In this document: one piece after another, positions 1 to 64,000 of the stretch
Position numbering within the stretch: position 1 is the stretch's first letter
Layout of the letters: each line of letters opens with the position of its first letter
Assembly (NCBI GenBank): GCA_026184775.1
Contig: JANCYW010000011.1
Span: forward strand, 348,591 to 412,590
Length of the DNA stretch: 64,000 bases
Source of the DNA: Cyanidium caldarium
Taxonomy: Eukaryota; Rhodophyta; Bangiophyceae; Cyanidiales; Cyanidiaceae
Direction: 5' to 3'
The notes under the pieces: model-generated
Told to the model about the DNA's origin: nothing
The model's database searches: none
What the model saw: only the letters and a program-made list of their open reading frames with translations
Translations under genes and position numbers: made by a program

Positions 1-133
1 GACGAATCCGTTCTCGGCACGCTCCCCAGGTGGAGAGCGCGGGGTAGGAGGAGGAGGAGTGGATCGCCGACGAAACACGTCGGGAGGAGGTTGAGCGTGC
101 TGGGAGCGAGGGCGAGACGGGTGGTCACGAACG

Positions 134-3100
134 ATGGAGGGTGAGGGTGGTCTCGACGGCGCTGCTGCGGCGTCGCGAGAGACAGAAACATCGGCGGCGG
201 TGCCCACCGGGGAGAAGACGGCCGTCGCCGCCGAAGGAGCGGACGAGGCGGACGGAGCGGTGGCGGAAGATGAAGACACGGAGGAGTTGGAGCACAAGGT
301 GACTACTTCCGGGGATGCTTCGGAGTTCTCGCTCGACGACGGGGAGGGTGGCAAGCCTGCCGAGCCAGTGCCTGGGTCGCCGCCTCGACAAACAACGCGC
401 TCACGTTTCATCGAAGACGAGGCCGAGGAAAGCGAGGCGGACGAGGCGGAACAGCGGTCTGGCGCCTCTGTTCGCGACAGTGAATCCGGAGAAGGAGAAG
501 AGGGGGATGAGCGAGCATCCGCGGCCGACTCGTTTCTGGATGACCGCGACGACGCCCAGCTCGGAGATGCGGAGGCGGAGCGGCGTCGCAAGCGCCGGCG
601 CGAGGCCCCCCCGGAGCTGGCCGAGGGCGACATCGAGCTGCTGCGGGAAGCGGGGGTGGACGTGCCGCCGTCGTCCGCCGTTGCTGCTGCGGGCGGCGGT
701 GCTGGCCGGTTGCGGCGATTGAAACGATTGACCGACGCGGAGGAGGAGGAGGAGGCACCAGCGTCGGCTGCTGGCGATGAGGACGACGACGACGACGACG
801 GGCAGGTTGGCGACACCCGCTCTCCGTTACCCGAGTCGATGTCGTCGTCGTCGTCGTCGTTGGACGAGTCCGACTACGAGGAGGACGAGTTCGAGGACTT
901 TATCGACTACGGCGAGGGCGAGCGGGCCCGTCGACAGCGTCGTCGAGCGCTGCGACGTCAACGTGCCGCGATGGCCGAGTCGTTGGTGGGCACCGCGTTT
1001 GCCGGCGTCGACGTGGAGTCGCTGGGCTTGTTGCGCGAGCTGTTCGGCGAGCCGGCGGCGCTGCAAGATTACCGTGGCGAGGATGCGCTGTTCGAGGCCG
1101 ACGAGGCGAAAGTGCGCGCCTGGCTGCGCTCCATCGGCATTGTCGACGATCGGCAAGTGCAGCGGGCACTGCAGCCGGCGGAAGGGGAGACAGAGCCGGA
1201 GACGACCGCCCCGGACAAGTCGACACGGCCGGAGCAGCTGACGCTTTTGGAGGAGATGTACGCCACCGCCCGCGATGATCAGATTCGGGACACCGACGTA
1301 CCCGAGCGGCTGCAACTGCACTATGACCGCGGTGATGCGTTGCGGCCCGAAATGGACGAGAGCGACCTTCGGTACGAGGCCGAGTGGATTGCTACACACG
1401 GCTTTGCACGGCTGCCGGAGTTTGCCGCCCTCGACGCCACCGGCCAGAATGAGCTGCTGGACGGCATCGCATCGATGTTGCGCTTCGTGCGCGTGCACCA
1501 CTACGACGTGCCTTACATCGCCATGTATTGCCGCGAGTATCTGGAGCCGCACCTGTTGCGGCCGTTGCCGGAAGCGCACGCCGCGCCGGACGCCCCGCCG
1601 GTGCCGCTGGAGGAGCCGTCGCGGTTTGTCGGCGACTGGCAGCACCTGTGGCGCGTGCTGGACTGGGACCGCAAGTACACGGAGTTTATGGCGCGCAAAC
1701 GGCGGCTGATGGATGCGTACGAGGAGCGTCACCAGGAGGAGCTGTTTGCGCTGGCCACCGGTGCCTTTAACCAGCAGATGCTGCGCGACGTCGAGCGGTA
1801 CGCCCGGCTGCGAGCCAGTGTAGACCGAGCCGTGGCCGATGCCGACACCGCAACCGCCGACAACCATCGACCGCGCCGCCGCAACCGGCTGCATCACGCG
1901 GTGCAGACCGCCGCGCGGTATCGTCTCGATTTCGAGGCGCTGTACGGCTTGCGCTGTGGCGAATTGGCGGCCAACGTGCTGGCCGGTGGGGTGCGAGTCA
2001 CCGAGCCGGCCGACCAGCCGTCGGCACCGCTGCCGCATCGGCTGCTGCCGGAGGCGTCCGATGCGGAATGCGCGCGGGCGCTGATGGCCCTGCGCTATCT
2101 GGCCGCGGCCGTCTACGCTAGCCATCCGCGATTGCGCAACGTGGTGCGTGGCCGTTTGCGGGAGCGCGCTCGTCTGCACGTGCATCCGAGCGATCGCGCC
2201 CGCACCGAACTGGATGTGGTGGCGCCGCTGCGCGCCCACTGTTCCATCTCCGGCCTGCCGGTGGCCGCGCTGTCGCCGCTGGAGTACGCACAGGTGCTGT
2301 TGGCGCAACGGAGCGGATATGTGGAGGGCATCGAAGTGGCACTGGCCGAGGGCGACCGCCTGGAGCTGTGCGCGCTGTTTGAGGAGGCACTGCTGAGCGA
2401 CAAGCTGTTCGAGGCGGCGCAGCAGTGGAATGCCGAGCGCAAACGCCTGATCAACGAGGTGATGGTGCCGGTGATGCTGCTGCGGCCACTGCTGGGCGAG
2501 TTGCAGGAGGCGCTAGCGGCCGAGGCCGTCGAGTCGCTGCGGGAGGCGGCGGTGCCACTGCTGGAACGGCAGCTGGGGGTGGGCGGCGTGGCCGCGGGCG
2601 AGAGCGGGCGCGGCGAACTGGCCGGCACCGCTGCCGGACGCGTGCTGGCGTTTGTGATCGGCACCGAGGCGGAGGTGAGCGCAGCGGCCGCGGCCAACAC
2701 CCCGCAAGCGACGCGACGGCGCAGTTCGGACGCGCTGCAGATCGTTGGGGTGGCGGTGGATGCGCGCGGCGAACCGCAAGACGCGGTTCGCATCGGCGCT
2801 GGCATGTGGTTGGACCGGGCGGCGGCGGCGGCGGCGGCGGTGACGTCAACGACACCGCTGCCGCCACCAGCGGTGCAACAGGCGCTGGAGGCGTTTATGG
2901 CCCGCCACGAACCGTACGCTTGTGTGGCGGTGGGGTACGGCCCGAGTGGCGGCGTGACCTGTGCGCGCCTGCACGAGTATCTGCGGGAGATGGAGAGTCG
3001 GCGGCGTCTCCCAGCTGGTCATGCGGAGGCGGTCGCGCAGCACGAGCCCGAGATGCAGCGCCGGCTGGTGGCCATCGACGAGGACGTGGCGCGTCTATAC

Positions 3101-5455
3101 GAGAAGACGCGGTTGATGGCCACCACGGCGGCGGTGCGCGCCCATGTCGGTGGTGGATCGTCGGCGGAGGCGCCGTTGCAACGACGAGCCATCGGGTTGG
3201 CGCGTCTGTGTCAAGAGCCGCTGGCGGTGTGGGCGGCGGTGGCCAGTGAGCCGGCGCTAGCGCCGCTGTTGCGCTTACAGCAACGCCATGTGAATCGCGC
3301 GGTTGCGGCAATGACGACGACGACGACGACCACGCCTGCCTGGCTGGGTCGCTTCGCGGCCTCAGTGCAGGGCGGCGTCGATGGCGATGTGGACGCGCTG
3401 GAAGTGGACGCGATGTTGCAATCGCCAAACGATCGCCACGCCGCCGTGCAACGGGCGCTCGTGCACGCCATCGCCTGCGTGGGTCTGGACCTGAACTTGA
3501 TCTTGCAGCATCGGCATCTGCGGCCACTGCTGCAATTTGCCGCCGGTCTGGGCGTGCGCAAGGCGCCGATGCTGCTGGCCGCCATCGAGAGCCGCTACGG
3601 CTCGCGCCTGCCGTCACGACAGGCACTCACCGACGTCGGAGTGCTGTCGCCGCGGGTGGCGCACTCGCTGATCGGCTTTGTGCGGGTGCGCGACGTGGAC
3701 CTGGATCGGCCACTGACCGCACGCACTCCCGCAGAGCGCGCTCAGGATCGGTTGACGGCGCGCCGACGCCATCGCGACCTGCTGGGCGAGTGGAACCCGC
3801 TCGACGACACCCGCATCCACCCCGACGATTACCCCATTGCCGAACGCATCGCCCGCGAGGCCCTGCAGGAGGTGGACAAGGGCAAAGCTGCTGCCGGCGG
3901 ACGACCACCCAGCAGCTCCACCGCGGTGCAGGTGCTGCAACTGATGGAGAACCCGCACGCCATGGACGCACTCGACCTGATGAGCTACGCGGCGCATCTG
4001 CGCCAGCTGGGCAAGGGCCTCAAACGGCACACGCTGCGCCTGCTCGAGGCCGAACTGCAGCACCCGTTTCAGGATTGGCGCGACGGACGCGTGTCGCTGC
4101 GGGATCGATCGGCATTTTATGCGTGTACCGGATTGGATGAGCGGCGATTTGCGTACGGCACATTGGTGCACGCATACGATGTCGGGATGTTGCACCGCGG
4201 CGATAAGATGGTGTGTCGGTTGGTCACCGGGGGGACGGCGCGTGGTGCGGACGCGCTGAACGGGTATGCTATGCGATCGGAACTGTTGCCGCTGTTGACA
4301 GGGGGCAGCGCGCGCGGTCATCCGATAGGCGGCGGCGGCGGCGGCGGCGGCGGTGGTATGTTGTCGGCGTCGGCGGCGGTGCGGGGCGCGATGGATGTCG
4401 ATGCGGATCTGCAGCGGCTGCTGCTGGTCGACGGTGGTCTGTTGCGGTTACGGGTCAAGGCGGTGGTGGGCGAGCGGTTGCAGGTGGAGTTGATGGCGCC
4501 GGATCCGCCGCCGGCCGCTTTGGTGGAAGCGCTGACGCGTCTACCGTATCGGGTGCCGTTGGATGGAGGCGTCGGCGGTGGCGGCGGCGACAAGCTGCGC
4601 GGCGGGGCGGCGTTGCGATCCCGCTGGCGGCCGCGCCAGCTCAACCACCCGAGCTTTTACAACATCAGCGGGCGGCAGGCGGTGGAGCGGTTGCTGAAGA
4701 TGCCGGTAGGCGAGGCCATCTTCCGGCCGTCGCCGCGCGATGTCAACGCGTTGTGCGCCTCGTTCCGGGTGCATGAACAGGCGCCGCTGCTGCATGTGGA
4801 GGTGCACGAGGAGGGGCCGCGTCGCGGTGGACGTTCCGGTCCTGCGGCCCGGTTGCGCATCGGGGACGAGACGTATGAGGATCTGGACGAGGTGCAAGCG
4901 CGGTATGTGGAACCGCTGGTGCAGTATACGATGGAGGCGGCGCGACACCCCAAGTTTCTGGCCGCGGATGCGAATACCGCCACCGACCAACTGCTGACGG
5001 AGACACTGCGGCAGGACAAGGCGCGGCAGCCGACCGGCATCCCGTATCGGCTGGTGTTTCATCCCAAGTATGCCGGGTGTTTGCAGCTGGCGTACCTGCC
5101 CGGACGCCAGACGATACTGCGCGAGACGATCGGCGTAGCGCCCGAGGGGTATCGGTTGCGCGGGCAGGTGTTCGGTTCGGTGGCGGTGCTGTTGAACTGG
5201 TTCAAACGCCACTGGCGCCAGAGCCGTCAGGCGGCGAACACCGGGCGGAACGTGGGCAGCATGCGCGAGGCAGTGGCCACAGCGCCACCGCGACGAGCCA
5301 CCGACCTATCGGGCATCGTGGCGTCGGCGATGGAGATGGCCGCGCAATCGCGAGCGCCACCCGGCGGTGGAGGTGCGGCGACGGCGTCCGGATATCCGCC
5401 GTACGGGCAGTCGCACTGGCCGCCACCGGGATATCCCCACCCGACGCAGTGGTGA
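134..5455 (+). CDS. SPT6: Transcription elongation factor SPT6 homologue
   Basis: A 1773-residue histone chaperone and elongation factor that travels with RNA polymerase II. The first ~270 residues are very acidic with Asp/Glu/Ser runs, as is usual for SPT6. The middle holds the Tex-like core: a YqgF/RNase H-like region near residues 865-970, and a helix-hairpin-helix region near 1110-1200 (VGLDLNLI, then LGVRKAPMLLAAIESRYG). The C-terminal third holds the SH2 region from about residue 1500 (HPSFYNISGRQAVERLL, then FRPSPRD), which binds the phosphorylated Rpb1 linker. A Gly run near residue 1400 and a Pro/Gly-rich tail are low-complexity additions. The length matches the family. The start is the first ATG of the frame and opens directly into the acidic tail. 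Identification is firm; exact domain edges are estimated. Confidence 0.93.
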   Translation: MEGEGGLDGAAAASRETETSAAVPTGEKTAVAAEGADEADGAVAEDEDTEELEHKVTTSGDASEFSLDDGEGGKPAEPVPGSPPRQTTRSRFIEDEAEESEADEAEQRSGASVRDSESGEGEEGDERASAADSFLDDRDDAQLGDAEAERRRKRRREAPPELAEGDIELLREAGVDVPPSSAVAAAGGGAGRLRRLKRLTDAEEEEEAPASAAGDEDDDDDDGQVGDTRSPLPESMSSSSSSLDESDYEEDEFEDFIDYGEGERARRQRRRALRRQRAAMAESLVGTAFAGVDVESLGLLRELFGEPAALQDYRGEDALFEADEAKVRAWLRSIGIVDDRQVQRALQPAEGETEPETTAPDKSTRPEQLTLLEEMYATARDDQIRDTDVPERLQLHYDRGDALRPEMDESDLRYEAEWIATHGFARLPEFAALDATGQNELLDGIASMLRFVRVHHYDVPYIAMYCREYLEPHLLRPLPEAHAAPDAPPVPLEEPSRFVGDWQHLWRVLDWDRKYTEFMARKRRLMDAYEERHQEELFALATGAFNQQMLRDVERYARLRASVDRAVADADTATADNHRPRRRNRLHHAVQTAARYRLDFEALYGLRCGELAANVLAGGVRVTEPADQPSAPLPHRLLPEASDAECARALMALRYLAAAVYASHPRLRNVVRGRLRERARLHVHPSDRARTELDVVAPLRAHCSISGLPVAALSPLEYAQVLLAQRSGYVEGIEVALAEGDRLELCALFEEALLSDKLFEAAQQWNAERKRLINEVMVPVMLLRPLLGELQEALAAEAVESLREAAVPLLERQLGVGGVAAGESGRGELAGTAAGRVLAFVIGTEAEVSAAAAANTPQATRRRSSDALQIVGVAVDARGEPQDAVRIGAGMWLDRAAAAAAAVTSTTPLPPPAVQQALEAFMARHEPYACVAVGYGPSGGVTCARLHEYLREMESRRRLPAGHAEAVAQHEPEMQRRLVAIDEDVARLYEKTRLMATTAAVRAHVGGGSSAEAPLQRRAIGLARLCQEPLAVWAAVASEPALAPLLRLQQRHVNRAVAAMTTTTTTTPAWLGRFAASVQGGVDGDVDALEVDAMLQSPNDRHAAVQRALVHAIACVGLDLNLILQHRHLRPLLQFAAGLGVRKAPMLLAAIESRYGSRLPSRQALTDVGVLSPRVAHSLIGFVRVRDVDLDRPLTARTPAERAQDRLTARRRHRDLLGEWNPLDDTRIHPDDYPIAERIAREALQEVDKGKAAAGGRPPSSSTAVQVLQLMENPHAMDALDLMSYAAHLRQLGKGLKRHTLRLLEAELQHPFQDWRDGRVSLRDRSAFYACTGLDERRFAYGTLVHAYDVGMLHRGDKMVCRLVTGGTARGADALNGYAMRSELLPLLTGGSARGHPIGGGGGGGGGGMLSASAAVRGAMDVDADLQRLLLVDGGLLRLRVKAVVGERLQVELMAPDPPPAALVEALTRLPYRVPLDGGVGGGGGDKLRGGAALRSRWRPRQLNHPSFYNISGRQAVERLLKMPVGEAIFRPSPRDVNALCASFRVHEQAPLLHVEVHEEGPRRGGRSGPAARLRIGDETYEDLDEVQARYVEPLVQYTMEAARHPKFLAADANTATDQLLTETLRQDKARQPTGIPYRLVFHPKYAGCLQLAYLPGRQTILRETIGVAPEGYRLRGQVFGSVAVLLNWFKRHWRQSRQAANTGRNVGSMREAVATAPPRRATDLSGIVASAMEMAAQSRAPPGGGGAATASGYPPYGQSHWPPPGYPHPTQW

Positions 5456-5662
5456 GCATAAAAAGGGGTGAATGCGTGCAAGAGTAGAGAGAGAGAGTGT
5501 GTGTGTGGCATGCGCTCCGAGTCTAGCGCGGGGATATGGCCTCGTGCGTCTGCACCCATCGGTCGTGGCCATGCACGCCCGCCAGCGCTCTCACCGTCTC
5601 GCTGCCGCGGGTTCGTTCTCGGCCTGCGCGTTCTCCCGCTCATCGCATCGCAATCCATCGCT
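5456..5662. other. Spacer with GA/GT microsatellite
   Basis: Short intergenic stretch between the SPT6 stop and COA5. It starts with an A-run (ATAAAAAGG) and has a short GA then GT simple repeat near 5485-5507. It probably carries the COA5 promoter and leader; no defined site can be supported. Confidence 0.4.
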
Positions 5663-5908
5663 ATGTCGTCGTCGTGTCGGGAGCTATTCGATTGCATGCT
5701 GCGCTGTCTGTCGGACTCGGAGTGCGTGAAACACCACCCGCATCCCGAGCGGGCGCTGGCGGAGTGTGCGCGGCACGACGCCGAGGGCGTGTCCGACGCC
5801 TGCCGCGGCACCATCTCTGCGTACGCCGCCTGTCGGCGGGCGCAGATCGACCCGGCACGGAGGATACGCGGCAACCCAGCGGCCAGCATTAAATACCAAG
5901 CACCGTGA
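5663..5908 (+). CDS. COA5: Cytochrome c oxidase assembly factor COA5/PET191-like twin-CX9C protein
   Basis: An 81-residue protein. Cysteines at 5, 11, 15, 21, 35, 47 and 57 give CX9C spacings (5-15, 11-21, 47-57), the fold imported and oxidised by Mia40 in the mitochondrial intermembrane space. The layout SCREL, then SECV, then ACRG-Y-ACRR, then a C-terminal RRIRGNP, matches PET191/COA5, which is needed for complex IV assembly. The frame stays open further upstream, but the family begins just before the first Cys pair, so the ATG at 5663 (MSSSCREL) is chosen. It sits between SPT6 and the convergent NOG1. The family call rests on motif spacing rather than a database match. Confidence 0.8.
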   Translation: MSSSCRELFDCMLRCLSDSECVKHHPHPERALAECARHDAEGVSDACRGTISAYAACRRAQIDPARRIRGNPAASIKYQAP

Positions 5909-5917
5909 GGGATCGTT

Positions 5918-7789
5918 TTATCGGTGGTGGCGGGTGCCGAGGCTCATCTTGCCGGCGTACAGGTGTTTGGGTTTCTTGACGGCGATGAAGCGGTCCCATT
6001 CGCCCTGTCGGTGTTCGCGCGAGGCGAACGCCTTGCGCCGTGACTGCTCGAAGAGGCGTCGCGCTTTGGCCGCCTGCTTCATATCGCGCACCCCGTGCAC
6101 TTGCCGCAGGGCCACGGCGGCGGTCGGCGGCCGCGATGCCGTCTGAAGCGACCGCGGCACCCCGACGCCAGGCGGATGCCGCCGGGCCGGTCCGCGCGAC
6201 GAGACACTGCGGGAGCGCAGGCGCGCAGGCGGTACCGACGGATTCTGTGAGCGCTCCCGGGCTGCTCGCCGCTGCCGCAGAATCCTCCGCTCCGTGGCCG
6301 CCCGCACGATCGCCCGCGCCCGCCGCTGCTCTTCCTCTCCCTCTTCCGTCTCCATACCTTCACGCGCTTCCAACGCCGCCAACCGCGCCTCCTCATCGCG
6401 CTCCAACGCATCCAGTCGCTCCAGGATGTCCGCATCCACATAGTCGGCCAGATTCTTCCCGTCCACCACCTCCGGCATGATATCGTAACGCCATTCGGAC
6501 TCGCGCAAGTCGTACAGCTTGCGCCAGTCCATCGAGTAGACGCCCGCACCGCCCATCTGCTCTTCGCGCTGCTTTTCGGTGAGGCGAGGCGGCGGCACCG
6601 CTGCCGCGGCCGCCCCGGCCTCCCGTTGTGCCTGCCGGGCCGCCCACACCGACTCGGGGATGACCGGCGGGCGCGTCTGCGGCGGCATCGCCACGTGCAA
6701 CCGATTCAGCACCGCGTCGCTGCGGCGTTGTGTCATTCGCTGCGATACCCGCACCTCCAGCAGCCGCTCACAGGCGCGGTTGCGCACCGCATACACGCTC
6801 TCGCGGTCCGCATCGCCGGTGGCGCTCATCTTCATCAGCTCGGCGCCGGTGTCGGCCGCCGCCGCCTCCACCGCTCGCCACGTCTCCGCGTCCAGCGTGT
6901 GCTCCCAGCCCAGGTCGACCTTGTTGCACACCAGCAGCAGCGGTTTGTCGCCGAACAGCGGCCGCAGCGAGTGGAAGAGGCGCAACTGCTGTGCCATCGG
7001 GTAGCCGCACTGCTCCGACGGGTCCACAAAGAAGAGTACGGCGGCGCGCAGGTGCGCCAACGCCGTGATGGCCTGCATCTCGATGGTGTTGCGCTGCTCC
7101 AGCTCGCGGTCCAGCACGCCGGGCGTGTCGATCACCTGCCACCGCAGGTAGTGATAGTCCATGTGGCCCACGAACAGCGACTGGGTGGTGAAGGCGTACG
7201 GCTGCACGTCTACATCGGCGCGGGTGACGCTGTTCAGGAAGGAGGATTTGCCCACGTTGGGCGCGCCCGCCACCAATAGCGTGCGGGTGTTGGGGTCGAT
7301 GCTGGGCAAGCGGGCCATGTGCTGCCGCACCTGCTCCAGGTACGCCAGACACGGCGCCAGCCGTTTGGCCATGGTGCCCATGCGTCCCAGCGCGGCCCGC
7401 TTCAGCGACTTGGCGCGGTACAGCGAGTCGGCATACTTCAGCAGTCGCACATAGTCGCGCGCCACCGCATCCATCAGACTGCGCGCACGATGCACCTGCC
7501 CCAGCGCCAGTTTGTAGTGGTCGCGGTCGTACAGCACGTTGATGAGGTCGCCGTAGAACGGGTGCACGTCGTCCACCACCGGAAAGTCGCTGAGGATGCG
7601 CGACAGGCGCTCGTGAAAGGTGGACTGGGCGTATCGCACCTTGCGCATATAAAACGCGCGAATGCGCTGGATCGGGTACCCCTTGTGCACCACAGTGGGC
7701 GTCTTGCGCTGCGTCTGCGACAGGACAATGTCCAGCAGGTCGGCCGCCTCCGGCACCCGCTGGATCGCCTTCAAGTTGGCGACGACCAT
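5918..7789 (-). CDS. NOG1: Nucleolar GTP-binding protein 1 (60S ribosome biogenesis)
   Basis: A 623-residue TRAFAC GTPase acting on pre-60S particles in the nucleolus and nucleus. The N-terminal NOG1 helical domain begins at once (MVVANLKAIQRVP) and includes KGYPIQRIRAFYMRKVRYAQ. The G domain follows: G1 GAPNVGKSS near residue 175, G3 DTPG near 221 and G4 NKVD near 288. The C-terminal region is basic (RRILRQRRAARERSQ) and ends in a Lys-rich segment including KKPKHLYAGKMS, as in other NOG1 proteins. The open frame runs 87 residues further upstream, but family length (about 620-650) and the conserved N-terminus fix the start at 7789. The 3' end lies only 9 bases from the convergent COA5 stop. 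Confidence 0.95.
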   Translation of the reverse strand: MVVANLKAIQRVPEAADLLDIVLSQTQRKTPTVVHKGYPIQRIRAFYMRKVRYAQSTFHERLSRILSDFPVVDDVHPFYGDLINVLYDRDHYKLALGQVHRARSLMDAVARDYVRLLKYADSLYRAKSLKRAALGRMGTMAKRLAPCLAYLEQVRQHMARLPSIDPNTRTLLVAGAPNVGKSSFLNSVTRADVDVQPYAFTTQSLFVGHMDYHYLRWQVIDTPGVLDRELEQRNTIEMQAITALAHLRAAVLFFVDPSEQCGYPMAQQLRLFHSLRPLFGDKPLLLVCNKVDLGWEHTLDAETWRAVEAAAADTGAELMKMSATGDADRESVYAVRNRACERLLEVRVSQRMTQRRSDAVLNRLHVAMPPQTRPPVIPESVWAARQAQREAGAAAAAVPPPRLTEKQREEQMGGAGVYSMDWRKLYDLRESEWRYDIMPEVVDGKNLADYVDADILERLDALERDEEARLAALEAREGMETEEGEEEQRRARAIVRAATERRILRQRRAARERSQNPSVPPARLRSRSVSSRGPARRHPPGVGVPRSLQTASRPPTAAVALRQVHGVRDMKQAAKARRLFEQSRRKAFASREHRQGEWDRFIAVKKPKHLYAGKMSLGTRHHR

Positions 7790-7988
7790 GGCGAGGAGAG
7801 AAGGATGGGGCCTCTCGATGGGATGGGAGTGTGATGGGGAGGTGATTCGATTCCACCACCAAACGACCGGGCGGTGATCGACGCCCCACCAGAACCGACG
7901 GGTGCAGAGTCGCGTCGTCGGCGGCGACGTCGATGGACCGAACGTGCACGGCGGCCGCGGCGGGTCGGCGCCGCGTCGTTTCGGGCCG

Positions 7989-10709
7989 ATGGGGCATCGG
8001 GCAGCGCCGCCATCTCCGGGCGGGCTGGAAAGATTGTCTACAGAATGCATGGTGGGCGGTATTGGGGGTAACGGTGATCCCTGGACACCGCAACGCGTAC
8101 AGGCGGGTGATCCAGTGGGGACACCAGCTCGCGGCTGGTGGAGAGGCGGGCAGGCGGTGCTCGGCGGGAGGGCGGACGTCCCCGGCAGTCGTTGGGAGGC
8201 CGGGGCGGTGTCGTCGCCGCTGCCGACGGTGCAGCAGGTGTCGCCGGTGAGCGATCGGTTTTCGTCAGCGGAATGGAAACCTAGGGTGGTGGGAAAGGGT
8301 GTGGGGAGTGGACGTCACAAGCGGCCGAAATGGGGTCGGGAGGTTGCGCCGGACACCGGCCGCTCGCTGGTGCCGTCCCGCGCGAACGACGCCAGCGACG
8401 ACGACGATGACGACGACGACGACGACGAGGAGGAGGAGGAGGAGAAGGAGCCGGCCAGTGCGGCTTGGCTGGCGGCTCTGGATATGGCAGCGGCGGCCGT
8501 GGCAAAGACCGAGCCGGTGACGCCCAAGACGCCCGAGGTCGCGGAGCCGACCACCCCACGGCAGCCCGTGGCCGAGGCGGAGACGGTGAGCGTGGACACC
8601 GCTCTGAGCGATCCGGTGCGCTCCCCGGTGAAGGTGCCGCCAGCGTCAGAGCACTTGATCTCGATCGCCGAATGGCCGTTGCGCAGCATCGCGGCGTATC
8701 GACGTTGGATGCAGCAGCAGCGCCCGCAGTGGATCGAGACGAACACCACGCGCTTGCCGTCCGCTGCGGCACTGCCTCTCTCAACGACAGCATCCGAATC
8801 CCTGTCGGACGCGGATGTCGCCCTCAGCGACACCTTCGACGCGGAGCCCGGTCGCCGCGCGGCGGTATACCCCAATACGCCCGCCGGCCAGCAGCTGGAG
8901 TCCAAGCACGCTGCCGAGATGGAGGCGCTGTCGCAAGAGAGCCGCGAACGGCTGGCGCAGCTCATGGACGCCCCGGAACGCGATATCGAGCGCATCACCG
9001 ACACGCTGCGACAACAGGAGCACCTGTTGCGGCATGTGCGGGCGCTGCACGCTTTCGAGCGCCGACTGCTGCGCGATGATCCGCGGTTTGTGGTGGGCGC
9101 GGTGCGCGCCGGCAGCGAGGCGCTGGTGTACGCCGCGGTCTGCGAGTGCGTGCTGGAGGGCTTTCCGCGCGTATTCGACCTGTCGCCCGAATGGAGGCGC
9201 TCCCGCAAGGTGCGCGGCGTGGTGCACGCGCTGACCGAACTGGTGCGGTTCAATCCGATGGCCAACGGCATGCAAGCGCGGCAGGATTGGGTGCGTCGAC
9301 AGCGTACGGCGGAACTGCTGCGGGGCGGCCGCCAACCGGTCGCCGAGGCGTCGTCACCCGTCATCGAACTGCCGCACACTTCATCCGTCACGGAATCGTA
9401 CGCCGAGGCGGTGGCGGCGTGTTGGCGCGGCCTGGGTGACAAGTGCGGCCATGCTGAACCGCCCGCGCTATCCGAACTGGCGGCGCAGCTGGCGCACGTC
9501 CGCAACCAGCATCCGTGCATGTACCTGTGGTACGAAGATCTGCACCATCTGGTGCGCCGCGGTTGTGCCCGTCGACCGCTGGAGATGCACCTGTTCCTGT
9601 CGCTGCTGGCCACCTGCTCGCCCAATTCGTCTGTCGCCGCCAACACCGTCAACGCCCTGCTCAATTACCGAGCGGTGTCGCAGGGGTATCGACCGCGGCA
9701 CGGCTCGTACCCGTTCAACTCGCTGCTCAACTACCTGGCGGGGTGCGTAGGGGCGCCCAGCGGCGCCAAAGTGACCGCCTTTTTGGATAACCTCTTGCGA
9801 CCGTCATGCTCCATGCGCGTCACCGTCGACACCCACATGCAGAAAGTGCTGCTGGGCAACTCGGGTCGGCTGACGCTGAGCGCTCGCGAGTACCGCCTGT
9901 TGGAGCGGGTGCTGGTGGCCGCGGCGCGTGAGCTGGGCGAAGCGCACCCCTGCCGGCTGCAGTCGTGTCTGTGGGCGTTGCAGGCCGGCTCGATCACCTA
10001 CAGCGGCGAGATGCGCAAGTACGCCCGGCGCCTGCAGGTGCGACTGGAGTCGGCAACTGTGGGGGCGGTGTCCATGCCAGCGGCATGGCACCAGCGGGTG
10101 TGCGAGCGCCTGCTGGATTGCGGGTATCTGAACGAGCTGGTCGCGACGACCGTCGACCCGTGTCTGCAGGTGTACGTGCCCATCCGGCGGGAGAGCGTCA
10201 AGAGTATGCGCGCGCATATGGCCATGCGGCGCACGTTTGCCCGCAAGCAGCAGCGCGAGCTGATGCAGCGGGAGCAGGCAGAGCTGGCCGCCTTCGAGGC
10301 CTACATTGCCGCGGCCGAGGCGGACGGCACGGCGGCCGCATCCGATGCGGAACTGGAGCATTTCGAGGATCGCGCCTGGTTCGTGGCCGATATGCAGTAT
10401 GTAGCGCGCGTGCTGCTGCGGGACGCGCTGGCACTGCGGCTGGCGGATGTCGGGCACGGGGAGGTGGCGGTGGGTATTCGGGTGTGGCCGGCGACACGAT
10501 CACGTGATGATGACGATCATGATATGACGTCGTGCGCCGCGGATGTGGAGGTGCGGGCGCACGTGGCGGATGCGGAGGTGTTCGGGGAAGCGCCGCCGGT
10601 GCCGCCCGATCATTACGACTGGGACCCGTACTTTGGCGCACACCGCTGGTTCACCGACGCGCGTCGACAATACGGAATGGGCAGCAGCGACGGCGGCGCG
10701 ACGACATGA
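7989..10709 (+). CDS. Unknown 906-residue protein with a phage DUF7178-like / glycosylase-like domain
   Basis: I do not recognise a eukaryotic family. The N-terminal third is low complexity, with an Asp then Glu run encoded near 8398-8450. The middle is helical (RHVRALHAFERRLL; EALVYAAVCECVLEG). Encoded by roughly 9470-9990 is a segment reading LWYEDLHHLV, LSLLATCSPNSSVAANTVNA, KVTAFLDNLL, VTVDTHMQKVLLG, YRLLERVLVAAARELG, then QSCLWAL. That order (WYE, ALSP-N, KV-F-NI, VTVD-H, Y-aA-G, Q-W) resembles the phage and actinobacterial DUF7178 domain, which recalls HhH-GPD DNA glycosylases; this is inference. The C-terminus has a Lys/Arg/Glu helix and an acidic tail. The first ATG is at 7989; another in-frame ATG at 8049 is equally possible. 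Divergent from NOG1 across about 200 bases. Confidence 0.75.
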   Translation: MGHRAAPPSPGGLERLSTECMVGGIGGNGDPWTPQRVQAGDPVGTPARGWWRGGQAVLGGRADVPGSRWEAGAVSSPLPTVQQVSPVSDRFSSAEWKPRVVGKGVGSGRHKRPKWGREVAPDTGRSLVPSRANDASDDDDDDDDDDEEEEEEKEPASAAWLAALDMAAAAVAKTEPVTPKTPEVAEPTTPRQPVAEAETVSVDTALSDPVRSPVKVPPASEHLISIAEWPLRSIAAYRRWMQQQRPQWIETNTTRLPSAAALPLSTTASESLSDADVALSDTFDAEPGRRAAVYPNTPAGQQLESKHAAEMEALSQESRERLAQLMDAPERDIERITDTLRQQEHLLRHVRALHAFERRLLRDDPRFVVGAVRAGSEALVYAAVCECVLEGFPRVFDLSPEWRRSRKVRGVVHALTELVRFNPMANGMQARQDWVRRQRTAELLRGGRQPVAEASSPVIELPHTSSVTESYAEAVAACWRGLGDKCGHAEPPALSELAAQLAHVRNQHPCMYLWYEDLHHLVRRGCARRPLEMHLFLSLLATCSPNSSVAANTVNALLNYRAVSQGYRPRHGSYPFNSLLNYLAGCVGAPSGAKVTAFLDNLLRPSCSMRVTVDTHMQKVLLGNSGRLTLSAREYRLLERVLVAAARELGEAHPCRLQSCLWALQAGSITYSGEMRKYARRLQVRLESATVGAVSMPAAWHQRVCERLLDCGYLNELVATTVDPCLQVYVPIRRESVKSMRAHMAMRRTFARKQQRELMQREQAELAAFEAYIAAAEADGTAAASDAELEHFEDRAWFVADMQYVARVLLRDALALRLADVGHGEVAVGIRVWPATRSRDDDDHDMTSCAADVEVRAHVADAEVFGEAPPVPPDHYDWDPYFGAHRWFTDARRQYGMGSSDGGATT

Positions 10710-10863
10710 GAGGGCGTCGACGACCGGCAGTGCTGTCGGTCGGTGGGTGCGCGTGAGGGGTGGGTGCTGGGAGACATGCCGCGATGCTTTACACGATCGT
10801 CGCCGGGAACGGTCGCGCGCGCCCTCTCTCTCTCTCTACCCGTTCTCCGCTCCGCGTGGCATC

Positions 10864-12360
10864 TCAGGTGAAGTTGTGCACGATCAACACGTTACCCAAT
10901 CCGTCGCTGATCAGCTTCTTATCGTCGAATTGGATGGTGGATAAAGTGTCGCTGTGTCCGGCCAGCTCGAACAGCTGACGGCAGTCGCCGCGGGACCACA
11001 CCCGGATGGCGGCGCTGCCGAGACCGAAGGTGCTGCTCCCCACCAGCGCTTCGGCATCGTCGCCGGCGGGTGCACGTCGAGATGCATCATCCGATTCCGT
11101 GCGGTCTCCATCGCGCTCCGCGTCCCCCGTCTCCGATCGAGCTGACGACAACGGGTCATTCCACTCCTCTCGCTCCCCTCTGGCACCTTCGTCTCGGGTC
11201 GTCGTCATCGTCGTCTTCATTGCGCTGTCCGTCATCGGTTCGGGCGCCACGCCACAGGTGACCACCCGCGCCGCGTTGGCTTGTATCGCCTTGACCGCGC
11301 CGCGGTGCGCCCGAAATCGATGCATCACGCGGCTGGTGGAGAGGTCGATGCCGTGCAGCAGACCGGTCTCACTGCCGGTCCACAGCCACTGCATCTCATC
11401 CTCGTAGTACATGGAGGTGATGCCGGCCGCCGATCCCGACGACGGATGCACGTCCATCTGCAGCACCAGCTCGCCGTTGCGCAACGAATACGCCCGCACC
11501 ACCCCGTCCAAACACCCCAACAGACAATAGTCATCGGTGGCCTGCATGGACAGGATCGGCACCTGCACGTCCACGTCCAGCGCGGGCTGCGTGGGCACGA
11601 TGAGCGCTCCGGGCGGTGGCGGTTCGGCGGGGAACACCCGCAGCCGGCCATCCAGCGACGCGGCGGCCACGCGATTGTGCGGCAGCACCGCCACGCCGGT
11701 CACGGGCGTGAAAAAGGCGCGCGGCCAGGTGAGCCAATCGGTCGGGCCGCGGCTGCCGCGCACGAACCAACACTGCAGCGAGCCGGTGGCGTACCCGACG
11801 GCCGCCGTGATGCCGTCGAAATCCAGCGCAGTGGTCTCCGCGCCGGCAACACCGCCAGGGCGGCCCTGCCTTTCCACACCCACCGGCGGCTCGAGACTTT
11901 TCAGCAGTACGTGCTCCCGCAGGTCGATGAGGCGCACCTCACCCGACTGCGAGCCAACCACCAGCTCGGTGTCGACGTACTTGAAGCCGCGCACGGTGTC
12001 GTCTTCGAACACCATGAGCGCCTGTTGCTCACGCGCGCCCGCTCGCCAATTATGCGCGGATGTCTGCTGCTCCCGCCGCAGCGACGCCTCCAGGTCGCGC
12101 ACCCGTTGTTGCAGTTTGGACAAGTCCAGCCGCTGGCCGCCGCCGCCGCCGCCGTCGTCGTCGTCGTCGGGGGCAGTAGGAGGATCAGACGGCGGCGGAC
12201 AGTGCAGGCGCACGCGATGCCAATGAGAGCGGGTGCTGGCTCTTCGCAGGGCACGCCATAGTGAACGCTGCGGGAAGCGGGAGCGCGCAGCGCGTCCCGC
12301 GGGTGTGGCCCGCGGCACACCCAAACCGCAACCGCCGCCGCCGCCACCGCTCACCCACAT
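10864..12360 (-). CDS. WD40 beta-propeller protein
   Basis: About 498 residues. After a Gly-rich then Arg-rich N-terminus (SRFPQRSLWRALRRAS) comes a short coiled coil (LSKLQQRVRDLEASLRREQQ). A row of WD-like blades follows: VVGSQSGEVRLIDLREH, AVGYATGSLQCW, AASLDGRLRVF, LGCLDGVVRAYSLRNGELV, WTGSETGLLHGIDLSTSRV and, at the end, IRVWSRGDCRQLFELAGHSD. An acidic/Arg low-complexity insert of ~90 residues interrupts the last blades. The frame upstream opens on a non-ATG codon, so the first ATG at 12360 is used. The Arg-rich N-terminus could be an organelle-targeting signal, but that is only a guess. Partner and pathway are unknown. Confidence 0.8.
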   Translation of the reverse strand: MWVSGGGGGGCGLGVPRATPAGRAARSRFPQRSLWRALRRASTRSHWHRVRLHCPPPSDPPTAPDDDDDGGGGGGQRLDLSKLQQRVRDLEASLRREQQTSAHNWRAGAREQQALMVFEDDTVRGFKYVDTELVVGSQSGEVRLIDLREHVLLKSLEPPVGVERQGRPGGVAGAETTALDFDGITAAVGYATGSLQCWFVRGSRGPTDWLTWPRAFFTPVTGVAVLPHNRVAAASLDGRLRVFPAEPPPPGALIVPTQPALDVDVQVPILSMQATDDYCLLGCLDGVVRAYSLRNGELVLQMDVHPSSGSAAGITSMYYEDEMQWLWTGSETGLLHGIDLSTSRVMHRFRAHRGAVKAIQANAARVVTCGVAPEPMTDSAMKTTMTTTRDEGARGEREEWNDPLSSARSETGDAERDGDRTESDDASRRAPAGDDAEALVGSSTFGLGSAAIRVWSRGDCRQLFELAGHSDTLSTIQFDDKKLISDGLGNVLIVHNFT

Positions 12361-12684
12361 GAGAGACGGTGCAACGACGGCGACGCAAAAGTCCTCCGAA
12401 CGATGTGTCTTGACGGAACTTCTGCCAGAATGCGCAGAGCTCCGCTCCGCCACCACCCACAACCCCCCGGGCGACCTGGTCGACGGTCAGGCGTCAGCCG
12501 ACGCAGGGCGAGCGGTGCGAGAGAGCGCGCGCTGCGGAGGCGCGGGCGCGATGGCGCGTGCGGAGTTGCTGCGAGGAAGTGTCACAAGATGTTGCGGTCA
12601 TCTGTCACACAGCAGTTTTCCCTGTTGCGCGCACCTTTTCCCCTCCGTGTCATGAGCGCGACATCCTAGCTCTACGCTCACGAA
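12361..12684. other. Divergent promoter region, no gene seen
   Basis: This spacer separates the WD40 gene (minus strand) and the coiled-coil gene (plus strand). It contains a short imperfect inverted arrangement around 12580-12620 (GTCACA ... TGTCACAC) and otherwise nothing recognised. Confidence 0.4.
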
Positions 12685-13188
12685 ATGCGTCCGCGAGGGT
12701 CACGAAGACTGGACGGCACGAAGAAGGCACTTACGGTCATTGAAGAGGACTCGGCGAGCGACGACGAGCCGGGCGACGACGGGTCGACGGGTGCGTCGCG
12801 CCCGAGCGCGCACGACCGCGCCCCGGTCGACGCTCTGACGCAAGAGGTGAGCCGATTAAAAGTGCAACTGGCCGAGTCGCAGAATCGTACTGCGGAGCTG
12901 GAGACGTTGGTGGAGTCGCTGCGGGAGGAGTTGCGTCAGGCGCGCGAGTCGATCGCGGCCGTGACGCCGACGGGCGGCAACGGCTGGGCGGTGGCGATGA
13001 CCCCGCGAGCGGCGGTGCCGGTGAGTGCGGCGACCGGGCCGGTGGTGGGTCGCAATCTGTTGGGTATACTGAAAAATGCCAGTCATGGCGGTGGCGGTGG
13101 GGTGGAGAGTGCGCAGCCGTTGCCGTCGCGGTTGCGCGAGCTGCAATCGCCGAGCGCGGCCGTATCCACCCGGCGGAGCGGGCGATAA
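12685..13188 (+). CDS. Small coiled-coil protein, unknown
   Basis: A 167-residue protein without a recognised family. After an acidic stretch (IEEDSASDDEPGDD), residues ~48-90 form a clear heptad coiled coil (LTQEVSRLKVQLAESQNRT and LETLVESLREELRQARES). The tail is Gly/Ser/Pro-rich. The start is an ATG. The architecture suggests a scaffold or dimeric adaptor; no function is assigned. It runs co-directionally into the RING gene with a 36-base gap. Confidence 0.6.
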   Translation: MRPRGSRRLDGTKKALTVIEEDSASDDEPGDDGSTGASRPSAHDRAPVDALTQEVSRLKVQLAESQNRTAELETLVESLREELRQARESIAAVTPTGGNGWAVAMTPRAAVPVSAATGPVVGRNLLGILKNASHGGGGGVESAQPLPSRLRELQSPSAAVSTRRSGR

Positions 13189-13224
13189 GCGCTGGCGAGA
13201 GCAGGGTGCCGGAGGGTGGAATCG

Positions 13225-14046
13225 ATGCCCGACGCGCATCCACAGTACGGTTTCCGGAGCACTGCCGAGCAGCGACGTAAACTCGGAGACCGCTTGCGCG
13301 CCCCGAGGGGCGTTGTCGTCGGTTTTTCGTCCAACCGTCCGATGTGGCCATCGGCGGTCGCGGATGTGGCCGTCGGTGCCCCTCGCCGAGGACTCGTATG
13401 GTCGGTGTGGTTGGAGGATATGGTGCCGTCGGAGACGGGTGCGCCATCGCGGCAGAATATGGTCAGCCCGAGCTCGCTCTTCGTCTGGGCAGTCATCGCC
13501 TATTGTCTGCACCGCGACACCACACAACTGACATCGACACCGCGGCGCGTCCGCCCGCATCCTCTGGAGACCGTGTGGAGTGCCCGCAGCGCTCATCCCT
13601 TTCCCGACGAGCGCACCGACGACGCCAGCCCGATATCCCCGCTGCTCTCATCCGATACGGAAAGCGACAGCGACTCGGACATCCCATTGATCGCCCCGCG
13701 ACATGCGTGTGTCCTCCGCGAGAAGCTGGACGAGGTGGCACCGGCATACGTGATCAACGCCGCCACTACCCCCGCCGATCTCTGTGCCATCTGTCAGTGT
13801 CGCGGACCCCGACGCATTCGCGTATGCCACCCCCAAAACGCCGATGTGCCCTGGCCGGTGCCACCCCCGACTGCATCCCCGTGCCACCCACCCGGAGCGT
13901 GGTGGCGTACGCTCCGGTGCACCCACAGCTTCCACTCGCGGTGTATTCTACACTGGGCCGCCGTGGCCAACCGCTGCCCGCTGTGTGCCTATCCCCTGGT
14001 CGGTTGGGTACCGCAACTGCCCTCTGCTCCGAGATATGATGTCTGA
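13225..14046 (+). CDS. RING-H2 finger protein, probable E3 ubiquitin ligase
   Basis: About 273 residues. The C-terminus carries a RING-type zinc motif: LCAICQC, a spacer of ~40 residues with extra Cys/His, then RCTHSFHSRCILHWAAVANRC followed by PLC. This gives the C-x2-C ... C-x-H-x2-H-x2-C ... C-x2-C order of RING-H2 fingers. A Ser/Asp acidic patch (SSDTESDSDSD) precedes it. Extra Cys/His in the long first loop could bind another ion. No transmembrane segment is clear. The frame opens on GTG upstream, so the ATG at 13225 is used; later ATGs are possible because the N-terminal ~90 residues look unstructured. Confidence 0.7.
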   Translation: MPDAHPQYGFRSTAEQRRKLGDRLRAPRGVVVGFSSNRPMWPSAVADVAVGAPRRGLVWSVWLEDMVPSETGAPSRQNMVSPSSLFVWAVIAYCLHRDTTQLTSTPRRVRPHPLETVWSARSAHPFPDERTDDASPISPLLSSDTESDSDSDIPLIAPRHACVLREKLDEVAPAYVINAATTPADLCAICQCRGPRRIRVCHPQNADVPWPVPPPTASPCHPPGAWWRTLRCTHSFHSRCILHWAAVANRCPLCAYPLVGWVPQLPSAPRYDV

Positions 14047-14157
14047 GAGATAAGCAGAAACAAGAAGGTAGCTTTCGATGCTCGCTGCCAAGTTCAGTCC
14101 TCCTCTTTCTCTTTGTAGCTGCACACGGCCGAGGTCCGCACGTTCCCGCATTCCCCT

Positions 14158-14185
14158 CACACACGCACACGCACACGCACACGCA
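14158..14185 (+). repeat. ACGCAC microsatellite
   Basis: A short tandem run of a CACACG-type hexamer in the leader region of LSM2, about 70 bases before the start codon. Confidence 0.8.
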
Positions 14186-14250
14186 TTCCGAACGCGTCGC
14201 GGCCGGGACGGGCGCTGCGTCCCCCCGTCGTGCATGCGCTGCCCTGCCGC

Positions 14251-14565
14251 ATGTTCTTCGCAGCACTGTTTCAGACGCTGGTGGGCCAAGTGGTGACGGT
14301 GGAGCTGAAGAATGATTTATGCATACGCGGCACGCTGCTGTCGGTGGATCCGTACTTGAACGTGCGGCTGGCGGACGTGGTGGTCACCGAGCCGGAGGCG
14401 TTCCCGGCGCTGTTGGCGCTGCGACACTCGTGTACGGTGCGCGGCTCTTGTGTGCGTTACGTGCACCTGCCGCCGGACCAGGTGGACGTGCAGTTGTTAC
14501 AGGACGCGACGCGGCAGGTGGCGAGTGCGGTGAAGGCGGCGCGGGTGCGGCCGGTCGGAGAGTGA
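14251..14565 (+). CDS. LSM2: U6 snRNA-associated Sm-like protein LSm2
   Basis: A 104-residue Sm-fold protein of the LSm1-7 and LSm2-8 rings, which bind U6 snRNA 3' ends and deadenylated mRNA. The N-terminus MFFAALFQTLVGQ with VTVELKNDLCIRGTL is diagnostic of LSm2. Sm1 continues with SVDPYLNVRL and Sm2 is present as VRGSCVRYVHLP. The frame continues upstream to a GTG, but family alignment sets the ATG at 14251. PAT1, a partner of the LSm1-7 ring, is also encoded in this window at 57.2-59.1 kb. Confidence 0.93.
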   Translation: MFFAALFQTLVGQVVTVELKNDLCIRGTLLSVDPYLNVRLADVVVTEPEAFPALLALRHSCTVRGSCVRYVHLPPDQVDVQLLQDATRQVASAVKAARVRPVGE

Positions 14566-14576
14566 GGGTGGGTGGT

Positions 14577-15503
14577 TTAGATGGGCGCGGGCGGGACGTC
14601 CTGCAGCCACTTTCGTAACTGTTGCGACAGACCGGAGGTGTCTGCGGCGTGTTCGGTGAGAAAATCGGTCACGCGTTGGAGTAGTGTCTCGCTGTGTGGG
14701 CGGTCGCCGCGCCGATCCTGATCGAGCACCACGACGTGTAACGGCGGGCGGCTGTGCACCGTCGCGCCCACCGGCTCGTCGATTTCCGCCCGTTGACGGC
14801 GGCGCTGGCGCTGCACTTGCAAGCGCAGGGAGGTGCGAGGTATGGGGGGCGTGGGCGGCAGCGAATCGTGTTCCGAGGAGGATTTGGCTGGTGCGGCATC
14901 CGAGGCGGTGCCCTCTAGCAGCGACTCCGATGGCACGCTGAGGAGGTCGGATTCGGGCAGCGTCTGTTGCGAGGCACCGCGCACCAGGTCCGCCGTGGTG
15001 ATGGCGGGCGATGGCGCCGTCAGGGTCGGTGCCGCCTCTCCATCGTCGGTCCGCTCCGGCTCATCCCACGCGTCGGACTCGGCAATGGGCGGTGCGGTGC
15101 GATGTCGCGGCCGCGACACCGGCGGCGTGCGCGGCGACAACGACGCCGTCCGCCACATCGCCGAGGACGCGGCGTTGTGGGCCGCGGCGATACTGCCAGC
15201 GCTCCGTCCGCTCAGCAGTAACCGCCGCACCGCACCGCCGCTCACGTCGCGCGCCAGTTGATCCAGCACCCGCACCAGCGACCACATAGCAGCGATATCG
15301 ATGCCGTTGGCGGAATCTGTAAATTGCTCGTTGACCAGCGTCAGCCACGTGTGACTACCGCCGCTGTCGGGGCTGCCGCGCTCCTTGTTGTGGGCGACGC
15401 CGTCGTCGTTGGCGGACTCCGCACCCTCGAACGCCTCCGAAGGCAGTCGCCGCCCGTCGTTGCGCTCATCCAGCCACGCGTACACGGCCAGCACCGCGCA
15501 CAT
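14577..15503 (-). CDS. Unknown 308-residue protein
   Basis: No family recognised. The N-terminal ~110 residues look folded (MCAVLAVYAWLDERNDG; WLTLVNEQFTDSANGIDIAAMWSLVRVLDQLA). A Pro/Ser/Thr-rich linker of ~130 residues follows, then a C-terminal block (HVVVLDQDR; LLQRVTDFLTEHAAD; LSQQLRKWLQDVP) that could be amphipathic helices. The start is an ATG. It converges on LSM2 with an 11-base gap. Confidence 0.6.
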   Translation of the reverse strand: MCAVLAVYAWLDERNDGRRLPSEAFEGAESANDDGVAHNKERGSPDSGGSHTWLTLVNEQFTDSANGIDIAAMWSLVRVLDQLARDVSGGAVRRLLLSGRSAGSIAAAHNAASSAMWRTASLSPRTPPVSRPRHRTAPPIAESDAWDEPERTDDGEAAPTLTAPSPAITTADLVRGASQQTLPESDLLSVPSESLLEGTASDAAPAKSSSEHDSLPPTPPIPRTSLRLQVQRQRRRQRAEIDEPVGATVHSRPPLHVVVLDQDRRGDRPHSETLLQRVTDFLTEHAADTSGLSQQLRKWLQDVPPAPI

Positions 15504-16303
15504 AGGCAGCGAGACGCGTAGAGCGTGTGCGAGGGCGGCTGAAGCCAGGGAACCGGGAACCCGGGCACCGGTGGAGGAGTTGAAAGCGGGCGCACGCCTG
15601 CCCCAGAGAGAACTTGTGCGACTCGTTGGGAGGACAGACCACCCGAAGGACGACTTTGTAACACCCTCGCGGGAGGCACGCTGAACGGGTCAGCAGACCG
15701 GAAACGGGTGCGCGTCCCCGAAAACGTCGACGAATGCAACGGACGCCCAGGACGGTGGGCGCGATGCGAGAATCGCCAGGCAGGCGTCACGCGGTGCAGG
15801 GAGAGGGGACACGGCGGATCGCTAGAGAACGTGAGCCACGTCCGCGGGTTGCAGAGTACGTTCTGTTGCTGGCGTTTATCACGGGGCCAGGCTGTCTTCA
15901 AGAACGATGCCCCCGCAGCAGGGACAAGAGAGATCGTGTACTCCAAGTTTCCAAAGTCTCACGCACCCCCACCTGACCACCCGTATCCTTCTCACACCGA
16001 CTCACTCCTCTGGCATGCCCGCGGCGAGCCCCTCGATATGCCAACACCCGCTCCAGCGGATCGCCCACCGCAGTTTCCGCCTCCAGACGCTGACGATGGG
16101 CGCCAGCTCGGCCGCGCTCGTTCTCCGCATCGCACGTTGTCTGGTGCACACTTCTTCCCGGTCAAAGGCCGTCGCCACCACGAAACACTCCCTTATAGGC
16201 GTCTGGGGAGAATCGGGGCCGGCCTCAACCCATCCACCGCCCGGATCCCGCCTCTCCGCCCTTGCTGCCCGCTCGCCTCTCGCTCCCTCGCCGCCCGACA
16301 GCC
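15504..16303. other. Longest unexplained spacer, divergent promoter for ACLB
   Basis: Eight hundred bases between two divergent genes. Open frames here have no recognisable content and several lack ATG starts. Near ACLB the plus strand is pyrimidine-rich (15950-16015). No RNA gene could be folded convincingly by eye. A non-coding RNA or a poorly conserved small gene cannot be excluded. Confidence 0.4.
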
Positions 16304-18241
16304 ATGGCGCTCTTCTCGCGAGACAGCCAAGCGGTGTTTTTCAATTACAAAGCGTCTCCCGTGCAGCGCATGCTCGATTTCGACTATGCCTGCTACCGAG
16401 ACACGCCCTCGGTGGCGTGTGTGGTGACGCCCGGGGCGCCGCGTGGCGGTTTCCGCAAGGCGTTCTTCGGGCAGCGCGAGCTGGCGCTGCCCGAGTACGG
16501 CAGCATCGGCGAGGCGTGTGCGGCGCACCCGGGTGCGGATGTGTTTCTGAACTATGCATCGTATCGGTCGGCATTTGCATCGTCTATGCAAGCGCTGCAG
16601 ACCGATACCATTCGGGTGGTGGTGATCATCGCCGAGGGCGTGCCCGAGCGCGACACCAAGCGGCTCATCGCGGCGGCCGCTGCGGGCGGCAAGATCATCA
16701 TCGGTCCGGCCACCGTCGGTGCCATCCAAGCCGGGGCGTTCAAAGTGGGCGATGCCGCCGGCACCCTGGAGAATATCCTGCAGTGCCGGTTGCACCGGGC
16801 GGGCTCGGTGGGGTTCGTGTCCAAATCCGGCGGCCTCTCCAACGAGATGTATCACGTGTTGTCGCGCGTCACCGACGGCATATACGAGGGTGTCGCGGTC
16901 GGCGGGGACACGTACCCAGGCAGCACCCTGGCTGACCACGTGTTGCGCTTCCAGCGCATCCCGCAGGTGAAGTTGGTGGTGCTGCTGGGCGAGCTGGGCG
17001 GCACCGACGAGTTGCAGGTGGCTGCGGCGATGCGGGACGGGCGGGTGCACAAGCCGCTGGTGGCGTGGGTGAGCGGCACCTGTGCCACGCGCTTTCACGC
17101 CGCCGAGGTGCAGTTTGGGCATGCGGGCGCCAAATCGGAGGCGGACCGGGCGGACGAATCGGCGGCGGCCAAGAATCGGCTGCTGCGAGAAGCGGGCGCG
17201 CTGGTGCCCACCAGTTTCGAGACGCTGCCGGCGTTGGTCGGCGACGCCTTTCGCAAGTTGCAGCTACCGCCGGTGCCCGAACGCGAACCGCGGGCGCTAC
17301 CGATGGACTTTCACGCCGCGGTGCAGACGGGTCAGCTGCGCAAGGCCACCAACATGGTGTGCACCGTGTCAGACGACCGCGGCGAGGAAGTCACATATGC
17401 CGGCACGCCCATGAGCACACTGATCGCCGAGCAGTACGGTATCGGCGACGTGATCTCGTTGTTGTGGTTCAAGCGGCGGCTGCCGCCGTGGGCGGTGCGC
17501 TTCATCGAAATGTGCATCGTGGTGGCCGCCGATCACGGACCGTGCGTCAGCGGCGCGCACAACGCCATCGTGGCGGCGCGCGCCGGCAAGGACGTGGTGT
17601 CGAGTCTGTGCTCGGGCCTGCTGACCATCGGGCCGCGTTTTGGCGGCGCCATCGACGACGCCGCGCTGAACTTCATGCGCGGTGCCGATGAGCACATTCC
17701 GCCCGACGAATTCGTCGAGTCGATGAAGCGCGCGGGCCGGCGGGTGGAGGGCATCGGGCACCGCATCAAGTCGGCCGAATGTCGGGACAGTCGGGTGGAG
17801 CTGTTGTCGGCGTACGCGCATCAGCGCTTTCCCTCCACGCGGTATTTGGAGTATGCGCAGCAGGTGGAGGCGTACACGCTGCAAAAATCCACCAATTTGG
17901 TGCTGAACATCGACGGATGCATCGGGGCGCTGTTCGCGGATTTACTCAGCGGCGCCGCCGACACCCTGTTCGACGGTGCGCACCTGGATGAGCACGAGCG
18001 CAGCCAGGCGGTGCGCTCCATTATCGAACTCGGAGCGCTCAACGGGCTGTTCGTGGTGGCGCGGTCGATCGGGCTGATCGGACACGTGATCGACCAGCGC
18101 CGGATGAAGCAGCCGCTGTATCGGCATCCGTGGGATGACGTGTTGTACGCGCAAGATGATCTGGCGCCGACGCTGCGCCGCCAGCCCAGCATGATCGGTG
18201 CGGCGGCGAATGCGCCGGCGGGGAAGCGCGTCGACGGTTGA
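16304..18241 (+). CDS. ACLB: ATP-citrate lyase subunit B
   Basis: A 645-residue subunit matching the C-terminal part of animal ACLY: CoA ligase-type domains followed by a citrate synthase homology module. With subunit A it converts citrate, CoA and ATP to acetyl-CoA and oxaloacetate in the cytosol. The phosphohistidine loop is visible as QFGHAGA (His near residue 271), preceded by the CoA-ligase motif VGFVSKSGGLSNEMY. The citrate synthase-like end carries DHGPCVSGAHN near 410 and GIGHRIKS near 485. The frame opens upstream on TTG; the ATG at 16304 (MALFSRDSQAV) gives the usual N-terminus. It is slightly longer than plant ACLB, with the extra residues at the C-terminus. The ACLA partner lies at 33.2 kb. 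Confidence 0.95.
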   Translation: MALFSRDSQAVFFNYKASPVQRMLDFDYACYRDTPSVACVVTPGAPRGGFRKAFFGQRELALPEYGSIGEACAAHPGADVFLNYASYRSAFASSMQALQTDTIRVVVIIAEGVPERDTKRLIAAAAAGGKIIIGPATVGAIQAGAFKVGDAAGTLENILQCRLHRAGSVGFVSKSGGLSNEMYHVLSRVTDGIYEGVAVGGDTYPGSTLADHVLRFQRIPQVKLVVLLGELGGTDELQVAAAMRDGRVHKPLVAWVSGTCATRFHAAEVQFGHAGAKSEADRADESAAAKNRLLREAGALVPTSFETLPALVGDAFRKLQLPPVPEREPRALPMDFHAAVQTGQLRKATNMVCTVSDDRGEEVTYAGTPMSTLIAEQYGIGDVISLLWFKRRLPPWAVRFIEMCIVVAADHGPCVSGAHNAIVAARAGKDVVSSLCSGLLTIGPRFGGAIDDAALNFMRGADEHIPPDEFVESMKRAGRRVEGIGHRIKSAECRDSRVELLSAYAHQRFPSTRYLEYAQQVEAYTLQKSTNLVLNIDGCIGALFADLLSGAADTLFDGAHLDEHERSQAVRSIIELGALNGLFVVARSIGLIGHVIDQRRMKQPLYRHPWDDVLYAQDDLAPTLRRQPSMIGAAANAPAGKRVDG

Positions 18242-18270
18242 TTCTCCCGTACGACCCGCCACCCGGCCCA

Positions 18271-20283
18271 CTACAACCCGCGTAACAATTCCTCCTCGTC
18301 CACTGCCCGTTGCGAAGTCAAATCCTTGATGTAGATCTTGGAGTTGCGCGAGTAGTTATAGTGCGCGCGTTTGGTCGCCGGTAGGTCGTCTACGGTGCCC
18401 TCGCGGAACCCGCGCTCCAGGAACCAGTGGAAGGCGCGCACGCTCAGGATGAACAGCCGCTGGATGCCGCGCGAGAGCGAGCGCCGCTCCAAGAACCCTA
18501 GCATGGCGTCGCCTTTGCCGCGCCCGCGGTATTGCGGGCTCACCACGAAGCAGCCGATCTCGGCCACGCGGTCGTCGTCGTACGGCACCAGCGCGGCGCA
18601 CGCGGTGACCATGCCGTCGCGTACCACCACCACAAAGTGGTCGATCTCGCTCTCCAGCGTCTCACGCGAGCGCGCCACCAGCACGCCCTCGTCCACCAGC
18701 GGTTGAATCAGTTCCAGAACGCCGGACACGTCGGATATCTTGGCGCTGCGGATGCCCTCGTAAATGTCCCGACTGATCATCAGCCCGAGGCCGTCACGCG
18801 TGAACAGTTCGGTGAGGATGGCGCCGCTGAAATGCATGTTGATGAGGTGCGCGCGGATCACGTTGGCCTTGAGCGCCTTGACGCTCTCCATCAGGTACAT
18901 GTAGAAGAGCGGCGGCGGAGGCGGTGACTGGACCGCCGCCTGCGGGTCGTGCAGCGCCCGTTCATTCCGCGCCTTCTGCAGGCGCAGGAATTCGGTAGCC
19001 GCCGCCAACGGCACATTGTGCATTACCGTGTCCGATTGCAGGTCCACCAGCATCTCGCCCTCGGTCATGAAGATCAGCTTGTCCGCTTTCAACTGCGCGG
19101 CGCACGAACTGGCCACTTCCTCGCTCTGGCAATTGAACAGTGCCCCGCTGGGCGCAAACCCGATGTTGCTCAACACCACGATGTCGCCCTCGTCGAGGCG
19201 CCGCCCGATCTTGTGCACGTCCACTTTGCGCACGCGTCCGGTGTAACCGAAATCGACCCCGTCCACCACCCCGATCGGTTGGGCGGTGAAAAAGTTGCCC
19301 GACACCACGTTGGGCGTGCGCAACGATACGCTGTTGCTGGGCCGGCGCTGCAGCGCGCTCTCCATCTCGAAACGCACGTGCCCGCTCGCCTGCAACACCG
19401 CCTCCATCACCTGCGGCGTGCTGATGCGCAGGCCGCCGGCGAACACGGGCTGGATGCTGCTGCGTCGCAAGTTGCGGTCGATCTGCGGGCGCGAACCGCC
19501 CACCAGCACCACCCGTACGCCCAGGTTCTTCACCAGGGCCACGTCCTGCATGAACGCGTCGAACATCGGCCGGTGCAGCAGCAGCTGGCCGGGCACGTGA
19601 ATCACGAACGTCTTGCCGCGATGGTAGTGAATGTAGGGCGAGCAGTTGCGGAAGAAGTCCACAAACGTGGACGCGGCCCGAAGGTATACGCTGCCGTTGC
19701 CGGCTGATGGGGATGCAGCAGGGGCCGCGGCGGGTGCAGCGGCCACCGCATCTTGCTTCATCTGTTGTTGCTGGGCATGTCGCCGCCTCACCGACAAGTA
19801 TTTGGCGTCGGCCTCTTCGGCCGTCACCCATGACAGGTGTGCCGATGAAAAGTTCAGAATGGGCGACTCGTACATCATCGCCTCCTCTCGCGGCAGGTCC
19901 GTGCTGAGCAGCAGCGCGCTGTTGCCGTTCTCGCCCACCGCGGCGCTGGAAGTGGTGAGCGTGTCGCCGCCTCCTTTATCCAGCATGATGACCGGCATAG
20001 CGTTGGTCACCTCAGAGCCCATATTCAGCGGCGGACGTGTCGAGTGGGCGTCCAGCCCGGGCTGCCCCTCCCCATCCTCCCTGGCAGACGCCTGCCATCG
20101 AAACCAGGCCCGCCGTCCACGAACAGGGATATACGGGTAACAGGAAGCAGAGCGCCTGTTCCCGGAAGAGTGCCGCTGTTCCTCGCGCCGTGACCGCGTC
20201 CCGGAACGCTGTGCGCCCGAGCTGCAACCGCCCACAAAGCCCACACCGCCGCGACGAACACCAACCACGGGCGTCCTACCCAT
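18271..20283 (-). CDS. NAGS: N-acetylglutamate synthase (amino-acid kinase fold plus GNAT)
   Basis: About 670 residues, catalysing the first step of arginine synthesis. The ArgA-like order is an amino-acid kinase domain (VKNLGVRVVLVGGSRPQID; VVLSNIGFAPSGALFNC) and then a GNAT acetyltransferase domain (IGCFVVSPQYRGRGKGDAML near residue 580, ending AHYNYSRNSKIYIKDL). That fused arrangement is the bacterial and plastid type. The ~100 residues before it are Arg/Ser/Gly-rich and could include a transit peptide. The open frame extends to an ATG at 20667, but that would overlap the divergent prenyltransferase leader; an ATG at 20283 is preferred. The convergent 3' end is 29 bases from ACLB. Confidence 0.9.
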   Translation of the reverse strand: MGRTPVVGVRRGGVGFVGGCSSGAQRSGTRSRREEQRHSSGNRRSASCYPYIPVRGRRAWFRWQASAREDGEGQPGLDAHSTRPPLNMGSEVTNAMPVIMLDKGGGDTLTTSSAAVGENGNSALLLSTDLPREEAMMYESPILNFSSAHLSWVTAEEADAKYLSVRRRHAQQQQMKQDAVAAAPAAAPAASPSAGNGSVYLRAASTFVDFFRNCSPYIHYHRGKTFVIHVPGQLLLHRPMFDAFMQDVALVKNLGVRVVLVGGSRPQIDRNLRRSSIQPVFAGGLRISTPQVMEAVLQASGHVRFEMESALQRRPSNSVSLRTPNVVSGNFFTAQPIGVVDGVDFGYTGRVRKVDVHKIGRRLDEGDIVVLSNIGFAPSGALFNCQSEEVASSCAAQLKADKLIFMTEGEMLVDLQSDTVMHNVPLAAATEFLRLQKARNERALHDPQAAVQSPPPPPLFYMYLMESVKALKANVIRAHLINMHFSGAILTELFTRDGLGLMISRDIYEGIRSAKISDVSGVLELIQPLVDEGVLVARSRETLESEIDHFVVVVRDGMVTACAALVPYDDDRVAEIGCFVVSPQYRGRGKGDAMLGFLERRSLSRGIQRLFILSVRAFHWFLERGFREGTVDDLPATKRAHYNYSRNSKIYIKDLTSQRAVDEEELLRGL

Positions 20284-20627
20284 GTCCACCCTCGCCGCAC
20301 CCAACCCTGACTTCACCCCATTTCCATACACCTCCTCCCATTCCATATGTGCAAAGCGGGACTGGGAATTCCCGGTCAGGCGCCCCCGAACCACGGAGGA
20401 GGGAGGTGTGCGGCCCGGCCGTTCGACCGATCCTACAATCCCAACCGCGCGCGCCCGTCCTCTGTCTGTGCGTGTTGCACATCTGCCACAGATGCGCCAT
20501 CCGCCGGGCCGGGGGATCGCGCGCCGAGGGTTCGGTGCGTCGGACACGCTGCAGAGCGGACTGCCAAACGCGGTAGCGATCGGGTCGCCGCATCGCCTCC
20601 TTGCCGATCTGCCTGGATGGGCAGGGA
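20284..20627. other. Divergent promoter of NAGS and the cis-prenyltransferase
   Basis: A region open in the NAGS frame but without conserved content, probably serving both divergent genes. No tRNA or repeat seen. The NAGS reading could extend into it if the upstream ATG is used. Confidence 0.4.
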
Positions 20628-21722
20628 ATGGGGCGGATGGGTGAGGATGCTGGACAGGAGTCCTCATGGAGTTTTCGGTTGGTGGAATGGCTGCGTCGGC
20701 GAGTGTTGGCGGTCATGAAACCGTACGCCCCGTCGCACGTGGCCATCATCATGGATGGCAACCGACGGTGGGCGCGGCAGCGGTGTCTCGCGGCGTACGC
20801 CGGGCATCCGCGGGGGTCGCGCAAACTGACCGAAGCGGCCGAGTGGTGTGCGGCGGCCGGGGTGGAGACGCTGACGGTGTACGCTTTTTCGGTGGACAAT
20901 TTCCGACGTTCGCCGGACGAAGTAGAGGCGCTGATGCGGTTGGCGCGGGACAAGTTTGCCGAATGGCTGCACGAGCGACGGCAGCGAGGGGATGGTGTGA
21001 TGGTGGGGGCGGCGGGCGGGCAGCGAGCGGTGCGGGTGCGGGTGATAGGCCAGTTGCCGTTGTTGCCGCCGACCGTCCGTCGGTTGGCCGAGGAGATCAA
21101 TGCCGCGGACGCGCAGAGCGAGTGGGCGACGGCGAAAACGCCGGCACTGCGATTGAACGTCTGTGTGGCGTATGACGCAGTGGCGGATGTGGAGCAGGCA
21201 GTGCGACGGGTGCGGGCGGGGCTGCACGCCGGCCTGTTGCAACCGTCCGACGTGGATGCCGAGCTGATCAGCGCCCTGATGGGCAATGCGGATCCAGCGA
21301 TCGGCGAACTGAGCGCAAGAGCGCGCAGTGCTCAAGTGTCGTTGCTGATTCGCACCTCCGCCGAACCGCGGTTGTCCAGTTTCCTCCTGTGGCAGACGTG
21401 CGCGGTGCCGACGAGCGAGTCAGACGGCAGCAGTGACGAGACGTGCGTGGCGTTGGTGCGAGCGCTGTGGCCCGACTTTGGCTGGTGGGATTTCGTGTTG
21501 GTGCTGGTGTGGTATGCGTGGCGGACACTGTGGCGGACACGGAAATCAGGTGAGAAGCGCCCACCCGCCCGCGAGGCGCAGCGGGTGGAGCGGTTCTTGT
21601 GTTGGTGTGATGCCAACGATGCCATGGCCCGCAAGACCTATGTAAGTGGTACCGAAGCGAACGGAGACGGTGGGTGCAACGAGAGAGGCGGGAATACGTT
21701 CGTCGAGGGATATTCAGTGTAA
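20628..21722 (+). CDS. Cis-prenyltransferase (dehydrodolichyl/undecaprenyl diphosphate synthase type)
   Basis: About 364 residues; adds isopentenyl units in cis to make long-chain polyprenyl diphosphates, such as the dolichol precursor. The signature HVAIIMDGNRRWA, with the catalytic Asp, follows a basic helix (RLVEWLRRRVLAVMKP). TVYAFSVDNFRRS and the C-terminal IRTSAEPRLSSFLLWQ, with LWPDF-type residues, complete the family pattern. A 15-20 residue hydrophobic segment after WPDF (WWDFVLVLVWYAW) and a hydrophilic tail are extra. The frame opens on TTG; in-frame ATGs are at 20628, 20637 and 20715. The first keeps the usual helix before HVAIIMDGN. Whether it works in the ER or plastid is not clear. 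Confidence 0.9.
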   Translation: MGRMGEDAGQESSWSFRLVEWLRRRVLAVMKPYAPSHVAIIMDGNRRWARQRCLAAYAGHPRGSRKLTEAAEWCAAAGVETLTVYAFSVDNFRRSPDEVEALMRLARDKFAEWLHERRQRGDGVMVGAAGGQRAVRVRVIGQLPLLPPTVRRLAEEINAADAQSEWATAKTPALRLNVCVAYDAVADVEQAVRRVRAGLHAGLLQPSDVDAELISALMGNADPAIGELSARARSAQVSLLIRTSAEPRLSSFLLWQTCAVPTSESDGSSDETCVALVRALWPDFGWWDFVLVLVWYAWRTLWRTRKSGEKRPPAREAQRVERFLCWCDANDAMARKTYVSGTEANGDGGCNERGGNTFVEGYSV

Positions 21723-22012
21723 AGTAGGTCTTCATTTCGTCGGCAGGGAAAGCGGTGGGGAGGCGCGTCCGTCACCCGACCCTCCGCACTCTGTCGTGCT
21801 CGCGCGGGTGTCCCCCGTCGGGTCACTTCAGGCACTCGCACGGTCTCCTCCACGGTGAGACACGCATCGGCGGCGGTCGCTGGCTCGCCGGATCTCGCTC
21901 TCGCGGGGGGTTTGAAATCCCGCGCGCGATTCCGCTGTCTGGCCCGGTGCCGCGACGTTGTCGTGTCGCGGCGTCGGGCACGCCCGCGCCCCCGTAGAAT
22001 GAAACGCTTGCC

Positions 22013-23086
22013 ATGGGCACGAAACGGCGGAACACCAGAGAGTATGCGCCGCTGGAGAAATCCACTGAGTGGATCACACCGGAGCGGCCGGTCGCGGAGG
22101 GAAACGCCGCCGCACGAGGGACGTGGGGCGAGGGCAGCGCGGGAACCATCGCGACCCCGCTGACCATCGCGTACCGCGCGGGCAGCTTCCGGGACGCGAA
22201 GGGCAAACGCGGGTGGAAGAAGAAATGGGGACGGAAAAAGGGTGCAGTGACGTCGAGCGGACGGCTGGCCCGCGGGGTGAGTGAGGGCGGTTGGGCCGGT
22301 CCGTACTGCCTGCTGATGGGTATGCCGCCGCCGCCGCCGCCGCCGCCGTTTCCCAGGCCGTCCGCCGATCATGGCACTCCAACGGGTCATTCGGTCAGGC
22401 GGGAGGCACCCGCGTGGGCGCATTACCGACGACGCGGATCGTGGGACACCCCGTGGCCGCTGCACAAGGCCTCCGCGACGCGCACCCCGGAGGCGCCGAC
22501 GGTCACCCGAAGCGACGGCGACGCCAAAGCCGCGGCGACGCGAAAGACACCGAGTCGTTCGCGTGGAACCTCCAGTCCGTGGCGGCCGACACCGGGCACC
22601 GAGAGTCATCAGGTCGCGTCCGCTGAGGCGGTGTGGGCAACGGGTTGCGAGACCGAAATGGGGAATTTAGACGGGGAACACGCGGACGCAATACCGCTGG
22701 AGACATTGCCGGGCGGCCGACGACGCGGGCATCGTCGCACCGGCAGCATCGTGTATTTCCAGAGCACCGGCGCCGCTCGAAAGCCGACGATGCCGATGCA
22801 GCCGGCCGAGGATGTGGCTTCGGACAGTGGCGCTCGCGTTGCCGCCTTGGCGGACGCCACCAATCGCGCACCGGTCAGAGCGGCGCGTGCCAAAGGCTTG
22901 TCGCCCAAAACTGGCCGCCCATCCCCCGAGCGGCTGCATCACCACACCGAGGAGTTGCTGCTGGAGAATGCGCGCTTTCTCGCCGAGCACATTCGGCACC
23001 TAGAGACGCGCATCGCAGCGCTGGAGCAGGAGAATCGGTCGCTGCACGCCCGACAGGCGCACGTGCCCTCCTCGAATGCCTCGTAG
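22013..23086 (+). CDS. Unknown basic protein with C-terminal coiled coil
   Basis: A 357-residue protein of unknown family. The first ~200 residues are basic and low complexity, with a Lys/Arg cluster (KRGWKKKWGRKKG) and a poly-Pro run. The C-terminal 45 residues form a leucine-zipper-like helix (TEELLLENARFLAEHIRHL and TRIAALEQENRSLHA). A basic patch plus a zipper recalls DNA-binding factors, but the basic region is not adjacent to the zipper as in bZIP proteins. The start is an ATG. Expression needs checking because most of the protein is low complexity. Confidence 0.5.
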   Translation: MGTKRRNTREYAPLEKSTEWITPERPVAEGNAAARGTWGEGSAGTIATPLTIAYRAGSFRDAKGKRGWKKKWGRKKGAVTSSGRLARGVSEGGWAGPYCLLMGMPPPPPPPPFPRPSADHGTPTGHSVRREAPAWAHYRRRGSWDTPWPLHKASATRTPEAPTVTRSDGDAKAAATRKTPSRSRGTSSPWRPTPGTESHQVASAEAVWATGCETEMGNLDGEHADAIPLETLPGGRRRGHRRTGSIVYFQSTGAARKPTMPMQPAEDVASDSGARVAALADATNRAPVRAARAKGLSPKTGRPSPERLHHHTEELLLENARFLAEHIRHLETRIAALEQENRSLHARQAHVPSSNAS

Positions 23087-23186
23087 CGCTCACGCCCCCG
23101 AAAACAACCCATGCGCAAGGCGCTTCCGCCTCGATTCATTCGCTCTGCTCCACGCTGTATCCTTCCCCCACCTCGTATCCCGCGGT

Positions 23187-23417
23187 TCACAAGTGGGGCT
23201 CCTCGAATGCCGGGACCACCGGCTGACTTCGCTCTCGCGGCTCTGGCGGCGTCTTGGCCTCTTGAATCTTCTCTCGCAGCACTTGCGTTAACCGCTTCAG
23301 TTCCTGAGCGTGTTGTCGTGCCCGCACCCCGGCGGCCTTGTTGCCCTTCTCGAAAAACTTGCCGGCCTCGCGCCCGAGTGCCTCGACGCACTCGCGCAAT
23401 TCGTCTAAAGTGTCCAT
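23187..23417 (-). CDS. Histone H1-like Hc1 family small protein
   Basis: A 76-residue protein. The core FFEKGNKAAGVRARQHAQEL with KRLTQVLREKIQEAK closely follows the small bacterial Hc1/histone H1-like family of Chlamydiae and Bacteroidetes (motif FxKGNKAAGTRARKalqELkkL), which forms a short helical hairpin and binds DNA. Its acidic/Pro tail replaces the Lys/Ala-rich tail of chlamydial Hc1. The frame opens upstream on GTG; the ATG at 23417 (MDTLDELRE) gives the family length. Eukaryotic H1 has a winged helix, so this is not a canonical H1. It may act in an organelle or in the nucleus; no transit peptide is visible in this short form. Confidence 0.75.
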   Translation of the reverse strand: MDTLDELRECVEALGREAGKFFEKGNKAAGVRARQHAQELKRLTQVLREKIQEAKTPPEPRERSQPVVPAFEEPHL

Positions 23418-23716
23418 GAGGTTCGTGCAGAGAAGCACGAAGAGGGATGGAGAATGGAAGAAGAAAGGCGAGGTGTGTAGGGAGAGAGGCTGGTGGCGTG
23501 CGCTGTGTCCTGCGTTTATCCGGCGAGCAGCCGCGTGCGCAGCGGGGTGGCCCTGCGGCAGGGCAGTGGGGCGGAACCGGTTTTCGCGTCAAATTCAAAT
23601 TGCGCGCGGGACCGTCGGGAAGTGTCGCAGCGGGCAACCTCAACACACGAGTCCACCGCCGCTCTCGTGGAACGCCCTGGGGAAGGTCCTGCGGGTGCTC
23701 GAGGAAAAACAGCCCC

Positions 23717-24778
23717 TCACATGGACACCACGGGCATCTCGATCACCCACTTTGCGTCCTCGCGCTCCGCGGGCATTTCAGCTCGCCGTCGGGCAAACAC
23801 GAGATACCCCGTGTGCCCGCGATGATTCCCGTTCGGTCGGGGTCGGGACACGCACCCGCGCCCGTCTCCCGCCGACCGCACCGTCTCCCATTCGCGAACA
23901 ATGAGCGTCTGCACGCTGCTGCCATAAAACGCCTGACACTCCTGGATGGCCGCCAATACCCGATGCACCTGCTCGACGCACGGCAGAAACACCATCAGGG
24001 TGCCAGTGCCGGGTCGCAACGTCTCACCGGCCGACGCCACCACCCAATGCGGCTCCGACAAGTCCAAAAACACCGCGTCGGCCACGACCTGGTCTGCAGG
24101 GGCCATGGATGGATGGTGGCGGTCGGCGCTGAGCGCGAATCGCAAACCGTCCCTACCCACATCGCGCTCTACAAACGTCACCAGTCGCCCGAGCAGCGCG
24201 CCGGTCCCAGCGGAGTCTCCTTGTCGGAACCGCTCTTGCAACACCGGCGCCAGCACTTGCTCCAGGCGTTGTCGTGCCCGTGCCACCCGCTGCGCGTGAT
24301 AGTCAAACGTGTACACCCGTCCGTGCGGCGCCACCGCCCGTGCCAACGCCAGCGTCAAACATCCACTGCCGGTGCCTGCCTCCATCACCACGTCACCCGG
24401 TCCGATCTCCAGTTGCGCCACGATCAGCGCCGCGTCCGCGCCGTACACCACCTGCGTCTCCTGATTGGCCACCAACGGGAACAGCGCCGGGTGCACTGCC
24501 GACAGCACCCGCGCAAACACGCGTCGCCGCTTCCGCACACCATCACCCTCGGTTCGTGATCGCTTGGCCCACTCGTTGGCCAACTGCCGCGCGTACCACC
24601 GTTGCCCTGGACGACCGCCGTTCAGCAGGTCGTCGTGGTGGAACACGCCCCAACGCGTCTGCAGCACCGCACCCTGTTGCAACACCACCAGACGCAGCTC
24701 GCCGTGCAAAAGTTCAACGATAACCGCCGCGTTATCTACCAGCGGTTGGGACGCCACCGTCGAGTCGGTGTTGCTCAT
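23717..24778 (-). CDS. TRM61: tRNA (adenine-58-N1)-methyltransferase catalytic subunit
   Basis: A 353-residue class I SAM methyltransferase making m1A58 in the tRNA T-loop together with TRM6. The N-terminal β domain is followed by VYGADAALIVAQLEIGPGDV and the SAM motif MEAGTGSGCLTLALARAV near residues 128-145. HGRVYTFDYHAQRVARARQR supplies motif II. DAVFLDLSEPHWVVASA is the catalytic-pocket motif specific to the TrmI/Trm61 family. The C-terminus keeps GYLVFARRR. The frame extends upstream without ATG, so MSNTDST at 24778 is taken as the start. Confidence 0.92.
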   Translation of the reverse strand: MSNTDSTVASQPLVDNAAVIVELLHGELRLVVLQQGAVLQTRWGVFHHDDLLNGGRPGQRWYARQLANEWAKRSRTEGDGVRKRRRVFARVLSAVHPALFPLVANQETQVVYGADAALIVAQLEIGPGDVVMEAGTGSGCLTLALARAVAPHGRVYTFDYHAQRVARARQRLEQVLAPVLQERFRQGDSAGTGALLGRLVTFVERDVGRDGLRFALSADRHHPSMAPADQVVADAVFLDLSEPHWVVASAGETLRPGTGTLMVFLPCVEQVHRVLAAIQECQAFYGSSVQTLIVREWETVRSAGDGRGCVSRPRPNGNHRGHTGYLVFARRRAEMPAEREDAKWVIEMPVVSM

Positions 24779-25034
24779 CCCCCCGGAGCGGGTGCGTCGG
24801 ACGAGACGTGAGCGTGCCAACGTCCGCGCCGCGGCGCGCTCGTCTGCCGCCGCCCGCGTCGTGCCGTGGAACGGCCGTGGACGAGCGCTGGCGCAGGAAC
24901 CGGCTCGCAAGGGAATGATTTCCTCAAGAGTAGGTTGATTTTGTCTGTACGGACCGTGTCTTCTTCCGGGAGGTGCGTGTTCAGCGGGAGCACTTACCCG
25001 TTGCCGCCTAGGCACCGGTAGCGCGGTGAGACCG

Positions 25035-27354
25035 ATGGAGTGGGACGGTCGGCAGCGCATCACCTGTGCTTGGAGCAGCGTCACCGACGAGGAGTACAGC
25101 GAGGAGTGGCGAGCATTGGCAGTCACGCCGCAGCTGCGGCAATGGGCTCAATTGCGAGCGCGGGCGTCGCTCGTGCATATAGAGCCGGAGACCGACCCGG
25201 AATGGATAGACACCGACGGGACGGCCGCGGGTGCAAGTGCCGCGTCAGAGAGCGCTGGCAGTGGAGAGGGCGTGAGCGAAGGAGGATGCAGTGGTGGCGA
25301 TGAGGACGATATCGGCAGCGAACCTGATCACAACGGGAAAGCGAGTGCCTCCCCGTGCGCCTCTTTCAAGCGCCCGCGCCGTCGGATGCCCCTCGGCCTC
25401 CAGGTGGAGCGATGGCTGGCGCAGCAGCATCGCGGCGTGGCGGCTGCAGTGCAACAGTGTGGTGGCCGGATGGCGTATGTGCCGGGCGATGTCGTACGCA
25501 CCGAGCTGTCCACCTGGATAAGTGAACAGGGCGACCGCGTCACCGTCTCGGCATCGCTGCAGCAGGCCATCGGTCGCGTGGAGCAGAAGCGCCTCTGCCG
25601 CGGCCACCACTCGGTCTCCCGCCTGGTGTGGCTGTCTTTTGCGCATGCAACGGGGGAAGAGGAATCGGCGTCGGTGTGGGGCGTGCTGTGGAGTCGGCGG
25701 CGTTACCGCGTCGTCGCCGTCGGCGTGGCGTTGCGCACGGGGCGCGCCTCTCGGGGCGTCGTGCAACTGGATGGCGTTGCGGACGCCGACGCCGACGCGT
25801 CGAATGCAACGGTCATCGCCGTCGGCGCCGCTCGTAACGGCATCGTGGCCGTGGTGAGCGGCTGCCGAGAACTGGACGTGTACACCGCGCAGACACCATC
25901 CCGCTCACCGGATGCCGCCGCGGATTCCCCGCCGACTGTGCTGCATCTGCAGCTGAGGCAGCAGGCGCGCCTGCCAACCCTACATCGCCTCGTGGCGTTG
26001 GATGTGTCGCCGAGCGGCCGTTATATCGCGGCACTATCCGCATCCGGTACGCTGCTGGTGCTACGCAACACCGCGACCACTGCGTCGCCCTCTTCGGTGG
26101 CCTTTCAGCTGCTCCACAGCTGCTCGTTGGCGGCCTATTCGGACAGGCCATCGGTCGAGACATTGCACCCGCGCCCGCGTTCGCCGTCCACCTTCGATGC
26201 CTCTGCATGCCATTTCCTCTGTCATGAGCGCAGCGTGCTGGTGGCTTGGCGCGGCACGGTGTGGCAAGTGCCGCTACCGCTGATCCGTCCTGGCGGCACG
26301 CAATGCGCCCTGCGTTCATCATCGCCGCGACGGTTGGCGCAAATGCACATCGGCACCACCGGCGATGCGGCTACGCTCGCCCGTCCAGCCCTGTTGGCGA
26401 TGATGCCGATCCGACACAGCGGCAGCAGCGGTCTCGTTCTGGAGCGGCCGCACCACCGCCTGTCCTCTACGCCACTGGATACGCTGGTGTTGCTGGCCAC
26501 CAGCGACACCCTGCTGCTGGTGGATATCGGCGATGCGACCGGTCCACACACTGCACCGCCGCTTCTGGTAGCCGATACGGTGCTGTTGCACGCCCCGTGT
26601 GTACAAGTGTCCGAGTGGCGACTGCTGCCGCTGGTGCGCCTGCTGACCGATGATGCGCGCAAGCGGTATCGCCGAAGCATTCGACGACCGCCGCGGGTGC
26701 GTGTGGATGCAGTATGGCAGACGGGACGCGACGGTGACGATCCGGCCGAGCGGCACGAGGTGGTGGTGATGGTGGCGGGCATGCATTCTGGCGCTGTGGC
26801 CCTGTTACACGTCACGGTGCATCCGGTGGCGCTGACGAGCAGGACGGCGCGCTCGCCGGCGTTGATCGTGGCCGATTTGTTGCCGTTGTGGGTGCCGCTG
26901 CCGCGGGCAACCGAGAAAAGTGCCGAGGGGACGCGTGGTGCCTGTGCGGGCGCCGCACTGGTGCCGCTCTCGTGTACCGAGGCGTCGATGCAACGACAGC
27001 GGCTGTTGCTGGTGCGCGCTTGGGATGCGCCGTCGTCTGCGCATTGCCCGTTACCCGTTCGATGGAGCGGGATGGCGGCGGTGGTGTTGTCGCGACCGCC
27101 GCCCGACACCGCATCCGATCCTGCAAAAGCGGCCTACCTGCGCGCGCTGGAGTCCACGGTGGCGCGTCTGCGCGCGGCCCGTCGGGAGCGCGTGCGAGAG
27201 CGATGCGAGCAGGAAAGGGAGGGTGACGGTGCGCAGCGCGCTGCACGATTGTACCTGAGCGCACCGCGAGAACTGGTTGACGCGACGCAGCATGGCCACG
27301 GGAATGCAGAGCGGGAGGGGCGATGGAGTGCGGTCGATGGTCGTGCGGATGACC

Positions 27355-27388
<34 letters not shown>

Positions 27389-27452
27389 ATGGATGGGCAA
27401 CGTGCAACAGCGCGCCCAGCAATGGGTACAGCAGTGGGAGCGAGAGCCGTGA
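25035..27452 (+). CDS. Unknown β-propeller-like protein with acidic tail
   Basis: An 805-residue protein not assigned to a family. Several segments look like propeller blades (VIAVGAARNGIVAVVSGCRELDV; LDVSPSGRYIAALSASGTLLVL; VLLATSDTLLLVDIG; VVVMVAGMHSGAVALLHVTV). The end is a charged helix (VARLRAARRERVRERCEQE) and a pure Asp run encoded by a GAC repeat at 27357-27387, then a Trp/Gln-rich end. The N-terminus (MEWDGRQRITCAW; WRALAVTPQLRQWAQLRAR) is followed by an acidic linker. Candidates are a nucleoporin or an RNA polymerase I factor with a propeller; I cannot decide. The ATG at 25035 is the first in frame. Divergent from TRM61. Confidence 0.6.
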
Positions 27453-27481
27453 GCTTTCGCGATCCTTGCACCTACTTCCGC

Positions 27482-29452
27482 TTACCGTTCACGTTCCGTC
27501 TCGGGGCGCAGCATGCCGGGACGCGATGCGTCCGCCAGTTGCTCCATGGCCGCCTGCAACAGACGCAGATTGTAATCGATGAGCGTGGAGCGGCGTTCAA
27601 AGTTCGCCGCCTGGAAGATGCCGACCAGTGTGAGGTATATGCCGACATCCACCACATACAGCAGCATGTGGTTGTCGAGGCGCACCAGGGCGTAATGTAG
27701 GCGATCCGCCGTCAGCCGGGCGGATGCCGCACCCACAGCACTGGACGATGTCTCGGGAGATGCTGCGCCTGCTGCGGCACGGGAGTCAGCGACATCGACG
27801 ACCTGGTCCACCCGCTCTTCTTTCGGTTCACTCGACGGCAACACCTCCGTCGCGCGCTGCGGGCGATACGCTGCCCGCAAATCGTCCACAGCCACAAACG
27901 CATCTGCGCACAGCTCCAAGTCGGCCGGATGCACGGACGACGCGTCCGTCGCCAGGTACAGCTTGGTGACCTTGTCGAACAGGAACACCTTCTCCATGCC
28001 ACAACTCGCCACCATGCCGTTCAGCAGCTGCTCCAGCAGCAGCAGTTCCGGTGTGAGTCGTTGCACCGTGCGCGCCAACGCCTCGTAACACGAGTTGTCG
28101 AAGGTGGACGTCAGCGACAGGCCGAGCCGTCGTTCCGGACTGGGCGGTGTCGCGTCCCCCTCGAAAGGTAGGTAAAACGGCTGGCGGTGAGCGGCAAACT
28201 CCCACAGGCACGCCGCCCGCAACATCTCCTCCAGGGCGTCCCACAGCTCGCGCTCGCGGGCAAACCGCTCGTCGTCGCTCAGCGTATCGCTCTTGTGCAG
28301 CAACACTTGTATCACCGGTTCGCGACGCCGCCCGATGCTGCCATGGCCGATGGTCTCGCTCGACGGTGCGTCGTAGTGGCGCGCCAGCACCTCTGTCAAT
28401 TGGCACAGGCACCGGAGTGCCTCCAGCCAGTCGGGTGCCGTCGCGTCGATGACGAAAAGCAGTGCGTCGCAATCGGCCAGCACCGCGTCGTAACAGGAGG
28501 TGGCGGTCGCGACCGCGTCGTGAGCGACCGAACCGTCACGCGATCCGCTCTGCACATCGGGCGGCGACCGCTGGGCATCCCTGGGCAGGCGCGGCGCCAG
28601 AGACAGAGGCGAGGAGCGGTGGCGGCGCGGCGCACCATCACCGCCCCGCGTGCTCGGCAGCGGTGGGCGGGTGCTCGTCCGGCGGCCAGCGGTGCCCGAT
28701 TTCGAAGGGGCACCTGCGGCGGTCGCGGTCGTGCGCCGCCAAAAGTCGCTCCCACACGCGGGCGTGTCCACCACTTGAAACTGCATCCACACGCTGTGGC
28801 CCATATCCTGCCGGATCACCCGGTGCGTACTCTCCAAGAAGAGCGTCTCGTGCGGCGCCACCCGGTGGAACACCACCGACTGCAGCGACGTCTTGCCGCT
28901 GCGCGCCATGCCCATGAATACGAGGCGCGGCCTGTCGCTGCGGCTGGGCACCGCCACGGCGCTACCGAGCTCGACGACCGCCGATGCCGCACTCTGTTCC
29001 GATGCCGATGCCACTTCGCGACCGCCTGCATCCACCGCTGCGGATGGCAGACCGCGCTCTGGCTCGCTGCTGGACGCAGGCGACGGTTGCCGCTGCAGCC
29101 GCTGCAACAGCAGCGAAAACGCCGACGACGCCGACGACGATACCGACGAGGCCGGCGACGTGCCTTCGGTGGCGTCGACCGGTACGGCGCCCGACTCTTG
29201 CCTATCACCGCGGCCGCCAACGCCGCCCGACCTCAGCTCCGCGTCCGTATACGGACCGAACGAGGTGGCGTACGCTTCGTAGGAACGCGCGATGGCCACC
29301 TCGGCTGCAAGCGATTCATGCCGTGGCACCCGCTGCGGTTGCGTCCGCCGCTGTTGCGCAGTCGATTCGTCTCGGTTCGGTGGTGGTTGCGCTTCGGAGG
29401 CGGCGCCTTTTACGGCTGCCGAGTCCACAGCGGTGTCCTCGTCGCCGTCCAT
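27482..29452 (-). CDS. Rag GTPase, RagC/D (Gtr2) type
   Basis: A 656-residue small GTPase of the Rag/Gtr family, which forms heterodimers and brings TORC1 to the lysosome or vacuole in response to amino acids. G1 is FMGMARSGKTS near residue 180, followed by VVFHRVAPHETLFLEST, the RagC/D signature. Switch/G3 is VVDTPACGSDFW and G4 is HKSD near 384. The C-terminal roadblock region contains VTKLYLATDASSV and ELCADAF, as in RagC. It is about 250 residues longer than human RagC: a 165-residue acidic N-terminus and a Ser/Pro/Arg insert of ~80 residues just after the switch. The frame opens upstream on GTG; the first ATG is 29452. Confidence 0.85.
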   Translation of the reverse strand: MDGDEDTAVDSAAVKGAASEAQPPPNRDESTAQQRRTQPQRVPRHESLAAEVAIARSYEAYATSFGPYTDAELRSGGVGGRGDRQESGAVPVDATEGTSPASSVSSSASSAFSLLLQRLQRQPSPASSSEPERGLPSAAVDAGGREVASASEQSAASAVVELGSAVAVPSRSDRPRLVFMGMARSGKTSLQSVVFHRVAPHETLFLESTHRVIRQDMGHSVWMQFQVVDTPACGSDFWRRTTATAAGAPSKSGTAGRRTSTRPPLPSTRGGDGAPRRHRSSPLSLAPRLPRDAQRSPPDVQSGSRDGSVAHDAVATATSCYDAVLADCDALLFVIDATAPDWLEALRCLCQLTEVLARHYDAPSSETIGHGSIGRRREPVIQVLLHKSDTLSDDERFARERELWDALEEMLRAACLWEFAAHRQPFYLPFEGDATPPSPERRLGLSLTSTFDNSCYEALARTVQRLTPELLLLEQLLNGMVASCGMEKVFLFDKVTKLYLATDASSVHPADLELCADAFVAVDDLRAAYRPQRATEVLPSSEPKEERVDQVVDVADSRAAAGAASPETSSSAVGAASARLTADRLHYALVRLDNHMLLYVVDVGIYLTLVGIFQAANFERRSTLIDYNLRLLQAAMEQLADASRPGMLRPETERER

Positions 29453-29894
29453 GCCTCGCCCGACCGGCTTTCTACCTGACCACGCCGAACGACCCCCGTG
29501 CTCCACCACCCACGCTCGCTTCAGCTGTGATCAACGCACGCCATTCCCTACCGTTCATTGCAGCGGCGCTGCTGCATGACGCCGGAAAGGCGAGTCTCCC
29601 GCTGCCAACGTCTCTCACGCACACCGCACCGTCGGCGCTCCACCGCAGGGCGCGGTGCGGACATGCGCGCGCCGGGCGTGCCAGCTGGGAGCCGATACCA
29701 CCGACGCCATGGATACATGACACCGCTGGAGGGCGCGTTTATGAGGATATGCACAGCACACCGACGGCCATGCGGGGCAGTGGGTGAATGCGAGCCGGCT
29801 TCCCTCGGCGACCATCGCACCGATATCGCATCGACATCGTCGTCTGGCGCGGCATCTCCGCTCGCCCCTCCCGGCCGTGCGGTGATGCTGTCGG
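29453..29894. other. Spacer between RagC and the parvulin gene
   Basis: Holds the RagC promoter. The only candidate gene is a plus-strand frame beginning at ATG 29576, listed separately at low confidence. No RNA gene or repeat seen. Confidence 0.4.
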
Positions 29895-29914
29895 TCAGGC
29901 TCCCTTGCCGGTGA
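29576..29914 (+). CDS. Possible small hypothetical protein
   Basis: A 112-residue frame starting at an ATG and filling the gap between two minus-strand genes. It overlaps the 3' end of the parvulin gene by 20 bases in antisense. The first 45 residues are rich in Arg and Ser without acidic runs, as in organelle presequences. A short block follows (YMTPLEGAFMRICTAHRRP) and then a Ser/Ala/Pro-rich tail. No family is recognised and it may be chance. Confidence 0.22.
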   Translation: MTPERRVSRCQRLSRTPHRRRSTAGRGADMRAPGVPAGSRYHRRHGYMTPLEGAFMRICTAHRRPCGAVGECEPASLGDHRTDIASTSSSGAASPLAPPGRAVMLSVRLPCR

Positions 29915-30905
29915 GGGCGGCGGTGGATGTCTTCATGGCGCGCTGCCAGGCCTCTTGGAAGCCGGCCGAGGGCAGGTCGGTGACATACCGCTCCTGCGGC
30001 AGTACGCGACAATGCTCCAATGCGTGTTGCAGCACCGCGCGAGACGGTCCGGGCGGGATGTCGCACAGCTCGGCCAGCGCCGATACGCTCCAGCGTTGCG
30101 GTTCGGTCTGATGGGCGATGAGCACGCTCAGCAGCTCCGCTTGGGATAGCACCAGGCCGGCGCGTGTCTGCTGAGCAGCTGGTGGCGCGGCGTCGGGCGT
30201 GCCGTACAGCGCCTCCAGTCCCGGTCGGTGGGACGGCAACGGTCGCTTGCGTCCCGCGTTCGGACCGATGACGGTACCCGGTGCGTGCGCCCCTGGCACC
30301 GGCCGCGAGTGGATCGACCACGACAGCCGTTTCAGCGTCTCCTGGAAAGCGGGATGGGCGTCGACGTCCGCAGAGGAGGAAGAGGGTGCGGCCGCGGAGG
30401 ATGGTGCCATCACAACGTCCGCGGCTGTCCGGCTCGTCGCCGTCGCCGCGTGCTGTCGCTGCTCCACCAGCACCACGTGCCAGCCGTGTTCGCTGCGAAC
30501 TTTGGTGGGCCGTTGCACGGCCACGGCGGCATCGCTGAGCACCGCTCGCTCAAACAGCTCGGTGCTCTCGCCACGGCCTATCCACCCCAGCTGACCTTGC
30601 TCGTCACGCGACGGGCAGCGAGAGTGTTGTCGCACCCGTCGCGCCCACAGTTCTTGTCGGGCGGCGTCCTCGGTGCCCACCAGTTCCTGTACCAGGCGAT
30701 CCGCCACCGTCTCGTCGTCCACCAGAATGTGTCGCACGCGTGCCGCCACCGCCACCGCTGCTGATGCAGAGTCCGGTGGTGTCGCTCGCGCGTCCACGGG
30801 CCATCGCCTGTCGGAAGCCGCAGCTGTCGGTGTCGGCCGCCCGGGCGATCGAGACGGTAGCGCAGCCGCCCGCCGTCGCATCACCCGACTCGCTCGCGCC
30901 CCCAT
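29895..30905 (-). CDS. Parvulin-type prolyl isomerase with NDUFAF4-like C-terminal domain
   Basis: About 336 residues. An Arg-rich N-terminus lacking acidic residues (GARASRVMRRRAAALPSRS) looks like a mitochondrial presequence. Next is a rotamase domain of parvulin type: VRHILVDDETVADRLVQEL, then CPSRDEQGQLGWIGRGE, then FERAVL and EHGWHVVLVEQR. After a Ser/Ala linker, the last ~90 residues (SQAELLSVLIAHQTEPQRW and SVSALAELCDIPPGPSRAVL, then HCRVLP) resemble the C-terminus of the complex I assembly factor NDUFAF4 (WTAEKIAEEY, then LKYFRVF). The parvulin assignment is good; the NDUFAF4 assignment is inference. The first ATG is at 30905, a second at 30881. Confidence 0.75.
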   Translation of the reverse strand: MGARASRVMRRRAAALPSRSPGRPTPTAAASDRRWPVDARATPPDSASAAVAVAARVRHILVDDETVADRLVQELVGTEDAARQELWARRVRQHSRCPSRDEQGQLGWIGRGESTELFERAVLSDAAVAVQRPTKVRSEHGWHVVLVEQRQHAATATSRTAADVVMAPSSAAAPSSSSADVDAHPAFQETLKRLSWSIHSRPVPGAHAPGTVIGPNAGRKRPLPSHRPGLEALYGTPDAAPPAAQQTRAGLVLSQAELLSVLIAHQTEPQRWSVSALAELCDIPPGPSRAVLQHALEHCRVLPQERYVTDLPSAGFQEAWQRAMKTSTAALTGKGA

Positions 30906-31156
30906 GTCGCCGCACCCCAACCGTGCTCAGCGCCATACAAACCCCGGTGTTGCGTGCCAACGACGTCTGACGGTCGGTGTGGGCCGGTGCCCAGCGGTCA
31001 CGCAGCGGGCAGCGGCCTCCTCCTGCTGACGTCCGCGGGATCGTCTCGAGCGGACCGCCGACAGCACCGGGGCGAGCGCGCTCCAGGAATGCGCTGGCCA
31101 TGAACGTGTTGTGTGGTACGTCCACGATGAAAAAAGTCCTACGGGTGGCGGTGTTA

Positions 31157-31178
31157 TGTGTGTGTGTGTGTGTGTGTG
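31157..31178 (+). repeat. TG dinucleotide microsatellite
   Basis: Eleven TG units in the spacer just beyond the 3' end of the AAA ATPase gene. Confidence 0.95.
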
Positions 31179-31195
31179 CCATCTTGTCGACCATA

Positions 31196-32821
31196 CTAGC
31201 GTGCCTCGGGCTGCTCGGCGTTGGTGGCGCGGGCCCGTTGCGAACGCAGATATCCCCACAGCACTTGATCCGCCTGCTGCAACACCGCCGCCATCGAGGC
31301 ACCTGCGGTACGTTGTGCCATTCTCTCCGCCCACGCTGCATCGACCGTCGGCACGCCCGCCCGCTGCATGGCCGATACACGATCGAGCAGTGCCTCGCGA
31401 CGGGCGGCAGCGCCCGGCGCCCGCACCTCCAAATGCAACTCCAGACGTCCCGGCCGCAGCACTGCCCGATCGATGCGTTGCCGCACCTCGGTCGCCGCCA
31501 CCACCAGAATGCGTGAGCGGCGCCCGCGCCCCGAGTGAAACCCGTCCAACGCCTGCAACACCACGCTGAGGATGCGGTCGTGCACGCCGGAGGCACGGTC
31601 GGCGGTGCGCGCCGGCACCAACGCTTCGAGGTGGTCGAAAAAGAGCACACACTCGCGTAGCGCGTGCGCCAATTCGAACACTTGGTGGATGGCCTGCTCG
31701 GCCTCGCCCACCACCGCCGACACGATCTCGGCCGCATCCACACACAGCACATTGGCGGCAGGTATTGCACCGGTTGCGGCGGTGTTGCAAGGGTGGGCTA
31801 GCGCCTCGGCCAGGATCGACTTGCCGTTGCCCGACGGGCCGTACAACAGCACGCCGAACACTGCCGGTGATGCGGAGGCGTCGGTGTCGCGTAGGCCGGC
31901 CGTCAGGCGACACAGCGTCGCATAGTGCTGGCGCGTCGTCTCACCGTATAGGCGCGGCGGGGTGCGCGCGCCGCTCGGGCGCCACCACAGCACCCGGCTG
32001 CCGCGCAACACCGAGGGCGCTTCCAAGTGCGGAAGCAGGGCGGCCGGCTCGACGATCTTGCCATGGCGCTGGCACATGCGGGCCAGGCGGCGGGCGGCGT
32101 CGCGCAGATCCGCAAAACTGTAGCCGGCAGTGGCGTCGGCCAGCCACGTCGGTTGTTGCAGGGTGGCCAGGTAGGCGTGCCGCGATTCCCATCGAGGCAA
32201 CGGCACCTGCATTGCCCGTTCGCAGAGCGGCACACGATAGCCAGCGGTGGCTATCGCCAGGCACCGGTGACCGTCCGGTGCGCTGCTCGACGTCCACCGC
32301 AACACGGATGCCAATGTCTGCTGCAGTCGCAAGCGGATGTCGTCCGCTCGCGCCATCAGCGCCGCCTCCGCCGCCCGCGCCCGCGCTTCGTCACTGAGCG
32401 GGACGTCGTAGTCGCTCTCGGCGGCGTCCACCATTGCAGCATCCTCCGCGGCGGATCCGCGCAGCACGCCGCCTGTCGGCGCTTCCGCGAACACGGCCTC
32501 CACCTCGTCCAAGATGACCACATCGGCTCGCGCATCCTGCACAGCCGCACACAACAGACGCTCCGCTTCGCCCGGCGCGCGCCCCAGTATGTCATTCGCG
32601 CACGACACCAGCTGGTGCGACAGACCGCGCGCCCGGCACGCCTGCCGCGCCAGTTCGGTCTTGCCGCAGCCGCGCGCTCCGTACAGCAGCAGGCAGCGGT
32701 CCGCCAGGGTTGTCCACGGGGTGTCGTCCGCTCGCCCGGACGCCGCCAACCATTCGCACACTCGCCGATACTCGTCCGTCGCCACAAACCACCAAGGCGG
32801 TGCTGCCTGTCCCTGCGTCAT
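31196..32821 (-). CDS. Divergent two-domain AAA ATPase (PEX1-like?)
   Basis: A 541-residue protein made almost entirely of two AAA modules. The first has Walker A YGARGCGKTEL near residue 50 and Walker B VVILDEVEAVF. The second has Walker A YGPSGNGKSIL and Walker B VLFFDHLEALVPAR, where the catalytic Glu of DE is replaced by His. It then has ASGVHDRILSVVLQALDG and RAVLRPGRLELHLEV, including arginine-finger positions. The GVxDRI...LxxLDG spacing is closer to PEX1 than to CDC48/AFG2, so it may be the peroxisomal import-receptor ATPase subunit. It lacks the large N-domain of those families. ATG start at 32821. Confidence 0.7.
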   Translation of the reverse strand: MTQGQAAPPWWFVATDEYRRVCEWLAASGRADDTPWTTLADRCLLLYGARGCGKTELARQACRARGLSHQLVSCANDILGRAPGEAERLLCAAVQDARADVVILDEVEAVFAEAPTGGVLRGSAAEDAAMVDAAESDYDVPLSDEARARAAEAALMARADDIRLRLQQTLASVLRWTSSSAPDGHRCLAIATAGYRVPLCERAMQVPLPRWESRHAYLATLQQPTWLADATAGYSFADLRDAARRLARMCQRHGKIVEPAALLPHLEAPSVLRGSRVLWWRPSGARTPPRLYGETTRQHYATLCRLTAGLRDTDASASPAVFGVLLYGPSGNGKSILAEALAHPCNTAATGAIPAANVLCVDAAEIVSAVVGEAEQAIHQVFELAHALRECVLFFDHLEALVPARTADRASGVHDRILSVVLQALDGFHSGRGRRSRILVVAATEVRQRIDRAVLRPGRLELHLEVRAPGAAARREALLDRVSAMQRAGVPTVDAAWAERMAQRTAGASMAAVLQQADQVLWGYLRSQRARATNAEQPEAR

Positions 32822-33151
32822 GAGAGGGTGGAGGAGACTGTCCAGCTGCGACCGAGCTTCAGGCGCAGCGTCGTCCAGATCACCGCCGACACTTTTGAGG
32901 CGGCATCAGACCGCACTCCTTTCCAGCAGGCAACGCTCGCCGTGATCTCATTGACTTTGTTCACGCCGCAACCGGGGAATCTCTGTGCCTTCTGCGCCTG
33001 CCCGCACACGCTTCCGTCGGCCCCCCGTCGGTCGGGCGCGGTCGCCCAGCGCGTGCGGACCCGCGTCGAGCGCCGAGCAAGCGCTTCCGGCGTGGAGCCT
33101 CTCCACAGGTTCTTTGTGGGTGGGATACGCACCCCTCCACCAGAGCGCGTC
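32822..33151. other. Divergent promoter of the AAA gene and ACLA
   Basis: No gene or RNA recognised. The ACLA frame stays open through it but with no conserved protein content and no suitable ATG. Confidence 0.4.
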
Positions 33152-34531
33152 ATGGCGCGGAAGAAGATCCGCGAGTACGACGCCAAGCGGTTGCTGTGCC
33201 ACCACTTGAAACGCCACCTGATGGCGATGCAGGCGACGAGCAGCACGCGGCTGGCCGATGCGGCCCATGAGCACGACTGGCTGGCGCGCTGCCGCCTGGT
33301 GGTGAAACCGGATATGTTGTTCGGCAAGCGCGGCAAGCACAATCTGGTGGCGCTGAACGTGGATGTGGACGGCGCACAGCGTTTCCTGACGCAGCTGCTG
33401 CACGAGCGCGGGGAGGTGGAGGTGGGCGGGGTGCGCGGCACCGTGACCACCTGTCTGGTGGAGCCGTTCATTCCACACCAAGTGGAATACTATCTCAGTA
33501 TTCGGAGCGTGCGCGAGGGCAATGAGGTGCGCTTCAGCTGCTACGGCGGCATGGACGTGGAGGAGCGCTGGGAGGATGGGCGCCGGCAGTTGGTGCGGCC
33601 GGGCGAGCGATATACCGCGGCGGAGGCGTTGGCGCTGGTGCGGGATGAGCCTGACGCCGGCCGCCGGGAGAAGCTGGCGTCGTTCGTGGCGGAGTGTTTC
33701 GCGGTGTATGACGATCTGGATTTCACCCTGATGGAGATGAATCCGCTCACCGTTGCGGTACCGCCGATGTCGCTGGCGATGGAGGGCGCCGCAAACGCCG
33801 ACGGCCTCGCCGAGACGGTGCTGCCGCTGGATATGCGCGGCGAGCTGGACTCGTATGCCGCGTTCCAGAACGCGCGCAAGTGGTTGAATGTGGAGTTCCC
33901 GGAGGCGTGGGGTCGGCAAAAGTGGCCGCAAGAGCGTGCAGTGGCCGAGCTGGACGAGAAATCCAGCGCCTCGCTCAAGCTGACCATTCTGAATCCCCGT
34001 GGGCGCATCTGGACCATGGTGGCCGGCGGCGGCGCCTCGGTCATCTACAGCGACACCGTGGTCGATTTGGGGTATGGCGACGAGCTGGGCAATTATGCCG
34101 AGTACAGCGGTAACCCGAAACCGGAGGAGACGTACCTGTTCGCGCGCGAGCTGCTCGACCTGGTCACGCACGAGCCCGACGGGCGACCGCGTTGTCTGCT
34201 CGTCGGCGGCGGCATCGCCAACTTCACCGACGTGGCTGCCACCTTTAGCGGCATCCTGCAGGCGATGAAGGATTTCGCCGGCAAGCTGCAGATGGCCAAA
34301 GTGAAGGTGTTCGTGCGCCGCGGCGGACCCAACTACAAGACCGGTCTGCGGCTGATGGAGGAACTCGGCGCCGAACTGGGCATCCCCATGGAAGTGTACG
34401 GACCGCAAGTCAACATGACCGCCATTGTGACCATGGGCATCGAGTGGATCGCCCACGGGCCGCCGCCGGGCTCGCCGGCGGTGGTATCGCCACACCATCG
34501 CCGTAGCGCAGCCGTGGAGAATGGCGTGTGA
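33152..34531 (+). CDS. ACLA: ATP-citrate lyase subunit A
   Basis: A 459-residue subunit corresponding to the N-terminal part of animal ACLY, working with the ACLB at 16.3 kb. The ATP-grasp part begins MARKKIREYDAKRLL and includes VKPDMLFGKRGKHNLV, VEPFIPHQVEYYLSI and FTLMEMNPLTV. The citrate-binding half contains IWTMVAGGGASVIYSDTV, ELGNYAEYSGNP, LVGGGIANFTDVAATF and FVRRGGPNYKTGLRLM. The frame is open for another 1.1 kb upstream across the AAA gene, but that part is antisense noise. The ATG at 33152 gives the family N-terminus. It is ~35 residues longer than plant ACLA, the extra residues being a weakly conserved C-terminal tail. Confidence 0.96.
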   Translation: MARKKIREYDAKRLLCHHLKRHLMAMQATSSTRLADAAHEHDWLARCRLVVKPDMLFGKRGKHNLVALNVDVDGAQRFLTQLLHERGEVEVGGVRGTVTTCLVEPFIPHQVEYYLSIRSVREGNEVRFSCYGGMDVEERWEDGRRQLVRPGERYTAAEALALVRDEPDAGRREKLASFVAECFAVYDDLDFTLMEMNPLTVAVPPMSLAMEGAANADGLAETVLPLDMRGELDSYAAFQNARKWLNVEFPEAWGRQKWPQERAVAELDEKSSASLKLTILNPRGRIWTMVAGGGASVIYSDTVVDLGYGDELGNYAEYSGNPKPEETYLFARELLDLVTHEPDGRPRCLLVGGGIANFTDVAATFSGILQAMKDFAGKLQMAKVKVFVRRGGPNYKTGLRLMEELGAELGIPMEVYGPQVNMTAIVTMGIEWIAHGPPPGSPAVVSPHHRRSAAVENGV

Positions 34532-34732
34532 AGCGAATCGGGAGAGACACGGGCGGCCTGTGGCACGCTGCCTGTTCTTGTCCACGATACCCCCCTGCTA
34601 AAACACCCCTGCAGTCCGTCCCACATCGGTTCCCCCCTCCCGCTGACCCACGTGCGTTCCGGGGCGCTTCAAATAGCGATTTCGGCGCACGCGCTCCCAC
34701 GCAGCGCGCCCGATTCGCTTCTCTCTCTCTCC
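34532..34732. other. ACLA 3' flank and tRNA 5' flank
   Basis: Short spacer before the tRNA. A CT-repeat (34720-34731) lies directly before the acceptor stem. No protein gene seen. Confidence 0.4.
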
Positions 34733-34835
34733 GGTGCCATGGCCGAGCGGTCCAAGGCGGTGCACTCAAGATGCACTGGGCGCAAGCCCTCACGCGTTCG
34801 AATGAAAGTAGGTGACGAGAATCGCGTTGGCACCA
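34733..34835 (+). tRNA. tRNA-Leu(CAA) with an intron in the T-loop
   Basis: A class II tRNA. The acceptor 5' strand GGTGCCA (34733-34739) pairs with TGGCACC (34828-34834), and the discriminator is A at 34835, as in tRNA-Leu. The D arm is GCC ... GGC. The anticodon stem GTGCA/TGCAC encloses a normal 7-base loop with anticodon CAA at 34767-34769, so there is no intron at the usual 37/38 site. The long variable arm is GGGC-GCAA-GCCC. The T stem ACGCG (34792-34796) pairs with CGCGT (34823-34827), but the loop holds TTCGAAT plus 19 extra bases. Removing one 19-base intron restores a perfect 7-base T-loop. A box TGGCCGAGCGG is intact. CCA is not encoded. Confidence 0.92.
34804..34822 (+). other. 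Ectopic 19-nt intron within the tRNA T-arm
   Basis: One placement of the insert. A GAAT direct repeat (34800-34803 and 34819-34822) flanks it, so the exact boundary is ambiguous by up to 4 bases. It also separates the last bases of the internal B-box promoter. Removal presumably needs a tRNA splicing endonuclease acting outside the anticodon loop, as described for C. merolae tRNAs. Confidence 0.8.
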
Positions 34836-34850
34836 TGTACAGGGCGTGTG

Positions 34851-34855
34851 TTTTT
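34851..34855 (+). terminator. RNA polymerase III T-run terminator
   Basis: A run of five T begins 16 bases after the tRNA discriminator base, the expected Pol III stop signal. It supports plus-strand transcription of the disrupted tRNA. Confidence 0.7.
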
Positions 34856-34986
34856 GGCGAAGCGGGTGCATCCTCTGCGGTGTCGGCACCGAGGGGCGGA
34901 TTCGCCGCGGACGGTGGCGATCGGCACGGACCGGGCGGACGCCACTCCGGACGTTCCGACGACGAATCGTCCATACCTCCCAGCCT

Positions 34987-35409
34987 CTAATCTCGCTCGG
35001 TGCGTGCGCCCATTTTCGCGTGTTGCTCCACCATCATCTTCTCTACCATTTGCCGCGTCTCCGCGTCCAAATCCGACAGCTTGCTGTGCTCGGGCTCGCA
35101 CTTAGCCGGGTCGATGCCGTCGTCGCCCCTCAGCACGCACGCCCACCACTCCATGCCCTCGCCTTTCTCCAACTCTAGCACCAGCTGATCGCCGTCCAAA
35201 TACCAGGTGGAGTCGGCCGCGTGCACCGGTTTGTACCACTCCCCCTGCAACAACACGGTGTCACCGTCTTGCACCAACACGTCCCGTGCGGCGATGCGCA
35301 CCAGTAGCGCCCGCTTGTCCCGCACCCGGTGCCGCACGCTCACCGTCACCTGGTGCAGCGTCTGCGTCCAGGTGTACCGATCGGTCTCACCACCGTTGCC
35401 ATCGGCCAT
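34987..35409 (-). CDS. NUDC: NudC-type CS-domain co-chaperone (short form)
   Basis: A 140-residue protein corresponding to the C-terminal CS (p23-like) half of NudC, a cofactor of HSP90 and dynein-associated processes. It opens with YTWTQTLHQVTVSV and keeps DVLVQDGDTVLLQGEWYKPV, WYLDGDQLVLELEKGEGMEWW and the diagnostic tail EHSKLSDLDAETRQMVEKMM. Animal NudC has an additional N-terminal dimerisation region that is missing here; the ATG at 35409 leaves no room for it. So this is a compact form rather than a truncation by stop or frameshift. Confidence 0.9.
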   Translation of the reverse strand: MADGNGGETDRYTWTQTLHQVTVSVRHRVRDKRALLVRIAARDVLVQDGDTVLLQGEWYKPVHAADSTWYLDGDQLVLELEKGEGMEWWACVLRGDDGIDPAKCEPEHSKLSDLDAETRQMVEKMMVEQHAKMGARTERD

Positions 35410-35704
35410 GAGATGTCCTGAGAGGTCACCCGCGGCGGGCTTTTACTCGGGCGCTTCCCGGCTTTTCTCTAGCGCACTTGCACGCTGCTTTGCAGCTCAC
35501 CTGGAACGCGACTCCCCGTCGACCGTGCCGAGCACCCGGAAAAGCGTCCATCCGCGCCCGTGAGGTTTCCGGTCGCGAGCGGGTTTGTCGTCCTCGGGAG
35601 CCGCGCGGGAGATACGTGCAGGGGCGGCGCTGGAGGTGTCGCTGAACCGTCACGGACACCGCAAGTGGAGAGGTGTCTTGTAAACTTCGACTCCCACCTG
35701 CTCT

Positions 35705-36463
35705 ATGATAGAGACGTTAGAGGCGGTTCAGTGGGCGCAGTGGGAGTTGGCGGAGCGCGTGCACCGCGTGCGGACGTCGGTACCGCCGCAGTTTCGCATT
35801 CACGGTTGGCGGTGGCACCAGGCGGCACTGCTGCGGGACGCCACCCGATTCCGAGAGCGCGCGCGGCAGGCGACTTGTGACGCGGGCGCCGGGGAGTCTC
35901 GGCAGGCGCTGGTGCGGGCGTTCCGCTGGCTCGCCGATTACAACCTGCGCGATTTCCACCTCCTCGAGAATGAGGTGTTCTATCCGTTCCTGCTGCGCAA
36001 GTTGCCCGACCGGGAGCGGGCGGCGCAGCTGACCCAACTGGGCAGGTCGCGGCAGGAACGCATCGAAGCGCGCATGCGCGAACTGCGCCACCACCTCCAA
36101 GTATTCACCGGCAACGACGCCCGCGAATGCGTCGGAGCGCGCAACCGCATCGAGTGGTGTGCGGAACAGCTGCTGGAGGACATGGCCACCGGCTTCACCG
36201 AACAGCAGATGCTCATCGTGCCGCTAGTGGCCCGGACGGTGTCGGTGAAGGACCAGCAGGCCATGGAGCGCATCGCTCAACACCGCCTCAACTGGCGACA
36301 GAAACGCGTGCACCTGGTGAGCTTTTACGAGGCCATCCGCAGCAACCCCGAGGAGCTGCGCATATTCCGGGCGCACGTGCCCGGATTCGCCCGTCTCCTG
36401 CTGCACACCTGGCGCACGCACGACTATTTGCCGCTCACCAACGCGTTGGACGCGCCCCGGTAG
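35705..36463 (+). CDS. Hemerythrin-like helical protein
   Basis: A 252-residue, mostly helical protein. HGWRWHQAALLRDA, YNLRDFHLLENEVFYPFLLR (HxxxE) and MRELRHHLQVF, with a later FRAHVPGFARLLLHTWRTHD, give the spaced His/Glu pattern of hemerythrin/HHE four-helix bundles that bind a di-iron or other metal centre. No other domain is seen. Roles known for such proteins include oxygen, NO or iron sensing; nothing here decides between them. ATG start, preceded by a short AT-richer leader (TTGTAAACTT). Confidence 0.6.
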   Translation: MIETLEAVQWAQWELAERVHRVRTSVPPQFRIHGWRWHQAALLRDATRFRERARQATCDAGAGESRQALVRAFRWLADYNLRDFHLLENEVFYPFLLRKLPDRERAAQLTQLGRSRQERIEARMRELRHHLQVFTGNDARECVGARNRIEWCAEQLLEDMATGFTEQQMLIVPLVARTVSVKDQQAMERIAQHRLNWRQKRVHLVSFYEAIRSNPEELRIFRAHVPGFARLLLHTWRTHDYLPLTNALDAPR

Positions 36464-36651
36464 GACGTGCGGAAGCGAGAGAGCACAGCGTGCATAGGGC
36501 AGTAAACGTCTCGGGCTGTTATAGGGAGAAGAAGTGCGCTCACTGAACGACTCGTCCATCTCTGCTGCTGACTCGGTATCGCCGAGGAGCGTGTGGCCGA
36601 GCGGCGGTGGCGGTCCCGTTGCCGGGTTCGGCAGTTCCCGTCGTGTGACAA

Positions 36652-37350
36652 ATGCCGCGGATGTCACGCAGCCGTCTCCCGCCCAAACGCGCTGGGCGTG
36701 CACGACGCTCCGTGCCGTCTGTATTACCGTGGCACGGATCGAGTGTGCGCCTCGCCCGCTTCATCTTCAAGGGCTCGCCTCGTGCTCTCCGTCTCGAGCC
36801 GTCCAAATCGCAACCTCGGTGCGGCCTTGGATTTCCCCACTTCCGACTGGCGCGTCCCCCACTCCGGTCCTCTTCGCCAGGCATGCGCACCCCGGACTCG
36901 AGCCGACGCAGCCACCGGGCAGCAGTGGCGCCGGCCGCGGCGCCGCACAGCGTCTCAGCTCGTGCGCGACCGTATGACGATTACGCCAGCGAGGACAGCG
37001 ATGAGATGGAGGGGGAGGAGGAGGCGGCGGCGGCGGGCAACGCCCGAGGCGGCTACGGGTACGGCACGTACGGCGACACGATGACCACCGCAGCGGTGGG
37101 CGGCGGCGTTGGCGGTTTCGACGACGACTACGACTCGTGGAAAGGCCGGCGGACGCTACGTGTATGGTTGCGGTCGACCATATGGGTGGTGTCGCGGTTG
37201 ATCGTGCAGCCGATGATGATCGGCGCGTCCGCGGCATTCGGGATGAGCGTGGGGTACGCGGCTTTCGATTATGCGGCGGCGACGCTGCCACTGGGTGCGC
37301 CTTGGCGAGCGCGATTGGGTGCCTTGGCACCGCGGGCAGACGGCGGTTAG
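36652..37350 (+). CDS. Small single-pass membrane protein, unknown
   Basis: Up to 232 residues. The first ~95 are Arg/Ser/Pro-rich with almost no acidic residues, consistent with an organelle transit peptide, or with untranslated sequence if translation starts at the in-frame ATG at 36883. The middle is acidic and Gly-rich (DEMEGEEEAAAAGNARGG). The conserved-looking part is the C-terminus: WKGRRTLRVWLRSTIWVVSR, then a hydrophobic segment (LIVQPMMIGASAAFGMSVGY). Acidic region plus a tail-located membrane segment recalls small outer-membrane or envelope proteins. Family unknown. Confidence 0.5.
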   Translation: MPRMSRSRLPPKRAGRARRSVPSVLPWHGSSVRLARFIFKGSPRALRLEPSKSQPRCGLGFPHFRLARPPLRSSSPGMRTPDSSRRSHRAAVAPAAAPHSVSARARPYDDYASEDSDEMEGEEEAAAAGNARGGYGYGTYGDTMTTAAVGGGVGGFDDDYDSWKGRRTLRVWLRSTIWVVSRLIVQPMMIGASAAFGMSVGYAAFDYAAATLPLGAPWRARLGALAPRADGG

Positions 37351-37606
37351 GGCAAGAGGCGAGAGGACCAGGGGCGAGGAAGGCGGGTGGGAATGCCGAG
37401 CGCGTCAGAGGGCAAGGGTGAGGTCGTTTACCAAGACGTGAGCGGTGATGTGGTGGACACGGGTATGCACCGGTTGAGGATGCACCCTCCGAAAGTGCTC
37501 CATATGCTGAAGCACTCATGTGAAGAGGCACTCTTATTATCTGGCGCGGCATTGAATCGTGGTCGGCCGCGGTAAATTCTCCCCTCCTGCACGCTCCCGT
37601 CCTCGC

Positions 37607-40600
37607 TCAGAAATGCAGAGCATTCAGCGGCTCCCGCAGCAACCACCGTTGGCAGGCGCGCACGCCCAGGCGCTTATCGCCATCCCACTCGGCTTGCAGC
37701 AGTTGCAGATCCCGGTGCAGCAGCGGCAGCTGTTGCAGCCACGGCCAGGAGACCGCCACGCGCCACGACTCGTCGTGCGGCTCCTCCGCCGCCCTCATTG
37801 TGGCGTTGCGCAACAAGCGCGCTGCCAACGCCCCGCAGTGCAACACCAACATGCGCAGCGGTAGCCACTGGTCCGTCGGCAGGAGCGTATGGAGGAGCCC
37901 CTCCTCGTCGACGGATTCTGTCGTTGCTGGCGATGGCATCCCGTGTGGTAACGCTTCCCGACGCATAAATGTGGACGCGGCATGGGCAAACGCAATCACC
38001 CTCTCGGCAAAGCGCTGCACATATACTGCATCCAGCAGCGCGTTTCCGCCGGCAACCGGCGTGCTCATCAGACATTGTCGCACCTCGGCCACCGTCAGGT
38101 GCGCAAACGGGTTCCATGCGGGCGGTGCTTCCTGCTCCACCTCCACCGCAGTCGCGTCGTCCTGACGCCTGCAGTGATACTGCCATAACGCATCCCGTAA
38201 GCGCAGCACCTCCAGCAGCAAACCGCCCTGACAATCCCACTGCGCCAACGGAACAACGCCAGCGACACTCGTACCCCGTGCGTCGTCATCACAATCGCGC
38301 TGCCACTCCGCCAAAGTGCGCAGCGCCAACCGCCATTCCCCAGAGAGCGTGCCGCGGTGTTGGTGGTGCGCCGCAAACCACGGTGACTCGCTCGGCGCAT
38401 GCGACAACAGATAGTGCGGCGCCAACACGAACACCGCCTGTTCGTGGGCAGCACGCGCCGCCTCCGCTGCGCGCGTCGTGCGATACGCCTCCGGCAAGCG
38501 CCTCGGCGGGGGCACGCCAGCCACCGTCGCCTCCTCGGCAAGCGCTATGGCCAGCTCGATGCTGCAGAGCAGGCGCAGATTGGCTCGCTCGAGCGCCCAC
38601 GGCCGAGGTCCACCAGACGAGGTCGTCGTCGCTGCAGAGCGCGTCGGCAGCATCGTCGTCTCGGCCATGTGGGGTCGGGTGCACGCCCACAGCCATTTCG
38701 CTTCCAGAACCCACGATTCCGGCACGCCGACCGCCTCCCACAAGAACGCCTCGGGCGATGCGTACGCATCCCATATCCAGCCGTCGCCGGACTTGGTGCG
38801 CTCTACTTCAGGCCACGACCGCAGCAGCTGGGCGTGCAGTGCGGTCGCGTCGCTGTGGCGCGCCAGGGCGTACAGCGCCAGCAACGGATGACCGCCGGCT
38901 TCCAGCTGCATCGCGTAGCCGGTGTAGACGGCGTCGAGCGCGGAGGGCGCGATGGGTGCCGGCTGACCGCCATGTAACTGGCCGTCGCGAAAACATTCAT
39001 GCAACACCCACAAGAGGCGAAAGTCCAGCGCGTCGGTGCCGTGCACGCCAAAACACTCCGGGGTGAGCAGCAGCGAAGCGTCGCGCCCCATGGCGTGATC
39101 ACAGTACGCCCGCAGGAGGACGTACAAGGCATCCCAGGGGCCGTCGCGCAGCTCCGCTGTATCGCCCGCGACTGCGGCCTCCGGAGGCCGCTGCCACCAC
39201 CACTGCTCACGATAAGGCGGCAACGGCAGCGGGACGGCTGCTCGATTTGGTGATGAAGATCGCCAAGCGGCATCGTAGGCGTCCAGGGCGCAACACAATT
39301 GTCGCAGCGGTCCGGATTCCATCGCCGCAGATGCTCCCTCTGCATCCTCGGCGGCAGTGTCCTCGCTGCGGTCATACCACAAGAACATCGCCAAGGCGCG
39401 TATCCACGACATTCTGGGCCGCTGCGTGGCGCGGGCGCCGGCGGCACCAGACAGCAGCGGCTTGCCGGCCACCGCAGCGATGTCGCCGGCCAGTAGTCGC
39501 AACAGATCCACCCGCCGTTCACCCAGTTCGGCATCGCGGAATCCGTCGCTGCGCCACTGCTCCAGTTGGGCGGCGGCATCCATCGCCGTGTCATCGTCGG
39601 GCTCCATGGCCTGTGCCACCATAGCCGCCAGGCGCGCATCCTTGGCCGCCAACAGGGCCGTGGTGGCCGCCTCGATTTGTCCGCCCGATAGCGCCAACCA
39701 CGCAGTGTCCAACGCCGCCGCGTCCGTCTGGTCGCCGCCAGCAGCGTGCATCTCCTGGATCCACGACTGCAACGCCACCGCATCCTGCCGTGCCGGGCAC
39801 GCATAGTGAATCAGCCAGTCGGAGAGTCGTTGTATCAGGGCGTGCTGCGAGTCGCCGCCGTACAATGCATCCAACAGGCGCGCCAGCAGCTCGCCTTGCG
39901 CATCGGCGCGCGCTGCATATTGCCGTGCCAACTGGTCGAAGAATCGGTGTCGCGCCGCCGGCGTGGCCAATGCGGTGTTGCCGAGGGCAGCGCCGGCCGC
40001 CGCAAGCAGATGATGCCTCACCTCGATGGTGCCCGCGTCGGTGAGGGCGAGCGGCGCCACGCCCACCTGTTGTCGTTCGCCATGAATGCCCACCGTGCTG
40101 GCGGGATAGGCGACGCATAGACCGCGTCCGGCACTGGCGCACAGGCCGCTGCAACGGAATGCACCCGCCGCGCTCCAGCCCGGCACCGAACCGATGCGCG
40201 ACGCGCGCTCCAGGTCGGCCGCGGTCGCAAACGGCGCGTGAACCAACGGCGCCGGTGCCGTCGCCGCCGGAGACTGGTCTTCCGTTGCTGCCCCTGCAGC
40301 AGCACCCGATTTCCCCTCCTCCCCCTCTTCCACTGCTTCCAGCTCTTCGTGCAGCTCTGTGGAGGCGACCTCCTGCGGCAAACCCGCACCAAACAGCGCT
40401 CGGCGCGCTTGTTGCAACCGCGCGGTGGACAAGCCGAGCCGGCTCACTGCCAGTGCCGCCAGCGAAGCTGTCTCCGCTGCTTCATCGAACGAACGCGCTG
40501 CGGCGCCTGGCTGGTCTCGTGGCCGGTTCTCCGTCTCTTCGTCGTCATCTTCCCACGCGTCGGGCGCGACCAACCGCAGGCCACTGCCGATCCGCCCCGC

Positions 40601-40687
40601 CTTTTCATCCGAATCCGACTCCTCCGAGTCGCTGGGTGGTGCCACCAAACGTCTGGACAGTCCCAAGATTGATGTCTTGTCCACCAT
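37607..40687 (-). CDS. NUP96: Nucleoporin NUP96 (C-Nup145) as a separate gene
   Basis: A 1026-residue scaffold nucleoporin of the Y-complex (Nup107-160). An acidic Ser-rich N-terminus is followed by RASRIGSVPGWSAAGAFRCS and GVAPLALTDAGTIEVRHHLL, typical of NUP96 just after the cleavage site. The α-solenoid then contains MDAAAQLEQWRSDGFRDAEL with ERRVDLLRLLAGDIA, and later WDALYVLLRAYCDHAMGRD with DFRLLWVLHECFRDG. In most eukaryotes NUP96 is made as the C-terminal half of a NUP98-NUP96 precursor. Here it has its own ATG and lies head-to-head with NUP98, whose chosen start is 287 bases away on the other strand. Assignment rests on motif order and on this neighbour. Confidence 0.82.
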   Translation of the reverse strand: MVDKTSILGLSRRLVAPPSDSEESDSDEKAGRIGSGLRLVAPDAWEDDDEETENRPRDQPGAAARSFDEAAETASLAALAVSRLGLSTARLQQARRALFGAGLPQEVASTELHEELEAVEEGEEGKSGAAAGAATEDQSPAATAPAPLVHAPFATAADLERASRIGSVPGWSAAGAFRCSGLCASAGRGLCVAYPASTVGIHGERQQVGVAPLALTDAGTIEVRHHLLAAAGAALGNTALATPAARHRFFDQLARQYAARADAQGELLARLLDALYGGDSQHALIQRLSDWLIHYACPARQDAVALQSWIQEMHAAGGDQTDAAALDTAWLALSGGQIEAATTALLAAKDARLAAMVAQAMEPDDDTAMDAAAQLEQWRSDGFRDAELGERRVDLLRLLAGDIAAVAGKPLLSGAAGARATQRPRMSWIRALAMFLWYDRSEDTAAEDAEGASAAMESGPLRQLCCALDAYDAAWRSSSPNRAAVPLPLPPYREQWWWQRPPEAAVAGDTAELRDGPWDALYVLLRAYCDHAMGRDASLLLTPECFGVHGTDALDFRLLWVLHECFRDGQLHGGQPAPIAPSALDAVYTGYAMQLEAGGHPLLALYALARHSDATALHAQLLRSWPEVERTKSGDGWIWDAYASPEAFLWEAVGVPESWVLEAKWLWACTRPHMAETTMLPTRSAATTTSSGGPRPWALERANLRLLCSIELAIALAEEATVAGVPPPRRLPEAYRTTRAAEAARAAHEQAVFVLAPHYLLSHAPSESPWFAAHHQHRGTLSGEWRLALRTLAEWQRDCDDDARGTSVAGVVPLAQWDCQGGLLLEVLRLRDALWQYHCRRQDDATAVEVEQEAPPAWNPFAHLTVAEVRQCLMSTPVAGGNALLDAVYVQRFAERVIAFAHAASTFMRREALPHGMPSPATTESVDEEGLLHTLLPTDQWLPLRMLVLHCGALAARLLRNATMRAAEEPHDESWRVAVSWPWLQQLPLLHRDLQLLQAEWDGDKRLGVRACQRWLLREPLNALHF

Positions 40688-40974
40688 CCCCTACCGAAGT
40701 CGGTCGGCCTGGAGCGAGTGGGCGCCCTATCGCCATCGAGCGGGAAGGCAGCGGACCGCGTCCAACGCGTTCGTGCCCGGCGCGTCTCATCCCTTATTGA
40801 ATAAGGGAATCATACGATGCCGGATGTGGGAGGAGCGGCGATCGTGTGAAGACACTCGGCCTGTGCAGCACGCCTCGGGCAGCGCGACGCGCCCGAGCCG
40901 GCTCTTTGCGGGGGTCTCCCACGGCCGTCGATCCGACGACGATAGCGTCCTCTCTTCGGGACGATTATCTCATC

Positions 40975-43900
40975 ATGTTCGGCGGCAACAATGCGCTACA
41001 ACGGCAGCAGTCGTCGTCGGGGACGGCGAACACGGGATTCGGCGGGTTTGGCGCGAGCAGCGCCGGCGGTAGTGGAGCGGCAGGGGGGTTCGGCGGGTTC
41101 GGCGCGAGCACCGGCTTCGGGTCGAGCGCGCCGGGTGCCTCTAGCGTCAGCGCCGGTGGCGGCCCGTTCGGCGGCAACAGTGGTGGAGGGTTTGGCACGG
41201 CGGCGAGCACGGGCGCGCCTGGCCTGCGCACCGGCCTGTTCGGGTCGGGCGGCACCTCGAACGCCGCGATGACGCCTTTCGGCAACGCGCCAACCACTTC
41301 ATCAACCGGCGCTGGCGGCAGCGCAACCGGGTTCGGTGCCTCGAGTGCACCGTGGGGCGGCGGTCTAGGCAGTGCTGCCGGCCGTCCGTCACTGGGCGGC
41401 ACTGGCAGCAATTGGGGCGCGCCCGCTTCCACCGGCAGTGCGCCCTCCAGCGGCACCGGCTCGGTGACGTTCCGTGCGGTGCCCAGCACCGAGACCACCG
41501 CCCACGGCACCAAGCAGGTGCTGTTTGATTCGATCACCTTCATGAACGGCTTTGAGAACAAGAGCTTCGAGGAGCTGCGACACGAGGACTATCGCCTCGG
41601 CAACAGGGGCGGCGGCGCCTCGGGCGCGCCGCTGCCGACAGCACCGCCATCTACGGGGATGTTTGGGAACCCGTCGACCGGGCCGTTCGGTTCGAATACA
41701 ATGAGCAGTGGTAGCGGCAGCACCGGCTTTGGAGGCATGTCTCGCAACACCGCCAGCACCAACTTGTTCGGGGCGGGCATGGCGGCCAACGCCCCCACCT
41801 CCGGCGCGACCACCGGCTTTGGCTCTTTCGGCGCCGGACGCACCACGGGTGCGAGCGGCGGGGGCTTGTTCGGAACACAGCAACCGGCATCGGGTGCCAC
41901 TGCATCGACCAGTGGCGGTTTCGGTGCCGGGGCCACGTCCGGTGCCCTCTTCGGCGGCAGCGCGGGCGGCACTGGCTTTGGCGGCGGTGCGTCGGGAGGA
42001 TTCGGCTCGACGGCACCGCGATTCGGTTTCGGCTCGTCGAGCAGCACGCCGTTCGGGGCCTCGGCACCGCAGTCGACGACCGGATTCGGCGGTGGCAGTA
42101 CGGTGACCGGCAGTGGCCTGTTCGGCACTCAGCAGCAGCAGCAGCCGCAACAGCAGTCGTCGGCGACGCCGTTTGGCAGCAGCAATAGCGGTTCCAGCTC
42201 GCTTTTCGGGAGCCGACCGACGACGAGTGGGTTTGGATTCGGAGCCAGCTCCGGTTATCCACAACCGCCGCCGCAGCCGCAGCAGCAGCAGCAGCAGCAG
42301 CAGACGTCATCGTTTGCCAACAGCGGCTCTGGCGGCGGTTTCGGCTCCAGCGGGGCACCGCCACTTGGCGGCCAACAGCAACAACAACCGCAGTTGTGGT
42401 CGAGGACCAGCGCCTCGCAACCGCCGGCGTTTTCGTTCGGCGCGAACAACGCTCAGGGCGGTGCCAAACCGGCGCCGAGCTTCTCGTTCGGGTCGTACGG
42501 CTCGTCGTCGACGCAACCATCGGCGGGCGGCAATCAGCAGCAGACTGACAATAGCGGCGGCGGCGGCGGCGGCGGCAGTCTGTTCGGCAACCTGGGAACG
42601 ACCGCGGCGCAGACGCCGCAACCGTTTGGCGTCACCCCCACGCCCGGCGGCGGCGGCGGCGGCTTGTTCGGCTACGGCCAGGCGCCCACCAGCGGCGCTA
42701 ACGTTCCCGCGCAACCCAACGGTCAAGCCTCTGCAGGCGGCGGCGGTGGCTTCTCGTTCACGCCGGCACCGCCGGCGCAGTCTGGCCTGTTCACCCCCGG
42801 TGGGCTGGCGCCGCCGAATAGCGCGGCGCCGCCGTTCGCCTACGGCGGCGGCCAGGGTAACGTCGGGGCAGTGTCGGCGTCCAAGAGCTCACCGTACGGC
42901 GCGTTGCCGCCGATTCTGGAGAGCTCGCTGCAGCCGCCGGCGGTCAACAAGGAGAATGCTGCGGCGGCCGCGCAACCTGCAGCATCGACGCCCGCCGGCA
43001 CCGCCTACGCATCGCCGTGGCCTGCCAGTGTGCGGGTGCGCCCGCGCGGTGCAGTGCGCGCTTTCTCGTACGGCATCTCGTCGGGCGGCATTCCGCTCGA
43101 GGCGCTCTTTCACGCATCGGACGATCGCGCGGCGTCGATGCCGGCGGTCGATGGCTCGTCGGGTGAGCTGATGCCGTGGCGCCGCGACCGTGCGGTGAAG
43201 CAGTTGGTGCTGCACACCGACGATCTGCGACGGGAACCGCTGCTGACGCTGGACGACATTGCCGCAGTGCCGGCGGCGGAACCGCGACGTGCCACCGCCG
43301 CAGCGACAACCAGACGAGCGTCGCAAGCGCCGAGCCCTTCCACGGCGCCGCTGAACGGCATCGATGTGTCGCCCATCGCCCCGCAGCGGGACGGCAACGC
43401 CGGCGATCCGCAGGAGACCCGGTCGCATCGGTTCACGTCGGCCGACGCGGCAACCGCCGCCCAACCGCAAGTGCAGATCGAGTATCGCGAGTTTGGCGTA
43501 GCGCCTTCAGCCTCCCAATCGCCGCCAACAGCGACGCCGCACGGCCCGCCAGTTCTCACCAAACCCGGTTATTACACGGTGCCCGACATGGACACGTTGC
43601 GACGCCTGCCCGACGCGCAGCTGGCCGCGGTGCACGATCTGGTCATCGGCCGGCATGAGGTGGGTGAAATTCGCTGGCTGCAACCGGTGGATGTGCGCGG
43701 GCTCGATCTCGACCGCGACGTGGAGCTGGAACCGCGACAAGTGACGCTCTACCCGGACGCGGCGCGCCGCCCACCACCGGGCCACGGCCTCAACCGACCA
43801 GCGCGCATCCGCCTGCTGAACGTGTACCGCATGGACAAGCGCACCGGCGCGCCAACTCGGAGCCCGCCCGCCATCGAGCGCTTCGTCGAGCGTCTGGAGA

Positions 43901-43986
43901 CGTATGCCCAACGTCAAGGCGCCAAGTTTATCGCCTACGACCCCGAAAGCGGCACCTGGGACATTGAGGTGGAGGAGTTTCGATGA
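40975..43986 (+). CDS. NUP98: FG nucleoporin NUP98 with GLEBS motif
   Basis: A 1003-residue nuclear pore protein. It starts MFGGNN, as NUP98 does, and is filled with FG/GFG/LFG repeats and Gln or Gly runs. The GLEBS motif that binds RAE1/GLE2 is at residues ~180-213: VLFDSITFMNGFENKSFEEL then RHEDYRLGNRG. The autoproteolytic-type domain is at ~862-1003: KPGYYTVPDMDTLRRLPDAQ, VIGRHEVGEIRWLQPVDVRG, PPPGHGLNRPARIRLLNVYR and GAKFIAYDPESGTWDIEVEE. It ends EEFR-stop where precursors have the HFS cleavage triad, so no C-terminal extension and no cleavage site remain. The frame opens upstream on GTG; the ATG at 40975 is clear. Confidence 0.93.
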   Translation: MFGGNNALQRQQSSSGTANTGFGGFGASSAGGSGAAGGFGGFGASTGFGSSAPGASSVSAGGGPFGGNSGGGFGTAASTGAPGLRTGLFGSGGTSNAAMTPFGNAPTTSSTGAGGSATGFGASSAPWGGGLGSAAGRPSLGGTGSNWGAPASTGSAPSSGTGSVTFRAVPSTETTAHGTKQVLFDSITFMNGFENKSFEELRHEDYRLGNRGGGASGAPLPTAPPSTGMFGNPSTGPFGSNTMSSGSGSTGFGGMSRNTASTNLFGAGMAANAPTSGATTGFGSFGAGRTTGASGGGLFGTQQPASGATASTSGGFGAGATSGALFGGSAGGTGFGGGASGGFGSTAPRFGFGSSSSTPFGASAPQSTTGFGGGSTVTGSGLFGTQQQQQPQQQSSATPFGSSNSGSSSLFGSRPTTSGFGFGASSGYPQPPPQPQQQQQQQQTSSFANSGSGGGFGSSGAPPLGGQQQQQPQLWSRTSASQPPAFSFGANNAQGGAKPAPSFSFGSYGSSSTQPSAGGNQQQTDNSGGGGGGGSLFGNLGTTAAQTPQPFGVTPTPGGGGGGLFGYGQAPTSGANVPAQPNGQASAGGGGGFSFTPAPPAQSGLFTPGGLAPPNSAAPPFAYGGGQGNVGAVSASKSSPYGALPPILESSLQPPAVNKENAAAAAQPAASTPAGTAYASPWPASVRVRPRGAVRAFSYGISSGGIPLEALFHASDDRAASMPAVDGSSGELMPWRRDRAVKQLVLHTDDLRREPLLTLDDIAAVPAAEPRRATAAATTRRASQAPSPSTAPLNGIDVSPIAPQRDGNAGDPQETRSHRFTSADAATAAQPQVQIEYREFGVAPSASQSPPTATPHGPPVLTKPGYYTVPDMDTLRRLPDAQLAAVHDLVIGRHEVGEIRWLQPVDVRGLDLDRDVELEPRQVTLYPDAARRPPPGHGLNRPARIRLLNVYRMDKRTGAPTRSPPAIERFVERLETYAQRQGAKFIAYDPESGTWDIEVEEFR

Positions 43987-44259
43987 TCAGGAAGAGCGGC
44001 AAACTTTTTGGTGAAGGGTGGTGGTTGCGAGGCACCCACCGCCCCCGGCGAATGTGCATAGGCCACGTCCGACGACGCGATGCGCTCACGAGCGCGTTCG
44101 GCGCATCGATGCGTGTGTGCGTGTTCGCGGGTCCGCAGCGCGGAACACCCGGCTGCGACCGTGCGCGCTTCTCTCTCCGGTCCGACCGACACGACGCTGC
44201 GTCTTATCGTCCGGCAGCGCCGCAACTCGTCGGGGACGTATTCTAAACTTGGGCGCGCT

Positions 44260-45480
44260 ATGCCATTTGCGTCCTGGTGGTCTACCCTGCGGGGTGATGG
44301 TGCTGAAGGGTGTGCCGAGGCTGAATCGGGCGATGCCACGTCAGCCGCTTCCGGCAAGGGCGCAACGGCGGACGCGTTCGCCGCGGAGGACGTGCTGGAT
44401 CCGCAACGAGGATTTCTATCACACCTGACCGCTTCAGAGAGAGCGCTGCTGGAGCGGATGCTGAAGGACACTGCGGTGATGTGGAGCGAGCCGGACGACG
44501 CGTTACGAGAGACGCCGGAGGCGTCCGAGGCCGGTCCCGCGGAGGCGGACTCGAGGGCATCTTCCACCGATGAACCCCGCGCCGCGTCCCTCTCTTCTCG
44601 ATTATCCAGCAGCCGTCTCTCTCGTTGGCGGTTTCGTGGCCAGTTGTCCACCGGTGCGTCGCCCCCCTCGTCGGTATCGGTGCCGCCGTGGGACACCTGG
44701 CGGCGGTACGGCGAGGCGTGGCATCGCGACGCGTTGCTTCAGCGGGCGCGCACCTCGGAAACCGAACGCCAGGCCATCCTGTTGCAGTTCCTGCGTGCCC
44801 GCGACTTTCATTATGAACGCGCTCTGTCCATGTTCCTAGACACCATGCACTGGCGCCTGTCGCTCCCGGTGTGCGCCATGCCGCCGGATGCGGAGACCGA
44901 CGCCCGCGCCAGCTTTCCCTTTTACCACCCGCCGGGGTGCTGGAATCGTTTCGGGCACCTGCTCATCTACGCCAAGATGGTGCATTTCGATGCTCGACGC
45001 GTGTCTCGGAGCGCTTTTTATCGCGCGGTCGTGGCCTACATGGAACGCCTGACCTACGGCATGCCCGAGGCGCAACGGGCGACGCGTCTTCAGGGCACCG
45101 CGCGGCCGCGACCGCACTCCAGCGAGCGCGCCACCGTGGTGTTCGATCTCGGCGACGGCTTCTCGCCGTTCCGCAACGCCGACGTGCCGTGCCTGGTGGA
45201 CATGATATCGCTGGTGCAGCGTCGGTATCCGGAGCGGCTGGGCAAGGTGTACGTGATCCACTACGGTGTGTACATTTTCGCCTTTTACAAGATGCTCACC
45301 CCGTTCATGGAGGCCAAGACGCGCGCCAAGGTGCATTGGGTGCGCGGCGATGCGGCGGCGGTTGCCGCGGTGTTCCGCGCCGACTTTGAGCTGCAGCACT
45401 TGCCGCGTTTCCTGGGCGGCGAGGTGGATTGGCAAGCACCATCGCCGCCGCCAGTGACAGAGGGTAAAGGCGGTGCATAG
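44260..45480 (+). CDS. CRAL-TRIO (Sec14-like) lipid-transfer protein
   Basis: About 406 residues. After an acidic/Ser linker come the CRAL-TRIO N-terminal helices (QAILLQFLRARDFHYERALS then MFLDTMHWR). The lipid-binding domain follows (FGHLLIYAKMVHFDARRVSR; ATVVFDLGDGFSPF; MISLVQRRYPERLGKVYVIH; FAFYKMLTPFMEAKTRAKVH; LQHLPRFLGGEVDW). Sec14 proteins exchange phosphatidylinositol and phosphatidylcholine between membranes. The frame has an earlier ATG at 44080, adding 60 Arg/Ser-rich residues; the ATG at 44260 (MPFASWW) is preferred because those residues are not family-like. Convergent with MPS1, 12 bases apart. Confidence 0.88.
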   Translation: MPFASWWSTLRGDGAEGCAEAESGDATSAASGKGATADAFAAEDVLDPQRGFLSHLTASERALLERMLKDTAVMWSEPDDALRETPEASEAGPAEADSRASSTDEPRAASLSSRLSSSRLSRWRFRGQLSTGASPPSSVSVPPWDTWRRYGEAWHRDALLQRARTSETERQAILLQFLRARDFHYERALSMFLDTMHWRLSLPVCAMPPDAETDARASFPFYHPPGCWNRFGHLLIYAKMVHFDARRVSRSAFYRAVVAYMERLTYGMPEAQRATRLQGTARPRPHSSERATVVFDLGDGFSPFRNADVPCLVDMISLVQRRYPERLGKVYVIHYGVYIFAFYKMLTPFMEAKTRAKVHWVRGDAAAVAAVFRADFELQHLPRFLGGEVDWQAPSPPPVTEGKGGA

Positions 45481-45492
45481 GGTGGAGCGGGT

Positions 45493-48198
45493 TTAGCGCG
45501 GTGATGTCGGCATGGGTGGTGGTGGTGGTGGTGGTAGATGGGTGGCGGTCAGGCTGCTGCCGGTGGGCGTGCCTGCCGCCGACCGCGGCCGCGTCCTGGT
45601 GGAGACATCCGGCCGCGACGGCGATGACGCCGGGTGTGGCGGCACCGCGGCACACAACCGATCCAGCAACACATTATCCGACAGCGCCTCATCGCTAAGG
45701 GCCACGTTCATGCCACGCAACTGTTGCAGGATGTGCAGCACCCGGGCGCGGTGCATATCCCGGCTCTCGGCGGCGGCGCTCTTGGAGACCGCGCTCGACG
45801 CCGCCGCCGACGATGCCATCGACGGGGGCAACACGGACGCTGGCGTTTCCGCGGCGGCGACGGCGGCATCCGGGTTCAGAAACGGATGCGTCAACAGCTC
45901 CGGTATGGTGGCGCGCCGCGCCGGATCGCGCTGCAGACACCGCCGCAGCGTGTCCAGCAGGAACGCACCGCTGCTGTTGGCCGCCAGCCCATGAATGCCG
46001 TCCACCGGCGGGAAGGCGATCACGTACGACGGGTCGGTGATGCAGTGCAGTTTCTGGATGACGTTCAGATGCGAGAACGGCGTGCGCCCGTACACCATCT
46101 GATAAAGGATGCAGCCGAGCGACCAGATGTCGCTGGCGCGTCCCAGTTTGTAGCGCCGTCTTTGTCGCTCCTGTGCGGTGCCGCCGCCGGCATCGCCGGT
46201 GTCCAGTATCGCCTCGGGCGACATGTAGTTGAGCGTGCCCACCTGGCTGTCGCGCACGATGTTGGTGGTGTCGTTTTGGATGGCCTTGGCGATGCCGAAA
46301 TCGATCAGCTTGAGCACGCCCTCCACGAAGAGAAAGTTGGCCGGCTTCAGGTCCGAGTGCACGATGCGCTCCTCGTGAATGGTGTGCACCGCCTCGAGCA
46401 TCTGCTGCCAGTAGAGGCGCAGAAAGTTGGCGTTCATCGGTTTGCCGGCTCCGCGTTGCAGCAGGCGCGCCAGGTCGATCTCGCCAAACTCCATCACCAT
46501 GTACACCAGGCCGGCGTCCTCGCGTACCTCCGCATCGATGAGTTGAATGATGTTCTCCTTGCCGCGTAACCGCAGCAGCAGCTGGATCTCGTTGGTGTAG
46601 CTGCGGATGGAGTCGGAGTCGCCCTTGCGCACCCGCACCCGCTTGAGAGCGTGGATCTTGCGCGTGGCCGCGCCCATCACCTTGAACACTTTGGATGAGC
46701 CGCCGCGGCCGACCATCTCCAGCTTGACGTAGGCGTTGCCGGCTATATGTACCACGGCGTCGTGGTGCGAGAGCGGATGCAGCGCCACCGAGGTGAGGGC
46801 AGCAGTGGCGGTGTGGCCGGCTGCCGGCCGTCGCGGTGCTGGAGCTGGCGTGGCGGCCGCGGCCAGTGCGGCGTTCTCCTTATCGGTCGGATGCGGCGGC
46901 GTCGATGCGAGCGGCGCCAGGGGCCGGCGTGCTGCGCGCACATCGGTAGGCGCTGCGGTGGCCGCGTCATCGGCTGCTCCGGGCGCCGCATCTGCGGGCA
47001 ACGGGTTATCGCCGGCTGCCCGTGATGGTGGCGGTGATGGCGGCTGCCGCTCGTCCGTTGGATGGTGGCGATCGTTCGGGACGATGACCGGTGACCGGAC
47101 CTGTTCCTTCATGCCCAGGTCCCACGCCAGTTCCAGTCGCGGCGGCGGCGGCGGCGGCGGCGATGTCATTGCCTCGGGTGGATATTCCTTTCGTTCGGCA
47201 GCCGGCCCGCCCGCGTCCAGCTGCGACCACTGCAGCGGTGGTGTCGGCGGCCCGTTGCACTCCCGCACCTCGCGACGGGTCACCTCTGGAGGCGACAAGG
47301 AGGTGCGCAGCGGTCGCTCCAGCGGCAGCGCACGTCGCTCCGCGATGCTCTGCTGGGCGGCGCGTTTGGCGTCGGCCTCTTGCGCCAGCTTGTGGGCTTT
47401 CTTGAAGTTGCCAGCGTGTCGCTCAAAGGCGGACCACGCCTCGGTCACTTCGGGCGCGTGCTCACCGATACGCTCGGCTTTCATGTAACGGAACATGTCG
47501 CGGATGTCTTCGTCGTCCACCGGCGGTGCAGACGCCTGCTGCACCTGCACGTATCGCAGCCACAGCTGCACGTACGGTGCACTGCGCCTGTTGCCTCGCA
47601 GCGGAATGGAGCGCGTGGCCCGCTCATAGAGTCGCAACAGCAGCTGATGTTCGTCGTGGTCCAGCGTGCCGCCGCTGGATGGCCCCAGACCGCCCGGTGC
47701 CAGGGACGCTTCCGTCTCTCGCAGCAGCGCCAGCCATGCCGGCGCCGACAGCGGGTCGTCGCGGACGGCTTCTAGGTGCTGTCGATCCGTACGCGCCAAT
47801 ACATTCCGCAGCGCTCGTGCGCGGTCGTCGCGGGCGCCGCTCACCACGGGCACGCCGCCTGCCGAGACGACACCGCCACAGACGTGCGCCACGAACCAGT
47901 CCAACGGCGAATCGACGGCGGTGAGTGCCGGCGCACTGCCAGCACCAACTCCGGTGGGCGATGAAGTGCCTTGCGCGCTCGCCCGACTCGCACCCCAGGT
48001 GCCGCTGGTGGACGGCGACGCCGCGTGAACCTCCTCAGCGCTGCCGCTGCGACTCGTGCCGTCGTGCCGCGTGACGGTGGCACCGCTCATTCCCCGCAAC
48101 TGCCGCACCCGCGCCCGCAACGCGGATATCGCGGTGGAGACGTGGCTCGCACCGGCCGGGGTGGCGGGCGCCCGTACGAGCGATTCATCGGGCGGCAT
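45493..48198 (-). CDS. MPS1: Mitotic checkpoint kinase MPS1/TTK
   Basis: A 901-residue dual-specificity kinase of the spindle checkpoint. The N-terminal ~300 residues contain a TPR/Bub1-like helical module (LSAPAWLALLRETEASL; YVQLWLRYVQVQQ; RDMFRYMKAERIGEHAPEV) as in TTK. The middle is Pro/Thr-rich. The kinase domain starts near residue 490: VGRGGSSKVFKV, ALKRVRV, IVHSDLKPANF (HSD replaces HRD, a MPS1 trait), LIDFGIAKAI, and the activation loop with RDSQVGTLNYMSPEAI, ending at HPFL. The match to animal and yeast MPS1 is unambiguous. The frame opens on GTG; the first ATG is 48198. Confidence 0.95.
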   Translation of the reverse strand: MPPDESLVRAPATPAGASHVSTAISALRARVRQLRGMSGATVTRHDGTSRSGSAEEVHAASPSTSGTWGASRASAQGTSSPTGVGAGSAPALTAVDSPLDWFVAHVCGGVVSAGGVPVVSGARDDRARALRNVLARTDRQHLEAVRDDPLSAPAWLALLRETEASLAPGGLGPSSGGTLDHDEHQLLLRLYERATRSIPLRGNRRSAPYVQLWLRYVQVQQASAPPVDDEDIRDMFRYMKAERIGEHAPEVTEAWSAFERHAGNFKKAHKLAQEADAKRAAQQSIAERRALPLERPLRTSLSPPEVTRREVRECNGPPTPPLQWSQLDAGGPAAERKEYPPEAMTSPPPPPPPRLELAWDLGMKEQVRSPVIVPNDRHHPTDERQPPSPPPSRAAGDNPLPADAAPGAADDAATAAPTDVRAARRPLAPLASTPPHPTDKENAALAAAATPAPAPRRPAAGHTATAALTSVALHPLSHHDAVVHIAGNAYVKLEMVGRGGSSKVFKVMGAATRKIHALKRVRVRKGDSDSIRSYTNEIQLLLRLRGKENIIQLIDAEVREDAGLVYMVMEFGEIDLARLLQRGAGKPMNANFLRLYWQQMLEAVHTIHEERIVHSDLKPANFLFVEGVLKLIDFGIAKAIQNDTTNIVRDSQVGTLNYMSPEAILDTGDAGGGTAQERQRRRYKLGRASDIWSLGCILYQMVYGRTPFSHLNVIQKLHCITDPSYVIAFPPVDGIHGLAANSSGAFLLDTLRRCLQRDPARRATIPELLTHPFLNPDAAVAAAETPASVLPPSMASSAAASSAVSKSAAAESRDMHRARVLHILQQLRGMNVALSDEALSDNVLLDRLCAAVPPHPASSPSRPDVSTRTRPRSAAGTPTGSSLTATHLPPPPPPPMPTSPR

Positions 48199-48509
48199 CG
48201 TCCGTCCCCAAGTCGCAGGAGAGCGTCTACGAGGCGCACGGTCCACGCGCCGTCATAATCGACACCCGCAAGCGGGCAGGACAATCCAGAGCGGTGGACG
48301 TGCTGCCGGCAGGCCTGGAGTTGGGCAGCGATGGACGACCCCGAGGTGGAGAGCGCGGACGTCGACGAGGAGGTGCCCGGGAGGCGCGGTCCGGTGCACG
48401 GGCGAGTCGAAACGGTCGGTGGAAGGGAATTCAAAATAAAGTTGGTCATTTTGGGACAAAAGCCGGGACATCGACGCCCTCTCCACGCCGCCCCCACCCG
48501 GCCACGGAT
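48199..48509. other. MPS1 upstream region, no gene seen
   Basis: Spacer between the MPS1 start and the 3' end of the TXNDC9-like gene. A plus-strand frame from ATG 48331 begins with an acidic stretch but then runs antisense through the TXNDC9 gene, so it is not called. Confidence 0.4.
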
Positions 48510-49109
48510 TCACTCGTCTGCAGCCGCCGCCTCCCATGCCATGCCGGCGTTACGCAACACCCGCTCCAACGCAGCTGGAGCAATACCTCTAGAGCGCTGC
48601 TGCGATGCTGAGCAGAGCGTATCCAGTCCGTGCAGCACCCGGACCACCTTGCCCTGTTGCACGAGCACCAGCGACGGCAGCACAGTGATGCCCAGCTGCT
48701 CGCACAGCCACGGGCACCGCTCCGCGTCCACTCGGATAAACTTGGTCTCCAAGTGTTGCCGGGCGACCGCTTGCAGCGCGACCTCCAGCGACTCGACCAC
48801 CTCCCGCGCAGCGGTGGCGCCCGGCGCCGCCCGGCCGAATACCGCCACCACCCGTTCCGACGTGCGCGTCGCCCCGAAAAACTCCTCGGTGGTGTCCACG
48901 CAGTTCACCTCTCCGTGATGCAGTTCGCGCCAGCGCGTCCGCCGTTCCGCGGCTTGTCGCAGCTCCCGCAAGCGCTGCTGCCGCAGTTTTGTCAACTCCG
49001 CGTCCGAAGCCTGATCCAGTCGCGCCAGTTCATCGTCCACCGCTCGCTCCACCACTCGTGCCGCCGTGTAAACTGCCGTCTCGGGTGGCAGTTGCGGTGA
49101 TGAAGGCAT
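48510..49109 (-). CDS. TXNDC9 / phosducin-like protein 3 (CCT cofactor)
   Basis: A 199-residue thioredoxin-fold protein. The N-terminal helix VVERAVDDELARLDQASDAE with LTKLRQQRLRELRQAAERR is typical of TXNDC9/PLP3. The thioredoxin-like domain follows (EEFFGATRTSERVVAVFGRA; HLETKFIRVDAERCPWLCEQ; LGITVLPSLVLVQQGKVV) and lacks a CxxC redox site, as in this family. These proteins modulate tubulin and actin folding by the CCT chaperonin. In-frame ATGs at 49178 and 49169 would add 20-23 residues; 49109 (MPSSPQLPPET) fits the family best. Confidence 0.88.
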   Translation of the reverse strand: MPSSPQLPPETAVYTAARVVERAVDDELARLDQASDAELTKLRQQRLRELRQAAERRTRWRELHHGEVNCVDTTEEFFGATRTSERVVAVFGRAAPGATAAREVVESLEVALQAVARQHLETKFIRVDAERCPWLCEQLGITVLPSLVLVQQGKVVRVLHGLDTLCSASQQRSRGIAPAALERVLRNAGMAWEAAAADE

Positions 49110-49497
49110 CTCCGGCCGATGACCGCGCCGGGAGAGACCAGGCCGCGGCACCCATGTCGCCGGCGGCATCGCGCGCATCGCGAACGGCCGCGCTTTCGGT
49201 TGCGGACGCTGCGCGATGCGGACAGCCGGTCGCGTCTGCCGGTCGGGCACGTGTCCCCCACGCGGACAGCCGAGCTGCGCGTGCCGGGGTACGTGCCGGA
49301 CGCTTCTTCCTCCAAGCGGCCGCTTCTCCAAGGGTTTGCCACGCTGTCGACGGTCTGGGTTTCGTTGGTTGGGACAGGCGCGTGTCCGATCGGGCCACCA
49401 CCGACGACGCTGTACCCGAGGGCATCCCGGAGTCTGTGACGGTCTGTCGCCCGATACGATTTCCGACGCATCCGCACCTCGCTAACCTTTACCCATT
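49110..49497. other. Divergent promoter region
   Basis: Between the TXNDC9-like gene and the first membrane protein gene. Frames here have no recognisable content. A short AT-rich leader (CTAACCTTTACCCATT) precedes the downstream ATG. Confidence 0.4.
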
Positions 49498-51858
49498 ATG
49501 GCGCTTGGTGCGGTGCTGGTGCCGGCTTATGGGTGGACGGCGACGGCCCTGCTGACGGTGTTCCTGGTGTTGCACACGCACTTTGGCCATCTGCTGACAT
49601 GGCTGGAGTGTGCGTCGGCGTCGGTGCCGTTGGGCTTCTCCGCGAGCACCTGGCTGTCCTACCTGGTGGCGTCATTGCACTATCACCAGCTGGATGCGCG
49701 TTCGGTGCGCTGGTCGTGGGGCGTGTTGTCGGCGGCGGGCGCGGCGTACGTAATCGTATGGTTGCGGCTGCGGCGGTACGCGCTGTTGCGCCGACCGCCC
49801 AAGGCCGTAGCCGAGCGGCTTCGGCAACAGCTGCTGCCGGTGCTGCTCATCGCCAGCGCCACCGGCGCCTTCACGTGGGTGATCGCGTCCACGCGCTTTC
49901 TGCTGGAGCGACCAGGGGGGTGGTTCTCGGGCGCCGCCACCTGGGCCGACTTGCCGTTCCACATGAACATCATGGCGTCGCTGCTGTACGGCGCCAATCG
50001 CAAGTTTGGCTACAACAGCTTCGAGGCGCCGGTGTATGCGGGCGCGCGGCTGGCCTACCCGCTGCTGTCCGATTTCCACGCCACCGCCCTGGTCGTGGCC
50101 GGTCTGGACTGGCGGCACGCGCTCATGCTGCCGGTGTGGCTGCTATCGATAGCCGCCAGCTGCCTGCTGTTCCTGCTGAATTTGCGGCTCACCGGCAGCG
50201 TGGCCGCGGGCATGCTGTCGGTGCCGCTGGTGGTGTGGTCGGGCGGCAGCGGCGCCTTTGAACACATCTGGAAGCGCGGCTGGGCGCACGCGCTGCGCAT
50301 CTCCTGGGACGTGGATCCGGTGCAGGAGAGTCCGGAGAACTCCGCCGGCGAGGTGATGTGGTTCAGTTACCTGGGGCACGTGTTCTTCCCGCAGCGCTCG
50401 GCGGCGTACGCGATGCCCACCGCCATGGCGGCGCTGCTGCTGCTGACGTACGCGCTGGATACGCGGCGGTCGGCGCTGCATGCGGCGTCGCTGTTGCGCG
50501 CGGCGTCGTTCATCGCCGGCCTGATGCCGCTGTTGCAGGCGCACGGATTTTTGGCGCTGGTGCTGATTCTGGGCGGGCTGTTTCTGTCGGATGTGCAGCG
50601 GTGGCGCCGCTCGCGCGCCCTGTTCTGGCGCGGCTGGGTGGCGTCGGCGTTCCTGGGCGCGGCCATGTCGTTGGTGCAGATGCCGGTGTTCATGCATCGC
50701 CTCGCGAGCTCATCGGGTGAGCTGGGCTTTCTCAAGTTCCGCCTCAACACCATCGCCTCGTTCAACCGCGGTTTCTGGCGCACCTGGTTCCGGGCGCTGA
50801 CCTTTACGCTGCCACTGTACACCGTAGCGGTGCTGCTGCTCGGATTGGGTGCTGTGAGTGTGCTGTTGCCGCAGTCTTCGACCGAATCCCGGCCGGCGGC
50901 AGCAGCACTGCAACCGCTCCTCCGTCGACTACGATCGGTCAGCCGCAGCGTCCGCGCCTGCCTCCCGGCGTATGGCGACGAGCGGCACGCCTGGCGATTG
51001 CATTTCGTGCTCCCGTTCGCGCTGGTGTTCGCTTTCAGCAACGTGTTCCTGCTGCAACCGTGGGTGAAAGACAACATCAAGCTGCTGTATTACTGGCTGT
51101 TTCAGGCTGCCGGATTGGTGGCCTACGTGCTGGTGCGGCTGTTCCGCACCGCCGGCTTGCCCGGCAAGCTGCTGGTGCCGCTGCTGGTGCTGAGCATGAC
51201 TTTTTCGGGCTTTTTGGGTATGCGCCGGGAATTGGGCGGCGTGCCCGCCATGCTGCTGACCCATTCGGACATTGCGGTCGGGCAGTGGATTCGCGACAAC
51301 ACCCACTGGAAGTCGGTGATCCTGACCGGCGATCCGCACGTTTCACCGGCGAGCGCCATCGGTGGTCGCACGCTCTACCTCGGCTACCTCGGGTGGCTGT
51401 GGTCGCACGGCTTCACCAACATCGACGAGCGCGTGCAACTTCGGGAGCGCATCTTCCGCGGCGAGGAGCGCAACGGCACCGAGCTGGCGGAGGCGATGCG
51501 CGCGCACCGCATCAGCCACATTCTGATGGATCCGGGGTCAGGCGGTGCGCGCCTGGAGGAATTTTATGACCCGTCCGACCTGACGCTGCAGCTGGAGATG
51601 GACGGCTGGCGTCTGTACGGCGTGCACGACGTGATCCTATACGACCGACCGGTCGAGAAGATCACCCGCGAGGAGCTGTTCCTCTCGTCAGGCATATCGC
51701 TGGCCTGTCTGTGGATGATGCTGTTATGCATGTGGTATTACGGAGGGGCCAACGCGGCCGTACCGAAAAGGTGGAATGGCGAGCGGGCGCCCGGCGGCAC
51801 GTCGCCGGCGGCCGCCGCGGGGGCAACCGGCAAGGCCGCCAAAGTCAAGCGCGGATAA
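49498..51858 (+). CDS. Multi-pass membrane protein, GT-C-like, tandem copy 1
   Basis: A 786-residue polytopic membrane protein with roughly a dozen hydrophobic segments. Conserved with its neighbour: THFGHLLTWLEC near residue 22, FSGAATWADLPFHMNIMASL near 140-160, YPLLSDFHATALVV, VFFPQRSAAYA, LLQAHGFLALVL, WVKDNIKLLYYWL near 525, and a soluble C-terminal part with YLGWLWSHGFTNIDERVQLR and EERNGTELAEAMRAHRISHI. The acidic WADxxFH in an early loop and the DNIKLLYYW motif resemble GT-C glycosyltransferases using polyprenyl-linked sugars, but STT3 motifs (WWDYG) are absent. Substrate unknown. The Ala/Lys-rich tail after the last helix is probably cytosolic. Confidence 0.7.
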   Translation: MALGAVLVPAYGWTATALLTVFLVLHTHFGHLLTWLECASASVPLGFSASTWLSYLVASLHYHQLDARSVRWSWGVLSAAGAAYVIVWLRLRRYALLRRPPKAVAERLRQQLLPVLLIASATGAFTWVIASTRFLLERPGGWFSGAATWADLPFHMNIMASLLYGANRKFGYNSFEAPVYAGARLAYPLLSDFHATALVVAGLDWRHALMLPVWLLSIAASCLLFLLNLRLTGSVAAGMLSVPLVVWSGGSGAFEHIWKRGWAHALRISWDVDPVQESPENSAGEVMWFSYLGHVFFPQRSAAYAMPTAMAALLLLTYALDTRRSALHAASLLRAASFIAGLMPLLQAHGFLALVLILGGLFLSDVQRWRRSRALFWRGWVASAFLGAAMSLVQMPVFMHRLASSSGELGFLKFRLNTIASFNRGFWRTWFRALTFTLPLYTVAVLLLGLGAVSVLLPQSSTESRPAAAALQPLLRRLRSVSRSVRACLPAYGDERHAWRLHFVLPFALVFAFSNVFLLQPWVKDNIKLLYYWLFQAAGLVAYVLVRLFRTAGLPGKLLVPLLVLSMTFSGFLGMRRELGGVPAMLLTHSDIAVGQWIRDNTHWKSVILTGDPHVSPASAIGGRTLYLGYLGWLWSHGFTNIDERVQLRERIFRGEERNGTELAEAMRAHRISHILMDPGSGGARLEEFYDPSDLTLQLEMDGWRLYGVHDVILYDRPVEKITREELFLSSGISLACLWMMLLCMWYYGGANAAVPKRWNGERAPGGTSPAAAAGATGKAAKVKRG

Positions 51859-52114
51859 AAGAGAGAACGGAAAGGACAGGGGGAGTTGGAAAGAAACGCT
51901 AAAGACAGGGTTGACTGCTGCTCGTCCAGAGGCGTGCAGGTGCTGGGCGTGGATCGAGTGCTTCCGACCTCTTCCCGTAGGAGGGGAAAGCCGGCGAGTT
52001 GGCGCTCTGCGCGCCTATGCGCGCCGCTTCGTCCCACCGTTGCGCACGTGCATCGACGTGGCACACCCACACGTTCTAACTCGGTAACCTGTTTTTGGAC
52101 ACGCCCTACCTCTC

Positions 52115-54505
52115 ATGGCTCTGGCGTTACCATCACCCACCCTGCAAGTGTTCAACTTGCCGGCGGCACCGCTGTGGACGGGCACGGCGGTGGTGACCAG
52201 TTTTCTCGTCCTCGAGACGCACTTCGGCCACCTGCTCACCTGGCTGGAGTGTCTGTTGAGCGCGGTGCCGCTCGGTTTCGCTACTGCTGCGTGGTTGGCG
52301 TACCTCTTCGCCTCCCTCCGCTTTCACACGCTGGACGTGCGCTGTGTGCAGTGGGCGTGGGCACTGCAGGCGTTGCTGGGCGCGCTCTACCTCTTGCCGG
52401 CCTGTCGGCGCCACTGCGGCCAGCGACGCAAATCAGCGCACCTCTCCCTCCGTCTCCACCAACAGTGGCCCTCGGTCGCGGTGATCGCCCTACTCAGTGC
52501 GGCGGTCACCTGGCCGATGGTCACGTCGCGTTTCTTGGTGGAGCGGGAGGACGGACTGTATTCGGGCGGCACCACCTGGGCCGATCTCACCTTCCACCTG
52601 GGCAACGTGGCCTCGTTACTGTTCGGCAGCAATCGACGCTTCGGCTACGACCGCCTGGAGTCCACGTTTATGGCCGGGCATCGGTTCGCTTACCCGTTCC
52701 TGCCCGACTTTCACATCGGCGCGCTGCTGATGGCCGATGCCGAGTGGCGACCGGCGTTCCTGTGGCCGACCTTGCTGCAGATCGTCGCCGCCAACGGTCT
52801 GCTATTCGTGGTCAACTTGCGGCTGACCGGCAGTGTGGCCGCGGCGTTGTTATCGGTGCCGCTGGTGGTGTGCTCGGGTGGCACGGCGCCGTTCGAGTGG
52901 ATGTGGCAGCGCGGCTGGGCGTCCGCGTTTCGCATCGAGTGGAACACGGACCCGATCGAGGAGAACAACGACCACGACGACCGGAGCATCTACTGGTTCG
53001 GGTACTGGGCGCACCTGATGCTGCCGCAGCGCTCGGCCACGTATGCGTTGCCGCTGAGCCTGGTGGTGATGCTGCTGCTGGCGGCGGCGTTAGAACAACG
53101 CCCGGAGAGCATCGCCGCCATGGCCGATGCGGCAGCGCTATTGCGCGCTGCGGCCGTCATCATTGGCATGTTGCCGCTGCTGCAAGCGCACGCGTTTCTG
53201 GCGCTGGCGCTGGTGGCAGGATTGTTGTTCCTCACCGATAGGCGGCGATGGCGCCTGTCGCGCACGCTCCTGTGGCGCGGCTGGATGTGCGCCATGTTCT
53301 TGGGGCTGGCGCCCTCGCTGGTGCAACTGCCGGTGTTTGCACGCCGGGTGCTGGATCGCAGCCGCCGTCAGCGCTTCCTGTGGTTCACCGCGCGCTCGGT
53401 GGCGGCCGAGAAGGGCGGTGGTTTCTGGGTCGCGTGGTTCCGAGCGCTGTCGTTTCAGCTGCCCATATACGTGATCGTGCTGGTGTTGCTAGCGTGCGGA
53501 TGGTATGCGGCCCGTGCTGCGCACAAGTCCGCCGCCGCGGAACCGGCGGGCATCCGCCAACGCTTGCGTATGCTCGTGCTGTCCATCGGTCGCTTTGCCT
53601 GCCGCGAGCTGCCGGCATACGGGGGCGCATCCGGCGCGTGGCGCCTGGGGTTTCTGCTGGCGCACGCGGCCGTGTTTGTCGTGGGCAACTGGGTGGTGCT
53701 GCAGCCGTGGCACAAAGACAACATCAAGCTGCTCTACTATTGGCTGCTACAGGCGGCCGGCGTGGTGGCCTATGCGCTGGTGCGCCTGTTTCGACGCAGC
53801 GGCATCTTCGGCAAGGCGCTGGTGTCGCTGCTGACATTTTCGATGGTGTTCGCCGGCGTGCTCAGCGCGCGCCGCGAATTCGGCCATATCAATTTTCTCG
53901 TCTACGGCCACCGGGAGGCGGTCGTGGCCGACTGGATCCGCATGGAGACCCGCCCGGACTCGGTGTTTCTATCCGGCGACGACGAGTACACCGCATCACA
54001 CATCGGCGCGGGTCGCACGATGTACATCTGCCACCCCAGCTGGGCGTGGTCGCACGGCTATCCCGACTACGACGAGCGCCAGGCGTTCGTGCGTTACCTC
54101 CTCCACGGCGAGGAGCGCAACGCCACCGAGATGGTGACCGCGCTGCGGGACCGCCGCATCAGCCACATTATCGTCGAGCCGGGCGAGGAGCAGACGCCGC
54201 TGGAGGAGTTGTTTAGCGAGGACGATGTGCGGCTGGAGCTGGAGCACGAGGGTTACCGAGTGTACGGGGTGAGTGCGGTGAGTCTGCTAGACCGGCCCGT
54301 CGAGAAGATCTCGCGAGAAGCGTTGTACCTGACCAGCGGAGTGTCGTTGCTGTGTTTGTACTATGCTTTGTTATGCAGGTGGCAAGATGAAGCGGCGACG
54401 AAGGAGGCAGAGGAGGGGGAACGGGTAGGGAGGAGCGCGAGTCGAACCGGACGAGGACAAGGAAACAGAAAGGGAGGTGGGGAGCGCACCTCCAAGGCGA
54501 TGTGA
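52115..54505 (+). CDS. Multi-pass membrane protein, GT-C-like, tandem copy 2
   Basis: A 796-residue paralogue of the gene just upstream, in the same orientation after a 256-base spacer. The same blocks occur in the same order: ETHFGHLLTWLEC, YSGGTTWADLTFHLGNVASL, YPFLPDFHIGALLM, LMLPQRSATYALP, LLQAHAFLALAL, WHKDNIKLLYYWLLQAAGVV, HPSWAWSHGYPDYDERQAFV, EERNATEMVTALRDRRISHI and LLDRPVEKISREALYLTSGV. Loops and the hydrophilic tail (KEAEEGERVGRSASRTGRGQ) differ. By eye well over half of the aligned core is identical, so it arose by tandem duplication that is not recent. Function is unknown, presumably the same type of reaction. Confidence 0.7.
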   Translation: MALALPSPTLQVFNLPAAPLWTGTAVVTSFLVLETHFGHLLTWLECLLSAVPLGFATAAWLAYLFASLRFHTLDVRCVQWAWALQALLGALYLLPACRRHCGQRRKSAHLSLRLHQQWPSVAVIALLSAAVTWPMVTSRFLVEREDGLYSGGTTWADLTFHLGNVASLLFGSNRRFGYDRLESTFMAGHRFAYPFLPDFHIGALLMADAEWRPAFLWPTLLQIVAANGLLFVVNLRLTGSVAAALLSVPLVVCSGGTAPFEWMWQRGWASAFRIEWNTDPIEENNDHDDRSIYWFGYWAHLMLPQRSATYALPLSLVVMLLLAAALEQRPESIAAMADAAALLRAAAVIIGMLPLLQAHAFLALALVAGLLFLTDRRRWRLSRTLLWRGWMCAMFLGLAPSLVQLPVFARRVLDRSRRQRFLWFTARSVAAEKGGGFWVAWFRALSFQLPIYVIVLVLLACGWYAARAAHKSAAAEPAGIRQRLRMLVLSIGRFACRELPAYGGASGAWRLGFLLAHAAVFVVGNWVVLQPWHKDNIKLLYYWLLQAAGVVAYALVRLFRRSGIFGKALVSLLTFSMVFAGVLSARREFGHINFLVYGHREAVVADWIRMETRPDSVFLSGDDEYTASHIGAGRTMYICHPSWAWSHGYPDYDERQAFVRYLLHGEERNATEMVTALRDRRISHIIVEPGEEQTPLEELFSEDDVRLELEHEGYRVYGVSAVSLLDRPVEKISREALYLTSGVSLLCLYYALLCRWQDEAATKEAEEGERVGRSASRTGRGQGNRKGGGERTSKAM

Positions 54506-54708
54506 AAAACGCTGTCTCACTATGTGTTCACCTGGATTTGCGACAGATCTCGGCAGAAGACGTGGGGGGGGGGCACGGCAGCTTGCGGCTCAGAGCCCGT
54601 GCGCCACGCATCCACCGCGCGAGTTGGGCGCCTCACCCGGGACGTGCCGTCGCCGCCCCTCACCTCACACGGCTTGCAACGGAGTCGACGACTTGCGCAG
54701 AAAGCACC

Positions 54709-55116
54709 ATGCGCGACAGGTTAGCGTTTTACAGCGCGTTGCCCGCGCCCGCACTGCGACGGAGCATGGAGCGCTGCTGCGCCGCCTCAGTCGGTTGGCG
54801 GCGGGCCGTCCATCTCGGCGGTGGCGCTGTCAGAACATCCCAGTGGCTCCAGCGTGGCCTGCCGGCAACCAAGCCGCAACGAAGCAGCCGAAAGAAGCAG
54901 CACGCGTGCTTGGCGATGGGCATTGTGCCGCTGGTGCCCAACTGGCTGCTGATGGCAGCGTACGCCTACTTTGGGTACCGCTTCTACCGCGGTTTCGATC
55001 GCACTACCTACGACAGCTCGGTGCGGCTGATGTTGACGTTCGTGTGGCCGCTGCTGCTGGCCACACGCGAGGGCCGTCGCAACGTGCAGCGCGCCCTGGG
55101 CTCCTCGGACAACTGA
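54709..55116 (+). CDS. Small membrane protein resembling a cyanobacterial/plastid family
   Basis: About 135 residues. The N-terminal ~65 residues are basic and Ala/Arg-rich, like a plastid transit peptide. The mature-looking part is LVPNWLLMAAYAYFGYRFYR with GFDRTTYDSSVRLMLTFVWP and LLLATREGRRNVQRAL. The order [hydrophobic helix]-GFxRTxY-[LxLxxxWPxLL]-xxxRRNxxxAL resembles a small conserved cyanobacterial membrane protein of unknown function; this is inference. The frame opens upstream on GTG; the ATG at 54709 is used. Convergent with the J-protein gene. Confidence 0.6.
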   Translation: MRDRLAFYSALPAPALRRSMERCCAASVGWRRAVHLGGGAVRTSQWLQRGLPATKPQRSSRKKQHACLAMGIVPLVPNWLLMAAYAYFGYRFYRGFDRTTYDSSVRLMLTFVWPLLLATREGRRNVQRALGSSDN

Positions 55117-55126
55117 GAGGTAAACT

Positions 55127-55705
55127 TTACGGGGTGCGTGTGGGCGTCGGCGCGCCGTGCTCCGCGACCGCCCTCGTGGCGCTACAACGACGGACATCGG
55201 GTGCGTCCGCGGCACTCTGCACTTCATCTGGTGCCTTCAGCTTTTGTCCCGTTGGGCGCAGTCGCGCAATTTCCGCCTCGAGACGGCGACAAAAGTCCGC
55301 CCGCCGTCGGCGTTGGCGCTCCCACTCGCGACGTTCCCGCGCGTCCAGCTCGGCGCGCAACGCCTCCCGTATTTCTTGCCGTCGTCGCTGCCGTTTCAGC
55401 GGTGCTGCTGCGCCCACCTCCCTCTGCGAAAGTGCGCCCCCCGCTACACTCGCATCCCGCCACCCGCGCATCCGGCACCACTGCAACCACTGCGTGTCAT
55501 ACTCCTTGCGTTGCACCGCGTTCCGCAGCGTCTCGTACGCCACGAACACTCGCTCGAATCGTTCTCGCGCCGCCATCACATCCTCCGGATTGCGATCGGG
55601 GTGGTGTCGCAGCGCCTCGCGGCGGTACGCCCGCGCCACTTCCCGCTCGGACACCGGCCGCTCCGGGTCGAACCGAAGGCCCAGAATTGTGTAGAGGTTC
55701 TCCAT
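55127..55705 (-). CDS. J-domain (DnaJ-like) protein
   Basis: A 192-residue HSP70 co-chaperone. The J-domain is at the very N-terminus: NLYTILGLRFDPERPVSERE, then VARAYRREALRHHPDRNPED with the HPD triad, then ERFERVFVAYETLRNAVQRK and EYD. A highly charged helix follows (EIREALRAELDARERREWER and QRRRRADFCRRLEAEIARL), probably a coiled coil or RNA-binding segment. There is no Gly/Phe or zinc-finger region, so it is a class C J-protein. The partner is not evident. ATG start at 55705. Confidence 0.88.
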   Translation of the reverse strand: MENLYTILGLRFDPERPVSEREVARAYRREALRHHPDRNPEDVMAARERFERVFVAYETLRNAVQRKEYDTQWLQWCRMRGWRDASVAGGALSQREVGAAAPLKRQRRRQEIREALRAELDARERREWERQRRRRADFCRRLEAEIARLRPTGQKLKAPDEVQSAADAPDVRRCSATRAVAEHGAPTPTRTP

Positions 55706-56101
55706 GAACAGCAGGGAACGAGTCTATCGATCCATGGGGGGTAGATGACGTGGATGGGAGTGTCTCCCAACCTGCAGGCAACTCGTTCCGTTGCTTTCGC
55801 CGCCGCGGACTCTTTTGCGGTCACGACGCTCCCAGACGAACCGCCCCACGCGCGCCCGTCCGCCGCGTCGTCTGGCGCGAGCGGAGTGTCTCGGCGCCTC
55901 TCGGGCACGCGCTGCCCGCGCTCGGTGGTCGCAGCAGGTGAAGATGGAGAGAGGCCACTGAACCAAAGGCAAATTACTGCACGGGCAGCGAGCGTGTGTG
56001 AAAGTGTGAACGAGTAGTTGTTGTTGTATCTGCTGAACGGCGTCGGGAGGGGGTGGACGGTTTACGCTGCCGGCGCGTCGTCTGTGGGAACGGCCTTGAC
56101 C
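55706..56101. other. Divergent promoter between the J-protein and PAP2 genes
   Basis: Contains a 90-residue plus-strand frame from ATG 55745 (Ser/Ala/Arg-rich, no family) that is probably chance. No RNA gene or repeat recognised. Confidence 0.4.
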
Positions 56102-56956
56102 ATGACTCGGCGCAACGCGTCTCGAGTCGTGGCGCCTTTTCGAAACACGCCCACTGCGAGAGCATGTACTGTGCGAGGGCAACGGCGTATGCGACGCTGC
56201 CTGGCGACCTTACAGTTCCTGGACGCCAGTCTGGGAGAGTGGATTCGCTTGTTGATGCTATGGCCGCAGCCGCGCACCCTCTGGTACACCGCCCGACTGG
56301 TGACGCTCTCGGCCGATGAGGTGGTGTGGTTCCCGATAGGTGCTCTGGGAAGTGTATACGAATTGTACGGGTCGCTGGTGCACACCGGCGGGTTGCACCG
56401 CTGGTTGTCGGATATGTGCCGACGCGAGCGTGCCACGTTCACCGATTTGCTGGGTGCGCTGTGTTTGTGTGCGCTGGCGGAGCAGCTGCTCAAATGGACG
56501 TTTCGGCGAGAGCGGCCACGGGTGCAGCGCTCGTCGGCCAAACCTGCGGCGTGTCGCCAACGTGCCAGTGTCACCTGGCGGCCACCGCTAGACCATCATC
56601 ACAAGTGGTGGCTGCCCGGCGATGTGTATAGCATGCCCTCGGGACACACCATGCGAGCGGCCTACTTGTGTCAGTATGCCCTGCATCGCCTGGTGCGCCC
56701 GGAGCCAGAATATCGCCGTTGTCTTCCGGCTTATGTGGCGCTGGTGGCGTGGTCCCGCATCGTCTCCGGCCGCCACTACCCGAGCGACTGCGTGCTAGGA
56801 GCTGCTGCCGGGTCGGCGCTGTCCACGCTGCTAGACGGTGCGCTGCGGTATCGGTCCAACGCCGGCCTGCTCCTCGCCTTGCAAGCCAGCAAATGGCTGT
56901 GCGTGCTCGTCATGGCCGCACAGTTGGCCGTCTTTGGCATACGCTCGCTGCAGTGA
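56102..56956 (+). CDS. PAP2-superfamily lipid phosphatase
   Basis: A 284-residue membrane phosphatase. All three catalytic motifs are present: KWTFRRERPR (KxxxxxxRP) near residue 130, MPSGHT near 178-183, and SRIVSGRHYPSD (SRxxxxxHxxxD) near 216-227. Hydrophobic segments lie between and after them. The family dephosphorylates lipid phosphates or diphosphates such as phosphatidate, dolichyl or isoprenyl diphosphates; the compact single-domain form is closest to the PLPP6/PPAPDC group, but substrate is not decided. The frame opens on TTG; the ATG at 56102 leaves an Arg-rich N-terminus. Cis-prenyltransferase in the same window is a possible pathway partner, not a proven one. Confidence 0.9.
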   Translation: MTRRNASRVVAPFRNTPTARACTVRGQRRMRRCLATLQFLDASLGEWIRLLMLWPQPRTLWYTARLVTLSADEVVWFPIGALGSVYELYGSLVHTGGLHRWLSDMCRRERATFTDLLGALCLCALAEQLLKWTFRRERPRVQRSSAKPAACRQRASVTWRPPLDHHHKWWLPGDVYSMPSGHTMRAAYLCQYALHRLVRPEPEYRRCLPAYVALVAWSRIVSGRHYPSDCVLGAAAGSALSTLLDGALRYRSNAGLLLALQASKWLCVLVMAAQLAVFGIRSLQ

Positions 56957-57224
56957 TAAAAGGCGTTGTTTCGGGTCGTCCCCAAGAGTGCGTGTCGGGG
57001 GCATCCGCTGAGGGTGCCGCTGAACGTCCTCGCGCGCAGCCCTCTTCGACGTGGAAGCGTGTGTGCGCCCGTCGTTATCGTTGAGCACCCTGCGCTGAAA
57101 GCGTCGTCGTTCCCGCGGGCGACTACGGCAGCACTTGAGTTGCTAAGAGGCATTGCTAGCACGCTTTCTGTGGGCGCCCGCCATCGAGCACGCTCTTGCA
57201 AGCGTGACGTGGTGGTAAGCGGGC

Positions 57225-59138
57225 ATGCCTGCACCGCCGACCGACGTCAGCGCCACCTCTCACTCGGGCGGCGGCGGGAGAGGGCGGCGGGCGGGAGATT
57301 CGAGCGGACACGCCGGGGCGAACGGTCGCTGGCCGCCACGGCCGCCACCTGATGCACTGCCCTCACCGGTGGCGCACGGCCTCAGACCGCCGGCGGCGGC
57401 CCCGACCGGGTCGGGATCGGGGGCGGTGGTCGGACCGCCGGTGAACGTAGGGCAGCCGAGCGTTTCGTTGCCACCGGCGGTAACTGGTTTGGCACCCCCA
57501 GAACGAGCTGAAGCCGGACCGCCGTGGGGTGCGCCGTCAGCCGCTCACCCGCCCCCGTTCGGCAATCCGTATCCGCCACCGCTGCCACCCGGTATGCCGC
57601 CCGGACAGCGCCGCGTAACCGGCGTGATGACGCTGGCGGACATCGAAGCGGGTCTGAAAGAGATGTCGGCGCGGCCACCGGAAGCGCCATCGCCGGGGGC
57701 GTCGTCGTCGCCGGCGCCCGCCAATCTGTGGTTCTCGGAGCGGCGAGCATCGCTGATGGGCGCTCGCGCCTCCACGTCCGCGGCGGCGGTCGTCACCGCC
57801 ACCGGCGCCTATACGGACGCGTTCCCGTCGCTCAGCGCGGCGATGCGCGTCGTCCCGGCGGGTAATATAACGATGGAGACGGAGGCGGCGGAGCCGCAGG
57901 CGCGCGGCCACCGGCGCGTCATGAAACCGCACGAGGTGGAGCTGATTCGGTATCTGCACGAACGCTCTATGCGCGCCTCGGGCGACGCGACGTACCAGGT
58001 GGTGGAATCGTTTTACGCGACGGCGTTGCGAGCATCGATAGGCGAGACCGCGGCGCCAACAGGTGTTCGTCACCTTGAGCACCGGCCGGCGGACGCTCCA
58101 CGCACCGACGCCGCCGCGGCGCATCCGATGTCGAGCCGGCGTCGTGCCGCTCCCGACGCCAAGTCGCTGGCTACCGCCCTCGGCGCCGTGCCCAAGTGGA
58201 CACCGCGCGCACCGCGGCGCATTCTGGACGTGAACCAGAGCGTCGCGGAGCGTGGCCCGGCGACCGATATCGAGAGCGGCTCGCCCAGCGGCAGTATATC
58301 GCCGAGCCCGTCCATGGCGCCACTGCGCGAGGACGCTCGCATCGAAGTGCGGGCGCGCATCGAAGCCGCCTACGACGCCTGGCATCACTGGCGCGCCCTG
58401 CAAACGGAGAAGGATGAGCCGGCCGCGCGACAACAGTTGGTGGGCTTGCTGGGCTTGGCCGAGGAGTCGGACGCGGGCCAGCTCGTATCGGCCGCTCGCA
58501 CCAATCAAGCGTTCCACAGCGTGTGTACGGTGCTGAAAGGCCGCAAGTTGGTGGGTCGCGTTCTGCCGCACCTCTCCGCATCCGAACGCTATCGGGCGCT
58601 GCAGCTGTTGTTCGGCAAACTGGCGGTGCACACCAGTGCCGAGGCCGACCCCACCGTGGACGCCACCGCCGCGCTGCCGTTCTGGCAGGCACTCGAACAC
58701 GGCGTGCAGGAAGTGGATCAGGCACCGGCACTGACGCGGTTGCTGGAGGCGTTCGTGCGCGAGCACCAGCGCTCACGGGTGGCGTTCCGGGTGGCTCTCT
58801 CCAGCGAGCAAGGTGCCCGCCTGCTGCACGCATGGTTTCTGCGCGCCTTTAGAATGTATTGCGGGCCGGCTGATATGGTTAATTCGTCCACGGAACTCGA
58901 TCCCGCCGCGTCATCTGCCATAACCTCCTTTTCGCAACTGCTGATGCGGCACCTCGGCGATGTGTTCGATATTGCCGGCCCGCCTGCAGCGCACGAGGTC
59001 TGGGCGCTACTCGCGTTGCTGGACTCGCTGTTGCCACCGCGCGAGCAGGCGACGCTGCATGGACAGTTGCGGGACTTGATCCACGAGGGACGCGTTCCGC
59101 AACCCGGCGCTCAACCCGAAACGACACCGGCTTGGTAA
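57225..59138 (+). CDS. PAT1: PAT1-like mRNA decapping activator
   Basis: A 637-residue protein. The N-terminal ~230 residues are Pro/Gly/Ala-rich and disordered, with TLADIEAGL in the middle. VMKPHEVELIRYLHERSMRA then YQVVESFYATAL matches the PAT1 conserved core region. The C-terminal helical domain contains RARIEAAYDAWHHWRAL and VCTVLKGRKLVGRVLPHLSA, the latter characteristic of the PAT1 C-terminus that binds LSm1-7 and DCP2. PAT1 links deadenylated mRNA to decapping in P-bodies; LSM2 is encoded at 14.3 kb. The start is the ATG at 57225. The family call rests on these motifs rather than on a search. Confidence 0.75.
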   Translation: MPAPPTDVSATSHSGGGGRGRRAGDSSGHAGANGRWPPRPPPDALPSPVAHGLRPPAAAPTGSGSGAVVGPPVNVGQPSVSLPPAVTGLAPPERAEAGPPWGAPSAAHPPPFGNPYPPPLPPGMPPGQRRVTGVMTLADIEAGLKEMSARPPEAPSPGASSSPAPANLWFSERRASLMGARASTSAAAVVTATGAYTDAFPSLSAAMRVVPAGNITMETEAAEPQARGHRRVMKPHEVELIRYLHERSMRASGDATYQVVESFYATALRASIGETAAPTGVRHLEHRPADAPRTDAAAAHPMSSRRRAAPDAKSLATALGAVPKWTPRAPRRILDVNQSVAERGPATDIESGSPSGSISPSPSMAPLREDARIEVRARIEAAYDAWHHWRALQTEKDEPAARQQLVGLLGLAEESDAGQLVSAARTNQAFHSVCTVLKGRKLVGRVLPHLSASERYRALQLLFGKLAVHTSAEADPTVDATAALPFWQALEHGVQEVDQAPALTRLLEAFVREHQRSRVAFRVALSSEQGARLLHAWFLRAFRMYCGPADMVNSSTELDPAASSAITSFSQLLMRHLGDVFDIAGPPAAHEVWALLALLDSLLPPREQATLHGQLRDLIHEGRVPQPGAQPETTPAW

Positions 59139-59714
59139 AGGTCGCGCGTCGCGTTTAGCGACAAATAAGAAACAGGCGATCGTTCACGTTTGGCGCTTTC
59201 TCCGCGTCGTGCGGTAGCATCGGCGGGCGCGTCCAGTGGACGGCCGACCTGCAAACCGGAAGTCCCCCTCAGCGTGCGCGACAACCCGGGAATGAGCACT
59301 GCCCGGATGCCTGGTTCATTGAAAAAAACGATGCGATGCCAACCGTCGTAAAGCTCCCACCATGCTGCTGCTGGCGCCGTGTTGCGACGCCAAGCGGAGC
59401 GCCGCTGAGACGCCGCGATCCGAAACGAACGGTGCAGACTCGTTTTCGCTACGACTCAGATCGGCCGCCTCTCGTCTCGAGACACGAGTCTCGCGACTCG
59501 TGTGGGACAGCGCGTCCTCGCCGAGCTCGATACGCCGCTCGTCGGCCGATGCATCCCTTGAAAGACCGCGTTTGCGCGGCGGCTCTCGCGAGCTGCCGTT
59601 GTCTACCGCACGGTAACGAGCGCCGGAGGGGTCGCGCGGCGATGTCTCCGCGACAGCGAGACAGCGACGTTGGTGTTGCTCGAGTCGTGCCTTCCGACTC
59701 GAACTGTGTCAACG
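59139..59714. other. Spacer between PAT1 and the subtelomeric genes
   Basis: Contains no convincing gene; an 84-residue frame from ATG 59362 is Ser/Arg-rich without family. It contains the strong hairpin listed separately and two A/T runs (59321-59327). Confidence 0.4.
59474..59503 (+). repeat. Palindrome plus perfect 9-bp inverted repeat
   Basis: GTCTCGAGAC (59474-59483) is a 10-base palindrome. It overlaps an inverted repeat with arms ACACGAGTC (59482-59490) and GACTCGTGT (59495-59503) around a 4-base TCGC loop. This could be an RNA hairpin or a binding site. Confidence 0.7.
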
Positions 59715-61154
59715 ATGATCTCGGGATGGTGCTTGCGGCGGGCGTGGCTGTGGGTGGCCATACTTGTCCTGATGGGTGTGCTTACGGGAGGGCGTGCGCT
59801 GTCGGCTGGGGCGTCGGGCGAGCGCGGCGCCGGGGCGGCTTTGTCGTCGGTGCAGCGCGGTGGATCGTGTGCGCCCGTTGTCACGATCAGCGACTGTCAT
59901 CGCGTGAAAAAGTGTGTGAAGACGGTGACCGAGGAGCAATGTGTGAGACACGAACGTGTGTGTGGTGGTGCCGCCCAGCAGCCGGGGGGAGCGGCGGTCG
60001 TCGACCGCTGGAACACCGCTGCCGCGCCGTGCACCGCTGTGTGCCAATATGAGAGGGTGACGGTTTGCGTGGCGACGGCTTTGAGGAATATGTGCCAGGT
60101 GTGCGTGCAGCAGTTCGAGCCGGTGGAGAAGTGTCCGGTGTCGTACCAAAAGGGAACACCGATCTTGCAGAAGAAAGAGCCCGAGTGCCAGATGATGTGC
60201 CAAGCGGTGGCTCGGAAATGCCACGAGCAGGAGTTTCCGCTGGCGCCGGTGCCGACGAGGACGCAGGCGGTATTGACGGTGACGGCGACGGTGAAAAGTG
60301 CTACGCCGATTGTGACGTCGAAATTACCGAGCATCACGCCGACGATTGTGCCCACGACGACGCTAACGGTTTTGCCGCCGACGACGACTCCGAGCATCAC
60401 GCCGACGATTGTGCCCACGACGACGCTAACGGTTTTGCCGCCGACGACGACTCCGAGCATCACGCCGACGCTAACGGTTGTGCCGACGTTGACGCCGACG
60501 GTTTTGCCGCCGACGACGACTCCGAGCATCACGCCGACGCTAACGGTAACGTTGACGCCGACGATTGTGCCGCCGACGGCGACTCCGAGCATCACGCCGA
60601 CGCTAACGGTTATGCCGACGTTGACGCCGACGGTTTTGCCGCCGCCGACGACTCCGAGCATCACGCCGACGCTAACGGTTGTGCCGCCGACGACGACTCC
60701 GAGCACCACACCGACGGTTATGCCGACGTTGACGCCGACGATTGTGCCGCCGACGACGACTCCGAGCATCACGCCGACGCTGACGGTTGTGCCGACGTTG
60801 ACGCTGACGGTTGTGCCTACGACGACGACTCCGAGCATCACGCCGACGGTCATGCCGACGATGACGGTTGTGCCGACGACGGTTATGCCGACGACGACGA
60901 TTCCGAGCATCACGCCGTTCAGTAAGCCACCGTTCACCAAGCCGCCATTCACCAAGCCGCCGTTCAGCAAGCCGGCATTCAGCAAGCCGCCGTTCAGCAA
61001 GCCGCCGTTCAGCAAGCCGCCGTTCAGCAAGCCGCCGTTCAGCAAGCCGGCATTCAGCAAGCCGGCATTCAGCAAGCTGCCGTTCAGCAAGCTGCCGTTC
61101 AGCAAGCCGGCATTCAGCAAGCCGCCGTTCGGTGAGCCGCCGCAGGCCACCTAG
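59715..61154 (+). CDS. Secreted Cys-rich protein with Thr/Pro and FSKPP tandem repeats
   Basis: A 479-residue predicted cell-surface or wall protein. Residues 1-30 form a signal peptide (CLRRAWLWVAILVLMGVLTG). Residues ~50-175 are Cys-rich with regular pairs (SCAPV; SDCHRVKKCVKTVTEEQCV; CTAVCQYERVTVCVA; CQVCVQQF; CQMMCQAVARKCHEQEF), probably disulphide-bonded. From ~205 to 400 is a Thr/Pro/Val domain with ten PSITPT-type units spaced 63-69 bases in DNA, suited to dense O-glycosylation. The C-terminal 75 residues are fifteen 5-residue units of FSKPP type. No GPI signal or transmembrane end is seen. The frame opens on TTG; the ATG at 59715 starts the signal peptide. Last-but-one gene before the telomere. 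Confidence 0.8.
   Translation: MISGWCLRRAWLWVAILVLMGVLTGGRALSAGASGERGAGAALSSVQRGGSCAPVVTISDCHRVKKCVKTVTEEQCVRHERVCGGAAQQPGGAAVVDRWNTAAAPCTAVCQYERVTVCVATALRNMCQVCVQQFEPVEKCPVSYQKGTPILQKKEPECQMMCQAVARKCHEQEFPLAPVPTRTQAVLTVTATVKSATPIVTSKLPSITPTIVPTTTLTVLPPTTTPSITPTIVPTTTLTVLPPTTTPSITPTLTVVPTLTPTVLPPTTTPSITPTLTVTLTPTIVPPTATPSITPTLTVMPTLTPTVLPPPTTPSITPTLTVVPPTTTPSTTPTVMPTLTPTIVPPTTTPSITPTLTVVPTLTLTVVPTTTTPSITPTVMPTMTVVPTTVMPTTTIPSITPFSKPPFTKPPFTKPPFSKPAFSKPPFSKPPFSKPPFSKPPFSKPAFSKPAFSKLPFSKLPFSKPAFSKPPFGEPPQAT
60327..60917 (+). repeat. Coding minisatellite, PSITPT/VPTLTP units
   Basis: Degenerate tandem array inside the secreted protein gene. The block CCGAGCATCACGCCG recurs about ten times at 63-69 base spacing with variable ACG/GTT-rich fill. 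All spacing changes are multiples of three. Confidence 0.9.
60918..61142 (+). repeat. 15-bp tandem repeat encoding FSKPP
   Basis: Fifteen exact-length units of TTCAGCAAGCCGCCG and variants (FSKPP, FTKPP, FSKPA, FSKLP, FGEPP) at the 3' end of the secreted protein gene. Confidence 0.95.
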
Positions 61155-61733
61155 CAACCGCCACGAAATAATCCAACAGAATCGCAGGCGCAACCATCAT
61201 CGCCTGCCTGGCGTTGACTGCGGCAGCTATTGCACAAGAGGGCATACCAGCGCCCGATGATGTAGAGCGAATTCTCGGCGAGGTGCCTGTCAACGTGAAT
61301 ACCCGACAACATTGTGTGCACGGGAAGCACATGGGAATGCTTCTTGTACCGCCGCAGAACACTTCTCAGCACACGTTAGCCAAAAAAAGGACGTGGGTGT
61401 CCTCAAGATCAGACCAAGCCCTCGCCAGACGCTCTCGTTAAGGAGTGCGCAACGATCCATATCACCGTGCCATCCCGTGTCCCTTCCTCGGGCGCATCTG
61501 CGTTTCCCTTGCGCGCGATCGAGATGCGATGATCGTCGGCGCCGCGGAAATCTCGCGGCGCTTTTCCGCGGTGGCCCACTCTCCTCGGCGAGAGGCACCC
61601 CGAGCTGTTTCTCGCGCCCGTGACGCCGCCGCCAAAAAAAGTGTATCTTTCAGAGACGACCTTTATAGTTTTTAGCAGATTCAGGGGGCGCGGGGGGCGC
61701 ACCCCGCTCTTTTCTCACCGGGTTGCTCTTCAC
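61155..61733. other. Spacer with a start-less signal-peptide-like frame
   Basis: Between the secreted protein and MYB genes. One plus-strand frame, 61172-61441, reads like a signal peptide followed by a short mature protein but has no ATG before the hydrophobic part. A-runs (61381-61387, 61634-61640) and an AT-rich stretch before the MYB start (TTTATAGTTTTTAG at 61661-61674) are the only other features. Confidence 0.4.
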
Positions 61734-63038
61734 ATGACCCCGGCGGGTGACGCACTTCCGCGGCAGGCCAGCGCCGGCAGCGGGCTGGATCAGGCCGCCG
61801 CTGCGGGGGCGCCGGCAGCATCGACGAGTGCCATGAGCGCGTACGCGGACTATTACGGGCAGCAGTACCAGTACCAGCAGCAGCAGCAGCGGGCGGGTCT
61901 GGCGAGCGGCATGCGCCACAGCTCGTCGTGGGGCTCGCTGTCGGCGCTGGCCCCGGCGAGGTACGGGGCAACGGCAGCAAACGTCCCCTCGCCCGGCGCC
62001 ATGGAGGCGAGCAACTCGGTGGCGGTGCTGCGGGGCGAGTTGCAGCGGGCTCACGCGGAGATTCAGGTGTTGCGAGCGCGGGTGCGTGAGCTGGAAGCGC
62101 TGTTGGCCGGCGCTAGCGGCGGCTACGTGACTGCCGGCGGTTTGGTGCACCAACCAGCACCGCAACTGGGCGCTGTACCGGGCAGCGGCTGGATGGCGTC
62201 GCGCGCCGGCACGCTGGGCACTCGGTTGGTGGGCGCACCGGCCAACACGTTGGTGCGCGAGTCGGGCGCGTCGCCTTCACCGCCGCCACCGCCACCGGCG
62301 GCATCAGCAGTGCCTATCGCGATGGCAGCCCGCAGCGGCACCAGCAGCCCGTACTTTATGCCGGCGTACGGTCGCGGGCTGACGCGGCAAAACTCGCTCG
62401 GCTCGATCGGCAAAGACAGCGTCGGCAGTTCCATTGAAGACGCGATGGGCAATTTATACACGGCCACCAGCGGCAGTGGAAGCCGCCATGGGAGCGCCCA
62501 CAAAGCGAACACGGGTGCCGGCGGTATCATCAAGCGCAAATGCAGCGGGCGGGGCATTTTTCGCAACGTCGCCGGTGGCAGCAAGTCGGCGAGCCAGCCG
62601 CGATACTGGACCGAAGAGGAGCATCAGCGGTATCTGGAGGCGTTGGAACTGTACGGGCCCAAGGACGTGCGCGCGATCAGCGACCACGTGGGCACGCGCA
62701 ACCCGACGCAGGTGCGCACGCATTCGCAGAAGTACTTTTTGCGGCTGAGTCGGCAAGCGCAAGGCTTGACGAGCAAAAAGCGGAGCGTGAGCGAGGGCGA
62801 TTTGAGAGATGCAGCGGCGCGTGAGAGCGAGACGAGGGAGCAGCCACAGCGGTTGTCACCCGAAGGGCTGCGCAGGGGCAGTGAGCACAGATCGCAAGAG
62901 ATGTCGCCGCCGGACGGAAGTCTGTCAGACGGCGAGTATACTGGCCGGCCGGCGCGAACACAAACGGCTCGGGTGCGGAATGGCGTGCACGCCAATTCGC
63001 CGCTCGCTTCAACGCTCTTTGCCACAACTGGGGAGTAA
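61734..63038 (+). CDS. MYB-related transcription factor, THSQKYF (SHAQKYF-like) class
   Basis: A 434-residue factor with a single MYB repeat near residues 287-337: RYWTEEEHQRYLEALELYG, PKDVRAISDHVGTRNPTQVR and THSQKYFLRL. This is the one-repeat class typified by SHAQKYF proteins of plants and algae, with THSQKYF instead of SHAQKYF. The N-terminal half is Ala/Ser/Gln-rich with a short coiled coil (VLRGELQRAHAEIQVLRARV and RELEALL) that could dimerise. Ser-rich segments with RQNS and RHSSS sites precede the MYB. It is the last gene before the telomere. The frame opens on GTG; the first ATG is 61734. Confidence 0.85.
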   Translation: MTPAGDALPRQASAGSGLDQAAAAGAPAASTSAMSAYADYYGQQYQYQQQQQRAGLASGMRHSSSWGSLSALAPARYGATAANVPSPGAMEASNSVAVLRGELQRAHAEIQVLRARVRELEALLAGASGGYVTAGGLVHQPAPQLGAVPGSGWMASRAGTLGTRLVGAPANTLVRESGASPSPPPPPPAASAVPIAMAARSGTSSPYFMPAYGRGLTRQNSLGSIGKDSVGSSIEDAMGNLYTATSGSGSRHGSAHKANTGAGGIIKRKCSGRGIFRNVAGGSKSASQPRYWTEEEHQRYLEALELYGPKDVRAISDHVGTRNPTQVRTHSQKYFLRLSRQAQGLTSKKRSVSEGDLRDAAARESETREQPQRLSPEGLRRGSEHRSQEMSPPDGSLSDGEYTGRPARTQTARVRNGVHANSPLASTLFATTGE

Positions 63039-63591
63039 ACACGGACGCACGCAATTGAGTCTCAAGTCTTGACACTGCGAAGACGCACTTCAAATCACCG
63101 AGCTCTTTCGCGGCAACAGGCGAAGCCGCAAAGCGAAAGACAGGGCGTCACTTGCGTCACAGCGTGCCAGAGCGAGCCCAGCGTCGAAGCACTTTGTAAT
63201 TGTTTCACTATGGAACTCCACGAGAGAGAGACGATAGAGGGAATCGCCGCGTGAGCGCTTGATCGGATACATAGCGATGGTGTGTGTGGGAGCGGGTGTT
63301 GTGGCTGGGAGTGTGTGTGGGAGTGTATGGGAGTGGCGTGACCTGAATGGAATGGATGTGGCACGGCAAGCCGCAATTGCGTTTTTTGTGGATGTGTATC
63401 GCCGGTCGGCGCCGTGCCCTGCCCGGGAGTGGCGCGTGTGTGGCTTGTTGGAGAGGTGGGGAACGGGCATGGGGAGGGGGCAGCGCATGTCGGGAATGTG
63501 TTTTCGTTATTTATTTTTTATTGGGGATCGATGTGAGCGCGCGCGATCGTGCGCACGGGAGAGCGTTTGGGGGAATGGGAGTGGTGTCGCG
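63039..63591. other. Subtelomeric spacer, GT/GA-rich
   Basis: No gene seen. The plus strand turns increasingly G/T-rich from 63260 (GTGTGTGGGAG variants), blending into the 29-bp repeats. Short frames here have no conserved content. Confidence 0.5.
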
Positions 63592-63794
63592 TGTGAGTTG
63601 GGTGAGATCGGGCGACCGGGTGTGAGTTGGGTGAGATCGGGCGAAGGGGTGTGAGTTGGGTGAGATCGGGCGAAGGGGTGTGAGTTGGGTGGGATCGGGC
63701 GAGCGGGTGTGAGTTGGGTGGGATCGGGCGACCGGGTGTGAGTTGGGTGGGATCGGGCGAAGGGGTGTGAGTTGGGTGGGATCGGGCGAAGGGG
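63592..63794 (+). repeat. Subtelomeric 29-bp tandem repeat, seven units
   Basis: Seven contiguous 29-base units of TGTGAGTTGGGTGAGATCGG + GCGAAGGGG, with variants GTGGGATCGG and GCGACCGGG / GCGAGCGGG. A partial eighth unit (TGTGAATTAGG) leads into the telomere tract. Confidence 0.95.
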
Positions 63795-64000
63795 TGTGAA
63801 TTAGGGGGGAATGGGGGGGAATGGGGGGAATGGGGGGGAATGGGGGGGAATTAGGGGGGATCGGGCGACCGGGTGTGAATTAGGGGGAATGGGGGGGAAT
63901 GGGGGGGAATGGGGGGGGGAATGGGGGGGAATGGGGGGGAATGGGGGAATGGGGGGGAATGGGGGGGAATGGGGGGGAATGGGGGGAATGGGGGGATGGG
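63795..64000 (+). repeat. Telomere: degenerate AATGGGGGG repeats
   Basis: G-rich tract of AATGGGGGG-type units with variable G number (GGGGAAT to nine G) running to the end of the window. The G-rich strand points outwards, as expected for a right chromosome end. It is interrupted once (about 63850-63890) by a fragment of the 29-bp subtelomeric unit (ATCGGGCGACCGGGTGTGAA) and TTAGGGGG variants. AATGGGGGG is the telomere repeat known from C. merolae. Confidence 0.9.

Follow-up and report, generated by a model that had tools for sequence, protein, structure and literature searches.

Both introns outside the anticodon loop and circularly permuted genes have been described for the nuclear tRNAs of the red alga Cyanidioschyzon merolae, a point made in an earlier note on the DNA studied here and with which two articles agree (PMC3978253; PMC9602550). 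The C. merolae tRNA-Ile(UAU) gene carries three introns, at 12/13, 37/38 and 53/54. Excision of those in the D- and T-arms is believed to precede that of the anticodon intron, Pus4 cannot modify U55 while the T-arm intron remains, and processing intermediates of this T-arm-intron tRNA have been detected by RT-PCR (PMC9602550). A 13 nt intron interrupts C. merolae tRNA-Gly(CCC) at 55/56, and the Ala-UGC, Arg-CCU and Lys-UUU genes are permuted at 59/60 (PMC3978253, Table 1), the same permutation junction as in the Tyr and initiator Met genes of Thermofilum pendens (PMC3218864). A duplication-and-loss model has been put forward for permuted tRNA genes, and C. merolae is reported to encode Sen2, Sen34 and Sen54, whereas a Sen15 gene is not apparent (PMC3978253). 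The bulge-helix-bulge (BHB) motif consists of 3-nt bulges and a 4-nt helix (PMC6379350).

As T-arm introns and 59/60 junctions are published for C. merolae, the phenomenon itself is already known. The earlier note had supposed that the isoacceptor and the site described below may be new. For the site this is only partly right: T-arm introns at 53/54 and 55/56 and the 59/60 permutation junction are on record, while the literature matches listed, whose scope excluded the primary C. merolae gene table (Soma et al. 2013), contained no 59/60 cis intron in tRNA-Leu(CAA) of Cyanidium. Nor did these matches include a paper about introns in the nuclear tRNAs of Cyanidium caldarium.

We analyzed a 64,000 nt stretch (the window; G+C 0.635–0.689 along its length) of the genome assembly of the hot-spring red alga C. 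caldarium, which has 20 contigs and totals 8,787,356 bases. On the plus strand, positions 34733–34835 hold a complete class II tRNA-Leu(CAA) gene, and its sole defect is the presence of 19 extra bases in the T-loop (Table 1). The acceptor stem (GGTGCCA/TGGCACC, 7 bp), D-stem (GCC/GGC) and T-stem (ACGCG/CGCGT, 5 bp) are paired, the variable arm is long, and the T-loop consists of TTCGAAT plus the 19 nt. The discriminator A73 is at 34835, and CCA is not encoded. The 5′ half precedes the 3′ half, which is the normal gene order and not that of a type IV circular permutation. The upstream neighbor is an ORF with ATP-citrate lyase domains ending about 200 bp before the tRNA gene; domains of the two parts of this enzyme are found in two ORFs, at 16262–18238 and 32027–34528 of the window, about 14–15 kb apart.

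In a sensitive cmscan of 34650–34900, the gene matched RF00005 with 42.7 bits (gathering threshold 29; E = 3.9e-08), and the alignment covered all model positions 1–71 with the extra bases falling in the T-loop. When 19 nt were deleted at each of 86 positions, ARAGORN called tRNA-Leu(caa) at 11 of them, all in the T-arm region (offsets 65–75). Both the cmscan alignment and this deletion test place the insert outside the canonical 37/38 site, and the anticodon loop CTCAAGA is unbroken. The class II tRNA-Leu(CAA) with a 19-nt T-loop insert, the uninterrupted anticodon loop, the GAAT direct repeat across the insert boundaries and the T5 after the gene were all features claimed in the earlier note, and each is borne out. 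That the tRNA-Leu(CAA) of this Cyanidium-type red alga has an ectopic intron in its T-loop is well supported. Standard tRNA annotation can overlook such genes: neither ARAGORN nor cmscan at the gathering threshold found any tRNA in the window, ARAGORN made no call on the unspliced gene, and RF00005 searched against the whole genome (E ≤ 10) missed it as well, presumably because the filters of these fast searches reject the interrupted T-loop.

Table 1. Features of the tRNA-Leu(CAA) locus (window coordinates)
Feature	Position	Strand	Description and basis
TATA-like element, weak	34666..34677	+	GCTTCAAATAGC; 67 nt upstream of the gene; matrix score 8.2
Exon 1, tRNA-Leu(CAA)	34733..34802	+	Acceptor 5′ strand through A59 of the T-loop; sequence, Rfam, ARAGORN
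Anticodon CAA	34767-34769	+	Inside loop CTCAAGA
Predicted central helix (H, 4 bp), exon strand UUCG	34797..34800	+	Positions 54-57, followed by AAU; helix enumeration, T-arm folding
Intron, 19 nt, 59/60 register	34803..34821	+	UGAAAGUAGGUGACGAGAA; four further registers allowed by sequence alone
CGAG, predicted intron strand of the central helix	34816..34819	+	Followed by 3-nt bulge AAU with putative 3′ splice site AA|U; helix enumeration, T-arm folding
Exon 2	34822..34835	+	U60, T-stem 3′ strand CGCGU, acceptor 3′ strand UGGCACC, A73
T5, likely RNA polymerase III terminator	34851..34855	+	15 nt between gene and T5; sequence

We consider it probable, at roughly 0.86, that this is a working, apparently single-copy nuclear tRNA-Leu(CAA) gene whose intron is predicted to be excised at 59/60 via a relaxed hBH motif. 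As GAAT is present at both boundaries of the insert, five splice registers, from 56/57 to 60/61, are possible, and all of them lead to an identical mature sequence. We enumerated every 4-bp helix with two 3-nt bulges that can be placed on the T-arm and found four. The 59/60 placement has the most outer pairs (5, with the T-stem as outer helix) and restores the mature T-arm with exactly 19 nt excised. Its UUCG/CGAG helix forms 4/4 pairs, one being U-G. The 3′ bulge AAU is 3 nt long, the 5′ AAU sits in a loop, and the directly adjacent inner helix has 0 bp, which makes this a relaxed hBH form in which the 5′ site lies in a loop and not in a true bulge; an offset 2-bp inner helix turned up in T-arm folding. 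The splicing endonuclease cuts after the second bulge nucleotide, and AA|U cuts on both sides yield TTCGAAT and the 19-nt intron.

Random 19-nt inserts gave a comparable solution, with an outer helix of at least 2 bp and the mature arm restored, in 1.0–1.5% of trials. Shuffling the letters of the insert produced the helix at the exact register in 1083 of 20000 cases (5.4%), a rate that makes the central helix alone weak evidence. For the isolated T-arm at 37°C, the fold with the central helix and the 2-bp inner helix tied with a rival UUC/GAA fold containing one bulged U (−6.7 kcal/mol each), and the bare BHB fold reached −5.8 kcal/mol. The central-helix fold was best at 45°C (−5.2 vs −5.0 for the rival), and the probabilities of its pairs were 0.37–0.43 at 37°C and 0.43–0.51 at 45°C. 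The minimum-energy fold of the 104-nt precursor contained the rival pairs and no BHB helix. The folding z-scores were −1.48 for this 104-mer and −2.14 for the spliced tRNA. Given the tied folds and the rival pairs in the whole precursor, folding by itself is not decisive. Folding the junctions for a BHB, a check proposed in the earlier note, gave a positive result for the relaxed hBH form at 59/60, alongside a rival fold of equal energy; of the two bulges of the strict hBHBh′ form, the 3′ one is present and the 5′ AAU falls in a loop.

The same intron might instead be excised in another register that GAAT allows, such as 60/61 or 57/58, through a motif other than the 59/60 hBH. All five registers would give the identical mature tRNA, the CGTT/GACG placement at 57/58 offers a 2-bp inner helix and restores the mature arm, and the competing UUC/GAA fold appears in both the precursor and the T-arm foldings. 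We regard this alternative as improbable, since the outer helix has 0 bp at 57/58 against 5 bp at 59/60, and since 59/60 is the junction common to the permuted Lys and Ala genes of this genome and to the published type IV genes.

In these permuted-looking Lys(UUU) and Ala(UGC) genes, the break is at 59/60, and the 3′ halves give 5/5 T-stem pairs and 7/7 acceptor pairs in both, the listing for Ala(UGC) also holding several weaker chance candidates. The 3′ halves come after CGAA-TTC (Lys) and CGAG-CTT (Ala). UUCG can pair fully with both, where the chance of full pairing of a random 4-mer at one site is 4.2% at 67% GC, and a 3-nt bulge precedes the T-stem in both genes, like in Leu(CAA). A direct repeat like GAAT is absent from the Lys and Ala junctions, indicating that the motif does not include it. 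The Arg(CCU) gene, too, appears to be permuted at 59/60 and to carry an intron in the D-arm, and its helix pairs 3/4; this gene was read by eye, as the scripted search misplaced the 5′ end and gave no good 3′ half among its rows. If the Lys and Ala genes are the working ones of the cell, the 59/60 motif must function. The comparison inside the genome thus supports a 59/60 intron in Leu(CAA).

Permuted-looking genes were seen at L014, L020, L023, L018 and L024, namely Lys(UUU), Ala(UGC) and Arg(CCU) at 59/60, initiator Met at 50/51 and Leu(CAG) at 37/38. These permutation types are the same as those given for C. merolae in PMC3978253, and the split of Cyanidium and Cyanidioschyzon is placed at about 0.3 billion years ago in PMC13353863. 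Thus, the five permutations may be older than the split of the two genera, if they are permutations as they appear.

In total, 32 tRNA loci including Leu(CAA) were recognized in the genome. The T-arm is contiguous in 26, counting Gly(UCC) (L005), whose T-arm was read separately as the script gave no row for it, and interrupted in six: permuted Lys, Ala and Arg (59/60), permuted initiator Met (50/51, by eye), Ile(UAU) and Leu(CAA). This census is incomplete: disrupted genes escape the patterns and filters, several of the anticodons are unassigned or were assigned by eye, and duplicate loci of one gene were dropped first. One possible reading of the Ile(UAU) gene (L092, 1–451, minus strand) has introns in the D-arm (12/13), the anticodon loop (37/38) and the T-arm (53/54), as in the C. 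merolae gene; its T-stem still pairs 4/5 when unspliced. A probable D-arm intron near 12/13 was seen in Val(AAC) (L015), the 5′ end of which, GCAGACG, lies further upstream than the start of the Rfam match. An intact class II tRNA with the anticodon GAG, by eye Leu(GAG), was found at L009, and a Leu(GAG) tRNA is unusual for a eukaryote. Its T-loop (TTCGAAT) and 3′ T-stem (CGCGT) match those of Leu(CAA) and contain no insert.

Several patterns were also searched genome-wide. The 59/60 T-loop intron pattern, which requires TTCR, YGAR and a nearby T5 and misses other forms, gave 14 rows at 11 distinct places, with 7 for the control pattern. A T-stem of at least 4 bp was present in 4 of the 14 rows, and the 7-bp acceptor partner as well was found at Leu(CAA) only. 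An intact T-arm with T5 gave 41 rows at 29 distinct places (control, 4). Inspection of 14 stretches (13 of the 29 places and one from the 59/60 pattern) identified seven as tRNA-like; 15 of the remaining 16 places were loci already recognized, and C1:448935 was left out. The class I D-arm pattern hit 21 places compared with 77 for the control; three known tRNA loci (L011, L015 and L078) and one new locus (L092) were among them, and 17 of the 21 places were left out of inspection.

The earlier note had also proposed a search for another intact tRNA-Leu(CAA), and none was found in the genome. The DNA search with the gene at E ≤ 10 returned only the self-match, and this search is insensitive: permuted Leu(CAG) has the same 19-nt A box as Leu(CAA) yet is absent from the results. 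The class II A-box pattern with up to 3 mismatches occurred at 331 places (346 for the control), and its perfect matches were Leu(CAA) and permuted Leu(CAG) only. With a shorter A-box form and up to 2 mismatches, 11 places were obtained vs 15 for the control, the only perfect match being Leu(GAG). Six imperfect A-box matches were checked by eye, none of which was tRNA-like. The gene is apparently single-copy with respect to these patterns, which a diverged or disrupted copy could escape. UUG accounts for 229 of 1162 Leu codons in 14 ORFs of the window, which were chosen by eye from the 62 listed; some of them start with a spurious N-terminal extension. UUG could also be read through wobble by a Leu(UAA) tRNA, which is not among the loci located here.

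As for expression signals, 24 of the other 31 tRNA loci recognized in the genome served to train the matrix for the TATA-like element. Among 3000 stretches of 110 nt drawn at random from the window, 2.4% reached a score of at least 8.2, and five of the 24 training loci fell below 8.2 in a leave-one-out analysis. Compared with the standard consensus, the B box is nearly whole. The earlier note held that the insert splits the 3′ end of this box and perhaps affects Pol III recruitment; the damage turned out to be small, as GTTCGAAT is contiguous and just the last two box positions are altered by the insert. The motif GTCCAAGTT, possibly a promoter element, recurs near or upstream of parts of three tRNA loci (L011, L020 and L023).

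Genes for the splicing machinery were searched by homology. PF01974 had two matches, one (L054) closest in sequence to Sen34 and the other (L055) to an EndA-like chain and then to Sen2. The Sen54 N-terminus PF12928 (L091) and RtcB (L084) are also present. A putative splicing endonuclease and ligase, assigned by homology, are thus encoded. The Trl1-type ligase domain PF09511 had no match in the genome and the control was likewise without a match, hence its absence is unproven.

Could the gene be dead, inactivated by a short insertion that may have duplicated a 4-bp target (GAAT)? The direct repeat flanking the insert and the failure of standard annotation tools would fit. We judge this very unlikely, since all stems are intact, no other Leu(CAA) was found in the above searches and UUG codons are common; the terminator and the weak TATA-like element persist, the insert has a BHB-compatible helix, and splicing genes are encoded. 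A pseudogene arising by target-site duplication was judged unlikely. We give hardly any credence to an assembly or sequencing artefact, or to a mature tRNA retaining the enlarged T-loop, since a complex 19-nt insert able to form a splice motif is atypical of sequencing errors, the other T-arm-interrupted tRNAs of the same assembly fit the published C. merolae positions, and a 26-nt T-loop would disrupt the D-loop/T-loop elbow.

In the favored model of excision at 59/60, RNA polymerase III would transcribe the gene from the weak TATA-like element and the internal boxes and stop at the T5. In the precursor, the 4-bp helix formed by exon UUCG (54–57) with intron CGAG would extend the T-stem. AAU would then form the 3-nt 3′ bulge, and the 5′ site AA|U would fall in the loop; this relaxed hBH is one of the two tied folds. 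From the genes present and from C. merolae, we infer that AA|U would be cleaved on either side by a Sen2/Sen34 endonuclease and that RtcB would join A59 to U60, restoring TTCGAAT. The spliced mature T-arm would read TTCGAATCGCG, and the mature tRNA would read UUG codons.

These results suggest that C. merolae is not the only cyanidiophycean alga with T-loop introns, and that a single BHB-like motif at 59/60 can serve intron removal and permutation within one genome. It is possible, if rather doubtful, that the Leu(CAA) 59/60 intron corresponds, in cis order, to the type IV permutations, with the same endonuclease motif and junction serving both (in Arg with a weaker helix). If 59/60 introns came first, Leu(CAA) would have kept the intron-bearing state that the duplication-and-loss model requires as a precursor of type IV genes. 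The proposed precursors of permuted tRNA genes would then become testable in a small, culturable alga.

We compared the locus with four known systems from the literature. In C. merolae Ile(UAU) and Gly(CCC), too, the T-arm of a cyanidiophycean nuclear tRNA is interrupted by a short cis intron with BHB-type junctions; here, the site is 59/60, the tRNA is Leu(CAA) with a single intron and normal gene order, and the alga is a different one. Type IV permuted genes share the 59/60 junction and, at Lys and Ala of this genome, the helix of UUCG with CGA(A or G) and the 3-nt bulge. In contrast, Leu(CAA) keeps its halves in the normal order, and what separates them is an intron and not joined acceptor ends. 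Non-canonical introns of Crenarchaeota also occur in the T-loop and at other sites, adopt relaxed hBH or BHL forms and are cleaved by Sen-family enzymes (PMC6379350), whereas Leu(CAA) is a eukaryotic nuclear gene in a genome encoding eukaryotic-type Sen2-, Sen34- and Sen54-like proteins. The nucleomorph of Guillardia theta provides another eukaryotic case of ectopic introns outside 37/38 (PMC3978253); many of those introns lack a defined BHB, whereas that of Leu(CAA) can form a 4-bp helix with a 3-nt bulge.
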